DNA of 64,000 nt, taken from Propionicimonas paludicola. Its GTDB lineage: Bacteria; Actinomycetota; Actinomycetes; Propionibacteriales; Propionibacteriaceae. Below the pieces are notes generated by a model, which saw nothing but the letters and a program-made list of their open reading frames with translations, was not told where the DNA came from and did no database searches. Shown in pieces: positions 1 to 64,000 of the stretch. Position numbers and translations under genes: made by a program. The stretch spans positions 1,674,001 through 1,738,000 of the forward strand of contig NZ_PDJC01000001.1 in the NCBI RefSeq assembly GCF_002563675.1, in the 5' to 3' direction. The stretch's first letter is position 1, and each line of letters begins with the position of its first letter.

Positions 1-203
1 GAGCGGCTGGGGCGCGCACCGCCGGAGCCCGGCGCAACCTGACTGTGACCCGAGCGCCGGGCCACAGGTCGTTCCTCTGTGACCCGGCACAGCCAGCGGC
101 CTCAGGGCTCAGGAGGCCCCGATCAGCGCACGTGCATGGCAGCCGGTCGCGGGCCCGCAGGGCGCACCCCGTCGGGCCGACGCCACGGGCAGGCGTCGAG
201 CGG
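1..203. other. Left-edge region, no supported gene
   Basis: No gene can be supported here. On the minus strand a GTG at 65-63 lies 7 bases after an AGAGGA-like ribosome site and stays open to the window edge (21 codons, arginine- and glycine-rich). It could be the start of the next gene downstream of the isomerase. It is too short to identify. Confidence 0.3.
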
Positions 204-1610
<1,407 letters not shown>

Positions 1611-1764
1611 CAGCGTGAATCCCTTCTGGTTGAGCTGTCGCTGAACGACGCGCAGATGGCCAGGAAGCCACGCCTCGAGAAGGCCCGCGTCCATGCGGGC
1701 TGCGAGGAGTCGGCATCCTCAACGCCGGCCATCGTTGGCGACGTATGAGGGCAGCCTACCCCTA

Positions 1765-1785
1765 TTAGTTGTGGCGGACAACAAA
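1765..1785. promoter_or_regulatory. Putative ROK/XylR-type operator
   Basis: TTAGTTGT (1765-1772) and ACAACAAA (1778-1785) form an inverted repeat with one mismatch around a 5-base spacer. The pattern resembles the TTAGTT...AACAAA operators of XylR/ROK sugar repressors. It lies about 155 bases upstream of the sugar isomerase start, so repression relieved by a sugar is likely. No repressor gene is visible in the window. Confidence 0.45.
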
Positions 1786-1823
1786 TTGCCTCGGCATCAT
1801 GGCCGAGGTTCAGCGTCCGATGG

Positions 1824-2557
1824 TCAGCGCGGCATCCTGCGCCACAGGGACCGCGGAACGACGGCGGCCACGGCGAACATGGCCTTCAGCTGCCAGGGGA
1901 TCCACAACTCCACACCGCGGCCGCGTTCGATCCGCCGCACCACGGCATCGGCCACCTGGTCGGGGGTGGACGAGAACGGGGCCGGCTCCATGCCCTGGGT
2001 CATCCGGCCGATCACGAAGCCGGGCCGGGCGATCACCAGATGCACCCCGGAGCCGTGCAGCGCATCGGCCAGGCCGGACGCGAACCCGTCCAATCCGGCT
2101 TTGGCCGAGCCGTAGACGTAGTTGGCCCGACGGACCCGGGCTCCGGCCACCGAAGAGAAGGCCACGATCGTGCCGTGCCCGCGGGGACGCAGTCGGTCGG
2201 CCAGGACGGTGAGCAACCCGGCCTGAGCGATGAAGTCGGTGTGCAACACGGCAGCGGCGAACTCGGCGTCGGCCTCGGCCCGCTTCTGGTCGCCGAGGAC
2301 GCCGAAGGCCAACACGGCCACGTCGATCGGGCCGACCCGCTCCTCGATCGCCGCGACCAGGCCCGGCTGGGCAGCGACATCATCGGCGTCGAAGTCGAAG
2401 ACCTCCACCCGAGTCGCGCCGGCCTGTCGGCAGGCGTCGACTGCCTCGTCCATCGGTCCGGGGCGGGCGGCGAGCACCACCGTGGCACCGGGCGCGAGCC
2501 GGGTGGCCACCGCGAGTCCAATCTCGCTGCGGCCCCCGAAGATCGCGACGACCCGGC

Positions 2558-2561
<4 letters not shown>
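1824..2561 (-). CDS. dprE2: DprE2-like decaprenylphosphoryl-2-keto-ribose reductase (SDR)
   Basis: This 245-residue short-chain dehydrogenase resembles mycobacterial DprE2, which reduces decaprenylphosphoryl-2-keto-ribose to decaprenylphosphoryl-arabinose for cell-wall arabinan. Visible features are the nucleotide-binding loop GGRSEIG (9-15), Ser137, and Tyr150 with Lys154 in YVYGSAKAGLDGF. The stretch around these (RVRRANYVYGS) closely matches DprE2. The C-terminus (WQLKAMFAVAAVVPRSLWRR) is hydrophobic and basic, as in DprE2. The GTG start overlaps the gltX stop in a GTGA, implying translational coupling. The usual partner dprE1 is not adjacent, so the assignment rests on sequence likeness alone; another polyprenyl-sugar SDR is possible. 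Confidence 0.72.
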
Positions 2562-4024
<1,463 letters not shown>

Positions 4025-4117
4025 GGCCGAATCAGCCTAGTGCACGCACCGCCGGTAGCGGCTCGGCACCGGCGACCGGCACCGCAGCCACGAACCGGGC
4101 CAGGGCCGCCGACATGC

Positions 4118-4130
4118 TAGTTTTTCGCCC
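4118..4130 (+). promoter_or_regulatory. Candidate leaderless promoter of glnS
   Basis: TAGTTT at 4118-4123 is a TAnnnT -10 box ending 7 bases before the glnS ATG. Transcription would begin at or next to the start codon. There is no Shine-Dalgarno sequence, which fits a leaderless mRNA. No clear -35 is seen. Confidence 0.5.
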
Positions 4131-5816
<1,686 letters not shown>

Positions 5817-5849
5817 CCTGCCCCACCCCGACCAACCCAGGAGGCCGCC

Positions 5850-6779
5850 ATGTCCGCGTCGAAGTCGGTAGCCGATCGCCTGCCACCACTGCCCCTGCCC
5901 GCGCTCAGCGGCCGCCGGGTGGTGGTCACCGGATCCAGTAGCGGCCTGGGCCGCGCGGCCGCTGAGGCCCTGGCTGCGGCCGGCGCACGGGTGGTTCTGG
6001 GCGTCCGCAGCGCCGAACGGGGTGAGCGGGCTGCTGCCCAGATCCGGGCAGCCCATCCCGGCGCCCAGGTCGAGGTCGAGTTGATCGAGCTGGGATCGCT
6101 GGCCAGCATCGCCGCCTTCGCCGCTCGGGTGGGTGCCCGTCCGCTGGATGTCCTGATCAACAACGCCGGACTCTCCGCGGCCGACCCGTCCCAGGTGACC
6201 GAGGACGGTTTCGACCTGCAAGTCGGGGTGAACTATCTGGGTGCCTACGCCCTCACCGCTGGCCTGTGGCCGGCCCTCACTGCCGCCTCCGGACGCGTGG
6301 TGATGCTCGGCTCGATGATGGCCCGGCGAGGCCGGATCGATGCCGGCCTGGGCCGTCCGACCGGCTCCACGGTGCGCTCCTACTCCGACTCCAAGCTAGC
6401 CACAGTGGTGTTCGCCACCGAACTGGCCCGTCGGCTGCGGGACGCCGGCAGCCCGGTCACCGCCACGGCCGCCCACCCCGGCTGGGCCCAGACTGCCATC
6501 TTCGCCACCGCCGGCCTCCCCGCCTTCGTCGATCGGATCGGAGATCTGACCGGGACGATTCAGTCGGCGGCCGACGGCGCCCAGCCGATCCTGCTGGCCG
6601 CCACCACTGACCCTCCGGCCACCTACTACGGCCCCACTCGCCGGTTCGGCGCATCCGGACCGGCTGGCGCGGTAACGCTGCCACCCTCGGCCCTGGTGCC
6701 CGGTGTCGGCGAGTTGGTCTGGCAGCTGAGCGCCGAGCGCACCGGAGTACACATCGACGTGGAAGGAACCAACCCATGA
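5850..6779 (+). CDS. Short-chain dehydrogenase/reductase
   Basis: This 309-residue classical-type SDR resembles the retinol-dehydrogenase/protochlorophyllide-reductase-like group. It has the cofactor loop TGSSSGLG (27-34), NNAG (104-107), Ser155, and the catalytic pair in YSDSK (Tyr178, Lys182). An arginine after the second strand (GVRSAERG, near 51-58) suggests NADP(H). It follows glnS by 33 bases with an AGGAGG site, and its TGA overlaps the ATG of the sugar kinase (ATGA). The substrate is unknown; the coupling to a PfkB kinase hints at polyol or sugar oxidation, but that is inference. Confidence 0.85.
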   Translation: MSASKSVADRLPPLPLPALSGRRVVVTGSSSGLGRAAAEALAAAGARVVLGVRSAERGERAAAQIRAAHPGAQVEVELIELGSLASIAAFAARVGARPLDVLINNAGLSAADPSQVTEDGFDLQVGVNYLGAYALTAGLWPALTAASGRVVMLGSMMARRGRIDAGLGRPTGSTVRSYSDSKLATVVFATELARRLRDAGSPVTATAAHPGWAQTAIFATAGLPAFVDRIGDLTGTIQSAADGAQPILLAATTDPPATYYGPTRRFGASGPAGAVTLPPSALVPGVGELVWQLSAERTGVHIDVEGTNP

Positions 6780-7696
6780 GCACCGAGGTCACCGTCGTCG
6801 GGGAGGCCCTCATCGACATCGTCATTCCGGTTTCCGGCGAGCCCAGCGAGCATGTCGGCGGTAGCCCGGCCAATGTGGCCATCGGCCTGGCTCGACTCGG
6901 TCATCCCACCCGGCTGGCCACCCACATCGGCACCGACGCCCGTGGGGTTCGGATCGCCGAGCTGATGGCCCGGGAGGCGGTGTCACTGACCGCCGACAGC
7001 TGCGCGGCCGAGCGCACCCCGACCGCCGCCGCCCATCTGGACGAGGCCGGCGTGGCCACCTACCAGTTCGACCTCGACTGGCGCCTGGACCCGGCCCAGG
7101 TGCCGGTACCGGCTGGCAGCCACGTCCACACTGGCTCGATCGCCGCCACCCTCTCCCCCGGTGGCGCGGCCGTGGCCGAGATCGTGTCCGCCGCTCGAGC
7201 GCAGGCCACTGTCTCCTACGACCCCAATGCCCGGCCCACCCTGATGGGCGAGCCGGAGGCGGTGCTCCCGGTCATCGAGCATCTGATCAGCTTGTCCGAC
7301 GTGGTCAAGGCTTCGGAGGAGGACGCCGCCTGGCTCTACCCGGGCCGACCCGTGGCTGAGGTGTTGCGACACTGGGCAGAGCTCGGCCCGGCGCTGTGCG
7401 CGATCACCCAGGGCGGCTCTGAGGCCGCACTCCTCCTGGCCGGAGAACTGCATTGCCTGCCCACCCTGCCCACCACAGTCGCCGACACGGTCGGGGCCGG
7501 GGACTCGTTCATGGCCGGCCTGATCTCCGGGCTTCTGGACGCCGGCCTGCTCGGCGGGACGGACGCGCGCAGCCGGCTCTACGCAGCAGGCTGGGACGAG
7601 GTCCTGCCGGCCGTCCAGCGGGCTCTGGGTTGCGCAGCCATCACGGTCTCCCGGGTCGGCGCCAACCCGCCCACCCGCGCCGAACTCGCCGGCTGA
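6776..7696 (+). CDS. PfkB-family carbohydrate kinase (fructokinase-like)
   Basis: This 306-residue ribokinase-superfamily enzyme phosphorylates a sugar with ATP. It has the N-terminal GGSPANVA motif (28-35) that binds sugar, and the ATP-site signature DTVGAGDSF (237-245) with the catalytic Asp243. Length and the VGEALID opening resemble bacterial fructokinases, but ribokinase-family substrates cannot be separated by eye. It overlaps the preceding SDR by 4 bases and ends at a strong terminator shared with tuf. Confidence 0.85.
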   Translation: MSTEVTVVGEALIDIVIPVSGEPSEHVGGSPANVAIGLARLGHPTRLATHIGTDARGVRIAELMAREAVSLTADSCAAERTPTAAAHLDEAGVATYQFDLDWRLDPAQVPVPAGSHVHTGSIAATLSPGGAAVAEIVSAARAQATVSYDPNARPTLMGEPEAVLPVIEHLISLSDVVKASEEDAAWLYPGRPVAEVLRHWAELGPALCAITQGGSEAALLLAGELHCLPTLPTTVADTVGAGDSFMAGLISGLLDAGLLGGTDARSRLYAAGWDEVLPAVQRALGCAAITVSRVGANPPTRAELAG

Positions 7697-7786
7697 ACAG
7701 CACAGACACCACTCCCCTGGCCCGTGACCGCACCGGTCACGGGCCAGTGTGGTCTACGCCCCGGTGCGCCGGCTCCGGGCATAGCA

Positions 7787-7815
7787 GAAGGCCCCCGCCG
7801 TTGGCGGGGGCCTTC
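7787..7815. terminator. Bidirectional terminator between the PfkB kinase gene and tuf
   Basis: A perfect 13-base-pair stem (GAAGGCCCCCGCC at 7787-7799 and its complement at 7803-7815) closes a 3-base loop. It lies between the convergent kinase and tuf genes and serves both strands. The stem itself gives partial T runs on each side. Confidence 0.85.
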
Positions 7816-7840
7816 TTCAGTTCGTGCTAGCGAACCAAGG

Positions 7841-9034
7841 TCACTTGATGATCTTGGTCACGCGGCCGGCGCCGACGGTCCGGCCACCCTCACGGATGGC
7901 GAACTTCAGGCCGTCCTCCATGGCAATCGGCTTGTTGAGGTGCACGGTCATGTCGGTGGTGTCACCAGGCATCACCATGTCGGTGCCCTCAGGAAGCGCA
8001 ACCACGCCGGTCACGTCCGTGGTACGGAAGTAGAACTGCGGGCTGTAGTTGGAGAAGAACGGCTTGTGACGGCCACCCTCATCCTTGGTCAGGATGTAGA
8101 CGTTCGCCTCGAAGTCGGTGTGCGGAGTGGTCGAACCCGGCTTGATGACGACCATGCCGCGCTCGACATCGTCCTTCTTGGTGCCGCGGAGCAGCAGGCC
8201 GACGTTCTCACCCGCGCGACCCTCGTCGAGGATCTTGCGGAACATCTCAACACCGGTGATGGTGGTGGTCTGCTTCTTCTCGGCGATGCCGATGATGTCG
8301 ACGGTCTCGCCGGTCTTGACGATGCCACGCTCGATACGGCCGGTCACCACGGTGCCACGACCGGTGATGGTGAACACGTCCTCGATCGGCATCAGGAACG
8401 GCTTCTCGGTGTCGCGCTCCGGCTGCGGGATGTACTCGTCAACCGCGTTCATCAGCTCGAGCACCGACTCCGACCACTTCTCGTCGCCGTTCATCGCCGG
8501 GAAGGCGGCGACGCGGACGATCGGGCAGTTGTCGCCGTCGAACTCCTGGCTGGAGAGCAGCTCGCGAACCTCGAGCTCGACGAGCTCGATGAGCTCCTCG
8601 TCGTCGACCATGTCGCACTTGTTCAGCGCGACGACGATCGCCGGCACGCCGACCTGACGGGCGAGCAGCACGTGCTCGCGGGTCTGCGGCATCGGGCCGT
8701 CGGTAGCTGCCACGACCAGGATCGCGCCGTCCATCTGGGCGGCACCGGTGATCATGTTCTTCACGTAGTCAGCGTGACCCGGGCAGTCAACGTGAGCGTA
8801 GTGACGCTTCTCGGTCTGGTACTCGACGTGCGCGATCGAGATAGTGATACCGCGCTGACGCTCCTCGGGCGCCTTGTCGATCTGGTCGAACGCGGACACC
8901 GCATTGAGCTCGGGGTACTTATCGTGGAGCACCTTCGTAATCGCCGCGGTGAGCGTGGTCTTGCCGTGGTCGATATGCCCGATGGTGCCGATGTTGCAGT
9001 GCGGCTTGGTCCGCTCGAACTTGGCCTTTGCCAC
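7841..9034 (-). CDS. tuf: Elongation factor Tu
   Basis: This 397-residue GTPase delivers aminoacyl-tRNA to the ribosome. It shows the P-loop GHIDHGKT (19-26), DCPGHADY of switch II, and NKCD for guanine recognition, followed by the two beta-barrel domains. It begins [12 protein letters not shown] as in other actinobacteria. An AAGGAGC-type ribosome site precedes the ATG. It is the last gene of the str cluster, 132 bases after fusA, and ends at a strong bidirectional terminator. Confidence 0.98.
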
Positions 9035-9095
9035 TTGGGCTCCTTTTCGGATTTGTCGCCACGCGGGCTCGCGGGGCGCTACTGATTCTTGACTG

Positions 9096-9132
9096 CATGG
9101 TCACGGTCCGACGCCTCAGCGCACGGACCATG
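9096..9132 (-). other. Hairpin between fusA and tuf
   Basis: GGTCCG (9105-9110) can pair with CGGACC (9124-9129), while CATGGT (9096-9101) can pair with ACCATG (9127-9132). The two pairings share bases and exclude each other. No T run follows on the minus strand. It may be a processing or attenuation site between fusA and tuf. Confidence 0.3.
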
Positions 9133-9166
9133 CCAAGTTTTCTCTACCGGGTGGCCTGAGTCAAAC

Positions 9167-11278
<2,112 letters not shown>

Positions 11279-11320
11279 TGGGCCTCAACCTTCCGTTCTA
11301 CAAGCTGGTTTATTCAGGGC

Positions 11321-11350
11321 ACAGGGCACGGTGGTGAGACCGTGCCCTGT
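11321..11350. other. Strong hairpin between rpsG and fusA
   Basis: ACAGGGCACGGT (11321-11332) and its exact complement (11339-11350) form a 12-base-pair stem with a 6-base loop. TTTTGGG follows on the plus strand, while on the transcribed minus strand no T run follows. It is therefore more likely a partial attenuator or RNA-processing site in the str operon than a full stop. Confidence 0.5.
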
Positions 11351-11374
11351 TTTGGGTTCAGATCTGGTGCGAGA

Positions 11375-11845
11375 TCACCAGCGGTAATGAGCGAAGGCGC
11401 GGTTGGCCTCGGCCATCTTGTGGGTGTCTTCGCGACGCTTCACCGAAGCGCCCAAGCCATTGGAGGCGTCCAGCAACTCGTTCATCAGACGCTCGGTCAT
11501 GGTCTTCTCGCGACGGGCGCGGGAGAAGCTGACCAGCCAGCGCAGGGCCAGCGTGTTGGCGCGAGCCGGCTTGACGTCGACCGGCACCTGGTAGGTGGCG
11601 CCACCGACACGACGGCTCTTCACCTCGAGGGCCGGACGGATGTTGTCCAGGGCCTTCTTCAAGGTCTGCACCGGATCGACACCAGTCTTGGTCCGGGTGC
11701 CCTCCAGGGCGCCGTAGACGATGCTTTGCGCGGTGGTCTTCTTGCCGTCCAGCAGGATCTTGCTGACCAGCTGAGAGACCAGCGGCGAGCCGTAGACCGG
11801 GTCGACGACGATCGGACGCTTCGGGGCGGGACCCTTGCGAGGCAT
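11375..11845 (-). CDS. rpsG: 30S ribosomal protein S7
   Basis: This 156-residue protein nucleates assembly of the 30S head by binding the 3' domain of 16S rRNA. It begins [11 protein letters not shown], carries the conserved [11 protein letters not shown] segment, and ends [15 protein letters not shown], all typical of S7. The ATG shares one base with the rpsL stop (TAATG), so the two are translationally coupled. In other bacteria S7 represses its own operon; no specific site was recognised here. Confidence 0.97.
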
Positions 11846-12216
11846 TACTTCTCCTTCTTCGCGCCGTAGCGGCTGCGAGCCTGCTTGCGGTTCTTCACAC
11901 CCTGGGTGTCCAGCGAGCCGCGGATGATCTTGTAGCGAACACCGGGAAGGTCCTTCACTCGGCCACCACGGACCAGCACCATCGAGTGTTCCTGCAGGTT
12001 GTGGCCGACGCCCGGGATGTAGGCAGTGACCTCCACGCCCGACGACAGCCGCACGCGCGCAACCTTGCGCAGCGCCGAGTTCGGCTTCTTCGGCGTGGTG
12101 GTGTAGACGCGGGTGCAAACCCCACGGCGCTGCGGTGAACCCTTCAGCGCAGGGGTCTTGTTCTTGCTGACCTTGTCCGTGCGGCCCTTGCGGACCAACT
12201 GCTGGATAGTGGGCAC
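11845..12216 (-). CDS. rpsL: 30S ribosomal protein S12
   Basis: This 123-residue protein sits at the decoding centre. I chose the GTG at 12216 because it gives the universal N-terminus [11 protein letters not shown] and an AAGGAA site lies about 12 bases upstream; a longer ATG frame to 12297 adds unrelated residues. The conserved KKPNSALRK is present, and the Lys in TPKKPNS and the Lys in GVRYKIIRG lie where streptomycin-resistance changes usually occur; both look wild type. It is the first gene of the str operon. Confidence 0.96.
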
Positions 12217-12332
12217 CGGCTGGTATCTCTTTCCTTGAGGCTTGTCGTGGCGCGCGCCGAGCGCCACCAGCCTGAACCCTGGCCGGACGCGGCGCACGCA
12301 CGCATGGTTCGGTCACCCGAACACAGCGTGCA

Positions 12333-12362
12333 AGATTACTTGATCCCCGCCATGAGCGTCAA
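12333..12362 (-). promoter_or_regulatory. Promoter of the str operon
   Basis: On the minus strand TTGACG (12362-12357) and TAATCT (12338-12333) are separated by 18 bases, a near-consensus housekeeping promoter. It would give a leader of about 110 bases before rpsL. The -35 lies inside the terminator hairpin loop of the upstream rpiB gene. Confidence 0.65.
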
Positions 12363-12369
12363 AGCGGGG
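12345..12369 (-). terminator. Terminator after rpiB
   Basis: On the minus strand CCCCGC and GCGGGG form a 6-base-pair stem around a 13-base loop, directly after the rpiB stop. It would end the rpoBC-rpiB transcript. The -35 of the str promoter lies in its loop, so the two elements overlap. Confidence 0.5.
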
Positions 12370-12843
12370 CTAGTGGGACGAGTCTGAATGCGCGGTCGCA
12401 TCCAGGCTCTGCTCGATCTGAGTGATCAGATCAACCCGACGAGCGTGCCGGCCACCCTGGAACTCGGCGGCCAACCACTCGCGGACGATCATGCGGGCAA
12501 GCCCGGGGCCCACTACACGGGAACCCAGGGCCAGCACGTTGGTGTTGTTGTGCTCTCGGGACAGCCGTGCAGAGTACGGCTCCGAGCAGACCGCAGCCCG
12601 GATTCCCGGCACCTTGTTGGCCGAGATGGAGATCCCGACCCCGGTGCCACAGGCCAGCAGCCCGAGGTCGTAGGTGCCGGCTGCTACCAGCCGTCCGACC
12701 CGAGCCCCGTTCACCGGATAGTCCAGCGCTTCGCCCGGAGCTGGGCCGAGGTCGGTGACCTCGTGACCCAGCTCCCTGGCTTCGGCCGCCATCTCCAGCC
12801 GCAGATCAACTGCGGCGTGGTCTGATGCGATGACGATCCGCAT
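12370..12843 (-). CDS. rpiB: Ribose-5-phosphate isomerase B (RpiB/LacAB family)
   Basis: This 157-residue enzyme interconverts ribose-5-phosphate and ribulose-5-phosphate in the pentose phosphate pathway. It shows the N-terminal SDHAA motif (residues 7-11), the catalytic-Cys segment LLACGTGVGISISANK, and an SREHNNTNVLALGSR segment. It starts 2 bases after the rpoC stop, which ties its expression to RNA polymerase. RpiB is more usually found elsewhere. The tail (DATAHSDSSH) is unusually hydrophilic. RpiB-family proteins can also act on allose-6-phosphate. Confidence 0.88.
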   Translation of the reverse strand: MRIVIASDHAAVDLRLEMAAEARELGHEVTDLGPAPGEALDYPVNGARVGRLVAAGTYDLGLLACGTGVGISISANKVPGIRAAVCSEPYSARLSREHNNTNVLALGSRVVGPGLARMIVREWLAAEFQGGRHARRVDLITQIEQSLDATAHSDSSH

Positions 12844-12845
12844 GA

Positions 12846-16730
<3,885 letters not shown>

Positions 16731-16807
16731 GTTGCTTCGCTTTCCCCCACGCCGGAGCGTGGGACCAACTTGGGTGAGTCTCGAGTTGTCTTGGGACTGA
16801 GTTGAAC

Positions 16808-20281
<3,474 letters not shown>

Positions 20282-20629
20282 GGTGAGGTCCTTCCACAAA
20301 GCCGGGACTACCGGTTTCGTTGCACGCAGAACGGCCCGAGTCAAGTACACGGGTCGTTGATGGCAATGAGCAAAGCGATAGCTTACCGAAATCGCTCGTT
20401 GATGGCAACTGGGTCGCTGGCTGGCCGTCGGCGCAGCGCAACCCTGCTCAACTCAGCACCAAGGATACTCCCGGACGGACACCACAAGGCCGGCGCACTT
20501 GCCAACTCGCGGGAGGGGTAGCCGCGGTATGTAACAAGGCACCGGCCTGTGGTGTTCTTCGTCCGACGCTTAGGGGGCGCGTCGACAGGGATAAGTCGAT
20601 CAGACTTGACAGCCTTTGTCAACTGCCAG
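20282..20629 (-). other. rpoB upstream region without a gene
   Basis: No coding gene is seen in these 348 bases. The region holds a candidate rpoB promoter (20380-20408), a 13-base direct repeat (TCGTTGATGGCAA at 20354-20366 and 20396-20408), and most of a cluster of TTGAC/GTCAA half-sites that runs into the end of the regulator gene (20605-20634). Confidence 0.6.
20380..20408 (-). promoter_or_regulatory. Candidate rpoB promoter
   Basis: On the minus strand TTGCCA (20408-20403) and TAAGCT (20385-20380) are separated by exactly 17 bases. Transcription would start near 20373 and give a leader of about 90 bases before the rpoB TTG. The -35 is part of a 13-base sequence repeated 42 bases downstream. 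Confidence 0.45.
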
Positions 20630-20634
20630 TCAAG
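20605..20634. promoter_or_regulatory. TTGAC/GTCAA half-site cluster between the regulator gene and rpoB
   Basis: TTGACA (20606-20611) and TGTCAA (20617-20622) form a perfect inverted repeat around 5 bases. A further GTCAAG lies at 20629-20634, overlapping the regulator stop codon. The half-sites resemble those of the palindrome in front of the small peptide gene (21905-21923). A minus-strand TTGACA (20622-20617) could also serve as a -35 for rpoB. Confidence 0.4.
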
Positions 20635-21874
20635 AACTTTCTTTCAACTCCGATGCCTGACGCCATGCGCGCAACGCAGACCGCAGGCGCCCCTCGTTCT
20701 CCAGGGCGATCGCCGCCTGCGCGTACTGCTCCCGGGCTAGTCCGACCTTGTTCAGCGCGGCGTAGGCGTTGGCCAGCACCAGCCTGGTCGAGCCGTGCGA
20801 CACGTCCGGAGCGCCCAGCGCGGGATCGGCCAGGACCTCCTCCATGAGCTCGGCCGCCCGTTGCGGCTCGCCGGTGGCCAAGGCGAGCTTGGCCTCGGCC
20901 TGGCGCAGTTCGGCGAGGTCGTGCTTGTTGCCGACCAGGCTCAGCCCCACCGAGGCGTTCTGCAGCATCTGCGGCACTCCATCCAGGAAGCCGGCGTCCA
21001 CCTTCGCCTCCGCGAAGGTGCGCTGAAGGCGTAGCCAGAGCCGAACATCGCGTCGAGAGTCGAGGAGGGCAAGCGCCTTCTCGAAGTGGGGAACGCCTGT
21101 GTCGGGCTCACCGGCGGCGATCGCCACCGCACCGAGGGTCCACTCCACCATGCCCTTGGCGTGATCGGAGGACAGTTCCGGCTCCACGGCCTCCAGCCGG
21201 TCCAGATACGGCCGGCTCTCGATCAGCGAGTGTCCAGCCTCGGTCATGGCGCTGACGAGCGCCATCAGCGCGTCAGAGAGCACCACCGGCGGCGCGGCGC
21301 TGGCCGCCTCGACGGCACGGGCCGCGAAGGCCACCGCCCAACCCAGCCGGTCCGCGGAGCGGTGAGCGAACGAGGCCAGGCTCAGCGCCTGGGCCCGCGC
21401 CACCGGCAACCGTCCACCGGTCTCATGCTCGGCCAGCTGCTCTGCCAGCTCGGCGGCCTCGGGGAAGTTGCCGGAGGCGAAGTTGGCCTGGGCAAGCACA
21501 TACAGCGCTTCCCAATGCCGTCCTTGATCGTGGGTGCGCTCGGCGATCTCGACCGCTCGAGTCGCGTACTTGATCGCGCCGGCCCAGTCCCGCTCGGACC
21601 ACGCTCGCTCGGCGAGCAGCAAGTCCTCCATGGCACTGCTGGGCTGATCACTGACCTGGCCGCTCGAGGTCACTCCCCACTCCTCGGGAGGAATCCCGAG
21701 CTGGCGGCAGAGGAACTCGATGACTTCCGGGGTTGCCGACCGACGCCCACTCTCCAGGTGGGAGATGTAGCTGCCGGTGTACTTGTCCCCGGCGAGCTCG
21801 GCTTGGGACCAACCCTTGCGCTTACGTGCCTGCCGGAGCAGAACGCCGAATTGCACAGCGTTGGACGCGTCCAT
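20630..21874 (-). CDS. XRE-family regulator with TPR-like sensor domain
   Basis: This 414-residue protein has an N-terminal Cro/C1-type helix-turn-helix (residues 5-60; recognition helix near SYISHLESGRR, 35-45), then about 330 residues of alternating helices rich in Ala, Leu and Glu (80-410) that look like tetratricopeptide repeats. That architecture is shared by the peptide-sensing RRNPP regulators (PlcR, NprR, Rgg, AimR) and by other helical-repeat XRE regulators. I chose the ATG at 21874 because GGAGGT sits 4 bases upstream; the frame extends to 21931 without such a site. It is divergent from a gene for a small exported-looking peptide, with a perfect palindrome between them. Ligand and targets are unproven. 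Confidence 0.85.
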   Translation of the reverse strand: MDASNAVQFGVLLRQARKRKGWSQAELAGDKYTGSYISHLESGRRSATPEVIEFLCRQLGIPPEEWGVTSSGQVSDQPSSAMEDLLLAERAWSERDWAGAIKYATRAVEIAERTHDQGRHWEALYVLAQANFASGNFPEAAELAEQLAEHETGGRLPVARAQALSLASFAHRSADRLGWAVAFAARAVEAASAAPPVVLSDALMALVSAMTEAGHSLIESRPYLDRLEAVEPELSSDHAKGMVEWTLGAVAIAAGEPDTGVPHFEKALALLDSRRDVRLWLRLQRTFAEAKVDAGFLDGVPQMLQNASVGLSLVGNKHDLAELRQAEAKLALATGEPQRAAELMEEVLADPALGAPDVSHGSTRLVLANAYAALNKVGLAREQYAQAAIALENEGRLRSALRAWRQASELKESS

Positions 21875-21904
21875 TCGACCTCCGATCTCCAACTCGACAG
21901 GAAC

Positions 21905-21923
21905 CTTGTCAAATCTTGACAAG
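21905..21923. promoter_or_regulatory. Perfect palindrome, likely operator of the XRE-TPR regulator
   Basis: CTTGTCAA (21905-21912) and TTGACAAG (21916-21923) form a perfect 8-base inverted repeat with a 3-base spacer. Each arm holds a TTGACA, one per strand. The plus-strand copy is the -35 of the peptide gene. A bound dimer would occlude or contact this promoter, so autoregulation of the divergent pair is likely. Confidence 0.6.
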
Positions 21924-21943
21924 CTAGTCAACTAGTCTGTACT
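21916..21943 (+). promoter_or_regulatory. Promoter of the small peptide gene
   Basis: A consensus -35 TTGACA (21916-21921) and a TGTACT -10 (21938-21943) are separated by 16 bases. The spacer contains a second palindrome, CTAGT-CA-ACTAG (21924-21935). Transcription would start near 21950, giving a leader of about 29 bases with an AAGGGG ribosome site at 21967-21972. Confidence 0.6.
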
Positions 21944-21978
21944 CTTCCTTTAAGTAATCCTCAGGGAAGGGGCCCCAG

Positions 21979-22137
21979 ATGGGTATCGTTCGGAAGATCG
22001 TCGCAGCAGTTGCAGTCGCTGGCGCACTGGCGGTTCTGCCGCTCAGCGTCGTCTCCAGTGATAACGCCGGTGGCCGCATCGGTGGCGGCACCACCGTCTC
22101 CACCAATGGCCAGGGCAACTGGCCCCAGAAGGGCTGA
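21979..22137 (+). CDS. Small exported-looking peptide, candidate signal for the adjacent regulator
   Basis: This 52-residue reading frame starts at ATG 21979, 6 bases after AAGGGG, and ends at TGA 22135-22137. It opens MGIVRK (basic), followed by a hydrophobic run of about 19 residues (IVAAVAVAGA to LSVV), then a polar Gly/Thr/Asn-rich tail ending NGQGNWPQKG. That is the plan of a pro-peptide: Sec signal plus a short secreted C-terminus. About 73 percent of third positions are G or C, a little lower than nearby genes. It has its own promoter and a strong terminator. I recognise no family. The role as a signalling peptide is inferred from the divergent XRE-TPR gene; a small membrane protein is the alternative. 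Confidence 0.7.
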   Translation: MGIVRKIVAAVAVAGALAVLPLSVVSSDNAGGRIGGGTTVSTNGQGNWPQKG

Positions 22138-22190
22138 CGCTCCCTTCTCCACACAGACTTGATCAACTGAAAACCCACCCCCAGTAAGTC

Positions 22191-22225
22191 AGAAGGGCGA
22201 CAACTCCTCGAGTTGTCGCCCTTCT
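22191..22225. terminator. Terminator of the small peptide gene
   Basis: AGAAGGGCGACAACT (22191-22205) and its exact complement (22211-22225) form a 15-base-pair stem with a 5-base loop. It lies 54 bases after the peptide stop, and may also stop any transcript reading through from rplL. Confidence 0.8.
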
Positions 22226-22263
22226 GCTTGCCCCGATCAGCCACAGAGGCTGTCCGGATATGC

Positions 22264-22299
22264 CACTGGCGGCAGCCCCGCGAGGGACTGCCGCCAGTG
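22264..22299 (-). terminator. Terminator after rplL
   Basis: CACTGGCGGCAG (22264-22275) and its exact complement (22288-22299) make a 12-base-pair stem with a 12-base loop, about 30 bases after the rplL stop on the minus strand. No long T run follows. It separates the rplJL unit from the regulator and rpoBC. Confidence 0.65.
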
Positions 22300-22327
22300 A
22301 AGTGTTTCCAGGCTGGAGCCTAGAGCG

Positions 22328-22720
22328 TCACTTGATGGTGACAGCGGCGCCGGCGGCCTCGAGGGCCTCCTTGGCCTTGGCGGCCACGTCGCGGGCAACC
22401 TTCTCCAGCACCGGCTTCGGAGCGGCCTCGACCAGGTCCTTGGCCTCCTTCAGGCCCAGGTTGGTGAGAGCGCGCACCTCCTTGATGACCTGGATCTTCT
22501 TGTCGCCAGCGGAGTCGAGGATCACGTCGACCTCGTTGCTGACCTCTTCCTCAGCAGCGGCCTCGCCGGCAGCGGCCGGGGCGGCAGCGGCGGCCACGGC
22601 CACCGGAGCGGCAGCGGTGACACCGAAGGTGTCCTCGAACAGCTTCACGAACTCGGAGAGCTCGATCAGGGTCATCTCCTTGAATGCCTCAAGGAGCTCG
22701 TCAGTGGTGAGCTTTGCCAT
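22328..22720 (-). CDS. rplL: 50S ribosomal protein L7/L12
   Basis: This 130-residue stalk protein recruits translational GTPases. It has the N-terminal dimerisation region ([26 protein letters not shown]), an Ala-rich hinge ([18 protein letters not shown]), and the C-terminal domain with [25 protein letters not shown] shown in part. It follows rplJ by 17 bases with an AAGGAA site. A strong hairpin lies downstream, so in this genome the stalk operon appears to end before rpoB. Confidence 0.97.
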
Positions 22721-22737
22721 TATCGGCTTCCTTTCTC

Positions 22738-23325
22738 TTATTCGGATGCAGCGTCAGCCGCGTCAGTGGTGGCCTCAGCAGCGGCAGCTGCATCGGTTGC
22801 CGGGGCATCCCCGGCGGGCTTCTGGGTCTTGAGTGCGTCCATCGCACGAGCGGCCGCCGAAAGCGGAGCGGCAAACAGGCCGACCGCCTTGGCCAGATTC
22901 CCGTTCATGGCACCGGCCAGCTTGGCCAGCAGCACCTCGCGGGATTCCAGATCGGCCAACTTCTTGACCGAATCGGCGTCCAGGACACGACCGTCCATGA
23001 CACCGCCCTTGATCACCAGAAGCGGGTTCGCCTTGGCGAAGTCACGCAATCCCTTGGCCACGGTGGCAACGTCACCGCGGATAAAGGCGATCGCCGTCGG
23101 GCCGGCGAGGGTGTCCTCGAGGCCTTCAATGCCCGCTTCGCGAGCAGCGATCGTGGTCAGCGTGTTCTTCGTCACGGCGTAGGTGGCGTCCTCACCCAAA
23201 GACCGGCGCAAAGCCTTGAGGTCCTTGACGGTGAGTCCGCGGTACTCGGTCAGCACAGCGGCTGCAGAGCTGGTGAACTGCTCAGCCAGTTCCGCAACGG
23301 CGGCTGCCTTGTCCGGCCTCGCCAT
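22738..23325 (-). CDS. rplJ: 50S ribosomal protein L10
   Basis: This 195-residue protein anchors L7/L12 to the large subunit. It begins [17 protein letters not shown] and has the conserved TEYRGLTV segment. The C-terminus is an Ala/Thr/Asp-rich tail (about 25 residues) as found in other actinobacteria. I chose ATG 23325 because AAGGAGA lies 5 bases upstream, rather than the earlier start at 23340. The leader carries a strong attenuator-like hairpin, where the L10-(L12)4 complex usually controls the operon. Confidence 0.96.
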
Positions 23326-23370
23326 GAGTCTCCTTCCCACATCTGTCAGGTTCGCCGCTGACTACTGGGG

Positions 23371-23406
23371 CAAAAGAAAAACCCCGGTGCGCAGGCAACC
23401 GGGGAC
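23371..23406 (-). terminator. Attenuator-like hairpin in the rplJ leader
   Basis: On the minus strand CCCCGGT and ACCGGGG (plus positions 23382-23404) form a 7-base-pair stem, followed at once by TTTTTCTTTT (23380-23371). This is a textbook intrinsic terminator, placed about 45 bases before the rplJ start. It probably attenuates the rplJL operon in response to L10. Confidence 0.65.
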
Positions 23407-23540
23407 GACTTCGAAGAAGCGACTCACAGACACCTACGCGGGATTTATCGGTCCTGATTTCTCAGGGCTGCACCAGCGGTCTTTGGCTCTTAGCAGTCTA
23501 CGCTGCCGGCCGGTCGCCGACCAAATCGAGGCCAATAGGC

Positions 23541-23575
23541 AACGGCCGGCTCCCGCGAGGCGAGAGCCGGCCGTT
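23541..23575 (-). terminator. Terminator after rplA
   Basis: AACGGCCGGCTC (23541-23552) and its complement (23564-23575) form a 12-base-pair stem with an 11-base loop, 14 bases after the rplA stop. It separates the rplKA unit from rplJL. No long T run follows on the minus strand. Confidence 0.65.
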
Positions 23576-23589
23576 GACGTCAGCGAGGA

Positions 23590-24291
23590 TCACTCGTCGG
23601 CAGGACGCACCCGAGTCGGATCGACGGCCACGCCGGGGCCCATGGTGGAGGCCGCGGTGATCTTCTTGATGTAGCGGCCCTTCGACGCGCTCGGCTTGAG
23701 CCGCAGCACCTCGTCCAGCGCGGAGAAGTAGTTCTCCACGAGCTGCTGCTCGGTGAACGACGCCTTGCCGATGATGAAGTGCAGGTTCGCGTGCCGGTCG
23801 ACCCGGAACTCGATCTTGCCGCCCTTGATGTCGGACACGGCCTTGGCCACGTCGACGGTCACCGTCCCGGTCTTCGGGTTCGGCATCAGGCCACGCGGGC
23901 CGAGCACGCGGCCCAGCCGACCGACCTTGCCCATCAGGTCGGGGGTGGCCACCACAGCGTCGAAGTCCAGGTAGCCCTTGGATACCTTGTCGATGAGCTC
24001 GTCGTCGCCCACCTCATCAGCACCCGCAGCGAGGGCCTCAGCGGCCTTATCTCCGGTGGCGAAGACGAGGACCCGTGCCGTCTTGCCAGTGCCGTTGGGG
24101 AGGTTGACCGTGCCGCGGACCATCTGGTCCGCCTTGCGCGGGTCGACGCCGAGCCGCATGGCGACCTCGACGGTTTCGTCAAACTTGGCCGATGCGCCGT
24201 TCTTCACCAGGCCCAGCGCAGCCTCGGGGCTGTAGAGCTGGTCGGCGTCGATGGTCTCGGCTGCGGCCCGATAGGCCTTGCTTCGCTTCAT
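23590..24291 (-). CDS. rplA: 50S ribosomal protein L1
   Basis: This 233-residue protein forms the L1 stalk that guides deacylated tRNA out of the ribosome. It begins [15 protein letters not shown] and has the conserved [11 protein letters not shown] segment and the [14 protein letters not shown] loop. Length is normal. It lies 88 bases after rplK and ends near a strong stem-loop. In other bacteria L1 represses the rplKA mRNA by binding near the rplK start; I did not identify the site. Confidence 0.97.
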
Positions 24292-24379
24292 GCTGGTCTC
24301 CTTGTCGTGCGGCCCTCGGATGGGCCGGGTGCCAGTCGTGGTCCGGGTGCGAACCCTGCCACTGGATGGATTGGGTGAA

Positions 24380-24811
24380 TCAGAGCTCGACGTTGACGCC
24401 CATGGAACGGGCGGTGCCGGCCACGATCTTCATGGCCGCGTCGATGTTGTTGGCGTTCAGGTCGGGCAGCTTGGTCTGCGCGATCTCGCGAACCTGGTCA
24501 GCGCTCAGCGTGGCCACCTTGTCCTTGTGCGGACGCGCGGAGCCACTCTTCAGGCCAGCGGCCTTCTTGATCAGCTCTGCGGCCGGCGGGGTCTTGGTGA
24601 TGAAGCTGAAGGTGCGGTCTTCGTAGATCGTGATCTCGACCGGGATCACGTTGCCGCGCTGGGCCTCGGTCTCGGCGTTGTACCGCTTGCAGAACTCCAT
24701 GATGTTGACGCCGTGCGGACCGAGCGCGGTACCGACCGGCGGAGCAGGAGTAGCCGCACCAGCGTTCAGTGCCACCTTGACAATGGCGGCGACCTTCTTC
24801 TTGGGAGGCAT
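24380..24811 (-). CDS. rplK: 50S ribosomal protein L11
   Basis: This 143-residue protein forms the GTPase-associated centre with 23S rRNA and is the target region of thiostrepton. The N-terminal domain includes the proline-rich [23 protein letters not shown], and the C-terminal RNA-binding domain ends MGVNVEL. It lies 69 bases after nusG; a GC-rich stem-loop (around 24850-24875) separates the two. Confidence 0.97.
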
Positions 24812-24880
24812 AACTAGTGGGTCCTTCTTGGTTGGTTGTCACTACATCGGACGGCCCGGGCAGGCCGCCCGCTTTCTCGC

Positions 24881-25684
24881 CTAGACCTTCTGGATCTGGC
24901 TGAGCGTCAGGTCGACCGGAGTCTCCCGGCCGAGGATCTCGACCAGCGCCTTGAGCCGCTGGCTGTTGGCGTTGATCTCGGTGATGGTTGCGTGCACCCC
25001 GGCGAACGGGCCGGAGGTGACCATGACCGAGTCGCCGACATTGAAGTCCGCAATCTCGATCTTCTTGGTGCTGCGCCGAGTGGTGCCGGTGGAAGCGGCG
25101 GCGGCCCGAGCCAGGGCCGCAGGAGCCAGCATCTTCTCGACCTCGTCCAGGCTCAGCGGAACCGGGGCGTTGGCGTGAGCCACGAAGCCGGTCACCGACG
25201 GGGTGTGCCGCACTGCGGCCCAGGACGCGTCGGTCAGTTCCATCCGCACCAGCACGTAGCCGGGCAGGACCGTCCGAGTGACGGTCTTGCGAGCACCGTT
25301 ACGGGTCTCGATGACCTCTTCGGTCGGGACCACGGCCTCGTAGATGTAGTCCTCCATGCCCAAGGTCTTCACCCGGTTGTCCAGGTTCTGCTTGACCCGG
25401 TTCTCCATACCTGAGTAGGTGTGGATCACGTACCAGTCACCGACCTGGCTGCGCAGGTCCTGGCGCAGCTGCTCCAGGACGGCTTCCTCGTCGGCGTCCA
25501 GAGCCACCGGCTCAGGCTCCGGCTCGGGCTCAGCCGCGGTCAGGTTGGCCAGGATGTCCTCGTCGGAGGTCTCGCTGTCCTGACCGAAATCCAGGTTCAG
25601 ATCCAGGTCGTCGCTGGTGGAAGCCTCGGGGAGGCTCAGATCGATCTCGAAGTCATCGTTCGGCAGGTTCTCGTCTGTGGTCAC
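24881..25684 (-). CDS. nusG: Transcription termination/antitermination protein NusG
   Basis: This 267-residue factor binds RNA polymerase and couples it to Rho and the ribosome. The NGN domain starts near WYVIHTYSGMENRVKQNL (about residue 83), and the C-terminal KOW domain has VMVTSGPFAGVHATITEIN. The first 80 residues are an acidic extension rich in Asp, Glu and Leu, common in actinobacteria and probably disordered. It lies 17 bases after secE and upstream of rplKA, the usual order. Confidence 0.96.
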   Translation of the reverse strand: MTTDENLPNDDFEIDLSLPEASTSDDLDLNLDFGQDSETSDEDILANLTAAEPEPEPEPVALDADEEAVLEQLRQDLRSQVGDWYVIHTYSGMENRVKQNLDNRVKTLGMEDYIYEAVVPTEEVIETRNGARKTVTRTVLPGYVLVRMELTDASWAAVRHTPSVTGFVAHANAPVPLSLDEVEKMLAPAALARAAAASTGTTRRSTKKIEIADFNVGDSVMVTSGPFAGVHATITEINANSQRLKALVEILGRETPVDLTLSQIQKV

Positions 25685-25701
25685 AGTTCTCGCTTCCTCA
25701 A

Positions 25702-26118
25702 TCAGCCGAAGATCTTCAGCATTCCGGCGCCGAAAACGACGTCGAGCAGCGCCACGATCACCATCATGATCAGCACGAACACCAGCACCACGATGAAGTA
25801 CTGCTGCAGCTGGCTCGGGGTCGGCCAGACGACCTTCTTCAACTCCGCGACGGACTCACGGACGAACTCGGCCGGAGTGGCCCGCCGCTCGTAATCCTCG
25901 GGGTTGCGCCGACGCTGCTTCGGAGTCGCGGCGCCCTTGCCGGACGCGCCTTCCGCACTCTGCTTGCGCACTGGACGGGCGGCTACCGCCGCCATGGCTA
26001 CACGCTCGGACGCCGTGAGCTCAGCCTCGTCGACCTCGGTCAACTCGGCGGACTCGAGATCCTCAGCCGCAGCGTCGGCAGGGACGTCAGCTTCAGCCTT
26101 GTCCACATCTTCGGCCAC
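25702..26118 (-). CDS. secE: Protein translocase subunit SecE
   Basis: This 138-residue membrane protein clamps SecY in the Sec translocon. The core is C-terminal: an amphipathic helix FVRESVAELKKVVWPTPSQL followed by one membrane span (FIVVLVFVLIMMVIVALL). The first 75 residues are an acidic, Ala-rich cytoplasmic extension, then a basic patch (PKQRRRNPEDYERR). I chose GTG 26118 because a longer frame to 26241 runs through the tRNA-Trp gene; AAGGGCG lies 7 bases upstream. The exact start is uncertain. Confidence 0.88.
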   Translation of the reverse strand: MAEDVDKAEADVPADAAAEDLESAELTEVDEAELTASERVAMAAVAARPVRKQSAEGASGKGAATPKQRRRNPEDYERRATPAEFVRESVAELKKVVWPTPSQLQQYFIVVLVFVLIMMVIVALLDVVFGAGMLKIFG

Positions 26119-26183
26119 TTGGTCGCCCTTCGCTTCCGTAGTTCCAGTGATACCTGGCGTTCGTCGGCCGAACGCCAGACCAG

Positions 26184-26256
<73 letters not shown>

Positions 26257-26372
26257 TGGGTGGTGACCAGCTCGACCAGGTTTGCCTTGTGGGCATGGCC
26301 CAGCCGGTGTGTAGTCACCAAGTACAGGAGTGTACGGGTTTTGGCGAAGTGAGTCGAACCGAGCCGGGCCGA

Positions 26373-27449
26373 TTAGGGCTCAATGTCCTGACCATTCAGG
26401 GTGACCCCCACAAGCACGGGTTCGGTCGACAGCAGTACACCGTAGCGGGTCGCCACCCCTTCGCGAATCGTCGCGGCCAGCGTGAGCACATCCGTTGCCG
26501 TGGCCGTCCCCGGGTTCACCAGGGCCAGGCTGTGCTTGGTCGATACCCGGGCCGCACCGACCGCGAATCCCTTGCCGAAACCTGCGTGTTCGATCAGCCA
26601 GGCGGCACTGGTCTTCACCCGTCCGTCCGGCTGCGGGAAGCGCGGCGCCTCGGCCGGAAGCCGGTCGGCCTGTTCGGGCGTGAGCAGCGGATTGGTGAAG
26701 AAGCTGCCCGCACTCCAGCTGTCCGGATCCTCAGGGTCGCAGACCATGCCCTTGCCCTTGCGCAGGGCCAGGACGGCCTCGCGCACCTGGCCCAATGGAG
26801 CCCGCTCCCCCTCGGCCACGCCGAGCCGACGAGCGAGTTCGGCGTATCGGATCGGCGCGGACAGCCCGCCCAGCCGGAACTGGAAGCTCACCGAGAGCAC
26901 CACGAAGCGGTTCGGGATGGCTTTGAACAGCGAACTGCGGTAGCCGAAGTGGCACTCGGCCACACCGCGAGTGACCACCCGGTGCTCGGCCCGGTCGTAG
27001 ACCCGCACCCGGGCGATGGTCTGCGCCACCTCCTGGCCGTAGGCGCCGACGTTCTGGATCGGCGTGGAGCCGGTCAGGCCCGGGATCCCGGACAGCGCCT
27101 CGATGCCGACCCACTCGTGCTCGATGGCGGCCTGGACGAAGTCATCCCACGGCTCACCGGCGGCCACGTTCACGAAGGCGCCGGCGCAGGCGGCCAGGTC
27201 CTCGATCTGCCAGCCGCGCAGCGCTCCGGTGTGCACGACCGTGCCCGTAAAGCCGTCGTCGGAGATCAGCACATTCGAGCCGCCACCCAGAATCAGCAGC
27301 GGCTCGCCGGCCGCGTCCACCTGGGCGACCGCCTCGATCAGCTCGGCCTCGGAGGTGGGGGCCAGCCAGCGACCGGCCGGGCCGCCGATCCGGAAGGTGG
27401 TGTGTGCGGCCAGCGACTCAGCCAAGGCGGACCTCGACAACTGCCGCAC
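26373..27449 (-). CDS. murB: UDP-N-acetylenolpyruvoylglucosamine reductase
   Basis: This 358-residue FAD enzyme reduces UDP-GlcNAc-enolpyruvate to UDP-MurNAc, the second step of peptidoglycan precursor synthesis. FAD-domain marks are HTTFRIGGPA, ILGGGSNVLISDDGF, and SGIPGLTGSTPIQNVGAYGQE; the catalytic Ser lies in SWSAGSFFTNPLL and the Glu near LLSTEP. Length and order fit type I MurB. The start is uncertain: GTG 27449 overlaps the hadB end by 32 bases, and a TTG at 27425 with GAGG nearby is the alternative. A longer ATG frame to 27602 is out-of-family. Confidence 0.9.
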   Translation of the reverse strand: MRQLSRSALAESLAAHTTFRIGGPAGRWLAPTSEAELIEAVAQVDAAGEPLLILGGGSNVLISDDGFTGTVVHTGALRGWQIEDLAACAGAFVNVAAGEPWDDFVQAAIEHEWVGIEALSGIPGLTGSTPIQNVGAYGQEVAQTIARVRVYDRAEHRVVTRGVAECHFGYRSSLFKAIPNRFVVLSVSFQFRLGGLSAPIRYAELARRLGVAEGERAPLGQVREAVLALRKGKGMVCDPEDPDSWSAGSFFTNPLLTPEQADRLPAEAPRFPQPDGRVKTSAAWLIEHAGFGKGFAVGAARVSTKHSLALVNPGTATATDVLTLAATIREGVATRYGVLLSTEPVLVGVTLNGQDIEP

Positions 27450-27822
27450 CGAGGACGGACTGATCCGCCACGGCGGCTTCGACCGAGATCTTGGCGATGC
27501 CCTCGGTGACCTCGGTGACCACGCCGGCGAACCGCACCTCAGTACCGTCCTCGGGCACCGGCACCGGCTTGGTGAACCGGACGTAGTAGCTGACCACGGC
27601 ACCGGGATCGCCGGTCACCTCGGTGACCACGCGCAGGGCCAGCCCCATGGTGAACATGCCGTGGGCGATCACCGTCGGCAGCCCCAGGGCGGCCGCGGCC
27701 GAGTCCGACCAGTGAATCGGGTTGAAGTCGCCGGAGGCTCCGGCGTAACGGACCAGGTCGGCCCGGGTGATTCGGGTGGTGAAGCCGGGCAACACCTGCC
27801 CGGCAGTCAGCGTGGCACTCAC
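27418..27822 (-). CDS. MaoC-like dehydratase, HadB type
   Basis: This 134-residue hot-dog-fold protein has the hydratase motif YAGASGDFNPIHWSD with the catalytic Asp/His pair, and AHGMFTMGLALRVVTEV. It matches the catalytic HadB subunit of mycobacterial (3R)-hydroxyacyl-ACP dehydratase, which dehydrates acyl chains in type II fatty acid synthesis. It overlaps the HadA-like gene by 4 bases (ATGA) and the murB start. In a non-mycolate genome it more likely serves ordinary fatty acid or beta-oxidation chemistry. Confidence 0.82.
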   Translation of the reverse strand: MSATLTAGQVLPGFTTRITRADLVRYAGASGDFNPIHWSDSAAAALGLPTVIAHGMFTMGLALRVVTEVTGDPGAVVSYYVRFTKPVPVPEDGTEVRFAGVVTEVTEGIAKISVEAAVADQSVLGAAVVEVRLG

Positions 27823-28244
27823 TGGGCCTCCCCCTGGTGCAGCAGCGTGGACGACGCCACCGCCACCGGCTCACCGGCAGTGGTGGCCAACGCCACGGCG
27901 ATGGTGATGAAGGCGGCACTCCCCCGCACCCGCACCTTCTCGATGGTCAGCTGGGCGGTGACCTGGTCGCCGCGGCGCAGCGGACGCGACCAGCGGAACC
28001 CCTGATCGACATGGACGGTGCGGGCCAGGCTCAGCTCGAGTTCCGGATCGGCGAACAACGACGACCAGGCCGCGCCCGCCAGCACGACCGCGAAGGTCGG
28101 CGGCGCGATCGCGTCCGTCCCGTGATAGGCCGGATTGTCCGGCTCGCCAAGGGCCGTGGCGAACTCGGCAATCTTCGGTCCGGTCACCTCATAAGGCGAG
28201 GTGGCCGGGTAGCTGCGCCCGACATGGGCCTCAGAGATCGGCAT
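27819..28244 (-). CDS. FAS1-like dehydratase, HadA type
   Basis: This 141-residue protein is the non-catalytic hot-dog partner (N-terminal half of MaoC type) that binds substrate beside HadB. It shows GRSYPATSPYEVTGPKIAEF and VHVDQGFRWSRPLRRGD, typical of HadA/HadC. No catalytic Asp/His pair is seen, as expected. I chose ATG 28244 because a TAGCCT box ends 6 bases upstream, giving a leaderless mRNA. The order tRNA-Thr, tRNA-Met, rpmG, hadA, hadB, tRNA-Trp, secE is shared with mycobacteria. Confidence 0.82.
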   Translation of the reverse strand: MPISEAHVGRSYPATSPYEVTGPKIAEFATALGEPDNPAYHGTDAIAPPTFAVVLAGAAWSSLFADPELELSLARTVHVDQGFRWSRPLRRGDQVTAQLTIEKVRVRGSAAFITIAVALATTAGEPVAVASSTLLHQGEAQ

Positions 28245-28256
28245 GTGCACAGGCTA
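28245..28256 (-). promoter_or_regulatory. Candidate leaderless promoter of the hadA-like gene
   Basis: On the minus strand TAGCCT (28256-28251) ends 6 bases before the ATG at 28244. There is no ribosome site. This is the TAnnnT plus 6-7 base spacing of leaderless actinobacterial genes. Confidence 0.5.
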
Positions 28257-28294
28257 GCGGCCCGACCGTGGCCCGCCGTGGAGCCGTTCGGCGC

Positions 28295-28732
28295 TCAGCG
28301 AGAGAGCAGACCGTGGTCGGCCAGTAGTTCCCCCACCGCGGCCAGCTGGGTGGTCGGCACCTGCACGGCGCGAGTGCCGGCCGGGACGAGGCTGAACAGC
28401 CGATCAGAGGCCGACCAGTGCGGCTGTGGCTCACCGGTGAGCAACAGCTGGTCGGAGCCGAGGAAGCGGGTGAAGCTGACCGCCTCGACCTCGCTCCAGG
28501 CCAGGCGCCAGCTCCTGGTGCCGAGGGTCTTGGTGATTCCGTCCGCGTCGAGGCTGACCTGCACCGTCCGGGCCAGCGACATCCGCCACATCGAGACCAC
28601 GCTGATGGCGGTGATCGCCATCAGCGGCAGAGAGGTCGAACCGAGCAGGATCGGGGTGGCCGCGCCGACGCAGACCAGCACGAGCAGAACCAGCCCGACC
28701 CGGTGGGCCCGATCGGTGACGGCCCAGGTCAT
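28295..28732 (-). CDS. Small membrane protein, PH-like domain
   Basis: This 145-residue protein has two adjacent membrane segments (about residues 12-30 and 34-48), then a cytosolic domain of about 90 residues with the beta-rich pattern of bacterial PH-like domains (LGTRSWRLAWSEVEAVSFTRF). I recognise no specific function. It lies between rpmG and the hadA-like gene on the same strand, 64 bases after rpmG and beyond its terminator. Confidence 0.7.
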   Translation of the reverse strand: MTWAVTDRAHRVGLVLLVLVCVGAATPILLGSTSLPLMAITAISVVSMWRMSLARTVQVSLDADGITKTLGTRSWRLAWSEVEAVSFTRFLGSDQLLLTGEPQPHWSASDRLFSLVPAGTRAVQVPTTQLAAVGELLADHGLLSR

Positions 28733-28754
28733 CGCAGGCCCTGCGAACGCAACG

Positions 28755-28782
28755 AAGCCGCCCGCGAAATCACGGGCGGCTT
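28755..28782 (-). terminator. Terminator after rpmG
   Basis: AAGCCGCCCG (28755-28764) and its complement (28773-28782) form a 10-base-pair stem around 8 bases, 14 bases after the rpmG stop. The T run is short (CTTCGTT). Confidence 0.65.
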
Positions 28783-28796
28783 GGTCGAGAGCACGG

Positions 28797-28967
28797 TCAG
28801 CGGGTCTCGCGGTGTGCAGTGTGCTGGTGACACTTGGGGCAGAACTTCTTCAGCTCCATCCGATCCGGGTCATTACGCCGGTTCTTCTTGGTGATGTAGT
28901 TGCGCTCCTTGCACTGAGTGCACGCCAAGGTGATCTTCGGCCGAACGTCGGCTGCCTTCTTGGCCAT
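28797..28967 (-). CDS. rpmG: 50S ribosomal protein L33
   Basis: This 56-residue ribosomal protein reads [20 protein letters not shown] and continues to [14 protein letters not shown]. Two Cys pairs (CTQC and CPKC) make a zinc ribbon, so this is the zinc-binding (C+) form. The frame is short but unambiguous. An AGAAGGAAG site lies upstream of the ATG. It follows tRNA-Thr and tRNA-Met, the usual actinobacterial order. Confidence 0.96.
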
Positions 28968-29005
28968 CAGACTTCCTTCTCTTTCACTCGCTAGGTGCTA
29001 GCTGG

Positions 29006-29078
29006 TAGCGGGAGCGGGACTTGAACCCGCGACACAGCGATTATGAGCCGCTTGCTCTACCGCCTGAGCTATCCCGCC
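29006..29078 (-). tRNA. tRNA-Met (anticodon CAT)
   Basis: A 73-base cloverleaf runs from 29078 to 29006. The acceptor GGCGGGA pairs with TCCCGCT (first pair G-T), the D-arm is AGCTCAGGCGGTAGAGC, the anticodon loop is CTCATAA, and the T-loop is TTCAAGT. The paired first position suggests the elongator form; a CAT anticodon can also belong to tRNA-Ile2 before modification. Confidence 0.92.
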
Positions 29079-29134
29079 CCCGTTCGGACTTCCATCACTG
29101 GACACGGGCGGTAACTCCGTAAATCCGAACGCAG

Positions 29135-29207
29135 AGCCCCCATGCGGAATCGAACCGCAGACCTTCTCCTTACCATGGAGACGCTCTGCCGACTGAGCTA
29201 TAGGGGC
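29135..29207 (-). tRNA. tRNA-Thr (anticodon GGT)
   Basis: A 73-base cloverleaf runs from 29207 to 29135. The acceptor GCCCCTA pairs with TGGGGGC, the anticodon stem TCTCC/GGAGA holds the loop ATGGTAA, and the T-loop is TTCGATT. It lies 56 bases upstream of tRNA-Met on the same strand, so the two are probably co-transcribed. Confidence 0.95.
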
Positions 29208-29345
29208 CGGACAGCGGTTGAGACTACCTCACCAAAGGGGTGGTCCCCAAATCCGCCGTTTCGGGCCCTCGAATCCGGCCATTTCGACCCTCACTTCGGG
29301 CTCCGCGGAGCCCCTGACCAGCGGGGACGATCCGGCCTCCGACAG

Positions 29346-29639
29346 TCACAGTTCGGCCCGGAATCGGGCCATCTCGACCCGTCCGTCCCGAACCACGACG
29401 CCCTCCCCGGCCAGCAACTCCGACGCCTCCACAACGTACGGAGCGGCGATGGTGCCGTCCGAGCGCACCACCCGCCACCAGCAGGTCGAGCCGCCGCTGG
29501 TCGACAGCACCCGGGCCACCAAACGGGGTCCGCAGCCGACGACTTTGGCCAGATCGCCATAGCTACTCACTCGACCCGACGGGATGGCCGCAGCGGCCAG
29601 CAGGATGCTGTCGCTGAGGTCGGCCATCGAGGGGGTCAC
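29346..29639 (-). CDS. Alkyltransferase-like protein (ATL)
   Basis: This 97-residue protein matches the DNA-binding domain of O6-methylguanine-DNA methyltransferase: [17 protein letters not shown] (19-35) is the helix that enters DNA. The active-site PCHRV of methyltransferases reads CWWRV here (53-57), so the acceptor Cys is replaced by Trp54. That is the mark of ATL proteins, which bind alkylated bases and hand them to nucleotide excision repair. I chose GTG 29639 because TAGAGT ends 6 bases upstream, giving a leaderless mRNA; an ATG at 29627 is possible. Confidence 0.85.
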
Positions 29640-29701
29640 AAACTCACTCTAGGCCGAAGCCGGAAGGCTACCTAGGGTGGAGATCGAACAGAGGAGCAGC
29701 G

Positions 29702-31087
29702 ATGAGCGATTTCCGAGTTGAGCACGACACCATGGGCGAAGTGCGGGTCCCCGCCGACGCCCTGTATGCCGCCCAGACCCAGCGAGCAGTCGAGAACTTC
29801 CCGATCTCCGGGCTCCGGCTGCCCGGCATCCAGATCGCGGCGCTGGCCCAGCTCAAGCGGGCTGCGGCCTTGGCCAACGCCGAGCTGGGCGTGATCGCCG
29901 ACGACCTGGCCCAGGCCATCGTGGCCGCAGCGGACGAGGTGATCGCCGGCACTCACCCCGACCAGTTCCCGATCGACGTCTTCCAGACCGGCTCGGGAAC
30001 CTCGTCGAACATGAACGTGAACGAGGTGATCGCCACCCTGGCCGGTCGGCGACTGGGTCGTCCGGTGCACCCGAACGACCACGTGAACGCCTCCCAGTCG
30101 TCCAATGACGTGTTCCCCTCGGCGATCCATATCGCCGCAGTCCAGTCCATCCAGACCACCCTGCTGCCCGGCCTGCGCACCCTGCAGACCGCCCTGGAGG
30201 CGAAGTCGGAGGAGTTCGCGGACGTGGTGAAGGCCGGTCGCACCCACCTGATGGACGCGACCCCGATCACCCTGGGCCAGGAGTTCAGCGGATACGCCAC
30301 CCAGCTGCGCTACGGGATCGACCGGGTCCGGGGCACTCTCCCCCGGCTCAGCGAGTTGGCGCTGGGCGGCACTGCGGTCGGGACCGGGATCAACACCCCG
30401 CCCGGCTTCTCGGCACGGGTGATCGCCTTGGTCGCAGAGCACACCGGGCTGGGCTTCGTGGAGGCGCCGAACCACTTCGAAGCGCAGGCCGCCCAGGACG
30501 CTCTGGTCGAGGTCTCCGGGGCGCTGCGGACGGTCGCAGTGTCCCTGGTCAAGATCGCCAACGACCTGCGCTGGATGGGTTCGGGGCCGCGCGCAGGGCT
30601 GGCCGAGATCCACCTGCCCGACCTGCAGCCGGGGTCCTCGATCATGCCGGGCAAGGTGAACCCGGTACTGCCCGAGGCCACCGTGATGGTGGCCGCCAAG
30701 GTAATCGGCAACGACGCGACCATCACCTTCGCCGGCACCCAGGGCAACTTCGACCTGCTGGTGATGCTGCCGGTGATGGCGCACAGCCTGCTGGAGTCGA
30801 TCAGCCTGCTCGGCAAGGTCAGCGGACTGCTGGCCGGACGCTGCGTGGACGGGATCGTGGCCGACGCCGAGCGCTGCCTGCGGCTGGCCGAGTCGTCCCC
30901 GTCGATCGTGACCCCGCTGAACCGGACCATCGGCTACGAGGCGGCCGCGAAGATCGCCAAGCACGCGGTGGCCCAGAACCTGACAATCGCCGAGGCCGTG
31001 GCCGACCTGGGCTACCTGGAACGCGGCGAGCTCACCGCCGAGCAGTTGGCCGCAGCGCTGGACGTTCGGGCGATGACCGGCCGCTGA
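29702..31087 (+). CDS. fumC: Fumarate hydratase, class II
   Basis: This 461-residue iron-free fumarase interconverts fumarate and malate in the TCA cycle. It has [14 protein letters not shown] (near 99), [13 protein letters not shown] (near 132), and the superfamily signature [15 protein letters not shown] (near 312) with the catalytic Ser. Length is standard. AGGAG lies 6 bases before the ATG, and a TAGGGT -10 lies about 30 bases upstream. It ends at a strong terminator shared with tRNA-Tyr. Confidence 0.97.
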
Positions 31088-31112
31088 GATAGGCTCCCGC
31101 TGAGGCATGCAA

Positions 31113-31151
31113 AAGGCCCCTGGCTAGGAGGTACTCCTCACCAGGGGCCTT
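31113..31151. terminator. Bidirectional terminator between fumC and tRNA-Tyr
   Basis: AAGGCCCCTGG (31113-31123) and its complement (31141-31151) form an 11-base-pair stem. The 17-base loop holds a further small stem (GGAG with CTCC). It serves convergent fumC and tRNA-Tyr. Confidence 0.8.
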
Positions 31152-31157
31152 GCTGCG

Positions 31158-31239
31158 TGGCAGGTGTAGGGTTCGAACCTACGTAGGCTGAGCCGACGGT
31201 TTTACAGACCGCTCCCTTTGGCCACTCGGGCAACCTGCC
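31158..31239 (-). tRNA. tRNA-Tyr (anticodon GTA)
   Basis: An 82-base class II tRNA runs from 31239 to 31158. The acceptor GGCAGGT pairs with ACCTGCC, the anticodon loop contains GTA (CTGTAAA), a long variable arm (CGGCTCAGCCTACG region) follows, and the T-loop is TTCGAAC. It is convergent with fumC. Confidence 0.93.
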
Positions 31240-31297
31240 GTGCCGGGACAGCGTAGCAAAGCAGATCGCTGCTTTCGAATCGGGCACAATGGCGTCC

Positions 31298-31789
31298 ATG
31301 GCAGGTGAGAGTTCATTCGACATCGTCAGCAAGGTCGACCGTCAAGAGGTCGACAACGCCCTCAACATGGCGTCCAAGGAGATCCGGAATCGGTACGACT
31401 TCAAGGGCACCGGAGCCGAGATCCGCTGGTCGGGTGAGGCCATCGAGATGGAGGCCGGCGGCGAGGAGCGGGTCAAGGCCATCCTCGACGTGTTCCAGAC
31501 AATGCTGGTCCGCCGCAAGATCGACCTGAAGTGCCTGGACGCCGGCGAGCCGCGGATCTCCGGCAAGATCTGGAAGATCACCGCCACCACCAAGCAGGGC
31601 ATCAGCCGGGAGAACGCGGCCAAGATCGTCAAGCTGGTCCGTGACGCGGGACTGAAGAACGTCCGCACCCAGGTGCAGGGCGAGGAGCTGCGGGTCTTCA
31701 GCAAGAGCCGTGACGACCTGCAGAAGGTCCAGCAGATGGTCCGGGAAGCCGACTACGACTTCGCCGTCCAGTTCGACAACTACCGCTAG
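31298..31789 (+). CDS. YajQ-family nucleotide-binding protein
   Basis: This 163-residue protein belongs to the YajQ/DUF520 family (two ferredoxin-like folds); some members bind nucleotides such as cyclic-di-GMP. It begins [20 protein letters not shown], has [12 protein letters not shown], and ends [12 protein letters not shown], all typical. I chose ATG 31298, not 31289, because it gives the family N-terminus and CACAAT ends 7 bases upstream, a leaderless arrangement. It is followed by the aldolase-type gene 25 bases later. Its cellular role is not known for this group. Confidence 0.92.
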
Positions 31790-31814
31790 TCCGTCGGCCG
31801 ACCGAGAGACAGCC

Positions 31815-32843
31815 ATGGGCCAGACCCCCTATCTGCGGCTGGACGTCGCCCGGATGGAGGCGAACCTCGCCGCCGCCGCGCACAGTTGCGCCCAGGCAGG
31901 GGTGGGGTTGCGTCCCCACGCCAAGACCCACAAGTGCCCGCAGATCGCCGAGCGCCAGCTGGCCGCCGGAGCGGTCGGGCTGACCGTGGCCACCATCGGC
32001 GAGGCCGAGGTGTTCGCCGGTGATGGGGCCCGCGACCTGTTCATCGGCTATCCGCTGTGGGTGGACGAGGCTGATCGGTCTCGGCTGGCTGCGCTGACCG
32101 CGACCGGAGTCCGGCTGACGATCGGCTGCGACAGCGTCGAAGCCGGCACCCGGCTGGCCGGACTGGACGTCTCGGTGCTGGTCGAGCTGGACTCCGGACA
32201 CCATCGCAGCGGTGTGCCCGCCGAGCGCGCTGGTGAGCTGGCCGCCGAACTGAGCGAGCTCGGCCTGGACGTGGCCGGCGCCTTCACCTTCCCTGGCCAC
32301 AGCTACTCCCCCGGTGCCGGCGCCACGGCAGCCGAACAGGAGACCGCCGCACTGGCCCAGGCTCGAGACGAACTGCGGTCCTCCGATGTGGAGACTCGTG
32401 TGCTCAGCGGTGGCTCGACGCCGTCCCTGGCCTACAGCGGCACAGTAGCCAACGAGCTGCGTCCGGGCGTCTACGTCTTCGGGGACGCCCAGCAGGTCGA
32501 ACTCGGCACCATCGGCTTCGACCAGGTGGCCCTGACCGTGATCTCGACGGTGGTGTCCCACGCCGGCGGCCGAGTGATCTGCGATGCCGGCAGCAAGGCG
32601 CTCGGCGCCGATCGGGCCGCCTGGGCCACCGGATACGGCCGGGTCCTGGACGTCCCTGACGCCCGGATCGTGGCGCTCAGTGAGCACCACACCACCATCG
32701 AGTGGCCGGGAGCGCTGCCGGGCCTGGGCAGCACCGTGGCCATCGTGCCGAACCACGCCTGCAATGCCGTGAACCTCAACGAGTACTACCAACTGAGCAG
32801 CGGCGGACGCTGGCCGGTGGCCGCCCGAGGACGGAACAACTGA
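31815..32843 (+). CDS. D-threonine aldolase / D-serine dehydratase-type PLP enzyme
   Basis: This 342-residue fold-type III PLP enzyme has an alanine-racemase-like N-terminal barrel and a C-terminal D-serine-dehydratase-like domain. The PLP lysine is in LRPHAKTHKCPQIA (near 37), and a metal-site HxC motif lies in VPNHACNAVNLNE (near 314). Family members cleave D-threonine to glycine and acetaldehyde or deaminate D-serine. I chose ATG 31815 because it gives the conserved start; the frame extends to 31710 inside the YajQ gene. It overlaps xthA by one base. Which reaction applies is not decided. Confidence 0.83.
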   Translation: MGQTPYLRLDVARMEANLAAAAHSCAQAGVGLRPHAKTHKCPQIAERQLAAGAVGLTVATIGEAEVFAGDGARDLFIGYPLWVDEADRSRLAALTATGVRLTIGCDSVEAGTRLAGLDVSVLVELDSGHHRSGVPAERAGELAAELSELGLDVAGAFTFPGHSYSPGAGATAAEQETAALAQARDELRSSDVETRVLSGGSTPSLAYSGTVANELRPGVYVFGDAQQVELGTIGFDQVALTVISTVVSHAGGRVICDAGSKALGADRAAWATGYGRVLDVPDARIVALSEHHTTIEWPGALPGLGSTVAIVPNHACNAVNLNEYYQLSSGGRWPVAARGRNN

Positions 32844-33670
32844 TGCGGATCGCCACCGTCAACGTGAACGGGATCCGCGCGTCGGTGCGCCGCGGCTTCG
32901 TCGAGTGGCTGCAGGAGCGCCAGCCCGACCTGGTCGCACTGCAGGAGGTGCGGGCGCCGCTGTCGGAGGTCCCTGACGTCGCCCACGCCGGCTACCACTT
33001 CGCCTACCACCCCGGCGACCGGGCCGGACGCAATGGCGTCGCCCTGCTCAGCCGGGTGGCGCCCGAGGCGATCCGCGAAGGGTTCGGCTACCGCCACGAC
33101 TCCGAGGGCCGCTACCTGGAGGCCGACTACGACCTGTGCGGCTGGCGGCTCACCGTGGCCTCGCTGTATCTGCCCAAGGGCGGTCGCAACGACGACACCG
33201 AGGCCGAACGGGCCCGCTACCAGCACAAGCTCGCCTTCCTGCGCAGCTTTCGGCCCTACCTGACCAAGGCCCGGCTGGCCGCCAAGGCGCGCGGCCGGGA
33301 GTTCCTGGTGCTGGGCGACTTCAACATCGCCCACACCAAGCAGGACCTGCGCAACTGGCGAGGCAACCAGCAGTCGGTCGGCTTCCTGCCCGAGGAGCGC
33401 GAATGGCTGGGCAGCGTGCAGAGCCCGCGCACGCTGGTGGACGTGGTGCGCCGGCTGCACCCGGACGCGGACGGCCCCTACTCCTGGTGGAGCTGGATGG
33501 GCAACGCGTTCACCAACGACACCGGCTGGCGGATCGACTATCACCTGGCCACCCCGGAACTGGCCCAGGCTGCGGTGAATGGCGGCACCGATCGCGCCGA
33601 GTCCTATCCGGCCCGGATCAGCGATCACGCCCCGGTCGTGGTCGACTACGCCGACCCGGCCGGGCGCTGA
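32843..33670 (+). CDS. xthA: Exodeoxyribonuclease III
   Basis: This 275-residue Mg-dependent nuclease of the EEP family cuts at abasic sites and trims 3' ends in base excision repair. Motifs in order are VNVNGIRAS (6-14), ALQEVRA with the metal Glu, LYLPKGGRND, LGDFNIAHTKQDLRNW, the substrate-binding WRIDYHLAT, and the catalytic SDHAPVVVDY. I chose the ATG at 32843, which shares one base with the upstream stop (TGATG). It is convergent with and adjacent to the hydrolase gene, with no gap. Confidence 0.94.
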   Translation: MRIATVNVNGIRASVRRGFVEWLQERQPDLVALQEVRAPLSEVPDVAHAGYHFAYHPGDRAGRNGVALLSRVAPEAIREGFGYRHDSEGRYLEADYDLCGWRLTVASLYLPKGGRNDDTEAERARYQHKLAFLRSFRPYLTKARLAAKARGREFLVLGDFNIAHTKQDLRNWRGNQQSVGFLPEEREWLGSVQSPRTLVDVVRRLHPDADGPYSWWSWMGNAFTNDTGWRIDYHLATPELAQAAVNGGTDRAESYPARISDHAPVVVDYADPAGR

Positions 33671-34609
33671 TCAGTCCAGCGGAACGAAGTAGGACTCGAC
33701 CTCGGCGCGGCTGACCTCGTCCAGGCTGCCGTGCGCCCAGCGCGGGTTGCGGTCCCGGTCGACCAGCTGCGCCCGCACCCCCTCGATGAAGTCCGGACCG
33801 GTGGTCAGCCGGACGGCCAGAGCCAGCTCCTGGTCGTACTGGGCGACCCGGTCGCCGAACGCGGCCGCCCGTCGCAGCGCTTCCAGGCTGACCGCCAGGC
33901 TGAGCGGCGAACGCTTGGCCAGCTCGTCGGCGGCAGCCCGGGCCGCCGGATCGGCGTGCTCACCCAGTCGGCCGAGGATCTCGACCGGGTCGTTCCCGGC
34001 GTAACACTCGGCGATCCAGGACCCGGCCAGGCTCGGGTCGGGCTCGGGAACCGGCCCGGCGCAGTCGTCGGCCAGGCCCAGCCGCAGCGCGTCCGCGGCA
34101 TTGATGCTGGCTCCGGTCAGCGCCAGGTGGGTGCCGATCTCGCCGGGCAGGCGGGCCAGCAGCCAGGAGACGAAGACGTCGGGGAACAGCCCGATCTGGG
34201 TCTCCGGCATGGCCAGCCGGCTGGTGGCGTCCACCGTGCGGTGTGAGCCGTGCACCGAGATGCCCAGGCCGCCGCCCATGGTGATCCCGGTCATCCGGGC
34301 CAGGTACGGCTTCGGGTAGGTGGCGATCAGCAGGTTCAGCCGGTACTCGGTCTCGAAGAAGCCGCGGACGTCACCCCCGGACAAGACCAACTCCCGCAAC
34401 TGCCGGACGTCCGCGCCCGCGCACAGGCCGCGCTCACCGGCTCCGGTCAGCTGGACCTGGCGGATCTGCGGGTCCTGGGCGAACTCGACAGCGGCATCGG
34501 TGAACTGCTCGAGCATCTCCACGGTCAAGGCATTGATGGCGGCCGGGCGATTCACCTCGATCATACCGATGCCGGCCTCGCGGCGGACGTTCAGGGTCGG
34601 TTCAGCCAT
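33671..34609 (-). CDS. 3-hydroxyisobutyryl-CoA hydrolase (enoyl-CoA hydratase family)
   Basis: This 312-residue crotonase-fold protein matches HIBYL-CoA hydrolase, which removes CoA in valine breakdown. Typical segments are EYRLNLLIATYPKPYLA, GITMGGGLGISVHGSHR (oxyanion loop), and AMPETQIGLFPDV, where the Glu and Asp are catalytic. An oxyanion GAGERGLCAGADV is also seen. Its ATG overlaps the MptB stop by 8 bases (ATGGCTGA). The link to a mannosyltransferase has no clear metabolic meaning. Another acyl-CoA hydratase role is possible. Confidence 0.85.
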   Translation of the reverse strand: MAEPTLNVRREAGIGMIEVNRPAAINALTVEMLEQFTDAAVEFAQDPQIRQVQLTGAGERGLCAGADVRQLRELVLSGGDVRGFFETEYRLNLLIATYPKPYLARMTGITMGGGLGISVHGSHRTVDATSRLAMPETQIGLFPDVFVSWLLARLPGEIGTHLALTGASINAADALRLGLADDCAGPVPEPDPSLAGSWIAECYAGNDPVEILGRLGEHADPAARAAADELAKRSPLSLAVSLEALRRAAAFGDRVAQYDQELALAVRLTTGPDFIEGVRAQLVDRDRNPRWAHGSLDEVSRAEVESYFVPLD

Positions 34610-36194
34610 CTTCTGGTTGAGGGAGGTCAATGCGGTTGTGCTCCTGAATGTGGCGGTACAGCAGTATTCCGAGGGCGGCCAGCGCCGCGCAGCCGATGGC
34701 GACCATGTCGTTGCGCCAGGCCAGGCTGCCGGCGCCGTAGGCGAGAAGGATCGTGGTGATGGTGACCGCGGTGCCGATGATCCGCTTGCCCGGCTTGGCC
34801 AGCGGCAGCAGCAGGCCACCCCAGGTGAGGTACCAGCTGTTCAGCGCGATTCCACCGAAGGCGAAGATCAAGTAGGACCAGCTCAAGAAGGTGATCGGAC
34901 GACGCCGTCCGGTGGTGATCGCCAACCAACCGATGGCCACCACGGTGACCCCGAGACCCACGTAGCGCAGCGCGTCCATGGCCAGCTGGCCGGTGGCCGG
35001 GCGTCCCAGCGACTCCAGCAGGAACCGCAGGCCGGCTCCCACCAAGGAGAACGGAGCCAAGGTGAGCACCTTGCCCGGGACGTCCGCGGCCTGGACCCAG
35101 CCGTAGCCGAGCCCGGTGGCCGCCGTGATCGCCACGAAGGTGCCGACCGCAGTGGCCAGGCTCAGGGTCAGCCGGCGCAGCGCCCGCCAGCTGTCCGCCC
35201 AGCGCAGCCGGGTCCACGGGTGCCCGACCAGCGCCACCGGATAGAAGGCGAGAATGGCCGGTTGCTTGATGCAGGCGGCCACCCCGACCAGCACAGCAGC
35301 CACCCAGAATCGCCAGTCGTAGCCGGGACGGTCGTGCAGATCGCTGCGTAGCTCCGGCTCGGCCGCGGACACTCCGGGACGACCGACCACCAGCCACAGA
35401 GCCAAGACCACCAGGCCCATCATCAGCCCGTCGTTGTGGGCGCCGCCGACCAGGTCGATGATCAGCACCGGGTTGATCGCGGAGAACCAGGCGGTCATCG
35501 CCGGGTCAGCGCCCATCCGATGGGCGATCCGAGGCAGGTAGACCGTGATCAGGCCGACCCCGACCAGGGCCGGCAGCCGCATGGCCAGCGTGGAAAAGTA
35601 CGGGTCGTTTCCGGCGAGCGCCACCAGGCCGTGGAACATCTCCAGGCTGAGCGGCGGGTACATGGCGGTGGTGTAGCGCCACAGCCACACCGTCTGGTCG
35701 GCGAAGGCTCCGGGCAGCACGCTGATCGGGTTCAGGTAGGGGTTCAGCCCGTTCTGCAGCAGCCAGCCCTCAGCGGCATAGGCGTAGGCGTCATGGCTGA
35801 AGATCGGCGGCGCGAAGAGCATGGGCAGGCTCCACAGCAGGGTCACCGGCCAGTGCTTGACCTCGTGGTAGAGGCTGGGTCGAAGCCGGAACCAGGCTTC
35901 GATCAGCAGGGCTACCCCGAGACCGACCAGTGCCGTCCCCAGTGCCCTGCCGACCCAGTTGTCCAGCCCGATCCAGCGAACCAGATCCCACCAGGGAGAG
36001 TTCTGCGGCAGGTAGGCCGGAGTCAGCGAGCCCAACACGATGCAGGCTGAGCCGAGCAACCCGCGGCGCACCGGACGGTGCCGCCAGGCGCGGGCCAACT
36101 CGCGGCGCATCGCCGCCAGCCGTCGATCCGGTTCGGCGGCCGGCTGCGGGGTCGTCGATACCTCGCGCGCGGATCCGAGCGGGGCAGACGACAT
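34602..36194 (-). CDS. MptB-type alpha-(1->6)-mannosyltransferase, polyprenol-phosphomannose dependent
   Basis: This 530-residue polytopic protein has about 12-13 hydrophobic segments and the GT-C fold of MptB, which extends the mannan backbone of lipomannan outside the membrane using polyprenyl-phosphomannose. The catalytic region is the first loop with FSHDAYAYAAEGWLLQNGLNPY, where the Asp is expected to be the base, and the GAHNDGLMMGL segment is typical. The ATG is preceded at 6 bases by TAGGCT, a leaderless arrangement. It is divergent from korA. The sugar acceptor is inferred from the family. Confidence 0.82.
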   Translation of the reverse strand: MSSAPLGSAREVSTTPQPAAEPDRRLAAMRRELARAWRHRPVRRGLLGSACIVLGSLTPAYLPQNSPWWDLVRWIGLDNWVGRALGTALVGLGVALLIEAWFRLRPSLYHEVKHWPVTLLWSLPMLFAPPIFSHDAYAYAAEGWLLQNGLNPYLNPISVLPGAFADQTVWLWRYTTAMYPPLSLEMFHGLVALAGNDPYFSTLAMRLPALVGVGLITVYLPRIAHRMGADPAMTAWFSAINPVLIIDLVGGAHNDGLMMGLVVLALWLVVGRPGVSAAEPELRSDLHDRPGYDWRFWVAAVLVGVAACIKQPAILAFYPVALVGHPWTRLRWADSWRALRRLTLSLATAVGTFVAITAATGLGYGWVQAADVPGKVLTLAPFSLVGAGLRFLLESLGRPATGQLAMDALRYVGLGVTVVAIGWLAITTGRRRPITFLSWSYLIFAFGGIALNSWYLTWGGLLLPLAKPGKRIIGTAVTITTILLAYGAGSLAWRNDMVAIGCAALAALGILLYRHIQEHNRIDLPQPEDG

Positions 36195-36206
36195 GACCCC
36201 AGCCTA
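36195..36206 (-). promoter_or_regulatory. Candidate leaderless promoter of the MptB-type gene
   Basis: On the minus strand TAGGCT (36206-36201) ends 6 bases before the ATG at 36194. No ribosome site is seen. Confidence 0.5.
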
Positions 36207-36355
36207 ACCGGGGCCGGACCCCTCCGATGGCCCCTCGATCCCACCGCGAACAGGCCCCCGACCGACGACAATGGTGGCGAAGTTGCCTACTCCGGCCCGG
36301 CGTGGAGCGCCTAGACTTGCCCGGCGCCATACTGGGCAACCGAGAGAGACACCGC

Positions 36356-38206
36356 ATGACAGACGTAGCGACCGTCGACAACGTCGTAATCCGCTTTGCG
36401 GGCGACTCCGGAGACGGGATGCAGCTGACCGGCGACCGGTTCACCCACGATGCCGCGGCCGCCGGAAACGACTTCTCGACGCTGCCCAACTTCCCTGCCG
36501 AAATCCGCGCGCCAGTAGGCACTCTTGCCGGAGTATCCAGCTTCCAGCTGCAGTTCGCCGCCCATCACGTCCACACCCCCGGCGACCGGGTGGACGTCCT
36601 GGTGGCGATGAACCCGGCGGCCTTGAAGGCCAACATCGCCGACCTGCGCAGCGGCGGCGTCCTGATCGTCGACAACGCCGACTTCACGGCGCGCAACCTG
36701 GCCAAGGTCGGCTACACCGAAGACCCGCTCACCGACGGCAGCCTGGACGACTTCCAGGTGCACTCCTTCGACCTCTCGGCGCTAGCTGTGGGTGCGGTCA
36801 GCGAGCTGGGCCTGAACCGGCGCGAGGCGCTGCGCACCAAGAACATGTTCGCGCTCGGACTGCTGGACTGGCTCTACACCCGTCCCGAGGCAGTCACCAT
36901 GAACTTCCTGGAGCGCAAGTTCGCCGACCGCCCGCCGCTGCTGGCCGCCAACGTGGCCGCGCTGAAGGCCGGCTTCGCGTTCGGCGAGACCTCCGAGCTC
37001 TTCCATCACCGCTACGTGGTGCCGCCGGCACCGATCACGGCCGGCACCTACCGCCGGGTCTCGGGCAACCTGGCCCTGGCCTACGGCCTGTTGGCCGGGG
37101 CCGCCAAGGCCGGCCTGCAGCTGTTCCTCGGCGCGTACCCGATCACGCCGGCCTCCGACGTGCTGCATCACCTGGCCCGGCTGAAGTCGTCCGGCGTGAT
37201 GACCTTCCAGGCCGAGGACGAGATCGCCGCGGTCGGCGCCGCGGTCGGGGCATCCTTCGCCGGTCAGCTCGGGGTGACCGCCACCTCCGGGCCGGGAATG
37301 GCCCTGAAGGCCGAGACCATCGGCCTGGCCGTGATGCTGGAGCTGCCGCTGGTGGTCTGTGACATCCAGCGCGCCGGACCGTCCACCGGGATGCCCACCA
37401 AGACGGAGCAGGGTGACCTCACCCAGGCCCTGTTCGGACGTCCGGGCGAAGCGCCGCTGCCGGTGATCGCCGCCCAGTCCCCGGCCGACTGCTTCACCGC
37501 CGCCTACGAGGCAGCCCGGATCGCGATCGAGTTCCGGACGCCGGTGATCCTGCTCTCCGACGGCTTCCTGGCCAACAGCTCCGAGCCGTGGCAGGTGCCG
37601 CAGCTGTCCGATCTGCCCGACATCAGCCCGAACTTCGCCACCGAGCCCAACCGTCCCGACGGCGGGTACTGGCCCTACCTGCGAGACGAGCGGCTGGCCC
37701 GCTCGTGGGCGATCCCCGGCACCCCTGGCCTGGAGCACAGGGTCGGCGGCCTGGAGAAGGCGGACGGTTCGGGCGGCATCTCCTACGACCCGGCCAACCA
37801 TGAAGCCATGGTGCGGCTGCGTCAGGACAAGGTGGAGCGGGTGGTCGAGCTGGTCCCCGACCTCACCGTCGACGACCCGGACGGCACCGCCGAGCTGCTG
37901 GTGCTGGGCTGGGGCTCCAGCTATGGCCCGATCCAGGCGGCGGCCCGCCAGGTCCGCGAGGCCGGCCACGCGGTGGCCATCGCCGGCCTGCGACACCTGA
38001 ATCCGTTGCCGGCGAACCTGGGTGAGGTGTTGCGCCACTACCGCAAGGTGATCGTCCCGGAGTTGAACCTCGGCCAGCTGGCCATGGTGCTGCGGGCCCG
38101 CTACCTGGTGGACGTGACCAGCTACACAAAGGTGACCGGGCTGCCACTGTCCCAGGCCGAACTGGCCGCCGATCTGATCTCGATCATCAAGGAGGATCTG
38201 CGATGA
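36356..38206 (+). CDS. korA: 2-oxoacid:ferredoxin oxidoreductase, alpha subunit (KorA-like)
   Basis: This 616-residue subunit joins a gamma domain (residues 1-190, FAGDSGDGMQLTGDRFT) to an alpha domain (from about 210, with YPITPASDVLHHLARL and EDEIAAVGAAVGASFAG). With KorB it decarboxylates 2-oxoglutarate or pyruvate using TPP and reduces ferredoxin. It resembles mycobacterial KorA (Rv2455c). I chose ATG 36356; GAGAGAG lies upstream and TAGACT at 36312-36317 is a likely -10. Its TGA overlaps the korB ATG. The 2-oxoglutarate specificity is inferred. Confidence 0.88.
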   Translation: MTDVATVDNVVIRFAGDSGDGMQLTGDRFTHDAAAAGNDFSTLPNFPAEIRAPVGTLAGVSSFQLQFAAHHVHTPGDRVDVLVAMNPAALKANIADLRSGGVLIVDNADFTARNLAKVGYTEDPLTDGSLDDFQVHSFDLSALAVGAVSELGLNRREALRTKNMFALGLLDWLYTRPEAVTMNFLERKFADRPPLLAANVAALKAGFAFGETSELFHHRYVVPPAPITAGTYRRVSGNLALAYGLLAGAAKAGLQLFLGAYPITPASDVLHHLARLKSSGVMTFQAEDEIAAVGAAVGASFAGQLGVTATSGPGMALKAETIGLAVMLELPLVVCDIQRAGPSTGMPTKTEQGDLTQALFGRPGEAPLPVIAAQSPADCFTAAYEAARIAIEFRTPVILLSDGFLANSSEPWQVPQLSDLPDISPNFATEPNRPDGGYWPYLRDERLARSWAIPGTPGLEHRVGGLEKADGSGGISYDPANHEAMVRLRQDKVERVVELVPDLTVDDPDGTAELLVLGWGSSYGPIQAAARQVREAGHAVAIAGLRHLNPLPANLGEVLRHYRKVIVPELNLGQLAMVLRARYLVDVTSYTKVTGLPLSQAELAADLISIIKEDLR

Positions 38207-39249
38207 GCGAGCCGTCGATCACCGGTCTGAGCGGAGTGCCGCTGTCCCTCGAGCCCCTGGTCCGTAAGGACTTCGTCTCCGACGCCGAGGTGCGCTGGTG
38301 TCCCGGCTGCGGTGACTACGCGGTGTTGGCCGCCTTCCAAGGTCTGCTCCCCGAACTCGGCATCCGCCGGGAGAACACCGTGATCGTGTCCGGGATCGGC
38401 TGCTCGTCGCGGTTCCCGTACTACCTGGACACCTACGGAATGCACTCGATCCACGGCCGGGCGCCGGCGATCGCCACCGGGATCGCCATGACCCGTCCGG
38501 ACCTGGCGGTCTGGGTGGTCACCGGCGACGGGGACGCCCTGAGCATCGGCGGCAATCACCTGATCCACGCGCTGCGGCGCAACGTGAACATCACCATCAT
38601 GCTGTTCAACAACCGGATCTACGGCCTGACCAAGGGCCAGTACTCCCCCACCTCCGAGCGCGGCAAGGTGACCAAGTCGTCCCCGGTCGGCTCTGTGGAC
38701 GCCCCGTTCAACCCGATCTCGCTGGCGCTGGGCGCGGAGGCCACCTTCGTGGCCCGGACCGTCGACTCGCATCGGGCGCACCTGAACGAGGTGCTCACCG
38801 CCGCGGTGAACCACCGGGGAGCCTCTCTGGTGGAGATCTACCAGAACTGCCCGATCTTCAACGACGACGCCTTCGCCGGACTCAAGGCGGCCGACGGCGG
38901 GCTGATTAACCTGCGCCATGGCGAGCCGGTGACCTTCGGCCCGGACAACTCGATGGGCGTGATCCGGCGTCCGGACGGTAGCCTGGCCACCGCCCCGGTG
39001 GCCGAGGTCGGGCTGGCCCAGGTGATCGTCCACGACGCCCACGCGGACGACCCGCAACTGGCCTTCGCGCTGTCCCGGATCACCGACTCCGGCGGGCTCA
39101 GCCTGGCCCCGGTGGGGATCTTCCGGGACGTCCAGGCACCCAGCTATGACGATCTGGCCCGGGCGCAGCTGCAGCCGGCCGGTGATCAGCCGAAGCGCCT
39201 GGCCGACTTGCAGCGACTGATCACCGGCGAGGAAACCTGGACCGCCTGA
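38203..39249 (+). CDS. korB: 2-oxoacid:ferredoxin oxidoreductase, beta subunit (KorB-like)
   Basis: This 348-residue TPP-binding subunit pairs with KorA. It has WCPGCGDYAVL (near 32) with a Cys pair that binds the 4Fe-4S cluster together with the Cys in SGIGCSSRFPYY, and the TPP motif GDGDALSIGGNHLIHALRRN ending in the NNRIYGLTKGQ loop. Length and order match mycobacterial KorB. It overlaps korA by 4 bases (ATGA). Use in an oxygen-tolerant KOR that feeds the TCA cycle is likely. Confidence 0.9.
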   Translation: MSEPSITGLSGVPLSLEPLVRKDFVSDAEVRWCPGCGDYAVLAAFQGLLPELGIRRENTVIVSGIGCSSRFPYYLDTYGMHSIHGRAPAIATGIAMTRPDLAVWVVTGDGDALSIGGNHLIHALRRNVNITIMLFNNRIYGLTKGQYSPTSERGKVTKSSPVGSVDAPFNPISLALGAEATFVARTVDSHRAHLNEVLTAAVNHRGASLVEIYQNCPIFNDDAFAGLKAADGGLINLRHGEPVTFGPDNSMGVIRRPDGSLATAPVAEVGLAQVIVHDAHADDPQLAFALSRITDSGGLSLAPVGIFRDVQAPSYDDLARAQLQPAGDQPKRLADLQRLITGEETWTA

Positions 39250-39271
39250 CAGTTGGGGCGATGATGGGCGC

Positions 39272-40273
39272 ATGCAGATCGACGAGGGAGCCCTCGATCA
39301 GGCAATCGCGTCCGGGCGGTTCAGCGGCGTCGTCGCCGTCGACACCCGTAGCGACTCCCTGTTCGAGCGATGCACCGGGCTCGCCAACCGGGCTTTCAAG
39401 ACTCGCAACAGCCGCACCACGCGGTTCGGCATGGCCGGCGGGAGCATGATTTTCACCTCGGCCGCCGTGTTGAGCCTGGTCGACGCCGGACTTCTCACCT
39501 TGTCCACCCGAGTGCGCACCCTCGTCGGCGACGACATCCCCACGCTGGATCCGGCGATCACCGTCGAGCACCTGCTGTCACACTCCTCAGGCCTGTCGGA
39601 CTACCTCGATGACCTGGATCACTGGCACCCGGCCGACTATCTGCTCCCAGCGGCACCCCAGGTGCTGGCCGAGACCGTGGGCTATGTCCCCGAACTGAAC
39701 CGGCGCCGCCAACTGTTCCCCCCTGGCGCCCGTTTCTCCTACTCCGACTACGGCTTCATCGTTCTCGCCCTGGTGATCGAGCGAGTCACCGGCCGCGGCT
39801 TCCACGACATCGTGCGCGAGAAGGTCTTCCAGCCGGCCGGACTGACCCGGACCGACTATCTTCGCTCCGACGAGCTGCCGGCCAATGCCGCCATCGGCTA
39901 TCTGGAGGATGCCGGCGAGCGGACCAACATCTTCCACCTCCCGGCCCGCGGCAATGGCGACGGCGGCTGCTACACCACGGTGGACGACCTGCGCAGCTTC
40001 TGGCGGGCACTTCTGGCCGGCGAGATCATCAGCGCAGAGTTGGTGGAGCAGATGATCCATCCCCGCTGGGACATCCCCGAGGAAGGGTTGCGCCATGGGC
40101 TGGGGGTCTGGCTGCACCCGACCAGCGTCGGTGTGATCGCAGACGGCTGCGATGCCGGAGTGTCCATGCGGTCGATCTACAGTCCGCTCACCGGCGAAAC
40201 AGCCACCGTCCTCGGCAACACCTCCGAGGGCGCCACGCCGATCGCACAGGCACTTCTGGCACTGTTTGGCTAG
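39272..40273 (+). CDS. Beta-lactamase-fold serine hydrolase lacking the SxxK residues
   Basis: This 333-residue protein has the class C beta-lactamase/penicillin-binding fold: RFGMAGGSMIFTSAAVL (51-67), VEHLLSHSSGLSDY (98-111), YSDYGF (157-162) in place of the YxN motif, and HGLG near 272 as the third motif. Family members usually read SGSK at 56-59, where Ser is the nucleophile and Lys the base. Here it reads GGSM, so both are lost. I read this from the bases themselves (GGC GGG AGC ATG). The other motifs survive, suggesting a maintained pseudoenzyme or a binder. ATG 39272 is preceded by GATGAT at 6 bases. Confidence 0.82.
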   Translation: MQIDEGALDQAIASGRFSGVVAVDTRSDSLFERCTGLANRAFKTRNSRTTRFGMAGGSMIFTSAAVLSLVDAGLLTLSTRVRTLVGDDIPTLDPAITVEHLLSHSSGLSDYLDDLDHWHPADYLLPAAPQVLAETVGYVPELNRRRQLFPPGARFSYSDYGFIVLALVIERVTGRGFHDIVREKVFQPAGLTRTDYLRSDELPANAAIGYLEDAGERTNIFHLPARGNGDGGCYTTVDDLRSFWRALLAGEIISAELVEQMIHPRWDIPEEGLRHGLGVWLHPTSVGVIADGCDAGVSMRSIYSPLTGETATVLGNTSEGATPIAQALLALFG

Positions 40274-40323
40274 TCCCGACCAACACCTACGGGCGTTGCC
40301 TCCGGCCAGTCAGCATCACCGGC

Positions 40324-40336
40324 TAGCCTTGCCGTC
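40324..40336 (+). promoter_or_regulatory. Candidate leaderless promoter of the M13 peptidase gene
   Basis: TAGCCT (40324-40329) ends 7 bases before the GTG at 40337. No ribosome site is seen. Confidence 0.5.
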
Positions 40337-42256
40337 GTGAGCCCTTTCGACCTTGATCCGACCGTCCGTCCCCAAGATGATCTGTTCCGCCATGTCAACG
40401 GGCATTGGCTGGACACCGTCGAGATTCCCTCCGATAAACCGGCGGCCGGAGTCTTCCTCGATCTGCGGGACGACTCGGAACGGGCCATTCGCGACATCGT
40501 GACCAGCCTTGAGGGCTCCGTCCCCGGCTCCGAAGGCGCCCTGGTCGAGCATCTGTTCGGCAGCTTCATGAACACCGAGCAGGTAGAGGCGCGTGGCCTG
40601 GACCCGCTCCAGCCGCTGCTGGCCGAGATCGATCAGATCGGCGATGTGGACGCCCTGCTGGACTACTTCGGCCGAAGCCTGCGCCGCGGCACCGGTGCCC
40701 CGCTCGGCCTCGAGGTGGACGCCGACCCCGGCGACCCGACCCGCTACGCGCTGTTCCTCAACCAGGACGGCATCGGTCTGCCCGATGAGGAGTACTACCG
40801 GCTGCCCACCCACGCCGAGAAGTTGGTGGCCTACCGCGACCACATCGATCGCAGCCTGACCATCGCCTCGATCAGCGCCAGCGCGTCCGACGCCGTCCTC
40901 ACTCTGGAGACCGCGATCGCCGCCCGGCATTGGGACAAGGTGCGCACCCGCGACCTGCGCCAGATGTACAACCCGACCGACTGGGCCGAGCTGGACGCCT
41001 CCGGAATCGCCTGGACCCGGGTGCTCACGGTAGCCGGGGTGCCGCAACTGGATCAGGTGATCGTGGCCCAGCCGAGCTTCCTGGCCGACCTGGCCGAGCT
41101 GCTCACTGCCGAACACCTGGAGGCCTGGAAGGACTGGTGCCGCTGGGCGCTGGTCTCCAGCCTCTCCCCCTACCTGCCCGAGCCGCTGGTCCAAGCGCGC
41201 TTCGACTTCTACGGCACCGTCCTGCAGGGCACCCCGCAGCTGCGCGAGCGGTGGAAGCGCGGCATCGACCTGGTCCAGGGCGCGCTGGGCGAGGCGGTCG
41301 GCAAGCTGTACGTCGAGCGGCACTTCCCGCCATCGGCCAAGTCGCGGATGGACGAACTGGTCGGCCGGCTGCTCGAGGCCTACCACACCTCGATCTCGCA
41401 GCTGGATTGGATGACCGAGGACACCAAGGCCGAGGCACTGGCCAAGCTGGCCGCCTTCACTCCGAAGATCGGCTACCCCGAGGTCTGGAAGGACTACTCG
41501 GGCCTGGTGGTCGTCCCCGACGACCTGATCGGCAACGTGCTGCGGGTCACCGACTTCGCCCTGGCCGATGAGCTGGGCAAGCTCGGCGGGCCGATCCGCA
41601 GCTGGGAGTGGTTGATGACCCCGCAGACGGTCAACGCCTACTACCATCCGCTGCGCAACGAGATCGTGTTCCCGGCCGCGATCCTGCAGCCGCCCTTCTT
41701 CGATGCCGACGGCGACGACGCCTGCAACTATGGCGCCATCGGTGCGGTGATCGGCCACGAGATCGGGCACGGCTTCGACGATCAGGGCTCCACCTGCGAC
41801 GGCGAAGGCCGGCTGCGCGACTGGTGGACCGAGGACGACCGGGCGGCCTTCACCGAGCGGACCAAGGCGTTGATCGCCCAGTACGACGCGCTCACCCCGG
41901 CGCAGCTGTCCGAGGAGCACGTCAACGGCGAGCTGACCATCGGTGAGAACATCGGCGACCTCGGCGGCTTGTCGATCGCCTACAACGCCTGGCGGCTCTC
42001 CCTGGGCGACGCCGAGCCGGAACCGGTGGACGGGATCCCGGCCGCGCAGCGGTTCTTCCTGTCCTGGGCCCGGGCCTGGCAGACCAAGCGCCGCGATGAG
42101 GCACTGCGCCAGCAGATCAGCACGGATCCGCATTCCCCTGAGGAGTTCCGCTGCAATCAGGTGGTGCGTAACGTCCCAGCCTTCTACGAGGCCTTCGGCG
42201 TCACCGAGACCGACGACGCCTGGCTGGCGCCCGAGGACCGGGTGAAGATCTGGTGA
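40337..42256 (+). CDS. M13-family zinc metallopeptidase
   Basis: This 639-residue neprilysin-family peptidase cuts short peptides. The zinc site is [15 protein letters not shown] with HExxH at 474-478, and ENIGDLGG supplies the third ligand and Asp. The C-terminus VKIW is typical of bacterial members. No signal peptide or membrane segment is seen at the N-terminus ([20 protein letters not shown]), so it is probably cytoplasmic, like other actinobacterial M13 enzymes. The GTG start is leaderless. Its stop overlaps nhaA (GTGA). Confidence 0.92.
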
Positions 42257-43572
42257 CCGATCGTCCCGCGGTCCGCAACACCCTGGCGCGCGGCGCCTAC
42301 CGGGAGTTCCGCCGGGTCTCGGCCATCCTGCGGCTGGAGTCGGTCGGCGGCATTCTGCTGCTGGTCGGCGCCGTGGCCGCGCTGCTGGTTGCCAACCTGG
42401 CGCCGGGCTTCTACGGCTGGTTGCGCGACGTGCATCTGGGCGGTGAGTTGTTCGGGCTGGACCTGAACCTGAGCCTCGGCCACTGGGCCGCCGACGCCCT
42501 CCTGGCACTGTTCTTCTTCCTGGTCGGGCTGGAGTTGAAGCAGGAGTTCGTCACCGGCGAGCTGCGCAACCCGCAGACTGCCCTGGTGCCGGTGGTCGCC
42601 GCCTTCGGCGGCGTCGCCGTCCCGGCGCTGATCTACTTCGGGTTCACCTTCACCGATCCGGCGACCAGCCACGGCTGGGCGATCCCGGCAGCGACCGACA
42701 TTGCTTTCGCCTTGGCCGTGCTGGCGGTGATCGGCTCGCATCTGCCGGCGGCGCTGCGCACCTTCCTGCTCACCTTGTCGGTGGCCGATGACCTGATCGC
42801 CATCACCATCATCGCGTTCTTCTACACCTCGGACTTGCGGCTGGGGTTCCTGGCCGCGGCTCTGGTCCCGCTGCTCGCCTTCGGGCTGCTGGTGAACCTG
42901 GCCCAGGGCTTCTGGCTGCGCAACCCGGTGGCCAGGGTGACCCTGCTGGTGGTGGCCGGAGTGACCACCTGGGTGCTGGTCTACTCCTCCGGGGTGCATG
43001 CCACCGTGGCCGGCGTGCTGCTGGCCTTCTGCGTGCCGGTCCGTCCGCCCAAGGACAGCAGCTTCACCGACGGCCTGGCCGAGGTCTTCGACCATCGGCT
43101 GCGGCCGCTCTCGGCGGGCTTCGCGGTCCCGGTGTTCGCCTTCTTCTCCGCAGGCGTCACCCTGGGCGGCTGGGACGGCTTTGTGGCCGCGGCCACCAGC
43201 AACATCGGCCTCGGCGTGATCCTCGGCCTGGTGGCCGGCAAGGTGATCGGGATCACCGGCTCCACCTGGCTGGTCACCCGGCTGCGCCACGCCCACCTCG
43301 ACCCGGACTTGTCCTGGGTGGATCTGTTCGGCCTGTCGATTCTGGGCGGGATCGGCTTCACCGTCTCGCTGCTGGTCAGCGAGCTGACCTTCGGTCAGGG
43401 CTCGCCCCACGACGATGTCGGCAAGGTGGCGGTGCTCACTGCTTCGGTCCTGGCCGCACTACTGGCCGCCGTCGTCCTGGGCGCCCGGAACCGGCACTAC
43501 CGGGCCATCGCCGAGTCCGAAGAAATGGACGCCGATGCCGACGGCGTCCCGGACAAGTTCGCCGGCGCCTAG
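42253..43572 (+). CDS. nhaA: Na+/H+ antiporter NhaA
   Basis: This 439-residue membrane protein exchanges sodium for protons and controls pH and salt. It has about 11-12 membrane helices. [15 protein letters not shown] and SVADDLIAI carry the ion-binding Asp residues of NhaA, and [17 protein letters not shown] is typical of the last helices. GTG is the start, in a 4-base overlap with the peptidase stop. Its TAG is part of a CTAG shared with the stop of the convergent amidase. Confidence 0.94.
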
Positions 43573-44990
43573 AACTCCGCGGCCACGAACGGGTGCTGCC
43601 AGCCGACCTCGGCCTCCAGCTGGGTCGCCAGGCTGAGCAGCAGCGACTCCTGGCCGAACCGGCCGCCCAGCATCACGCCGATCGGTAGCCGGATCCCGTC
43701 GATCTGCGCGGTGCGCAGCGGCAGTGAGATGGCCGGACGCCCAGAGAGGTTGAACACGCTGGTCCACGGGGTGAACCGGGTCTGGGCGGCGAAGTCGGCG
43801 GCCGGGTCGTCGTCGTCGCGGATCGCCCCGATCGACAGCGGCGGCTGGGCCAGGGTGGGCATCAGCACGGCGTCATAGCCGTCCCAGGCCTCGGCGACCT
43901 CCACAGTCAACTGCTGCACCGCCCCGGCGGCTCCGGCGTAGGCCAGGCCGGACGTGTTGCGCCCCACCTCGCGCAGCCACCGGGTCAGCGGACGCAACAG
44001 CGGCTCGGCCTCCGGTGGCAGCGGGATGCTGGCCGCGCCGACCGCCCACAGGGCTTGGAAGGCGGCCCAGCGCTCCACCGGGAACGGGACCGGCGCCTTG
44101 ACCACGTCGTGACCCAGAGCGGCCAGCTGGGCGGCAGTCTGCTCGGCCGCCGTGCGGCAGGCCGGATGGACGTCGGCCTCGGCGATCACCGGGGTGGTCA
44201 GCACGCCGATCCGCAGCCGGCCGGGATCCCGCCGGGAGGCGGCCAGGAAGCCGTCCGGCTGGCTCGGCACGAAGTACGTGTCGCCGGGCCGCTGGCCGGC
44301 CAGCACGTCCAGGGCCAAAGCCGTGTCGGCCACCGTCCGGCTGAGCACGCCGTCGCTGACCAGGCCCGGGCCGGGCACACGTCCACGCCCCGGACTGATC
44401 CGGCCACGACTGGCCTTGAGCCCGACCAGGCCGCAGCAGGAAGCCGGGATCCGAATCGACCCACCACCGTCGGAGGCCTGGGCGATCGGGGCCAGCCCGG
44501 CGGCCACGGCCGCTGCCGCCCCGCCACTGGAGCCGCCGGCCATCCGCGTCAGGTCCCAGGGAGTCCGGGCCGGCTCGCCGGTGGCCGGCTCGGTGTAGCA
44601 GGGCAGGCCGAACTCGGGGGTGGCGGTCTTCCCGGTGCAGACAGTTCCGGCATCGGCCAGCCACTCGACAAGGTCGTCGCTGACCTCCGGCACATAGCCG
44701 ACCATGGCCGCACTGCCGGCCTCCATGCCGATCCCGGCCACGGCGTTCAGGTCCTTGATCGGGCAGGGCACCCCGGCCAGCGGGCCGACCTGCTCACCGG
44801 CCGCCAACCGGGCGTCCAGGAGCTCTGCAGTGCGCAGCGCGAGTTCGGGAGTGAGCCGCGCGAAGGCGCCCAGTCGACCGGCGAGCCGCTCCGAGCGCTC
44901 CAAGTGTGCGGACGCCACCTCCACGGCGGTCAGCTCGCGGCGGCGGACCGCCTCGGCCAACTCCACCGCGGAGCGGCTGGTGAGTTCCAT
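43569..44990 (-). CDS. Amidase (amidase-signature family)
   Basis: This 473-residue Ser-Ser-Lys hydrolase belongs to the amidase-signature family, like AtzF, GatA and aryl-acylamidases. The catalytic Lys is in [11 protein letters not shown] (near 79), the first Ser in [14 protein letters not shown] (near 155), and the nucleophile Ser in the [14 protein letters not shown] loop. I chose ATG 44990, which overlaps the polyprenyl synthase stop (TGATG). It is the last gene of the nuo transcript. The substrate cannot be told; a GatA role is unlikely because no gatC or gatB is present. Confidence 0.85.
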
Positions 44991-45994
44991 CAGACCGAGC
45001 GGCCGATGACCGAGTCGCACAGCGCCGACAGCGCCTGCTTGGCCGACCCTTCGGGCAGTGGCGCCAAGAAGCTGCGCGCCACCTCGGCCCTCCGGTTCAC
45101 CTCAGCCCGGGCCTTGGCCAGCGACGAGTGCGCCCGCATCAGGGACAACGCCTCGCTCAGGTCGTCATCGTCGCTGAGATCGGAGTTGAGCAACTCCAGC
45201 AGCCGCGCGTCGGCCGGATCGGTCGACTCCCTGGCCAGCAGCGTCGGCAGAGTCGGCACGCCGGCCCGCAGGTCGGTGCCCGGCGTCTTGCCGGAGGTGT
45301 CGGACTCGATGTCCAGCAGGTCGTCGCTGAGCTGGAAGACCACACCGATCTCTTCACCGAAGGCGGTCAGCGCCTTCAGCTGGCCGGCCGGCAGGCTGGA
45401 GACCATGCCACCGAAGGCCGTGGAGGCTGCGATCAGCGAGCCGGTCTTGTCGGCCACCACGTTCAGGTAATGCTGCAGCGGGTCTTCGCCGTCCAGCGGA
45501 CCGACGGTCTCGGCGATCTGGCCTTGGACCAACCGGGAGAAGGTCTCGGCCTGCAGCTCGACGAAGTCCGGGCCGAGCCCGGCCACGATCCGCGAGGCGC
45601 GGGAGAACAGGTAGTCACCGACCAGAATCGCCACGGTGTTGCCCCAGCGGCTGTTGGCGCTGGGGGCGCCCCGGCGCAGGTCGGCCTCGTCCATGACGTC
45701 GTCGTGGTAGAGGCTGGCCACGTGGGTGAGCTCCATCACCACGGCGGCGCGGATCGCGGCGTCCTCGTCCAAGTTGGGCGAGATCAGGCCGGCCAGCACC
45801 ACGAGTAGCGGACGGAACCGCTTCCCGCCGGCGTTGACGATGTGGCGGGACGCCTGGGTGACGAACTCGGTGTTGGCCGCAGCCACCTCGTGCAGTCGCT
45901 CCTCCACCCGCTCGAGAAGCTCGGTCACCCGAGCGGTGAAGGCGGGGTCGAAGTCTTCGATCGGCGGCTGCTGGTCGGTCACGGCGGTCAGCAT
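44990..45994 (-). CDS. Long-chain polyprenyl diphosphate synthase (menaquinone side chain)
   Basis: This 334-residue all-helical prenyltransferase condenses isopentenyl units onto an allylic primer. It has the first Asp-rich motif DDVMDEADLRR (near 99), the second DDLLD (near 221), and GGKRFRPLLV. Its position 4 bases after nuoN, and the MenJ-like reductase beyond nuoA, suggest it makes the octa- or nonaprenyl tail of menaquinone. I chose ATG 45994 because it starts near the family length; longer frames run into nuoN. The chain length is not decided. Confidence 0.88.
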   Translation of the reverse strand: MLTAVTDQQPPIEDFDPAFTARVTELLERVEERLHEVAAANTEFVTQASRHIVNAGGKRFRPLLVVLAGLISPNLDEDAAIRAAVVMELTHVASLYHDDVMDEADLRRGAPSANSRWGNTVAILVGDYLFSRASRIVAGLGPDFVELQAETFSRLVQGQIAETVGPLDGEDPLQHYLNVVADKTGSLIAASTAFGGMVSSLPAGQLKALTAFGEEIGVVFQLSDDLLDIESDTSGKTPGTDLRAGVPTLPTLLARESTDPADARLLELLNSDLSDDDDLSEALSLMRAHSSLAKARAEVNRRAEVARSFLAPLPEGSAKQALSALCDSVIGRSV

Positions 45995-45998
45995 AGCC

Positions 45999-47555
45999 CT
46001 ACCGCAGGAAGGTTCCGACAGCCGTGGCCAGGTCCAGCAGCTGACCGGGGAACAGACCCAGGTACAGCGTTGCCGCAGCGCCAACGACTAGCGGAACCAG
46101 CGTGAAGGCGCTGGCCCGACCCACCTCGACTCCGGCCACCGGCTCGCCGAAGAACATCGCGATGATCACCTTGAAGTAGACATAGGCCGCCACCACACTG
46201 GCCACGATCGCCACGATGACCAGCCAGGCGAACCCGCCATGCCAGGCCGCGGTGAACACGGCCCACTTGCCGATGAAGCCACCGGTCAGCGGGATGCCCG
46301 CGAAGCTGAGCATGGCCAGAGCGACCACCGAAGCCAGGAACGGGTTCCTGCGACCCAGCCCGGACCAGCCGGCGATCGAGTGCACCTCGCCCGCGGCATC
46401 GCGAACCATGGTCACGGCCGCGAAGGAGGCGATCGTGGCGAAACCGTAGGCGGTCAGGTAGAACACGATCGAGGCCACGCTGCTGGACGCACCGGCGGCA
46501 GTGCCCACCGAGGCGCCGACCACGGCCACCAGGATGAACCCGGCGTGCGAGATCGAGCTGTAGGCCAGCAGTCGCTTGATGTCGGTCTGAGCCACGGCGA
46601 TCACCACGCCGATGACCATGGTCAGCACGGCGATCGTGGCCAGCAACGGCTGCCAGGTCCAGCGCTCGCCGCCGAGGGCAACGAAGAACACCCGGAGGAC
46701 GGCCATCACGGCGGCCAACTTGGTGCAGATGGCCATGAAGGCGGTCACCGGAGTCGGCGCACCGACGTACACGTCCGGCACCCAGTTGTGGAACGGGACG
46801 GCGCCGATCTTGAACAGCAGGCCGATCGCCAGGAAGGCCATGCCGGTGTACAGCAGGCCGCGGCCGTAGACCGGGTCGCTGATCGAGGCGGCGATCTCCC
46901 GGAACCCGAAGGAGCCGGAGAAGCCGTACACCAGGGCGATGCCGAACAGGAAGAAGGCCGAGCTCAGCGCACCGAGCAGGAAGTACTTCAGCGCCGCTTC
47001 CTGGCTGAGCAGCCGACGCCGGCGAGACATCGCCGACAGCAGGTACAGCGGCAGCGACATGACCTCGAGCGCGACGAAGGCGGTGATCAGGTCATTGGCT
47101 GCGGCGAAGACCAGCATGCCCGACAGCGAGAACAGGGCCAGCGGGAAGACCTCGGTGTGCTCGTGGCGCGCCACGGCGGCCTCGGACTCCGGCAGGCTGC
47201 CCGGGACAGCCGCGGCCGATGCGGCAAACGCCGTGGCGCCATTGGCCAGCCGACGCTCGGCGAACAGCAGCAGCGAGAGCAGGCCGAAGACCAGCAGGGC
47301 GGCCCAGGCCAGGTAGGCCGGTCCGTCCAGGACCATCGAGGCAACCACCAGGGTGCCGGTGCGCTGGTTCATGAAGTTGTCGATCAGCATGGCCAGTGCG
47401 GCGACCAGCGAGACCACCATCAGGCCGACCTGGCTGACCATCCGGTAGGGACGGGCCACCGCGGCCTCGATGATGACGCCGAGGATGGCGGCCGTCAGCA
47501 CGATCAGGACCGGCGCGAGCTCCAGCCACTCGAACGTCGGAGCAGTGATGTTCAC
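45999..47555 (-). CDS. nuoN: NADH-quinone oxidoreductase subunit N
   Basis: This 518-residue membrane subunit is one of three antiporter-like proton pumps of complex I. It has about 14 membrane helices and the antiporter-type region (MSRRRRLLSQEAALKYFLLG, then FKIGAVPFHNWVPDVYVGAP) with the Lys that moves protons. GTG overlaps the nuoM stop (GTGA). The polyprenyl synthase starts 4 bases after it. Confidence 0.96.
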   Translation of the reverse strand: MNITAPTFEWLELAPVLIVLTAAILGVIIEAAVARPYRMVSQVGLMVVSLVAALAMLIDNFMNQRTGTLVVASMVLDGPAYLAWAALLVFGLLSLLLFAERRLANGATAFAASAAAVPGSLPESEAAVARHEHTEVFPLALFSLSGMLVFAAANDLITAFVALEVMSLPLYLLSAMSRRRRLLSQEAALKYFLLGALSSAFFLFGIALVYGFSGSFGFREIAASISDPVYGRGLLYTGMAFLAIGLLFKIGAVPFHNWVPDVYVGAPTPVTAFMAICTKLAAVMAVLRVFFVALGGERWTWQPLLATIAVLTMVIGVVIAVAQTDIKRLLAYSSISHAGFILVAVVGASVGTAAGASSSVASIVFYLTAYGFATIASFAAVTMVRDAAGEVHSIAGWSGLGRRNPFLASVVALAMLSFAGIPLTGGFIGKWAVFTAAWHGGFAWLVIVAIVASVVAAYVYFKVIIAMFFGEPVAGVEVGRASAFTLVPLVVGAAATLYLGLFPGQLLDLATAVGTFLR

Positions 47556-49063
47556 TTGCCTTCCTCTCCAAACGGCGCCACCGGGTCAGGGGCCCCCACG
47601 TGACTGATCGTGGCTGCGGCGGTCGGGTTGATCACGTCCAGCGCGATCCCCGGGACGAAGCCGAGCAGCAGGATGATCGCCAGCAGCGGCGCTGCCACCC
47701 ACTTCTCCCTGGCGTTCAGGTCGCTGGTGAAGTGGGTACTGGCCGCTTCAGTGACCGGTCCGGTCATGGTGCGCTGGTACATGAGCAGGATGTAGACCGC
47801 AGCCAGCACGGTGCCGAGCGCAGCCACTGCGGCCGGCCAGGGCTGCCGTGACCAGGCACCGGCCATCACCATGAACTCAGAGACGAAGCTCGACATGCCG
47901 GGCAGGGCCAGGCCGGAAAGGCCGGCCATCAGGAACACACCGGCCAGCACCGGGGCGACCTTCTGCACTCCCCCGAAGTCGGAGACCAGGGCCGAGCCGC
48001 GCCGGCTGATCAGGAACCCGATCACCAGGAACAGCGCCGCCGTGGAGAAGCCGTGGTTGAGCATGTAGAAGATCGAGCCGGACACTCCGACCGTGGTGAA
48101 GGTGTAGATGCCCAGCACCATGAAGCCGAAGTGGCTGATCGAGGTGTAGGCGACCAGCCGCAGCAGGTTGGAGCTGCCGATCGCGGCCACCGCACCGTAG
48201 ATGATGCTGATCAGCGCCAGGATCACCATCACCGGGGCCACCCACAGGCTGGCCTCCGGGAACAGGCCCAGGCAGAACTTGATCATCCCGAAGGTGCCGA
48301 TCTTGTCCAGGATGCCGACCAGCAGTACCGAGGTGCCCGGCGTCGCCTGCTCGGCGGTGGTGGGCAGCCAGGTGTGCAGCGGGACCATCGGCGCCTTGAC
48401 GATGAAGGCCACCAGGAAGCCGATCATCAGCCAGCGGCCCAGGTCGGTGCCGATCGGCAGCTTGGCCAGCTCGGACAGCAGGTAGGTCGGAGTTCCGCTC
48501 AGCTCGGTGGAGACCACCCCGAGGCCGACCACGCTGACCAGCATGACCAGGCCACCGGCCAGGCTGAACAGCAGGAACTTCAGGGCTGCCGCCGCCCGCG
48601 CCTCGCCACCGAAGCCGCCGATCAGGAAGTACATCGGGATCAGCGTGGCCTCGAAGAAGAGGTAGAACAGCAGGACGTCATCGGCCATGAAGGTGAACAG
48701 CGACAGGCTCTCCAGGAAGAGGACCAGCGCCACGAACACCTGCGGGCTCCACCGTCCGGCGTTCGGCAGCTTCCATTCGGCCAGCAGCACCATCGGGGTG
48801 AGCAGGACGGTGAGAATCACCATCAGCACGCTCATGCCGTTGAGGCCGAGTGCCCACCAGGCACCGAAGGCCTGAATCCAGGGCACCTGCTCGGCCAGAG
48901 CCGCGCCGCCTACGTACAGGGTGGTCACCACGATGCCGACCACTGCGGTGATCACGGCGAAGAACATGCCGAGCACGCGGGCCAGCTCCTTCACCGGGAG
49001 CAGCAACGTCACCGCGCCGACCAGGGGCACCAGACCCAGGAAGGTCAGCCAAGGGATTGTCAT
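47552..49063 (-). CDS. nuoM: NADH-quinone oxidoreductase subunit M
   Basis: This 503-residue antiporter-like subunit of complex I has about 14 helices. PMYFLIGGFGGE and the VKAPMVPLHTWLPTTAEQATP helix with a charged Lys are hallmark segments. It lies 14 bases after nuoL and overlaps nuoN. It lies between L and N in the standard nuo order. Confidence 0.96.
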   Translation of the reverse strand: MTIPWLTFLGLVPLVGAVTLLLPVKELARVLGMFFAVITAVVGIVVTTLYVGGAALAEQVPWIQAFGAWWALGLNGMSVLMVILTVLLTPMVLLAEWKLPNAGRWSPQVFVALVLFLESLSLFTFMADDVLLFYLFFEATLIPMYFLIGGFGGEARAAAALKFLLFSLAGGLVMLVSVVGLGVVSTELSGTPTYLLSELAKLPIGTDLGRWLMIGFLVAFIVKAPMVPLHTWLPTTAEQATPGTSVLLVGILDKIGTFGMIKFCLGLFPEASLWVAPVMVILALISIIYGAVAAIGSSNLLRLVAYTSISHFGFMVLGIYTFTTVGVSGSIFYMLNHGFSTAALFLVIGFLISRRGSALVSDFGGVQKVAPVLAGVFLMAGLSGLALPGMSSFVSEFMVMAGAWSRQPWPAAVAALGTVLAAVYILLMYQRTMTGPVTEAASTHFTSDLNAREKWVAAPLLAIILLLGFVPGIALDVINPTAAATISHVGAPDPVAPFGEEGK

Positions 49064-49077
49064 CTCTAGTTCCTCCC

Positions 49078-50988
49078 TCAGCCCAGCTGACTGAGAATCA
49101 CGATCACGCCCACCAGCACAACGCCGAGGGTCATGGTCAGGGCGTAGCTTCTGACCTGGCCGGTCTGCAGCTTCCTGACTTGGTTGGACAGGCCGACCGT
49201 CAAGGTTGCGAGGCCACCGACCCCGCCGTCGATCACCCGGTCGTCATTGGCGACCAGGCCGCGGGCGGCCAGCATCGTCGGACGAACCACCACGGTTTCG
49301 TTGACCAGATCGCCGAACAGGTCGTTGCGGCCGGCCACCGTGAACGGGTTGCGCGAGGCCGGAGCCTCGGCCGGAACCGGCTGACGGCCGAACAGGTACC
49401 AGCCCAGGGCCACGCCGGCGGCCACGATCAGCATGGTCAGCCAGCCGATCGGACCAGGCGCAATCGAGATCTCCTGGACGTGGTTGCCCACGGCCGGTTC
49501 GAGCCAATCCTGGATCCACCAGTTCATCAGCGCGCCGGCGCCGACGGAGAACACGGCGAGGATGATGAGCGGCACCGTCATCACCAGCGGCGACTCGTGC
49601 GGGTGCACGCCCTCGCGCCAGCGCTTCTCGCCGAAGAACGTCATCAGCATCAGGCGGGTCATGTAGAACGCGGTGATGCCCGCGCCGACTAGCGCGGCGA
49701 TCCCGGCCACAGTGCTCACCTCGAAGGCGGCCTCGATGATGTGGTCCTTGGAGAAGTAGCCGGCGAAGAAGGGGAACCCGATGATCGCCAGGTAGCCCAT
49801 GCCGAAGGTGAGGAACGTAATCCTGGTCACCTTCGCCAGCGCTCCGTAGTGGCGCATGTTCACGTCGTCATCCATGGCGTGCATCACCGAGCCGGCACCC
49901 AGGAACATGTTGGCCTTGAAGAAGCCGTGGGTGAGCAGGTGGAAGATGGCGAAGGCATAGCCGACCGGGCCGAGGCCCGCGGCCAGCATCATGTAGCCGA
50001 TCTGGCTCATGGTGGAGCCGGCCAGCACCTTCTTGATGTCGTCCTTGCTGGTACCGATCCAGGCGCCGACTAGCAGGGTGACCGCACCGACCACGACCAC
50101 GGCGGTGGAGGCCACCGGCGAGATCGAGAAGATCGCGTGGCTGCGGACGACCAGGTACACACCGGCGGTGACCATGGTGGCCGCGTGGATCAGCGCCGAC
50201 ACCGGAGTGGGGCCTTCCATGGCGTCCAGCAGCCAGGCCTGCAGCGGAACCTGGGCGGACTTACCGCAGGCGCCCACGAGCAGGAGCAGGCCGATCGTGG
50301 CGACCCAGAAGGAGTCCAGGTGCTCGGCGCCGGCGTTGACCGCGGCGAACGAGGAGCTGCCGAACAGGGCCAGCATGCTCATCACGGCCATGGTCAGGCC
50401 GAGGTCGCCCACCCGGTTCATCACGAAGGCCTTCTTGGCCGCGGCGGCAGCCGACGGCTTGTGCTGCCAGAAACCGATCAGCAAGTACGAGGCCAGACCG
50501 ACCCCCTCCCAGCCGACGAACAGCACCAGGTAGTTGTCAGCCAGCACCAGGGTGAGCATCGCCGCGATGAACAGGTTCAGGTAGGCGAAGAAGCGTCGAC
50601 GCCGCTCGTCGTGGGCCATGTAGCCCACCGAGTAGACGTGGATCAGCGCACCGACGCCGGTGATCAGCAGCGCGAACAGGATCGACAGCTGGTCGATCAG
50701 CAGTCCGGCGGTCACCTTCCAGGTTCCGGCCGCGATCCAGGTGTACAGCGGCACCGAGATGGCCCGGGACGACTCGTCGGCGAGCAACTGGGAGCCGAAC
50801 AGCGTGGCGGCGATGGCGAAGGACGCGGTGACCGCAGCCACCCCGAGCCAGTGACCGACCTGGTCCAGCAGGCGTCCACCGAGCAGCAGGATCGCCGCGG
50901 AGATCGCCGGGATGGCGATGATCAACCAGGCATAGCTGGTCAGGCCGGTGGCCAGCACCGGGGCGAATGTCGTTTCCAGACTGATCAT
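49078..50988 (-). CDS. nuoL: NADH-quinone oxidoreductase subunit L
   Basis: This 636-residue subunit is the most distal proton pump of complex I, with about 16 helices and the long lateral helix at its C-terminus. Conserved segments are GWEGVGLASYLLIGFW, GKSAQVPLQAWLLDAMEGPTP, and the LLTHGFFKANMFLGAGSVMHA helix. It follows nuoK by 13 bases. Length fits actinobacterial NuoL. Confidence 0.96.
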   Translation of the reverse strand: MISLETTFAPVLATGLTSYAWLIIAIPAISAAILLLGGRLLDQVGHWLGVAAVTASFAIAATLFGSQLLADESSRAISVPLYTWIAAGTWKVTAGLLIDQLSILFALLITGVGALIHVYSVGYMAHDERRRRFFAYLNLFIAAMLTLVLADNYLVLFVGWEGVGLASYLLIGFWQHKPSAAAAAKKAFVMNRVGDLGLTMAVMSMLALFGSSSFAAVNAGAEHLDSFWVATIGLLLLVGACGKSAQVPLQAWLLDAMEGPTPVSALIHAATMVTAGVYLVVRSHAIFSISPVASTAVVVVGAVTLLVGAWIGTSKDDIKKVLAGSTMSQIGYMMLAAGLGPVGYAFAIFHLLTHGFFKANMFLGAGSVMHAMDDDVNMRHYGALAKVTRITFLTFGMGYLAIIGFPFFAGYFSKDHIIEAAFEVSTVAGIAALVGAGITAFYMTRLMLMTFFGEKRWREGVHPHESPLVMTVPLIILAVFSVGAGALMNWWIQDWLEPAVGNHVQEISIAPGPIGWLTMLIVAAGVALGWYLFGRQPVPAEAPASRNPFTVAGRNDLFGDLVNETVVVRPTMLAARGLVANDDRVIDGGVGGLATLTVGLSNQVRKLQTGQVRSYALTMTLGVVLVGVIVILSQLG

Positions 50989-51001
50989 CAGTTGCGGCCC
51001 T

Positions 51002-51301
51002 TCACAGCTTCAGCAGGTTCGCCGCGTCCACCGAGGTGGACCGTCGGGTGCGGTAGATGGTGATGATGATGCTCAACCCGACCACGACCTCGGCGGCCGC
51101 GACGACCATCACGAAGAAGGTGGCCACCTGCCCGTCCAGGTTTCCGCGGGCCGAGGCGAAGGCGACCATCGCCAGGTTCGCCGCGTTCAGCATCAGCTCG
51201 ACCGACATGAAGGCGACCAGCGCGTTGCGGCGCAGCATCACCCCAGCGGTGCCGATCGCGAACAGCGCCGCGGCGAGGTAGAGGTAGTTGTCCGGACTCA
51301 C
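51002..51301 (-). CDS. nuoK: NADH-quinone oxidoreductase subunit K
   Basis: This 99-residue membrane subunit of complex I has three helices. The Glu in [13 protein letters not shown] (second helix) and the one in [11 protein letters not shown] are the proton-path residues of NuoK. The GTG start overlaps the nuoJ stop (GTGA). Confidence 0.95.
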
Positions 51302-52089
51302 TGGTCCTCCTCCTGAGCGGTCTCGACCTGGTCGAAGGCCGTAGCGGTGATCTGGCTCATGGCCGGCGCGTCCACGATCACGCCGCGGGAGACCAGGGTG
51401 GGCGAGACCGAGGCATCGCTCACTGAGCCGTCCGGCAGCAGCGCCGGGGTGGCGATCGAGTTGTGACGGGCCAGGACGCCCGAGTTCGGCAGGGTGCCCG
51501 GGTGGACACCGTCGGTGGCGTAGCGGCGCATCCGCTCAGCGGCCAGATCGGCCTGCGTGGCCTTGGGCTTGGTGCGGGCGTGCTGACCGAGCACCATGGC
51601 GCCGATGGCCGCGGTGATCAGCAGCGCCGAGGTCAGCTCGAAGATGAACACGTAGCGACCGAAGATCAAGGCAGCCAGCGACTCGACGTTGCCGCCGTAG
51701 GCCGCATTCGCGGCGTCCAGGCCGACCTTGGGTCCGCCGCTCAGGGCTCCGGCGATGCCGAAAACGATCAGCCCGAGCATGCCGACCACGGCCGCTCCGG
51801 CGGCCCAGCGCTGACCCTTGAGGGTCTCGACCATGGAGTCCGGGCTATCGACGCCGACCAGCATCAGCACGAACAAGAACAGCATCATGATGGCGCCGGT
51901 GTAGACGATGATCTGGACGAAGGTCAGGAACATGGCGTCCAGCGAGGCGTAGAGCACCGCGAGGTTGATCATCACGAACGCGATGCACAACGCGGAGTAG
52001 ACCGCCTTGCGGAAGACCAGCAGGCCCAGCGCGGCCGCCACCACCATCAACGGTGCGGCGATCCAGAAGGTGATTTCTGCTCCACTCAT
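51298..52089 (-). CDS. nuoJ: NADH-quinone oxidoreductase subunit J
   Basis: This 263-residue subunit has five membrane helices in the first 170 residues (ending near [16 protein letters not shown]), including the [21 protein letters not shown] segment with the pi-bulge helix of NuoJ. A soluble tail of about 90 residues follows, without recognised features; it is longer than in E. coli but similar tails occur in actinobacteria. It overlaps nuoI and nuoK by 4 bases. Confidence 0.95.
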
Positions 52090-52649
52090 CGTCCGGCCTC
52101 CCGGTCATCGCCGACCGAGGGCGTCCGGTTGTCCGGCTGCCCGGTGGACGGCAGGCCGAGGAAGTAGTCCTTCTCATCGGCCCCGAGCCGACGCGGATGC
52201 GGCGGCTGCTCCATCCCTGGCAGCAACGGGGCCAGCAGACGGTCCTTGGTGTAGATCATCTTCTCCCTGGTCACGTCGGCCAGCTTGAAGTCATTGGTCA
52301 TGGTCAGCGCGCGGGTCGGGCAAGCCTCGATGCACAGCCCACACAGAATGCAGCGCAGGTAGTTGATCTGGTAGACCCGGCCGTACCGCTCGCCGGGCGA
52401 GTACCGCTCGACATCGGTGTTGTCCGCACCCTCGACGTAGATGGCGTCCGCCGGGCAGGCCCAGGCGCACAGCTCACAGCCCACGCACTTCTCCAGACCG
52501 TCCGGCCAGCGGTTCAGCTGGTGGCGTCCGTGGAAGCGGGGCGCGGTGACCTTCTCCTTGCCCTTCTCCGGGTAGCCCTGGGTGAAGGTCTTCCGGAACA
52601 TCGTCCGGAAGGTCACCCCAAAGCCGGCCCAAGCATCGAAAGCGCCCAT
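52086..52649 (-). CDS. nuoI: NADH-quinone oxidoreductase subunit I
   Basis: This 187-residue 8Fe ferredoxin-like subunit carries clusters N6a and N6b near the quinone site. The two motifs are [16 protein letters not shown] and [17 protein letters not shown]. The N-terminal amphipathic helix ([21 protein letters not shown]) rests on the membrane. It starts at ATG 52649, sharing one base with the nuoH stop. Confidence 0.97.
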
Positions 52650-53950
52650 CAGCTCTCTCCTCCGCTGGTCTGGTCGACATCGGTCAACTCGGCAGGAGCC
52701 GGGGCGACCACATTGCTGAACTCGGGCAGCGCCTGACCCGGCATCGGCGGCACCGGATAGCCGCCGGCGAACGCGTCCAGCACCGTCGGACGGGTGGGCG
52801 GCGGGACCTCGGGCTTCTCACCCACGAAGGCGAAGACCAGCAGGCCGAGCACCACCACACCGATCACCAGGTACAGCAGCGGGCCCTGCAGCAGGCCGGC
52901 GTTACCCAGCCCACGGAAGGTGGCCACCAGGGCGACCCAGACCAAGGAGATCGGGATCAGCGCCTTCCAGCCCAGGCTCATGAACTGGTCGTAGCGGAAC
53001 CGCGGCAGGGTGCCACGCAGCCAGACGAACAGCGAGATGAACAGCTGCACCTTGACCGCGAACCAGATCGGGCCGAGCCACGGGTTGTCCAGGCCGGGCA
53101 CCAGGTTCAGCGGCCAGAACGGCAGGTAGCCGCCCACGAACAAGGTGGTGGCGATCGCCGACACGGTGGCCATGTTGATGTACTCGGCCAGGAAGTAGAT
53201 CGCGTACTTGAAGCCGGAGTACTCGGTGATGTAGCCGCTGACCAGCTCCGACTCCGCCTCGGGCAGGTCGAAGGGTGCGCGGTTGGTCTCACCGACCATC
53301 GAGATCACGTAGACCACGAAAGCCGGCAGCATCATCAGCCAGTACCAGCTCTGCAGAGTGGTGTGGTAGCCGAAGAAGACCACCTCATTGCGCTGCGCCT
53401 CGACGATGGTGTGGGTCGACATCGAGCCGGAGAACAGGAACACCGAGACCAGGGACAGTCCCATGCCGATCTCGTAGGAGATCATCTGGGCGCTGGACCG
53501 CAGGCCGCCGAGCAGCGAGTAGGGCGAGTTGGACGCCCAGCCGGCCAGCACGAAGCCGTAGATGCCGATGCTGGTCACCGCCAGCAGGACCAGCACGCCG
53601 ACCGGCAGGTCAGCCAGCTGCAGGTAGGTCTTGACGCCGAAGATCTCCACCTCGCCGCCGAAAGGGATCACAGCCCAGGCCGTGAAGGCCGCGGTTCCGG
53701 CGATGATCGGGGCAAGGACGAACAGCACCCGGTCCACCATGGACGGGATGAAGTCCTCCTTGATCAGGAGTTTCATGCCATCGGCCAAGGCCTGAAGCAG
53801 ACCGAACGGGCCGTTCATGATCGGGCCGAGTCGGTGCTGCATCTTGCCGACCAGCCGCCGCTCGTACCAGACGTTGAAGATCGTCCAGAGCAGCAGGACG
53901 ACGAACAGTACGACGACCTTGATCAGGACCAACCACCACGGATCGTTCAT
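52649..53950 (-). CDS. nuoH: NADH-quinone oxidoreductase subunit H
   Basis: This 433-residue subunit has eight helices and forms the quinone cavity with NuoB and NuoD. Marks are [24 protein letters not shown] near 27 and the [20 protein letters not shown] loop with the charged residues of the E-channel. A Pro-rich tail of about 60 residues ([13 protein letters not shown]) extends past the E. coli length. It overlaps nuoG by 4 bases. Confidence 0.97.
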
Positions 53951-56379
53951 TCCTCGCCTCCCAGGCTCAGCGCGACCTCGTCGCCGAAGACCACCCCGAG
54001 CTCGCCGAGCCCGGTTCCGGCCGAGTTGGTCGGCAACCAGACCGTCCCATCGACCATGTCGGCGCTGATCGCGACCGGCATCGTGTACCAGCCGGCTGCA
54101 GCCGTGATGGTGACCAGCTGGCCATCGGCTGCACCGAGACGCTCGGCCAGCGCCGGGCTGATCCGGGCCACCGTGGGCTTCGCGGTGGCGGCCAGCGCAG
54201 ACTCACCGTCCTGGCCTCGGCCACCGTCGATCAGCTGGCGCCAAGTGGACAGCTTCACCAGCTGTTCGCCCTGGCCAGAAGCCTTCGCCGCGGCCTTGGC
54301 CGACTTCGTGGACGCCTTGGCGGCCGACTTCTTGGCGGCCGGACGCTGGTAGCTGCCCAGCTCGGCCAGCTCGGCAGCGGCCTGCGCGGTGGTGCGGATG
54401 CCCAGTGGCGCGCCCAGCGCGTCGGCCAGAGCAGCCAGCACCCGCAGGTCGGTCATCGGTGCGCCGGTCCCCCGGATCACCTGGCTGACCGCACCTGGAC
54501 GATGCTCCCAGTTCCAGAAGGTGCCCGACCGCTCCTCGATCAGCGCCACCGGGAAGACCACGTCGGCCCGATCGGTGACTTCAGAGGTGCGGTTCTCCAA
54601 GCTGACCAGGAAACCGACCTGATCGAGCCCGGCCCGCACCGCAGCGGCGTCGGCGAAGTCGACCGGCTCCAAGCCGGCCACCACGAGGGCGCCCAGCTCA
54701 CCGGCAGCAGCCGCGGCCAGAATGGCCGGCGCCTCCAGGCCCGCGGCGGACGGCAGCGACTCGGTCTCCCAGGCGCTGGCCACGTCGACCCGAGCGGCGG
54801 CATCGGCCACCGGACGTCCGCCGGGCAGCAGGTTGGGCAGGCAGCCGGCCTCGATGGCACCGCGATCACCGGCACGCCGGGGAACCCAGGCCAGCCGGGC
54901 TCCGGCTGCGTCGGCCACCTCGGCGGCGGCGTTCAGCGCGCCCGCCGCCAGAGCAGCTCGCTCGCCGACCAGGATCACCGCGCCGGCCGGAAGGTCGAGA
55001 CCGCGCAGAGCGGCCGCCTCCTCACCGGGGACGGTGGAGATCAGTTCGGCGTTCAGCTTGGTGCTGCCGTTGCTCAGCCGAGCCGCGATCACCTTGACCG
55101 CCAGGCCCTTCTTGCGGACCGCCTTGCGCAGCCGCAGGAAGACCAGCGGAGCCTCCTCCTCGGCCTCCAGGCCCACCAGAACCACGGTTCCGGCGGTCTC
55201 CAGGTCGGTGTAGGTGACCGCATCGCTCACGCTGCGTCCGGCCACCCGATCGGCCAGGAAGGCCGCCTCGTCGGTACCGATCGGACGCGACCGGAAGTCG
55301 ATGTTGTTGGTGCCCAGCACCGTCCGAGCGAACTTGGCGTAGCCGTAGGCGTCCTCGATGGTCAGTCGGCCGCCGGTCAGCACGCCGACCCGCTCGCCGG
55401 CCGCCTTCAGTCCGGTCACGGCTGCGTCGATCGCCTCGGCCCAGGAGGCCGGCTTCAGTTCGCCGTCCCGGCGGACCAGCGGAGTAGTCAGCCGATCCTC
55501 GCCGCGTCCCGAGACGAAGGCGAATCGGCCCTTGTCACAGTTCCATTCCTCGTTCACCTCGGGCGCATTCGCGGCCAGCCGGCGGCGAACCACACCATGG
55601 CGCTGGTCGGACCGCAAGGTGCAGCCGGCCGCGCAGTGCTCACAGGTGACTTCGGTGCTGACCAGGTCGTAGGGCCGGCTGTTGAACCGGTACGAGGTCG
55701 AGGTCAGGGCGCCGACCGGGCAGATCTGGACGACATTGCCCGAGAAGTAGGAGTCATAGGGGTCATCGGCGTACTTGCCGACCTGCTGCAGCGCGCCGCG
55801 CTCGACCAGAGCGATCAGCGGGTCGCCGGAGATCTGCTCGGAGAACCGGGTGCAGCGGGCGCACAGCACGCAACGCTCCCGGTCCAGCAAGATCTGCGAC
55901 GAGATCGGCACCGGCTTCGGGTAGGTGCGCTTGACCCCCTGGTAGCGGGACTCGCCGTGACCATTGCTGAGCGCCTGGTTCTGCAGCGGGCACTCGCCGC
56001 CCTTGTCGCAGATCGGGCAGTCCAGCGGGTGGTTGATCAGCAGCAGCTCCAGCATGCCGGTCTGGGCTTTCGCGGCCACCGCCGAAGTGTGCTGGGTCTT
56101 GATCTGCATCCCGTTGGCGACCTCGAGCGTGCAGGAGGCCTGCGGCTTGGGGAAGCCGCGGCCGTTGCCGGCATCGGGAACCTCGACCATGCACTGGCGG
56201 CAGGCACCCTGCGGATCCAGCAGCGGGTGGTCACAGAACCGAGGGATGGCGATCCCGACCAGCTCGGCGGCCCGGATGGCCAAGGTGCCCTTGGGCACGG
56301 CCACCTCGATGCCGTCGATGGTGACCGTGATGGTGTCGACCGCAGCCACGTCCTGGCCGGCCTTGGCAATCACGCTCAT
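53947..56379 (-). CDS. nuoG: NADH-quinone oxidoreductase subunit G
   Basis: This 810-residue iron-sulfur subunit carries a 2Fe-2S site near CDHPLLDPQGACRQCMVEV, a HPLDCPICDKGGECPLQNQA region, and 4Fe-4S clusters in CVLCARCTRFSEQ and CEHCAAGC. A molybdopterin-like domain without cofactor follows. Around residues 680-700 a Lys/Ala/Ser-rich linker (KKSAAKASTKSAKAAAKASG) interrupts the domain. It overlaps nuoF by 4 bases. Length is close to the mycobacterial protein. Confidence 0.95.
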   Translation of the reverse strand: MSVIAKAGQDVAAVDTITVTIDGIEVAVPKGTLAIRAAELVGIAIPRFCDHPLLDPQGACRQCMVEVPDAGNGRGFPKPQASCTLEVANGMQIKTQHTSAVAAKAQTGMLELLLINHPLDCPICDKGGECPLQNQALSNGHGESRYQGVKRTYPKPVPISSQILLDRERCVLCARCTRFSEQISGDPLIALVERGALQQVGKYADDPYDSYFSGNVVQICPVGALTSTSYRFNSRPYDLVSTEVTCEHCAAGCTLRSDQRHGVVRRRLAANAPEVNEEWNCDKGRFAFVSGRGEDRLTTPLVRRDGELKPASWAEAIDAAVTGLKAAGERVGVLTGGRLTIEDAYGYAKFARTVLGTNNIDFRSRPIGTDEAAFLADRVAGRSVSDAVTYTDLETAGTVVLVGLEAEEEAPLVFLRLRKAVRKKGLAVKVIAARLSNGSTKLNAELISTVPGEEAAALRGLDLPAGAVILVGERAALAAGALNAAAEVADAAGARLAWVPRRAGDRGAIEAGCLPNLLPGGRPVADAAARVDVASAWETESLPSAAGLEAPAILAAAAAGELGALVVAGLEPVDFADAAAVRAGLDQVGFLVSLENRTSEVTDRADVVFPVALIEERSGTFWNWEHRPGAVSQVIRGTGAPMTDLRVLAALADALGAPLGIRTTAQAAAELAELGSYQRPAAKKSAAKASTKSAKAAAKASGQGEQLVKLSTWRQLIDGGRGQDGESALAATAKPTVARISPALAERLGAADGQLVTITAAAGWYTMPVAISADMVDGTVWLPTNSAGTGLGELGVVFGDEVALSLGGEE

Positions 56380-57698
56380 GCGTGCGCTCCTGACTTGTCT
56401 GCCACCGCGAACAGGGCACTACGACCGTAGGGGAACAGCTCCCAGGCCGGAGTGTGATAGCCGGCCTCGAACTCGGAACGGAAGTGCCGCACCGCGCTGG
56501 TGACACAGGCCACCGCGCCGTCGGCCAGGGCACAGAACGACTTGCCGCCGATGTTGTCGGCCACATCGAGCAGCTTTTCGACATCGCCCTCTTCGGCTTC
56601 GCCGGCCTCGAACCGCTTCAGGATCTGGACCATCCACCAGTTGCCTTCACGACACGGCGTGCACTTGCCACAGGACTCGTGCTTGTAGAACTCGACCCAG
56701 CGCAGCGTGGTGCGCACCACCGAGGTGGTCTCGTCGAAGACCTGCAGTGCCTTGGTGCCCAGCATCGAGCCGACGCCGGCCATCCCCTCGTAGTCGAGCG
56801 GGACGTCCAGGTGCTCGGCGGTCAGGATCGGGGTGGACGAGCCGCCCGGAGTCCAGAACTTCAGCTGATGCCCGGTCCGGATCCCGCCGGACAGGTCGAG
56901 CAGCTGGCGCAGGGTGATCCCCAGCGGCGCCTCGAACTGGCCGGGACGACGCACATGGCCCGACAGCGAGTACAAGGTCATCCCCTTGGACTTCTCGGTG
57001 CCCATCGAGGAGAACCAGGCCGCACCGTTGCCGACGATGGCCGGAACCGAGGCGATCGACTCGACGTTGTTGATCACGGTCGGGGACGCGTACAGGCCGG
57101 CCACGGCCGGGAACGGCGGACGCAGCCGCGGCTGACCGCGGCGGCCTTCCAGCGAATCCAGCAGCGCGGTCTCTTCACCGCAGATGTAGGCACCGGCGCC
57201 GGCGTGGACGATGATGTCCAGGTCGTAGCCCGAGCCCAGGATGTTCTTGCCCAGCAGCCCGGCCGCGTAGGCCTCGGCCACGGCGGCCTGCATCCGGCGA
57301 TGCACGTGCAGCACCTCGCCACGGATGTAGACGAAGGCGGTGTGGCAGCCGATCGCATACGAGGCGATGATCATGCCCTCGACCAGGGTGTGCGGACTGG
57401 CCAGCAGCAGCGGCATGTCCTTGCAGGTGCCCGGCTCGGACTCGTCGGCGTTCACCACCAGGTACTTGGGGTTGGGGTTGTCCTTGGGCACGAAGCTCCA
57501 CTTCATGCCGGTCGGGAAGCCCGCCCCGCCACGTCCGCGCAGTCCGGCGTCCTTGACCAGGGTGGTCACCTCGTCCGGAGAGAGCTTCAGGGCCTTCTCG
57601 ATGGCGGTGTAGCCGCCGCCGGCCCGGTAGCCGTCCAGCGTCCAGGAACGCTCGGTGCCCCAGTTGGCCGACAGGACCGGAGTCAGAACATCACTCAT
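56376..57698 (-). CDS. nuoF: NADH-quinone oxidoreductase subunit F
   Basis: This 440-residue subunit binds NADH and FMN and carries the N3 4Fe-4S cluster. GLRGRGGAGFPTGMKW (near 49) is the NADH/FMN loop, GAGAYICGEETALLDSLEG the FMN site, and ESCGKCTPCREG with a later Cys binds the cluster. Its ATG overlaps the nuoE stop by one base. It precedes nuoG. Confidence 0.97.
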   Translation of the reverse strand: MSDVLTPVLSANWGTERSWTLDGYRAGGGYTAIEKALKLSPDEVTTLVKDAGLRGRGGAGFPTGMKWSFVPKDNPNPKYLVVNADESEPGTCKDMPLLLASPHTLVEGMIIASYAIGCHTAFVYIRGEVLHVHRRMQAAVAEAYAAGLLGKNILGSGYDLDIIVHAGAGAYICGEETALLDSLEGRRGQPRLRPPFPAVAGLYASPTVINNVESIASVPAIVGNGAAWFSSMGTEKSKGMTLYSLSGHVRRPGQFEAPLGITLRQLLDLSGGIRTGHQLKFWTPGGSSTPILTAEHLDVPLDYEGMAGVGSMLGTKALQVFDETTSVVRTTLRWVEFYKHESCGKCTPCREGNWWMVQILKRFEAGEAEEGDVEKLLDVADNIGGKSFCALADGAVACVTSAVRHFRSEFEAGYHTPAWELFPYGRSALFAVADKSGAHA

Positions 57699-58410
57699 CA
57701 GGCCTGCTCCCCCTTCGGTGCGGTCCAGCCGTGCTCATCGGCCAGCTGCTTGCCCAGCAAGGACGCCTCGCCGGCACTGGGGCCCTCGTCGGCACGTCCG
57801 TCGGGGTAGCCGGCCAGCACTCGCTCGGCCTCACGCCAGCTGGTGATGGTCGCGCCGCGGGTCGAGGTGACCTCGCGGTCGGCAGCCAGGTCGTCGAGCA
57901 GCTTCTCGGCCTTCTGCGGGGTCATGTTGTCCATGAACTCCCAGTTGACCGTCATCACCGGCGCGAAGTCACAGGCCGCATTGCATTCGATCCGCTCGAG
58001 GCTGAACGTGCCATCGGGCGTGGTCTCGTCCGGGCCGATGCCCAGCTTGTGGCTGACCTGATCGAGCAGCGCGTCGCCGCCCATCACCGCGCACAGCGCC
58101 GTGGTGCAGACCCCGACGTGGTGCTTGCCGCCGGGACGGCGCCGGTACATCGTGTAGAAGGTGGCCACACCGGAGACCTGAGCCGGGGTGATCCCGAGGA
58201 TCTCGGCGCAGATCTCGATGCCGGCCGGGGAGACCCGTCCGTCCACGCTCTGCACCAGGTGCAGCATCGGCAGCAGGGCCGACCGCGGCTGCGGGTAGCG
58301 CGCTGCGAGTGCCCGCAACTCTTCGATCGTCTTCTCGTCGATCGAGGTGCTCGGATCGCTCATGTCGACCTCCCCCGAGTTGGGGAAGAACGACTGGAAC
58401 TCGTGTCCGC

Positions 58411-58414
<4 letters not shown>
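57698..58414 (-). CDS. nuoE: NADH-quinone oxidoreductase subunit E
   Basis: This 238-residue thioredoxin-like subunit holds the N1a 2Fe-2S cluster. The four Cys are in [12 protein letters not shown] and [11 protein letters not shown]. The C-terminal tail (about 45 residues, [19 protein letters not shown]) is longer than in E. coli, as in mycobacteria. I chose ATG 58414 because it overlaps the nuoD stop (ATGA); an ATG at 58363 with a stronger GGGAGG site would remove 17 residues and is equally plausible. Confidence 0.93.
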
Positions 58415-59756
<1,342 letters not shown>

Positions 59757-59757
<1 letters not shown>

Positions 59758-60437
59758 CAGTAGCTCCTGCGGGAATCGACCGGCGGCACCACGGTGCCCT
59801 TGAACTCGATCGGGATCCCGCCCAGCGGGTAATCCTTACGCTGCGGGTGGCCTACCCAGTCGTCCGGCATCAGGATCCGGGTCAGGTGCGGGTGGCCATC
59901 AAAGATGATCCCGAACATGTCCCAGGCCTCACGCTCGTGCCAGTCGGCCGCCGGGTAAGTGGCCACAACGGACGGGACGTGCGGGTCGGCGTCCGGGCAG
60001 GTGACCTCGATCCGGATCCGGCGATTGTGAGTCATCGACTGCAGGTGGTAGACCACGTGCAACTCGCTGCCCAGCTCGTCGGGGTAATGCACGCCGGAGA
60101 CCGAGGCGCAGAACTCGAAGCGCAGGAAGGCGTCATCACGCAGCGCCTGCATCACCTCGAGGATGCGTTCGCGCGCGACGTAGACGGTCAGCTCACCGTG
60201 ATCGACGACCACCTTGTAGAAGGGGTCGGCCACCAGGACGGACAAGCGAGCCAGCGCGTCGTCGAACCAGGAGCCGTAAGGCGCCGTGGCCGCAGCCGGC
60301 CACTCGACGCTGCGGCGCAGGCCGGCGTAGCCGGAAGTGTCGCCGCTGCCGGTCCCCCACATGCCCTGACGAATCGGGGTGGTCTGCGCGGCCGGAGCCG
60401 GCCCGGCCTCGGGGAGCAGCGCGTCGTTGTCACTCAT
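59757..60437 (-). CDS. nuoC: NADH-quinone oxidoreductase subunit C
   Basis: This 226-residue subunit of the hydrophilic arm joins NuoB and NuoD. The conserved region is [23 protein letters not shown], followed by [18 protein letters not shown]. About 70 residues at the N-terminus are an actinobacterial-type extension rich in Pro and Gly. It overlaps nuoB by 4 bases and is separate from NuoD, unlike E. coli. Confidence 0.95.
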
Positions 60438-60991
60438 CGCAGCAGCCCCTTCAGCTCATGGGTGGCCGGAGCGATCAGGGCAGCGGCCTCGGCCGCGTCC
60501 TGGGCGTCGATCTCGTTCTGACCGATCGGACGCTTGGCGACGATGCCCTTCTTCAGCTTCCACATGGCATCGATCAGCATGTCCGGGCGCGGCGGGCAGC
60601 CGGGCACGTAGATGTCGACCGGGACCAGGTGATCGCCGCCCTGGACGATCGCGTAGTTGTTGAACATGCCACCGCTGGAGGCGCACACACCCATGGCCAT
60701 GACCCACTTGGGGTTCGGCATCTGGTCGTACACCTGACGCAGCACCGGCGCCATCTTCTGGCTGATCCGGCCGGAGATGATCATCAGGTCGGCCTGGCGC
60801 GGTGACGCGCGGAAGACCTCCTGGCCCCAGCGGCCGGCGTCGAAACGCGGCGCACCGTAGGTCATCATCTCGATCGCACAGCAGGCCAGGCCGAAGGTGG
60901 CCGGCCAGAACGAGGCCTGACGCATCCAGCCGAACAGCCCTTCCAGGGTGGTCAGCACCACGCCCTGGGGAACCTTGTCCTCAATGCCCAT
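60434..60991 (-). CDS. nuoB: NADH-quinone oxidoreductase subunit B
   Basis: This 185-residue subunit carries cluster N2, the last electron carrier before quinone. Its Cys ligands are in [11 protein letters not shown] (tandem CC), [18 protein letters not shown] and [11 protein letters not shown]. The basic loop [20 protein letters not shown] is typical. It lies 12 bases after nuoA. Confidence 0.97.
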
Positions 60992-61003
60992 TCGCGGTTA
61001 CCT

Positions 61004-61363
61004 TCACTCCCATTCCAGGCCGCCGCGACGCCAGACATAGGCGTAGGCGACGAACACCGTGACCATGAACAACAGCATTTCCACTAGGGCAAACAGGCCC
61101 AGCTTGTCGAAGGTGACCGCCCAGGGGTAGAGGAAGATCGTCTCGATATCGAACACGATGAACAGCATCGCGATGATGTAGTACTTGATCGAGAAGCGTC
61201 CGCCACCGGTCGCCTGAGGCGTCGGGTCGATCCCGCATTCGTAGGACTGGTACTTGATCCGGTTCCAGCGGCGCGGACCGACGTAGGCGCTGAGCCAGAT
61301 CGAGATCGCCATGAACACGGCGGCCAGAACCAAGATCCCCAGGAGTGGAATGTAGGGGCTCAT
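61004..61363 (-). CDS. nuoA: NADH-quinone oxidoreductase subunit A
   Basis: This 119-residue membrane subunit of complex I has three helices. The loop YECGIDPTPQATGGGRFSIKYY and the IVFDIETIFLYPWAV helix are conserved. I chose ATG 61363 as the standard start; a GTG at 61405 adds 14 residues. It is the first gene of the 14-gene nuo operon. Only about 43 bases separate it from the MenJ-like gene, so read-through from there is likely. Confidence 0.93.
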   Translation of the reverse strand: MSPYIPLLGILVLAAVFMAISIWLSAYVGPRRWNRIKYQSYECGIDPTPQATGGGRFSIKYYIIAMLFIVFDIETIFLYPWAVTFDKLGLFALVEMLLFMVTVFVAYAYVWRRGGLEWE

Positions 61364-61406
61364 CGGTAGCACCGTCCCTTCTTCGTAGTTCCCTGCGGCG
61401 TGCACG

Positions 61407-62705
61407 TCATGCTGAGGGTGCCACCTTTGTCAGGGCAGTGAGTACCTTGTCCATCCAATCACCGTCCCTGGTGTCGTAGAGATGAGCGAGCATCTTCATC
61501 GTGAACCGCATCAACGTGGGCCGGGGCAGACCATACCGGGTGCACAGGTGCATCACCTGCGGGTGCTCGATCAGGGAAACGAAGACCTGACCCAGCCGGA
61601 AGTACCCTCCCCACTCGGACTTCAACCGGGTCGGGTAGCCGCGCAGCGCCGCTTCGGCGCTGGGAGACCCGAAACCGCGGAACTTGGCATCGGCGATGGC
61701 GTCGGCGGCCATCTCGGCGGCTTCCATGGCATAGGAGATGCCTTCGCCGTTGAACGGGGAGACCATGCCGCCGGCATCACCGACCAGGAGCAGGCCGCGA
61801 TGGTAGGCCGGCTGCCGGTTGAACGACATCGGCAGAGCGGCACCCAGGATCGGTCCGAGCTGGTTCTCCGGACGGAAGCCCCACTCCTCGGGAGTGGCCG
61901 CAACCCAGCGGGAGAACATCTCGCGGTAATTCTGCCCAGCCTTGTCCGCCTTCGAGGCGACCGTGCCCAGGCCGACGTTGACGGTGCCGTCGCCCATCCC
62001 GAAGACCCAGCCGTAGCCGGGCAACAGGTTGGACTCTCCGGGCTTGCCGTCCCACAGCTCCAGCCAGGACTCCATGTAGTCGTCATCGCTGCGCGGGGAG
62101 GTGAAGTAGGCCCGCACCGCCACGCCCATCGGACGGTTGGTGAGCTTGGTCAGTCCCATGGACACCGACAGCCGCGAGGAGTTGCCGTCTGCGGCGATGA
62201 CGATCGGCGCGGTGAACCGGCGTCCGTCCTTGGCCACGACGCCGACGATCCGGTCGCTGAGCTGATCGATGATCGGCTCGGTCACGTTGGTGTTCTCGAA
62301 CAGCCGGGCACCGGCGGCCACCGCCCGATCGGCGAGCAGCTTGTCGAACTCGGAACGGGCCTTGACCAGCCCGTACGGCGGAAACTCGGCGAGCTCCGGC
62401 CAGTTCAACTCGAACGGCTCGGTGCGTCCGCCATAGATCCGTAGGCCGCGGTTGCGGGTCCAGCCGGCTTCGGGTGAGGTGTCGATGCCGAGCTTGATCA
62501 GCTGCTTGACCGCACGCGGGGTGAGTCCGTCGCCGCAGACCTTCTCCCGGGGGAAGCTCGACTTCTCCAGCAGCACCACGTCGACGCCGCGATCAGCCAG
62601 ATAGGCGGCCGCGGAGGATCCTCCGGGGCCGGCGCCGACCACGATGACTTCGGCGGTGATTGCAGTTGAGCCGACGACTGGCGTTGCCGCCTCGGGCTCT
62701 GGCAT
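61407..62705 (-). CDS. MenJ-like menaquinone/geranylgeranyl reductase
   Basis: This 432-residue FAD protein of the geranylgeranyl reductase family resembles mycobacterial MenJ, which saturates one isoprene unit of menaquinone. It has the dinucleotide fold VIVVGAGPGGSSAAAYLADRG near 20, the KVCGDGLTPRAVKQL loop, and the second FAD motif LLVGDAGGMVSPFNGEGISYAM. Its place beside nuoA and an isochorismate synthase supports a menaquinone role. It has a likely TACACT -10 (62746-62741) and GGGAG ribosome site. Another prenyl-reducing function is possible. Confidence 0.88.
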   Translation of the reverse strand: MPEPEAATPVVGSTAITAEVIVVGAGPGGSSAAAYLADRGVDVVLLEKSSFPREKVCGDGLTPRAVKQLIKLGIDTSPEAGWTRNRGLRIYGGRTEPFELNWPELAEFPPYGLVKARSEFDKLLADRAVAAGARLFENTNVTEPIIDQLSDRIVGVVAKDGRRFTAPIVIAADGNSSRLSVSMGLTKLTNRPMGVAVRAYFTSPRSDDDYMESWLELWDGKPGESNLLPGYGWVFGMGDGTVNVGLGTVASKADKAGQNYREMFSRWVAATPEEWGFRPENQLGPILGAALPMSFNRQPAYHRGLLLVGDAGGMVSPFNGEGISYAMEAAEMAADAIADAKFRGFGSPSAEAALRGYPTRLKSEWGGYFRLGQVFVSLIEHPQVMHLCTRYGLPRPTLMRFTMKMLAHLYDTRDGDWMDKVLTALTKVAPSA

Positions 62706-62804
62706 TGGCGCTCCCTGCAGTGTCTGGCTCGGTACCGGTCAGTGTAGGCAAAACGGCCCGGCGAGGCCATTTGGGGCCGAGGTGCCTGCCGGCCGACCAA
62801 GGAC

Positions 62805-62816
62805 TAACCTTGCCGG
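62805..62816 (+). promoter_or_regulatory. Candidate leaderless promoter of the isochorismate synthase gene
   Basis: TAACCT (62805-62810) ends 6 bases before the GTG at 62817. The divergent MenJ-like gene has its own TACACT box within the same 111-base gap. Confidence 0.5.
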
Positions 62817-64000
62817 GTGCGTCATCACGAGCCGCTGGGCAAACTGCAGGCTCGAACCATCGAAATCCCCGATCCTGGTGAGCTGAGTGGCTATCTCCCC
62901 CGGCAGGACGCGGTCGCCTGGTTGCGCCGCGGCGAGGGGATGATCGGGTTCGGCGAGGTGGCCCGTTTCCAGGGCGGCAGCTTCGCCGAGGCGGACGCCT
63001 GGTGGAGCCGACTGTGCGCCGAACTCGAGCACGACAGCGAACTGCTCGACCTGAGCGGCACCGGCCCGCTGGCTTTCGGCTCGTTCCCCTTCGCTGCGTC
63101 GCACTCGCGCTCCGAGGCGCTGCTGATCGTCCCCCGGCTGATCCTGGGCCGACGCCGCGGACGCAGCTGGCTGACCCTGATCGGCGGACCGGGCGATCAG
63201 CCCGAGCTGCCGCCTCGCCAGAGTGCCGCTGCGGCACCGTCCGGCCTGCGCCGTGATGTCGGCGGATTGGCCGAAGCCGACTGGCGCGGCATCGTCGAGG
63301 CCGCCGTGACCCGGATCACGGACGGCGAGCTGAGCAAGGTGGTGCTGGCCCGGGCCGAGGTGCACACCGCCGAGCGTCCGCTGGACCCGCGCTGGCTGGT
63401 CGGCAGGCTCAGCGAGGAGTACCGCGACTGCTGGACCTTCTGCGTGGCAGGCCTGATCGGCGCCTCGCCGGAGATGCTGCTGCGCCGCGAGGGCGGCCTG
63501 GTCACGTCCCGGGTACTGGCCGGGACGATCCGGCGCAACGGCGCCGAGGAACTCGATCTGAAGCTGGCCCGCTCCCTGGCCCGGTCCGGCAAGAACCTGG
63601 CCGAGCATGAGCTGGCCGTGGCTTCGGTGGCCGAGGCGCTGGCCCCGTTCACCTCGGGGATGAACGTGCCCGACGCCCCCTACGTGCTGGAGCTGCCCAA
63701 CGTGCTGCACCTGGCCTCCGATGTGACCGCCGTGGTCCGCCCGGGGGTGAGTGCGCTGCGGCTGGCCGGTGAGCTGCACCCGTCCGCCGCGGTCTGCGGG
63801 ACGCCCACCGCCGACGCAGCCGCCCTGATCGCCGAACTCGAGCAGCTGGATCGTGGCCGCTACTCCGGCCCGGTGGGCTGGCTGGACGCCAATGGCGACG
63901 GCGAGTTCGCCATCGCGTTGCGCTGCGGCCAGATCGATCCCGACCGTCCCGAGACCATCACCGTCTACGCCGGCTGCGGGATCGTGGCCGAGTCCGACCC
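62817..64000 (+). CDS. menF: Isochorismate synthase, partial at right edge
   Basis: This frame runs open from GTG 62817 to the window end, 394 codons, and is cut off there. It matches isochorismate synthases (MenF/EntC type), which turn chorismate to isochorismate for menaquinone. Conserved parts are GASPEMLLRREGG, SRVLAGTIRR, SGKNLAEHELAVAS with catalytic-type Glu/His, HPSAAVCGTPTADAA, and RGRYSGPVGWLDANGDG near the end. A leaderless start follows a TAACCT box. It is divergent from the MenJ-like gene. An anthranilate or salicylate synthase role is less likely given the neighbours. Confidence 0.9.
   Translation, partial: MRHHEPLGKLQARTIEIPDPGELSGYLPRQDAVAWLRRGEGMIGFGEVARFQGGSFAEADAWWSRLCAELEHDSELLDLSGTGPLAFGSFPFAASHSRSEALLIVPRLILGRRRGRSWLTLIGGPGDQPELPPRQSAAAAPSGLRRDVGGLAEADWRGIVEAAVTRITDGELSKVVLARAEVHTAERPLDPRWLVGRLSEEYRDCWTFCVAGLIGASPEMLLRREGGLVTSRVLAGTIRRNGAEELDLKLARSLARSGKNLAEHELAVASVAEALAPFTSGMNVPDAPYVLELPNVLHLASDVTAVVRPGVSALRLAGELHPSAAVCGTPTADAAALIAELEQLDRGRYSGPVGWLDANGDGEFAIALRCGQIDPDRPETITVYAGCGIVAESD

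Follow-up and report, generated by a model that had tools for sequence, protein, structure and literature searches.

A candidate RRNPP-like peptide-signaling cassette with a structured RNA between rplL and rpoB of Propionicimonas paludicola

Known Peptide-Signaling Systems

In the RRNPP(A) pairs of the Firmicutes (Rap, Rgg, NprR, PlcR and PrgX, with ComR and AimR as further members), a TPR receptor, in several cases with an XRE helix-turn-helix (HTH), is encoded beside a small signal-bearing pro-peptide gene, and the pro-peptide contains a conserved short core. The agr system of Staphylococcus combines a cyclic peptide with a membrane histidine kinase, and its output includes the regulatory RNA RNAIII, whose C-rich loops pair with Shine-Dalgarno sequences. 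Loops with runs of C also occur in the actinobacterial 6C RNA (RF01066), a small RNA of two hairpins. The locus described here shares the receptor architecture, the adjacent pro-peptide gene and the conserved short core with the RRNPP(A) pairs, but differs in being actinobacterial, in its 414-aa receptor and Trp-Pro core, and in the structured C-rich RNA candidate, preceded by another copy of the box found at the peptide promoter; moreover, PDB profiles of known members match its regulator at the HTH only. With agr it would have in common a peptide signal and an output that includes a regulatory RNA with C-rich loops, whereas the cyclic peptide and the membrane histidine kinase set agr apart and RNAIII is far longer. 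The two hairpins with C-run loops recall the 6C RNA, but the RNA candidate region has no 6C match.

According to excerpts of two papers, quorum sensing in which intracellular TPR receptors read peptides has been described for Firmicutes (PMC10075063, PMC13220807), and the RRNPP_detector survey covered Firmicutes and viruses (PMC10075063). Several pheromone copies per precursor are mentioned for two Bacillus phage Rap systems in an excerpt of a third (PMC11343458). Actinobacterial signals are characterized in the first two excerpts as typically small molecules (PMC10075063, PMC13220807), the 2026 review naming gamma-butyrolactones for Streptomyces (PMC13220807). Neither an actinobacterial RRNPP pair nor a WP peptide was found among the matches listed for titles and abstracts of open PMC texts (preprints excluded). 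A syntenic cassette of peptide, receptor and RNA in the Propionibacteriaceae, together with the related pairs in Streptomyces, would give a phylum of antibiotic producers a signal family that is genetically encoded and easily synthesized.

Genomic Setting of the Cassette

The window, i.e., the whole stretch of 64,000 nucleotides that was analyzed, belongs to a genome consisting of one contig of 3.26 Mb. Between the core genes rplL (22328..22720, minus strand, assigned by ORF and neighbor reading) and rpoB (16808..20281, minus strand; the start at 20281 is proposed within an ORF spanning 16808–20350) lies a cassette of a regulator gene, a divergent peptide ORF and a structured RNA candidate. 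We regard it as probable that these constitute a self-contained peptide-signaling cassette, in which a secreted and re-imported peptide would be sensed by a TPR receptor that in turn governs the peptide gene as well as a small RNA. The RRNPP-like peptide-signaling interpretation, put forward in an earlier sequence-only reading of this DNA, is supported by the comparisons below; the operator boxes, the RNA and the wide distribution go beyond that reading. Membership in RRNPP is not claimed, because no homology beyond the HTH was found and peptide binding is a proposal; "RRNPP-like" refers to the presumed way of working.

The module is flanked by rplL and/or rpoB in 15 of 15 further loci of the genus and in 16 of 19 other loci of the family. 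The three loci outside this count are L060, whose contig is too short to judge, and those of two g25 genomes, which carry the module elsewhere. In the latter (L212 and L213), the peptide (ending GDHGIWP or GDHGVWP), box 1 (see below) and the receptor are located away from rplL–rpoB and, as judged by eye, 5' of a lipoprotein-like ORF; box 2 is absent. Ten genomes without the regulator were queried for the rplL–rpoB gap, and four of them (G016, G013, G032, and G039) had both flanks readable. Their gaps measure 333–481 nt and contain no box (0/4), the peptide search (E ≤ 0.01) yielded no match in these genomes, and a CCTCCC motif, which recurs in the RNA candidate, is present in one gap (G032). 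A phage origin of the cassette was considered and rejected, as the window regulator matches no phage record and its PHROGs match covers the HTH only.

The Candidate Receptor

The regulator gene (20630..21874, minus strand; ATG at 21874, stop at 20630) encodes a protein of 414 aa, which we propose to be an intracellular peptide receptor and repressor. Pfam assigns HTH_31 (7.8e-13), HTH_3, TPR_2 (5.7e-9), and TPR_19 to it, and its AlphaFold2 model (mean pLDDT 91.5) is all-helical C-terminal to the HTH, where about eight TPR-like helix pairs appear to be present by eye. These results bear out the earlier description of a 414-residue protein that joins a Cro/C1-type HTH to a TPR-like region, and likewise the comparison of this architecture, an XRE-type HTH followed by a C-terminal TPR solenoid, to that of RRNPP proteins. 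Among the best 50 of 72 Foldseek matches (E ≤ 0.001), Rap was the only solved RRNPP protein (Rap-CSF 4gyo with TM scores of 0.53/0.60; RapH 3q15 also present), and PlcR, Rgg, and PrgX were absent; other TPR proteins ranked higher, with LGN and MalT as the top matches. PDB profile searches revealed no sequence homology to known RRNPP members beyond the HTH, ComR being matched at positions 4–63 and 2–60 and PlcR at 3–60. Chain 4yv6, which we take to be Rgg, was matched at profile positions 4–74 and 3–101.

Regulator homologs were found in 23 of 77 genomes at E ≤ 1e-10 and in 35 of 198 genomes of the family at E ≤ 1e-20 (own genome included in both counts). The 14 remaining genomes of the genus contained no match at E ≤ 1e-10, and the own genome contained no second match at E ≤ 0.001. 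In G004 (L016/L024/L058), the regulator is split across two frames, possibly owing to an assembly error.

The Peptide Gene and its Conservation

Divergently from the regulator, a 52-aa pro-peptide is encoded at 21979..22137 on the plus strand (ATG at 21979, stop ending at 22137), an assignment based on the ORF itself, relatives, dN/dS and chance controls. It has a basic start and a hydrophobic run, resembling an export signal, and a tail ending in NGQGNWPQKG, as the sequence-only reading had given it; GQGNWP is its C-terminal core. Coding is indicated by the comparison with the nearest locus, L041, whose regulator is 93% identical (dN 0.018, dS 0.423); over 120 pairs within the genus, the median dN/dS was 0.54. 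An ORF with a signal-like start and a W[PYK] core occurred in none of 274 other stretches of the window (450 nt, both strands counted), and a looser control that allowed TTG starts hit 2 of 300 overlapping 800-nt stretches, both containing the same ORF. The peptide search matched at E ≤ 0.01 in 14 of the 77 genomes, own included. A weak second match (E 0.004) with one internal stop lies on a different contig in L040 (G018:C22:73461-73589) and could be a decayed paralog or a chance hit.

By direct reading, the short ORF is present and divergent beside the regulator in 15 of 15 relatives of the same genus that possess the regulator, and all 19 other family genomes with the regulator carry it, one of them in frameshifted form. 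The sequence-only reading had named absence or a frameshift of the ORF next to orthologous regulators as grounds for rejecting it, and the outcome does not refute it. In the 18 intact cases outside the genus, the divergent ORF combines a signal-like start with a W-containing tail. The exception, Micropruina SSC1 (L059/L088, G177), derives from an assembly of 80% completeness and may reflect an assembly error. Under a fixed test of orientation, a peptide was scored on the divergent side in 33 of 50 loci (own included) vs. 3 of 150 for the three other orientations; the misses include real peptides (L006, L092, and L093, with the cores SYP, HWT or HWG) as well as L084, with a coordinate offset, and the frameshifted L088.

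Comparison of the 16 peptides of the genus shows a retained signal segment and a retained core GQG[NSG][WY]P, with a linker of variable length between loci. Elsewhere in the family the cores are GxGxWP-like: GG[FY]G[DE]WPVS or GGEGWWPQ in Micropruina, GGG[ED]G[NSH]W immediately after AQA in g7, SEGMWP in Brooklawnia, HG[IV]WP in g25, three copies of GEGIWY in Desertihabitans, three of AGGGIWYK in Auraticoccus, five of AGGGIWPK in G034, and two related copies, one of them without W, in g31; the loosest case is L020/L087, which ends in LGPWP. The core directly follows the signal in one genus and occupies the extreme C-terminus in others, and some genera have two to five copies. Such copies were chosen by protein pattern and by construction show zero amino-acid differences; at the DNA level, synonymous differences separate them in 10 of 12 comparable precursors, the other two sets being DNA-identical (one set, L182, was not comparable). 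A conserved core, a variable linker and repeated cores are as expected for a mature signal. The cores are specific to clades, so vertical descent alone would yield a co-divergence of core and TPR domain.

Two other functions of the peptide have to be weighed against that of a signal. Firstly, it could be a secreted effector, such as a bacteriocin-like product or a surface or envelope ligand, whose expression the XRE-TPR protein regulates in response to something else. A small signal-bearing ORF with a short conserved core fits this explanation too, but the conserved core is about six residues long and recurs in short repeats, no extra gene as large as one for an immunity or modification enzyme is visible by eye among rplL, peptide, regulator, and rpoB in the loci inspected, and the pairing of peptide with TPR regulator persists from genus to genus, and at some loci of Streptomyces, despite changing neighbors. 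We therefore hold an effector function to be improbable. Secondly, a short hydrophobic peptide adjoining an XRE protein is reminiscent of a small membrane toxin restrained by an antitoxin-like repressor, the hydrophobic segment is itself conserved within the genus, and the HTH has weak similarity to Y4mF-family antitoxins (TIGR03070, 27.5 bits vs. a cut-off of 71.65). A membrane toxin would not, however, need to conserve a soluble tail core, let alone repeat it as some genera do, its partner here is a TPR protein of 414 aa, and most members of the family carry the module at the same chromosomal site. A toxin of this type thus appears very improbable, and an identification as a toxin–antitoxin pair, for which the HTH similarity is sub-threshold only, was rejected.

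Operator Boxes and Promoters

A candidate site of the regulator, box 1 (TTGACAAGCTAGTCAA, 21916..21931, plus strand), has the form TTGACA-N5-GTCAA and covers the −35 region of the peptide promoter, its TTGACA being the −35 hexamer itself. No other TTGAC-N6-GTCAA occurs in the window, 100 shuffles yielded none, and TTGACANNNNNGTCAA occurs in the own genome at the box 1 site only. The candidate box 2 (TTGACAAAGGCTGTCAA, 20606..20622, minus strand), with N7 between the half sites, starts 8 nt past the regulator stop and takes the −35 position of the promoter proposed for the RNA. Comparison across the family points to both boxes as conserved elements: of 32 relatives' loci, 30 have TTGAC-N(4–9)-GTCAA no more than 320 nt upstream of the regulator, and 25 of 31 have it no more than 105 nt 3' of the regulator stop, vs. 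about 0.001 per shuffled locus in either case, the shuffle being an approximate one that permuted dinucleotide blocks. The upstream box is missed in L061 and L081, where variant spacing is seen by eye, and the downstream box in L060, L061, L062, L081, L082, and L091. The arrangement at the peptide promoter, with TTGACA serving as the −35 hexamer and the half sites extending over the spacer, suggests repression.

A consensus-like promoter and a strong terminator had been claimed for the peptide gene from sequence alone; the −10 and the terminator prove weaker than that. The −35 TTGACA (21916–21921) is perfect, but the −10-like TACTCT (21940..21945, plus strand, read from sequence 18 nt past TTGACA) matches the consensus at three of six positions with an 18-nt spacer, and a consensus scan of 20400–22330 reported no promoter; in most relatives, a hexamer starting with TA is found 17–18 nt past TTGACA. 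Between the peptide gene and rplL, a perfect 17-bp hairpin (22190..22226, read from sequence) might act as a bidirectional terminator, but it lacks a T run, the same scan gave no T-tailed terminator, and the element is weaker than claimed. Overlapping box 1, the sequence also contains a perfect palindrome, CTTGTCAAATCTTGACAAG (21905..21923, read from sequence), which recurs as variants in the genus. Without mismatch, TGTCAAATNTTGACA occurs once in the genome, at this palindrome, and allowing two mismatches adds one other site. The palindrome may be a further regulator site, perhaps for the regulator's own promoter.

A wide direct regulon was rejected: TTGACANNNNNGTCAA gives only box 1 in the own genome, and much of the forward excess in other genomes is the cassette's own box 1 (in 30 other genomes, forward counts of 0–5 vs. 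0–1 in the backward control, and reverse counts of 0–2 vs. 0–3). Additional TTGACA-N5-GTCAA sites off the cassette (L107, L110, L112, L113, L115, L118, L119, and L121) were seen in G008, G009, G010, and G014, the last of which has no regulator match; they are probably due to chance, additional targets being possible.

A Structured RNA Candidate

The regulator gene is followed, in this order, by box 2, a −10-like hexamer 17 nt on, and a two-hairpin element. The element (20476..20593, minus strand) was defined by covariation, fold z-score and a covariance model, and the window copy has a fold z of −6.1. Hairpin 1 has the predicted loop GCCCCCUAA, and the long hairpin 2 the predicted loop CUACCCCUC; the CCUCCC run extends two bases into the stem of hairpin 2 and is only partly unpaired in the fold predicted for the window. 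Comparison of 20 loci by RNAalifold gave 19 pairs, nine of them with compensatory changes. Paired cells make up 95%, 53 cells have two-sided changes vs. 17.2 in shuffled alignments (0/500 shuffles), and the covariation score is 0.420 vs. 0.236 (0/500). Two measures are weaker, pairs with two-sided change being equalled in 13 of 500 shuffles and further pair types in 24 of 500. Hairpin 1 has no two-sided change, and the covariation thus resides in hairpin 2. CCTCCC is present in all 20 sequences, and CCCCC within the first 40 bases in 19 of them.

The covariance model R1 matches 22 of 197 family genomes, in each case adjoining the regulator (16 of the genus, five Micropruina, and one g31). All 22 carry the regulator, which points to co-inheritance; 20 of the 22 matches, including that at the window copy (6.1e-12), are training sequences, the exceptions being G004 (1.7e-20) and G186 (5.0e-5). 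No model match was obtained in 13 of the 35 genomes with a regulator. Some of these have C-rich hairpins at the same place, visible by eye in g7, Brooklawnia (L062), G034 (L081) and L087, and those of L081, L062, and L087, which differ in sequence, are possibly diverged versions that the model missed. In the g25 genomes, the peptide and box 1 occur at another place and box 2 is lacking, so the RNA is not obligatory for the module. The C-rich loops had pointed to the 6C RNA, an identification that was rejected: Rfam gave no match over the RNA candidate in the window or in related loci, and the best score of the 6C model in the own genome (26.9 vs. a cut-off of 47 bits) lies elsewhere. All other Rfam matches were below the gathering score, two in the window over the peptide gene and six in related loci, none of them over the RNA.

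The element is located upstream of rpoB and oriented like it, and the GC-rich stem of hairpin 2 is very stable. It might therefore be the terminator of the regulator gene, or a 5' leader that links peptide sensing to rpoBC expression, rather than a trans-acting small RNA. A plain terminator would not be expected to keep CCTCCC in 20 of 20 sequences while stem 2 covaries, and the box and the −10-like hexamer 5' of the RNA argue against this alternative. Furthermore, just 5' of rpoB there is a conserved promoter-like stretch of its own, seen by eye also at rplL–rpoB gaps without the module, and the distance from regulator to rpoB varies from 262 to 751 nt across loci. A role as terminator or leader is thus rather unlikely, although less so than the effector function discussed above.

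Proposed Signaling Mechanism

Genome comparison establishes the gene pair, the conservation of the core, the boxes, the RNA structure and the co-inheritance. For the preferred reading, a signaling cassette with a small RNA as one output, we infer the following sequence of events. The 52-aa precursor would be exported via its signal sequence and cut outside the cell, releasing a short peptide around GQGNWP that would return through an oligopeptide permease and bind the regulator's TPR solenoid. Without peptide, the regulator would occupy the TTGACA-N-GTCAA boxes, which cover the −35 and spacer both at the peptide promoter and at a second promoter located behind the regulator gene, and would repress the two promoters. 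Binding of the peptide would free both promoters, resulting in positive feedback on the peptide and in a burst of an RNA with a predicted length of about 110–120 nt, whose two C-rich loops might pair with Shine-Dalgarno sequences and thereby repress target mRNAs. The own genome encodes six Opp-type binding proteins (PF00496), a common feature that was also found in 11 of 14 control genomes. The exact peptides, the operator, and the RNA are named here as testable items.

Relatives in Other Actinobacteria

Judged by sequence, related peptide–receptor pairs also exist in other actinobacteria, among them Streptomyces, where some lie on linear plasmids beside biosynthetic genes. The receptor was found at E ≤ 1e-25 in 18 of 394 genomes of the class (own included; four candidates per genome scored). 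At 10 of 22 other places, a signal peptide with a core of the WP type is encoded divergently from it, vs. 0 of 22 for each other orientation, with cores such as 3x GNWPDPM, 3x TVGGSWPT, SVGWWPH, TLDWPWI, 2x DIGWP, 2x DIEWP, and 3x DISWP. At the other 12 places, the fixed test yielded no divergent WP peptide, although weaker candidates, ending in IEWP and VDWP, are present at two of them. Within Streptomyces, the receptor is present at E ≤ 1e-60 in 52 of 295 genomes. A looser test found a divergent WP ORF within 1.5 kb in eight of 30 loci, which partly overlap the 22 places of the class-level search, and none within that distance in 22. In one Streptomyces locus (L194), an ORF with 4x DIGWP lies downstream instead, and two more Streptomyces ORFs in other orientations look like chance hits.

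Matches to the receptor also occur in 36 plasmid records (35 Streptomyces, one Kitasatospora). Six of ten plasmid loci examined have a WP peptide nearby, sometimes with other genes intervening, and all of these peptides are annotated as hypothetical proteins: 3x DIGWP on NBC_01006, two VEWP cores each on the plasmids of S. globisporus C-1027 and NBC_01178, NVEWP and VDVEWP on NBC_00239, NIGWP on ITFR-6, and an ORF ending in LDWP, whose signal is not clear, in S. finlayi. In the other four, no WP peptide was found.

We give even chances to a broader reading, in which the Actinomycetota own a large family of ribosomally made linear-peptide pheromones with a Trp-Pro core, each with a dedicated XRE-TPR receptor, and in which the receptor of one lineage, inside the ribosome–RNA polymerase cluster, drives a C-rich small RNA, like agr–RNAIII but by an unrelated route. 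The cores would then be GxGxWP for the Propionibacteriaceae, GNWPDP for a different family of the same class, and [DE][IV]xWP for Streptomyces and its linear plasmids. On the Streptomyces linear plasmids (L173–L182), the receptor relatives are often found beside genes for acyl carrier protein, NRPS, ketosynthase, metK, and SARP, as if the signal governed specialized metabolism.
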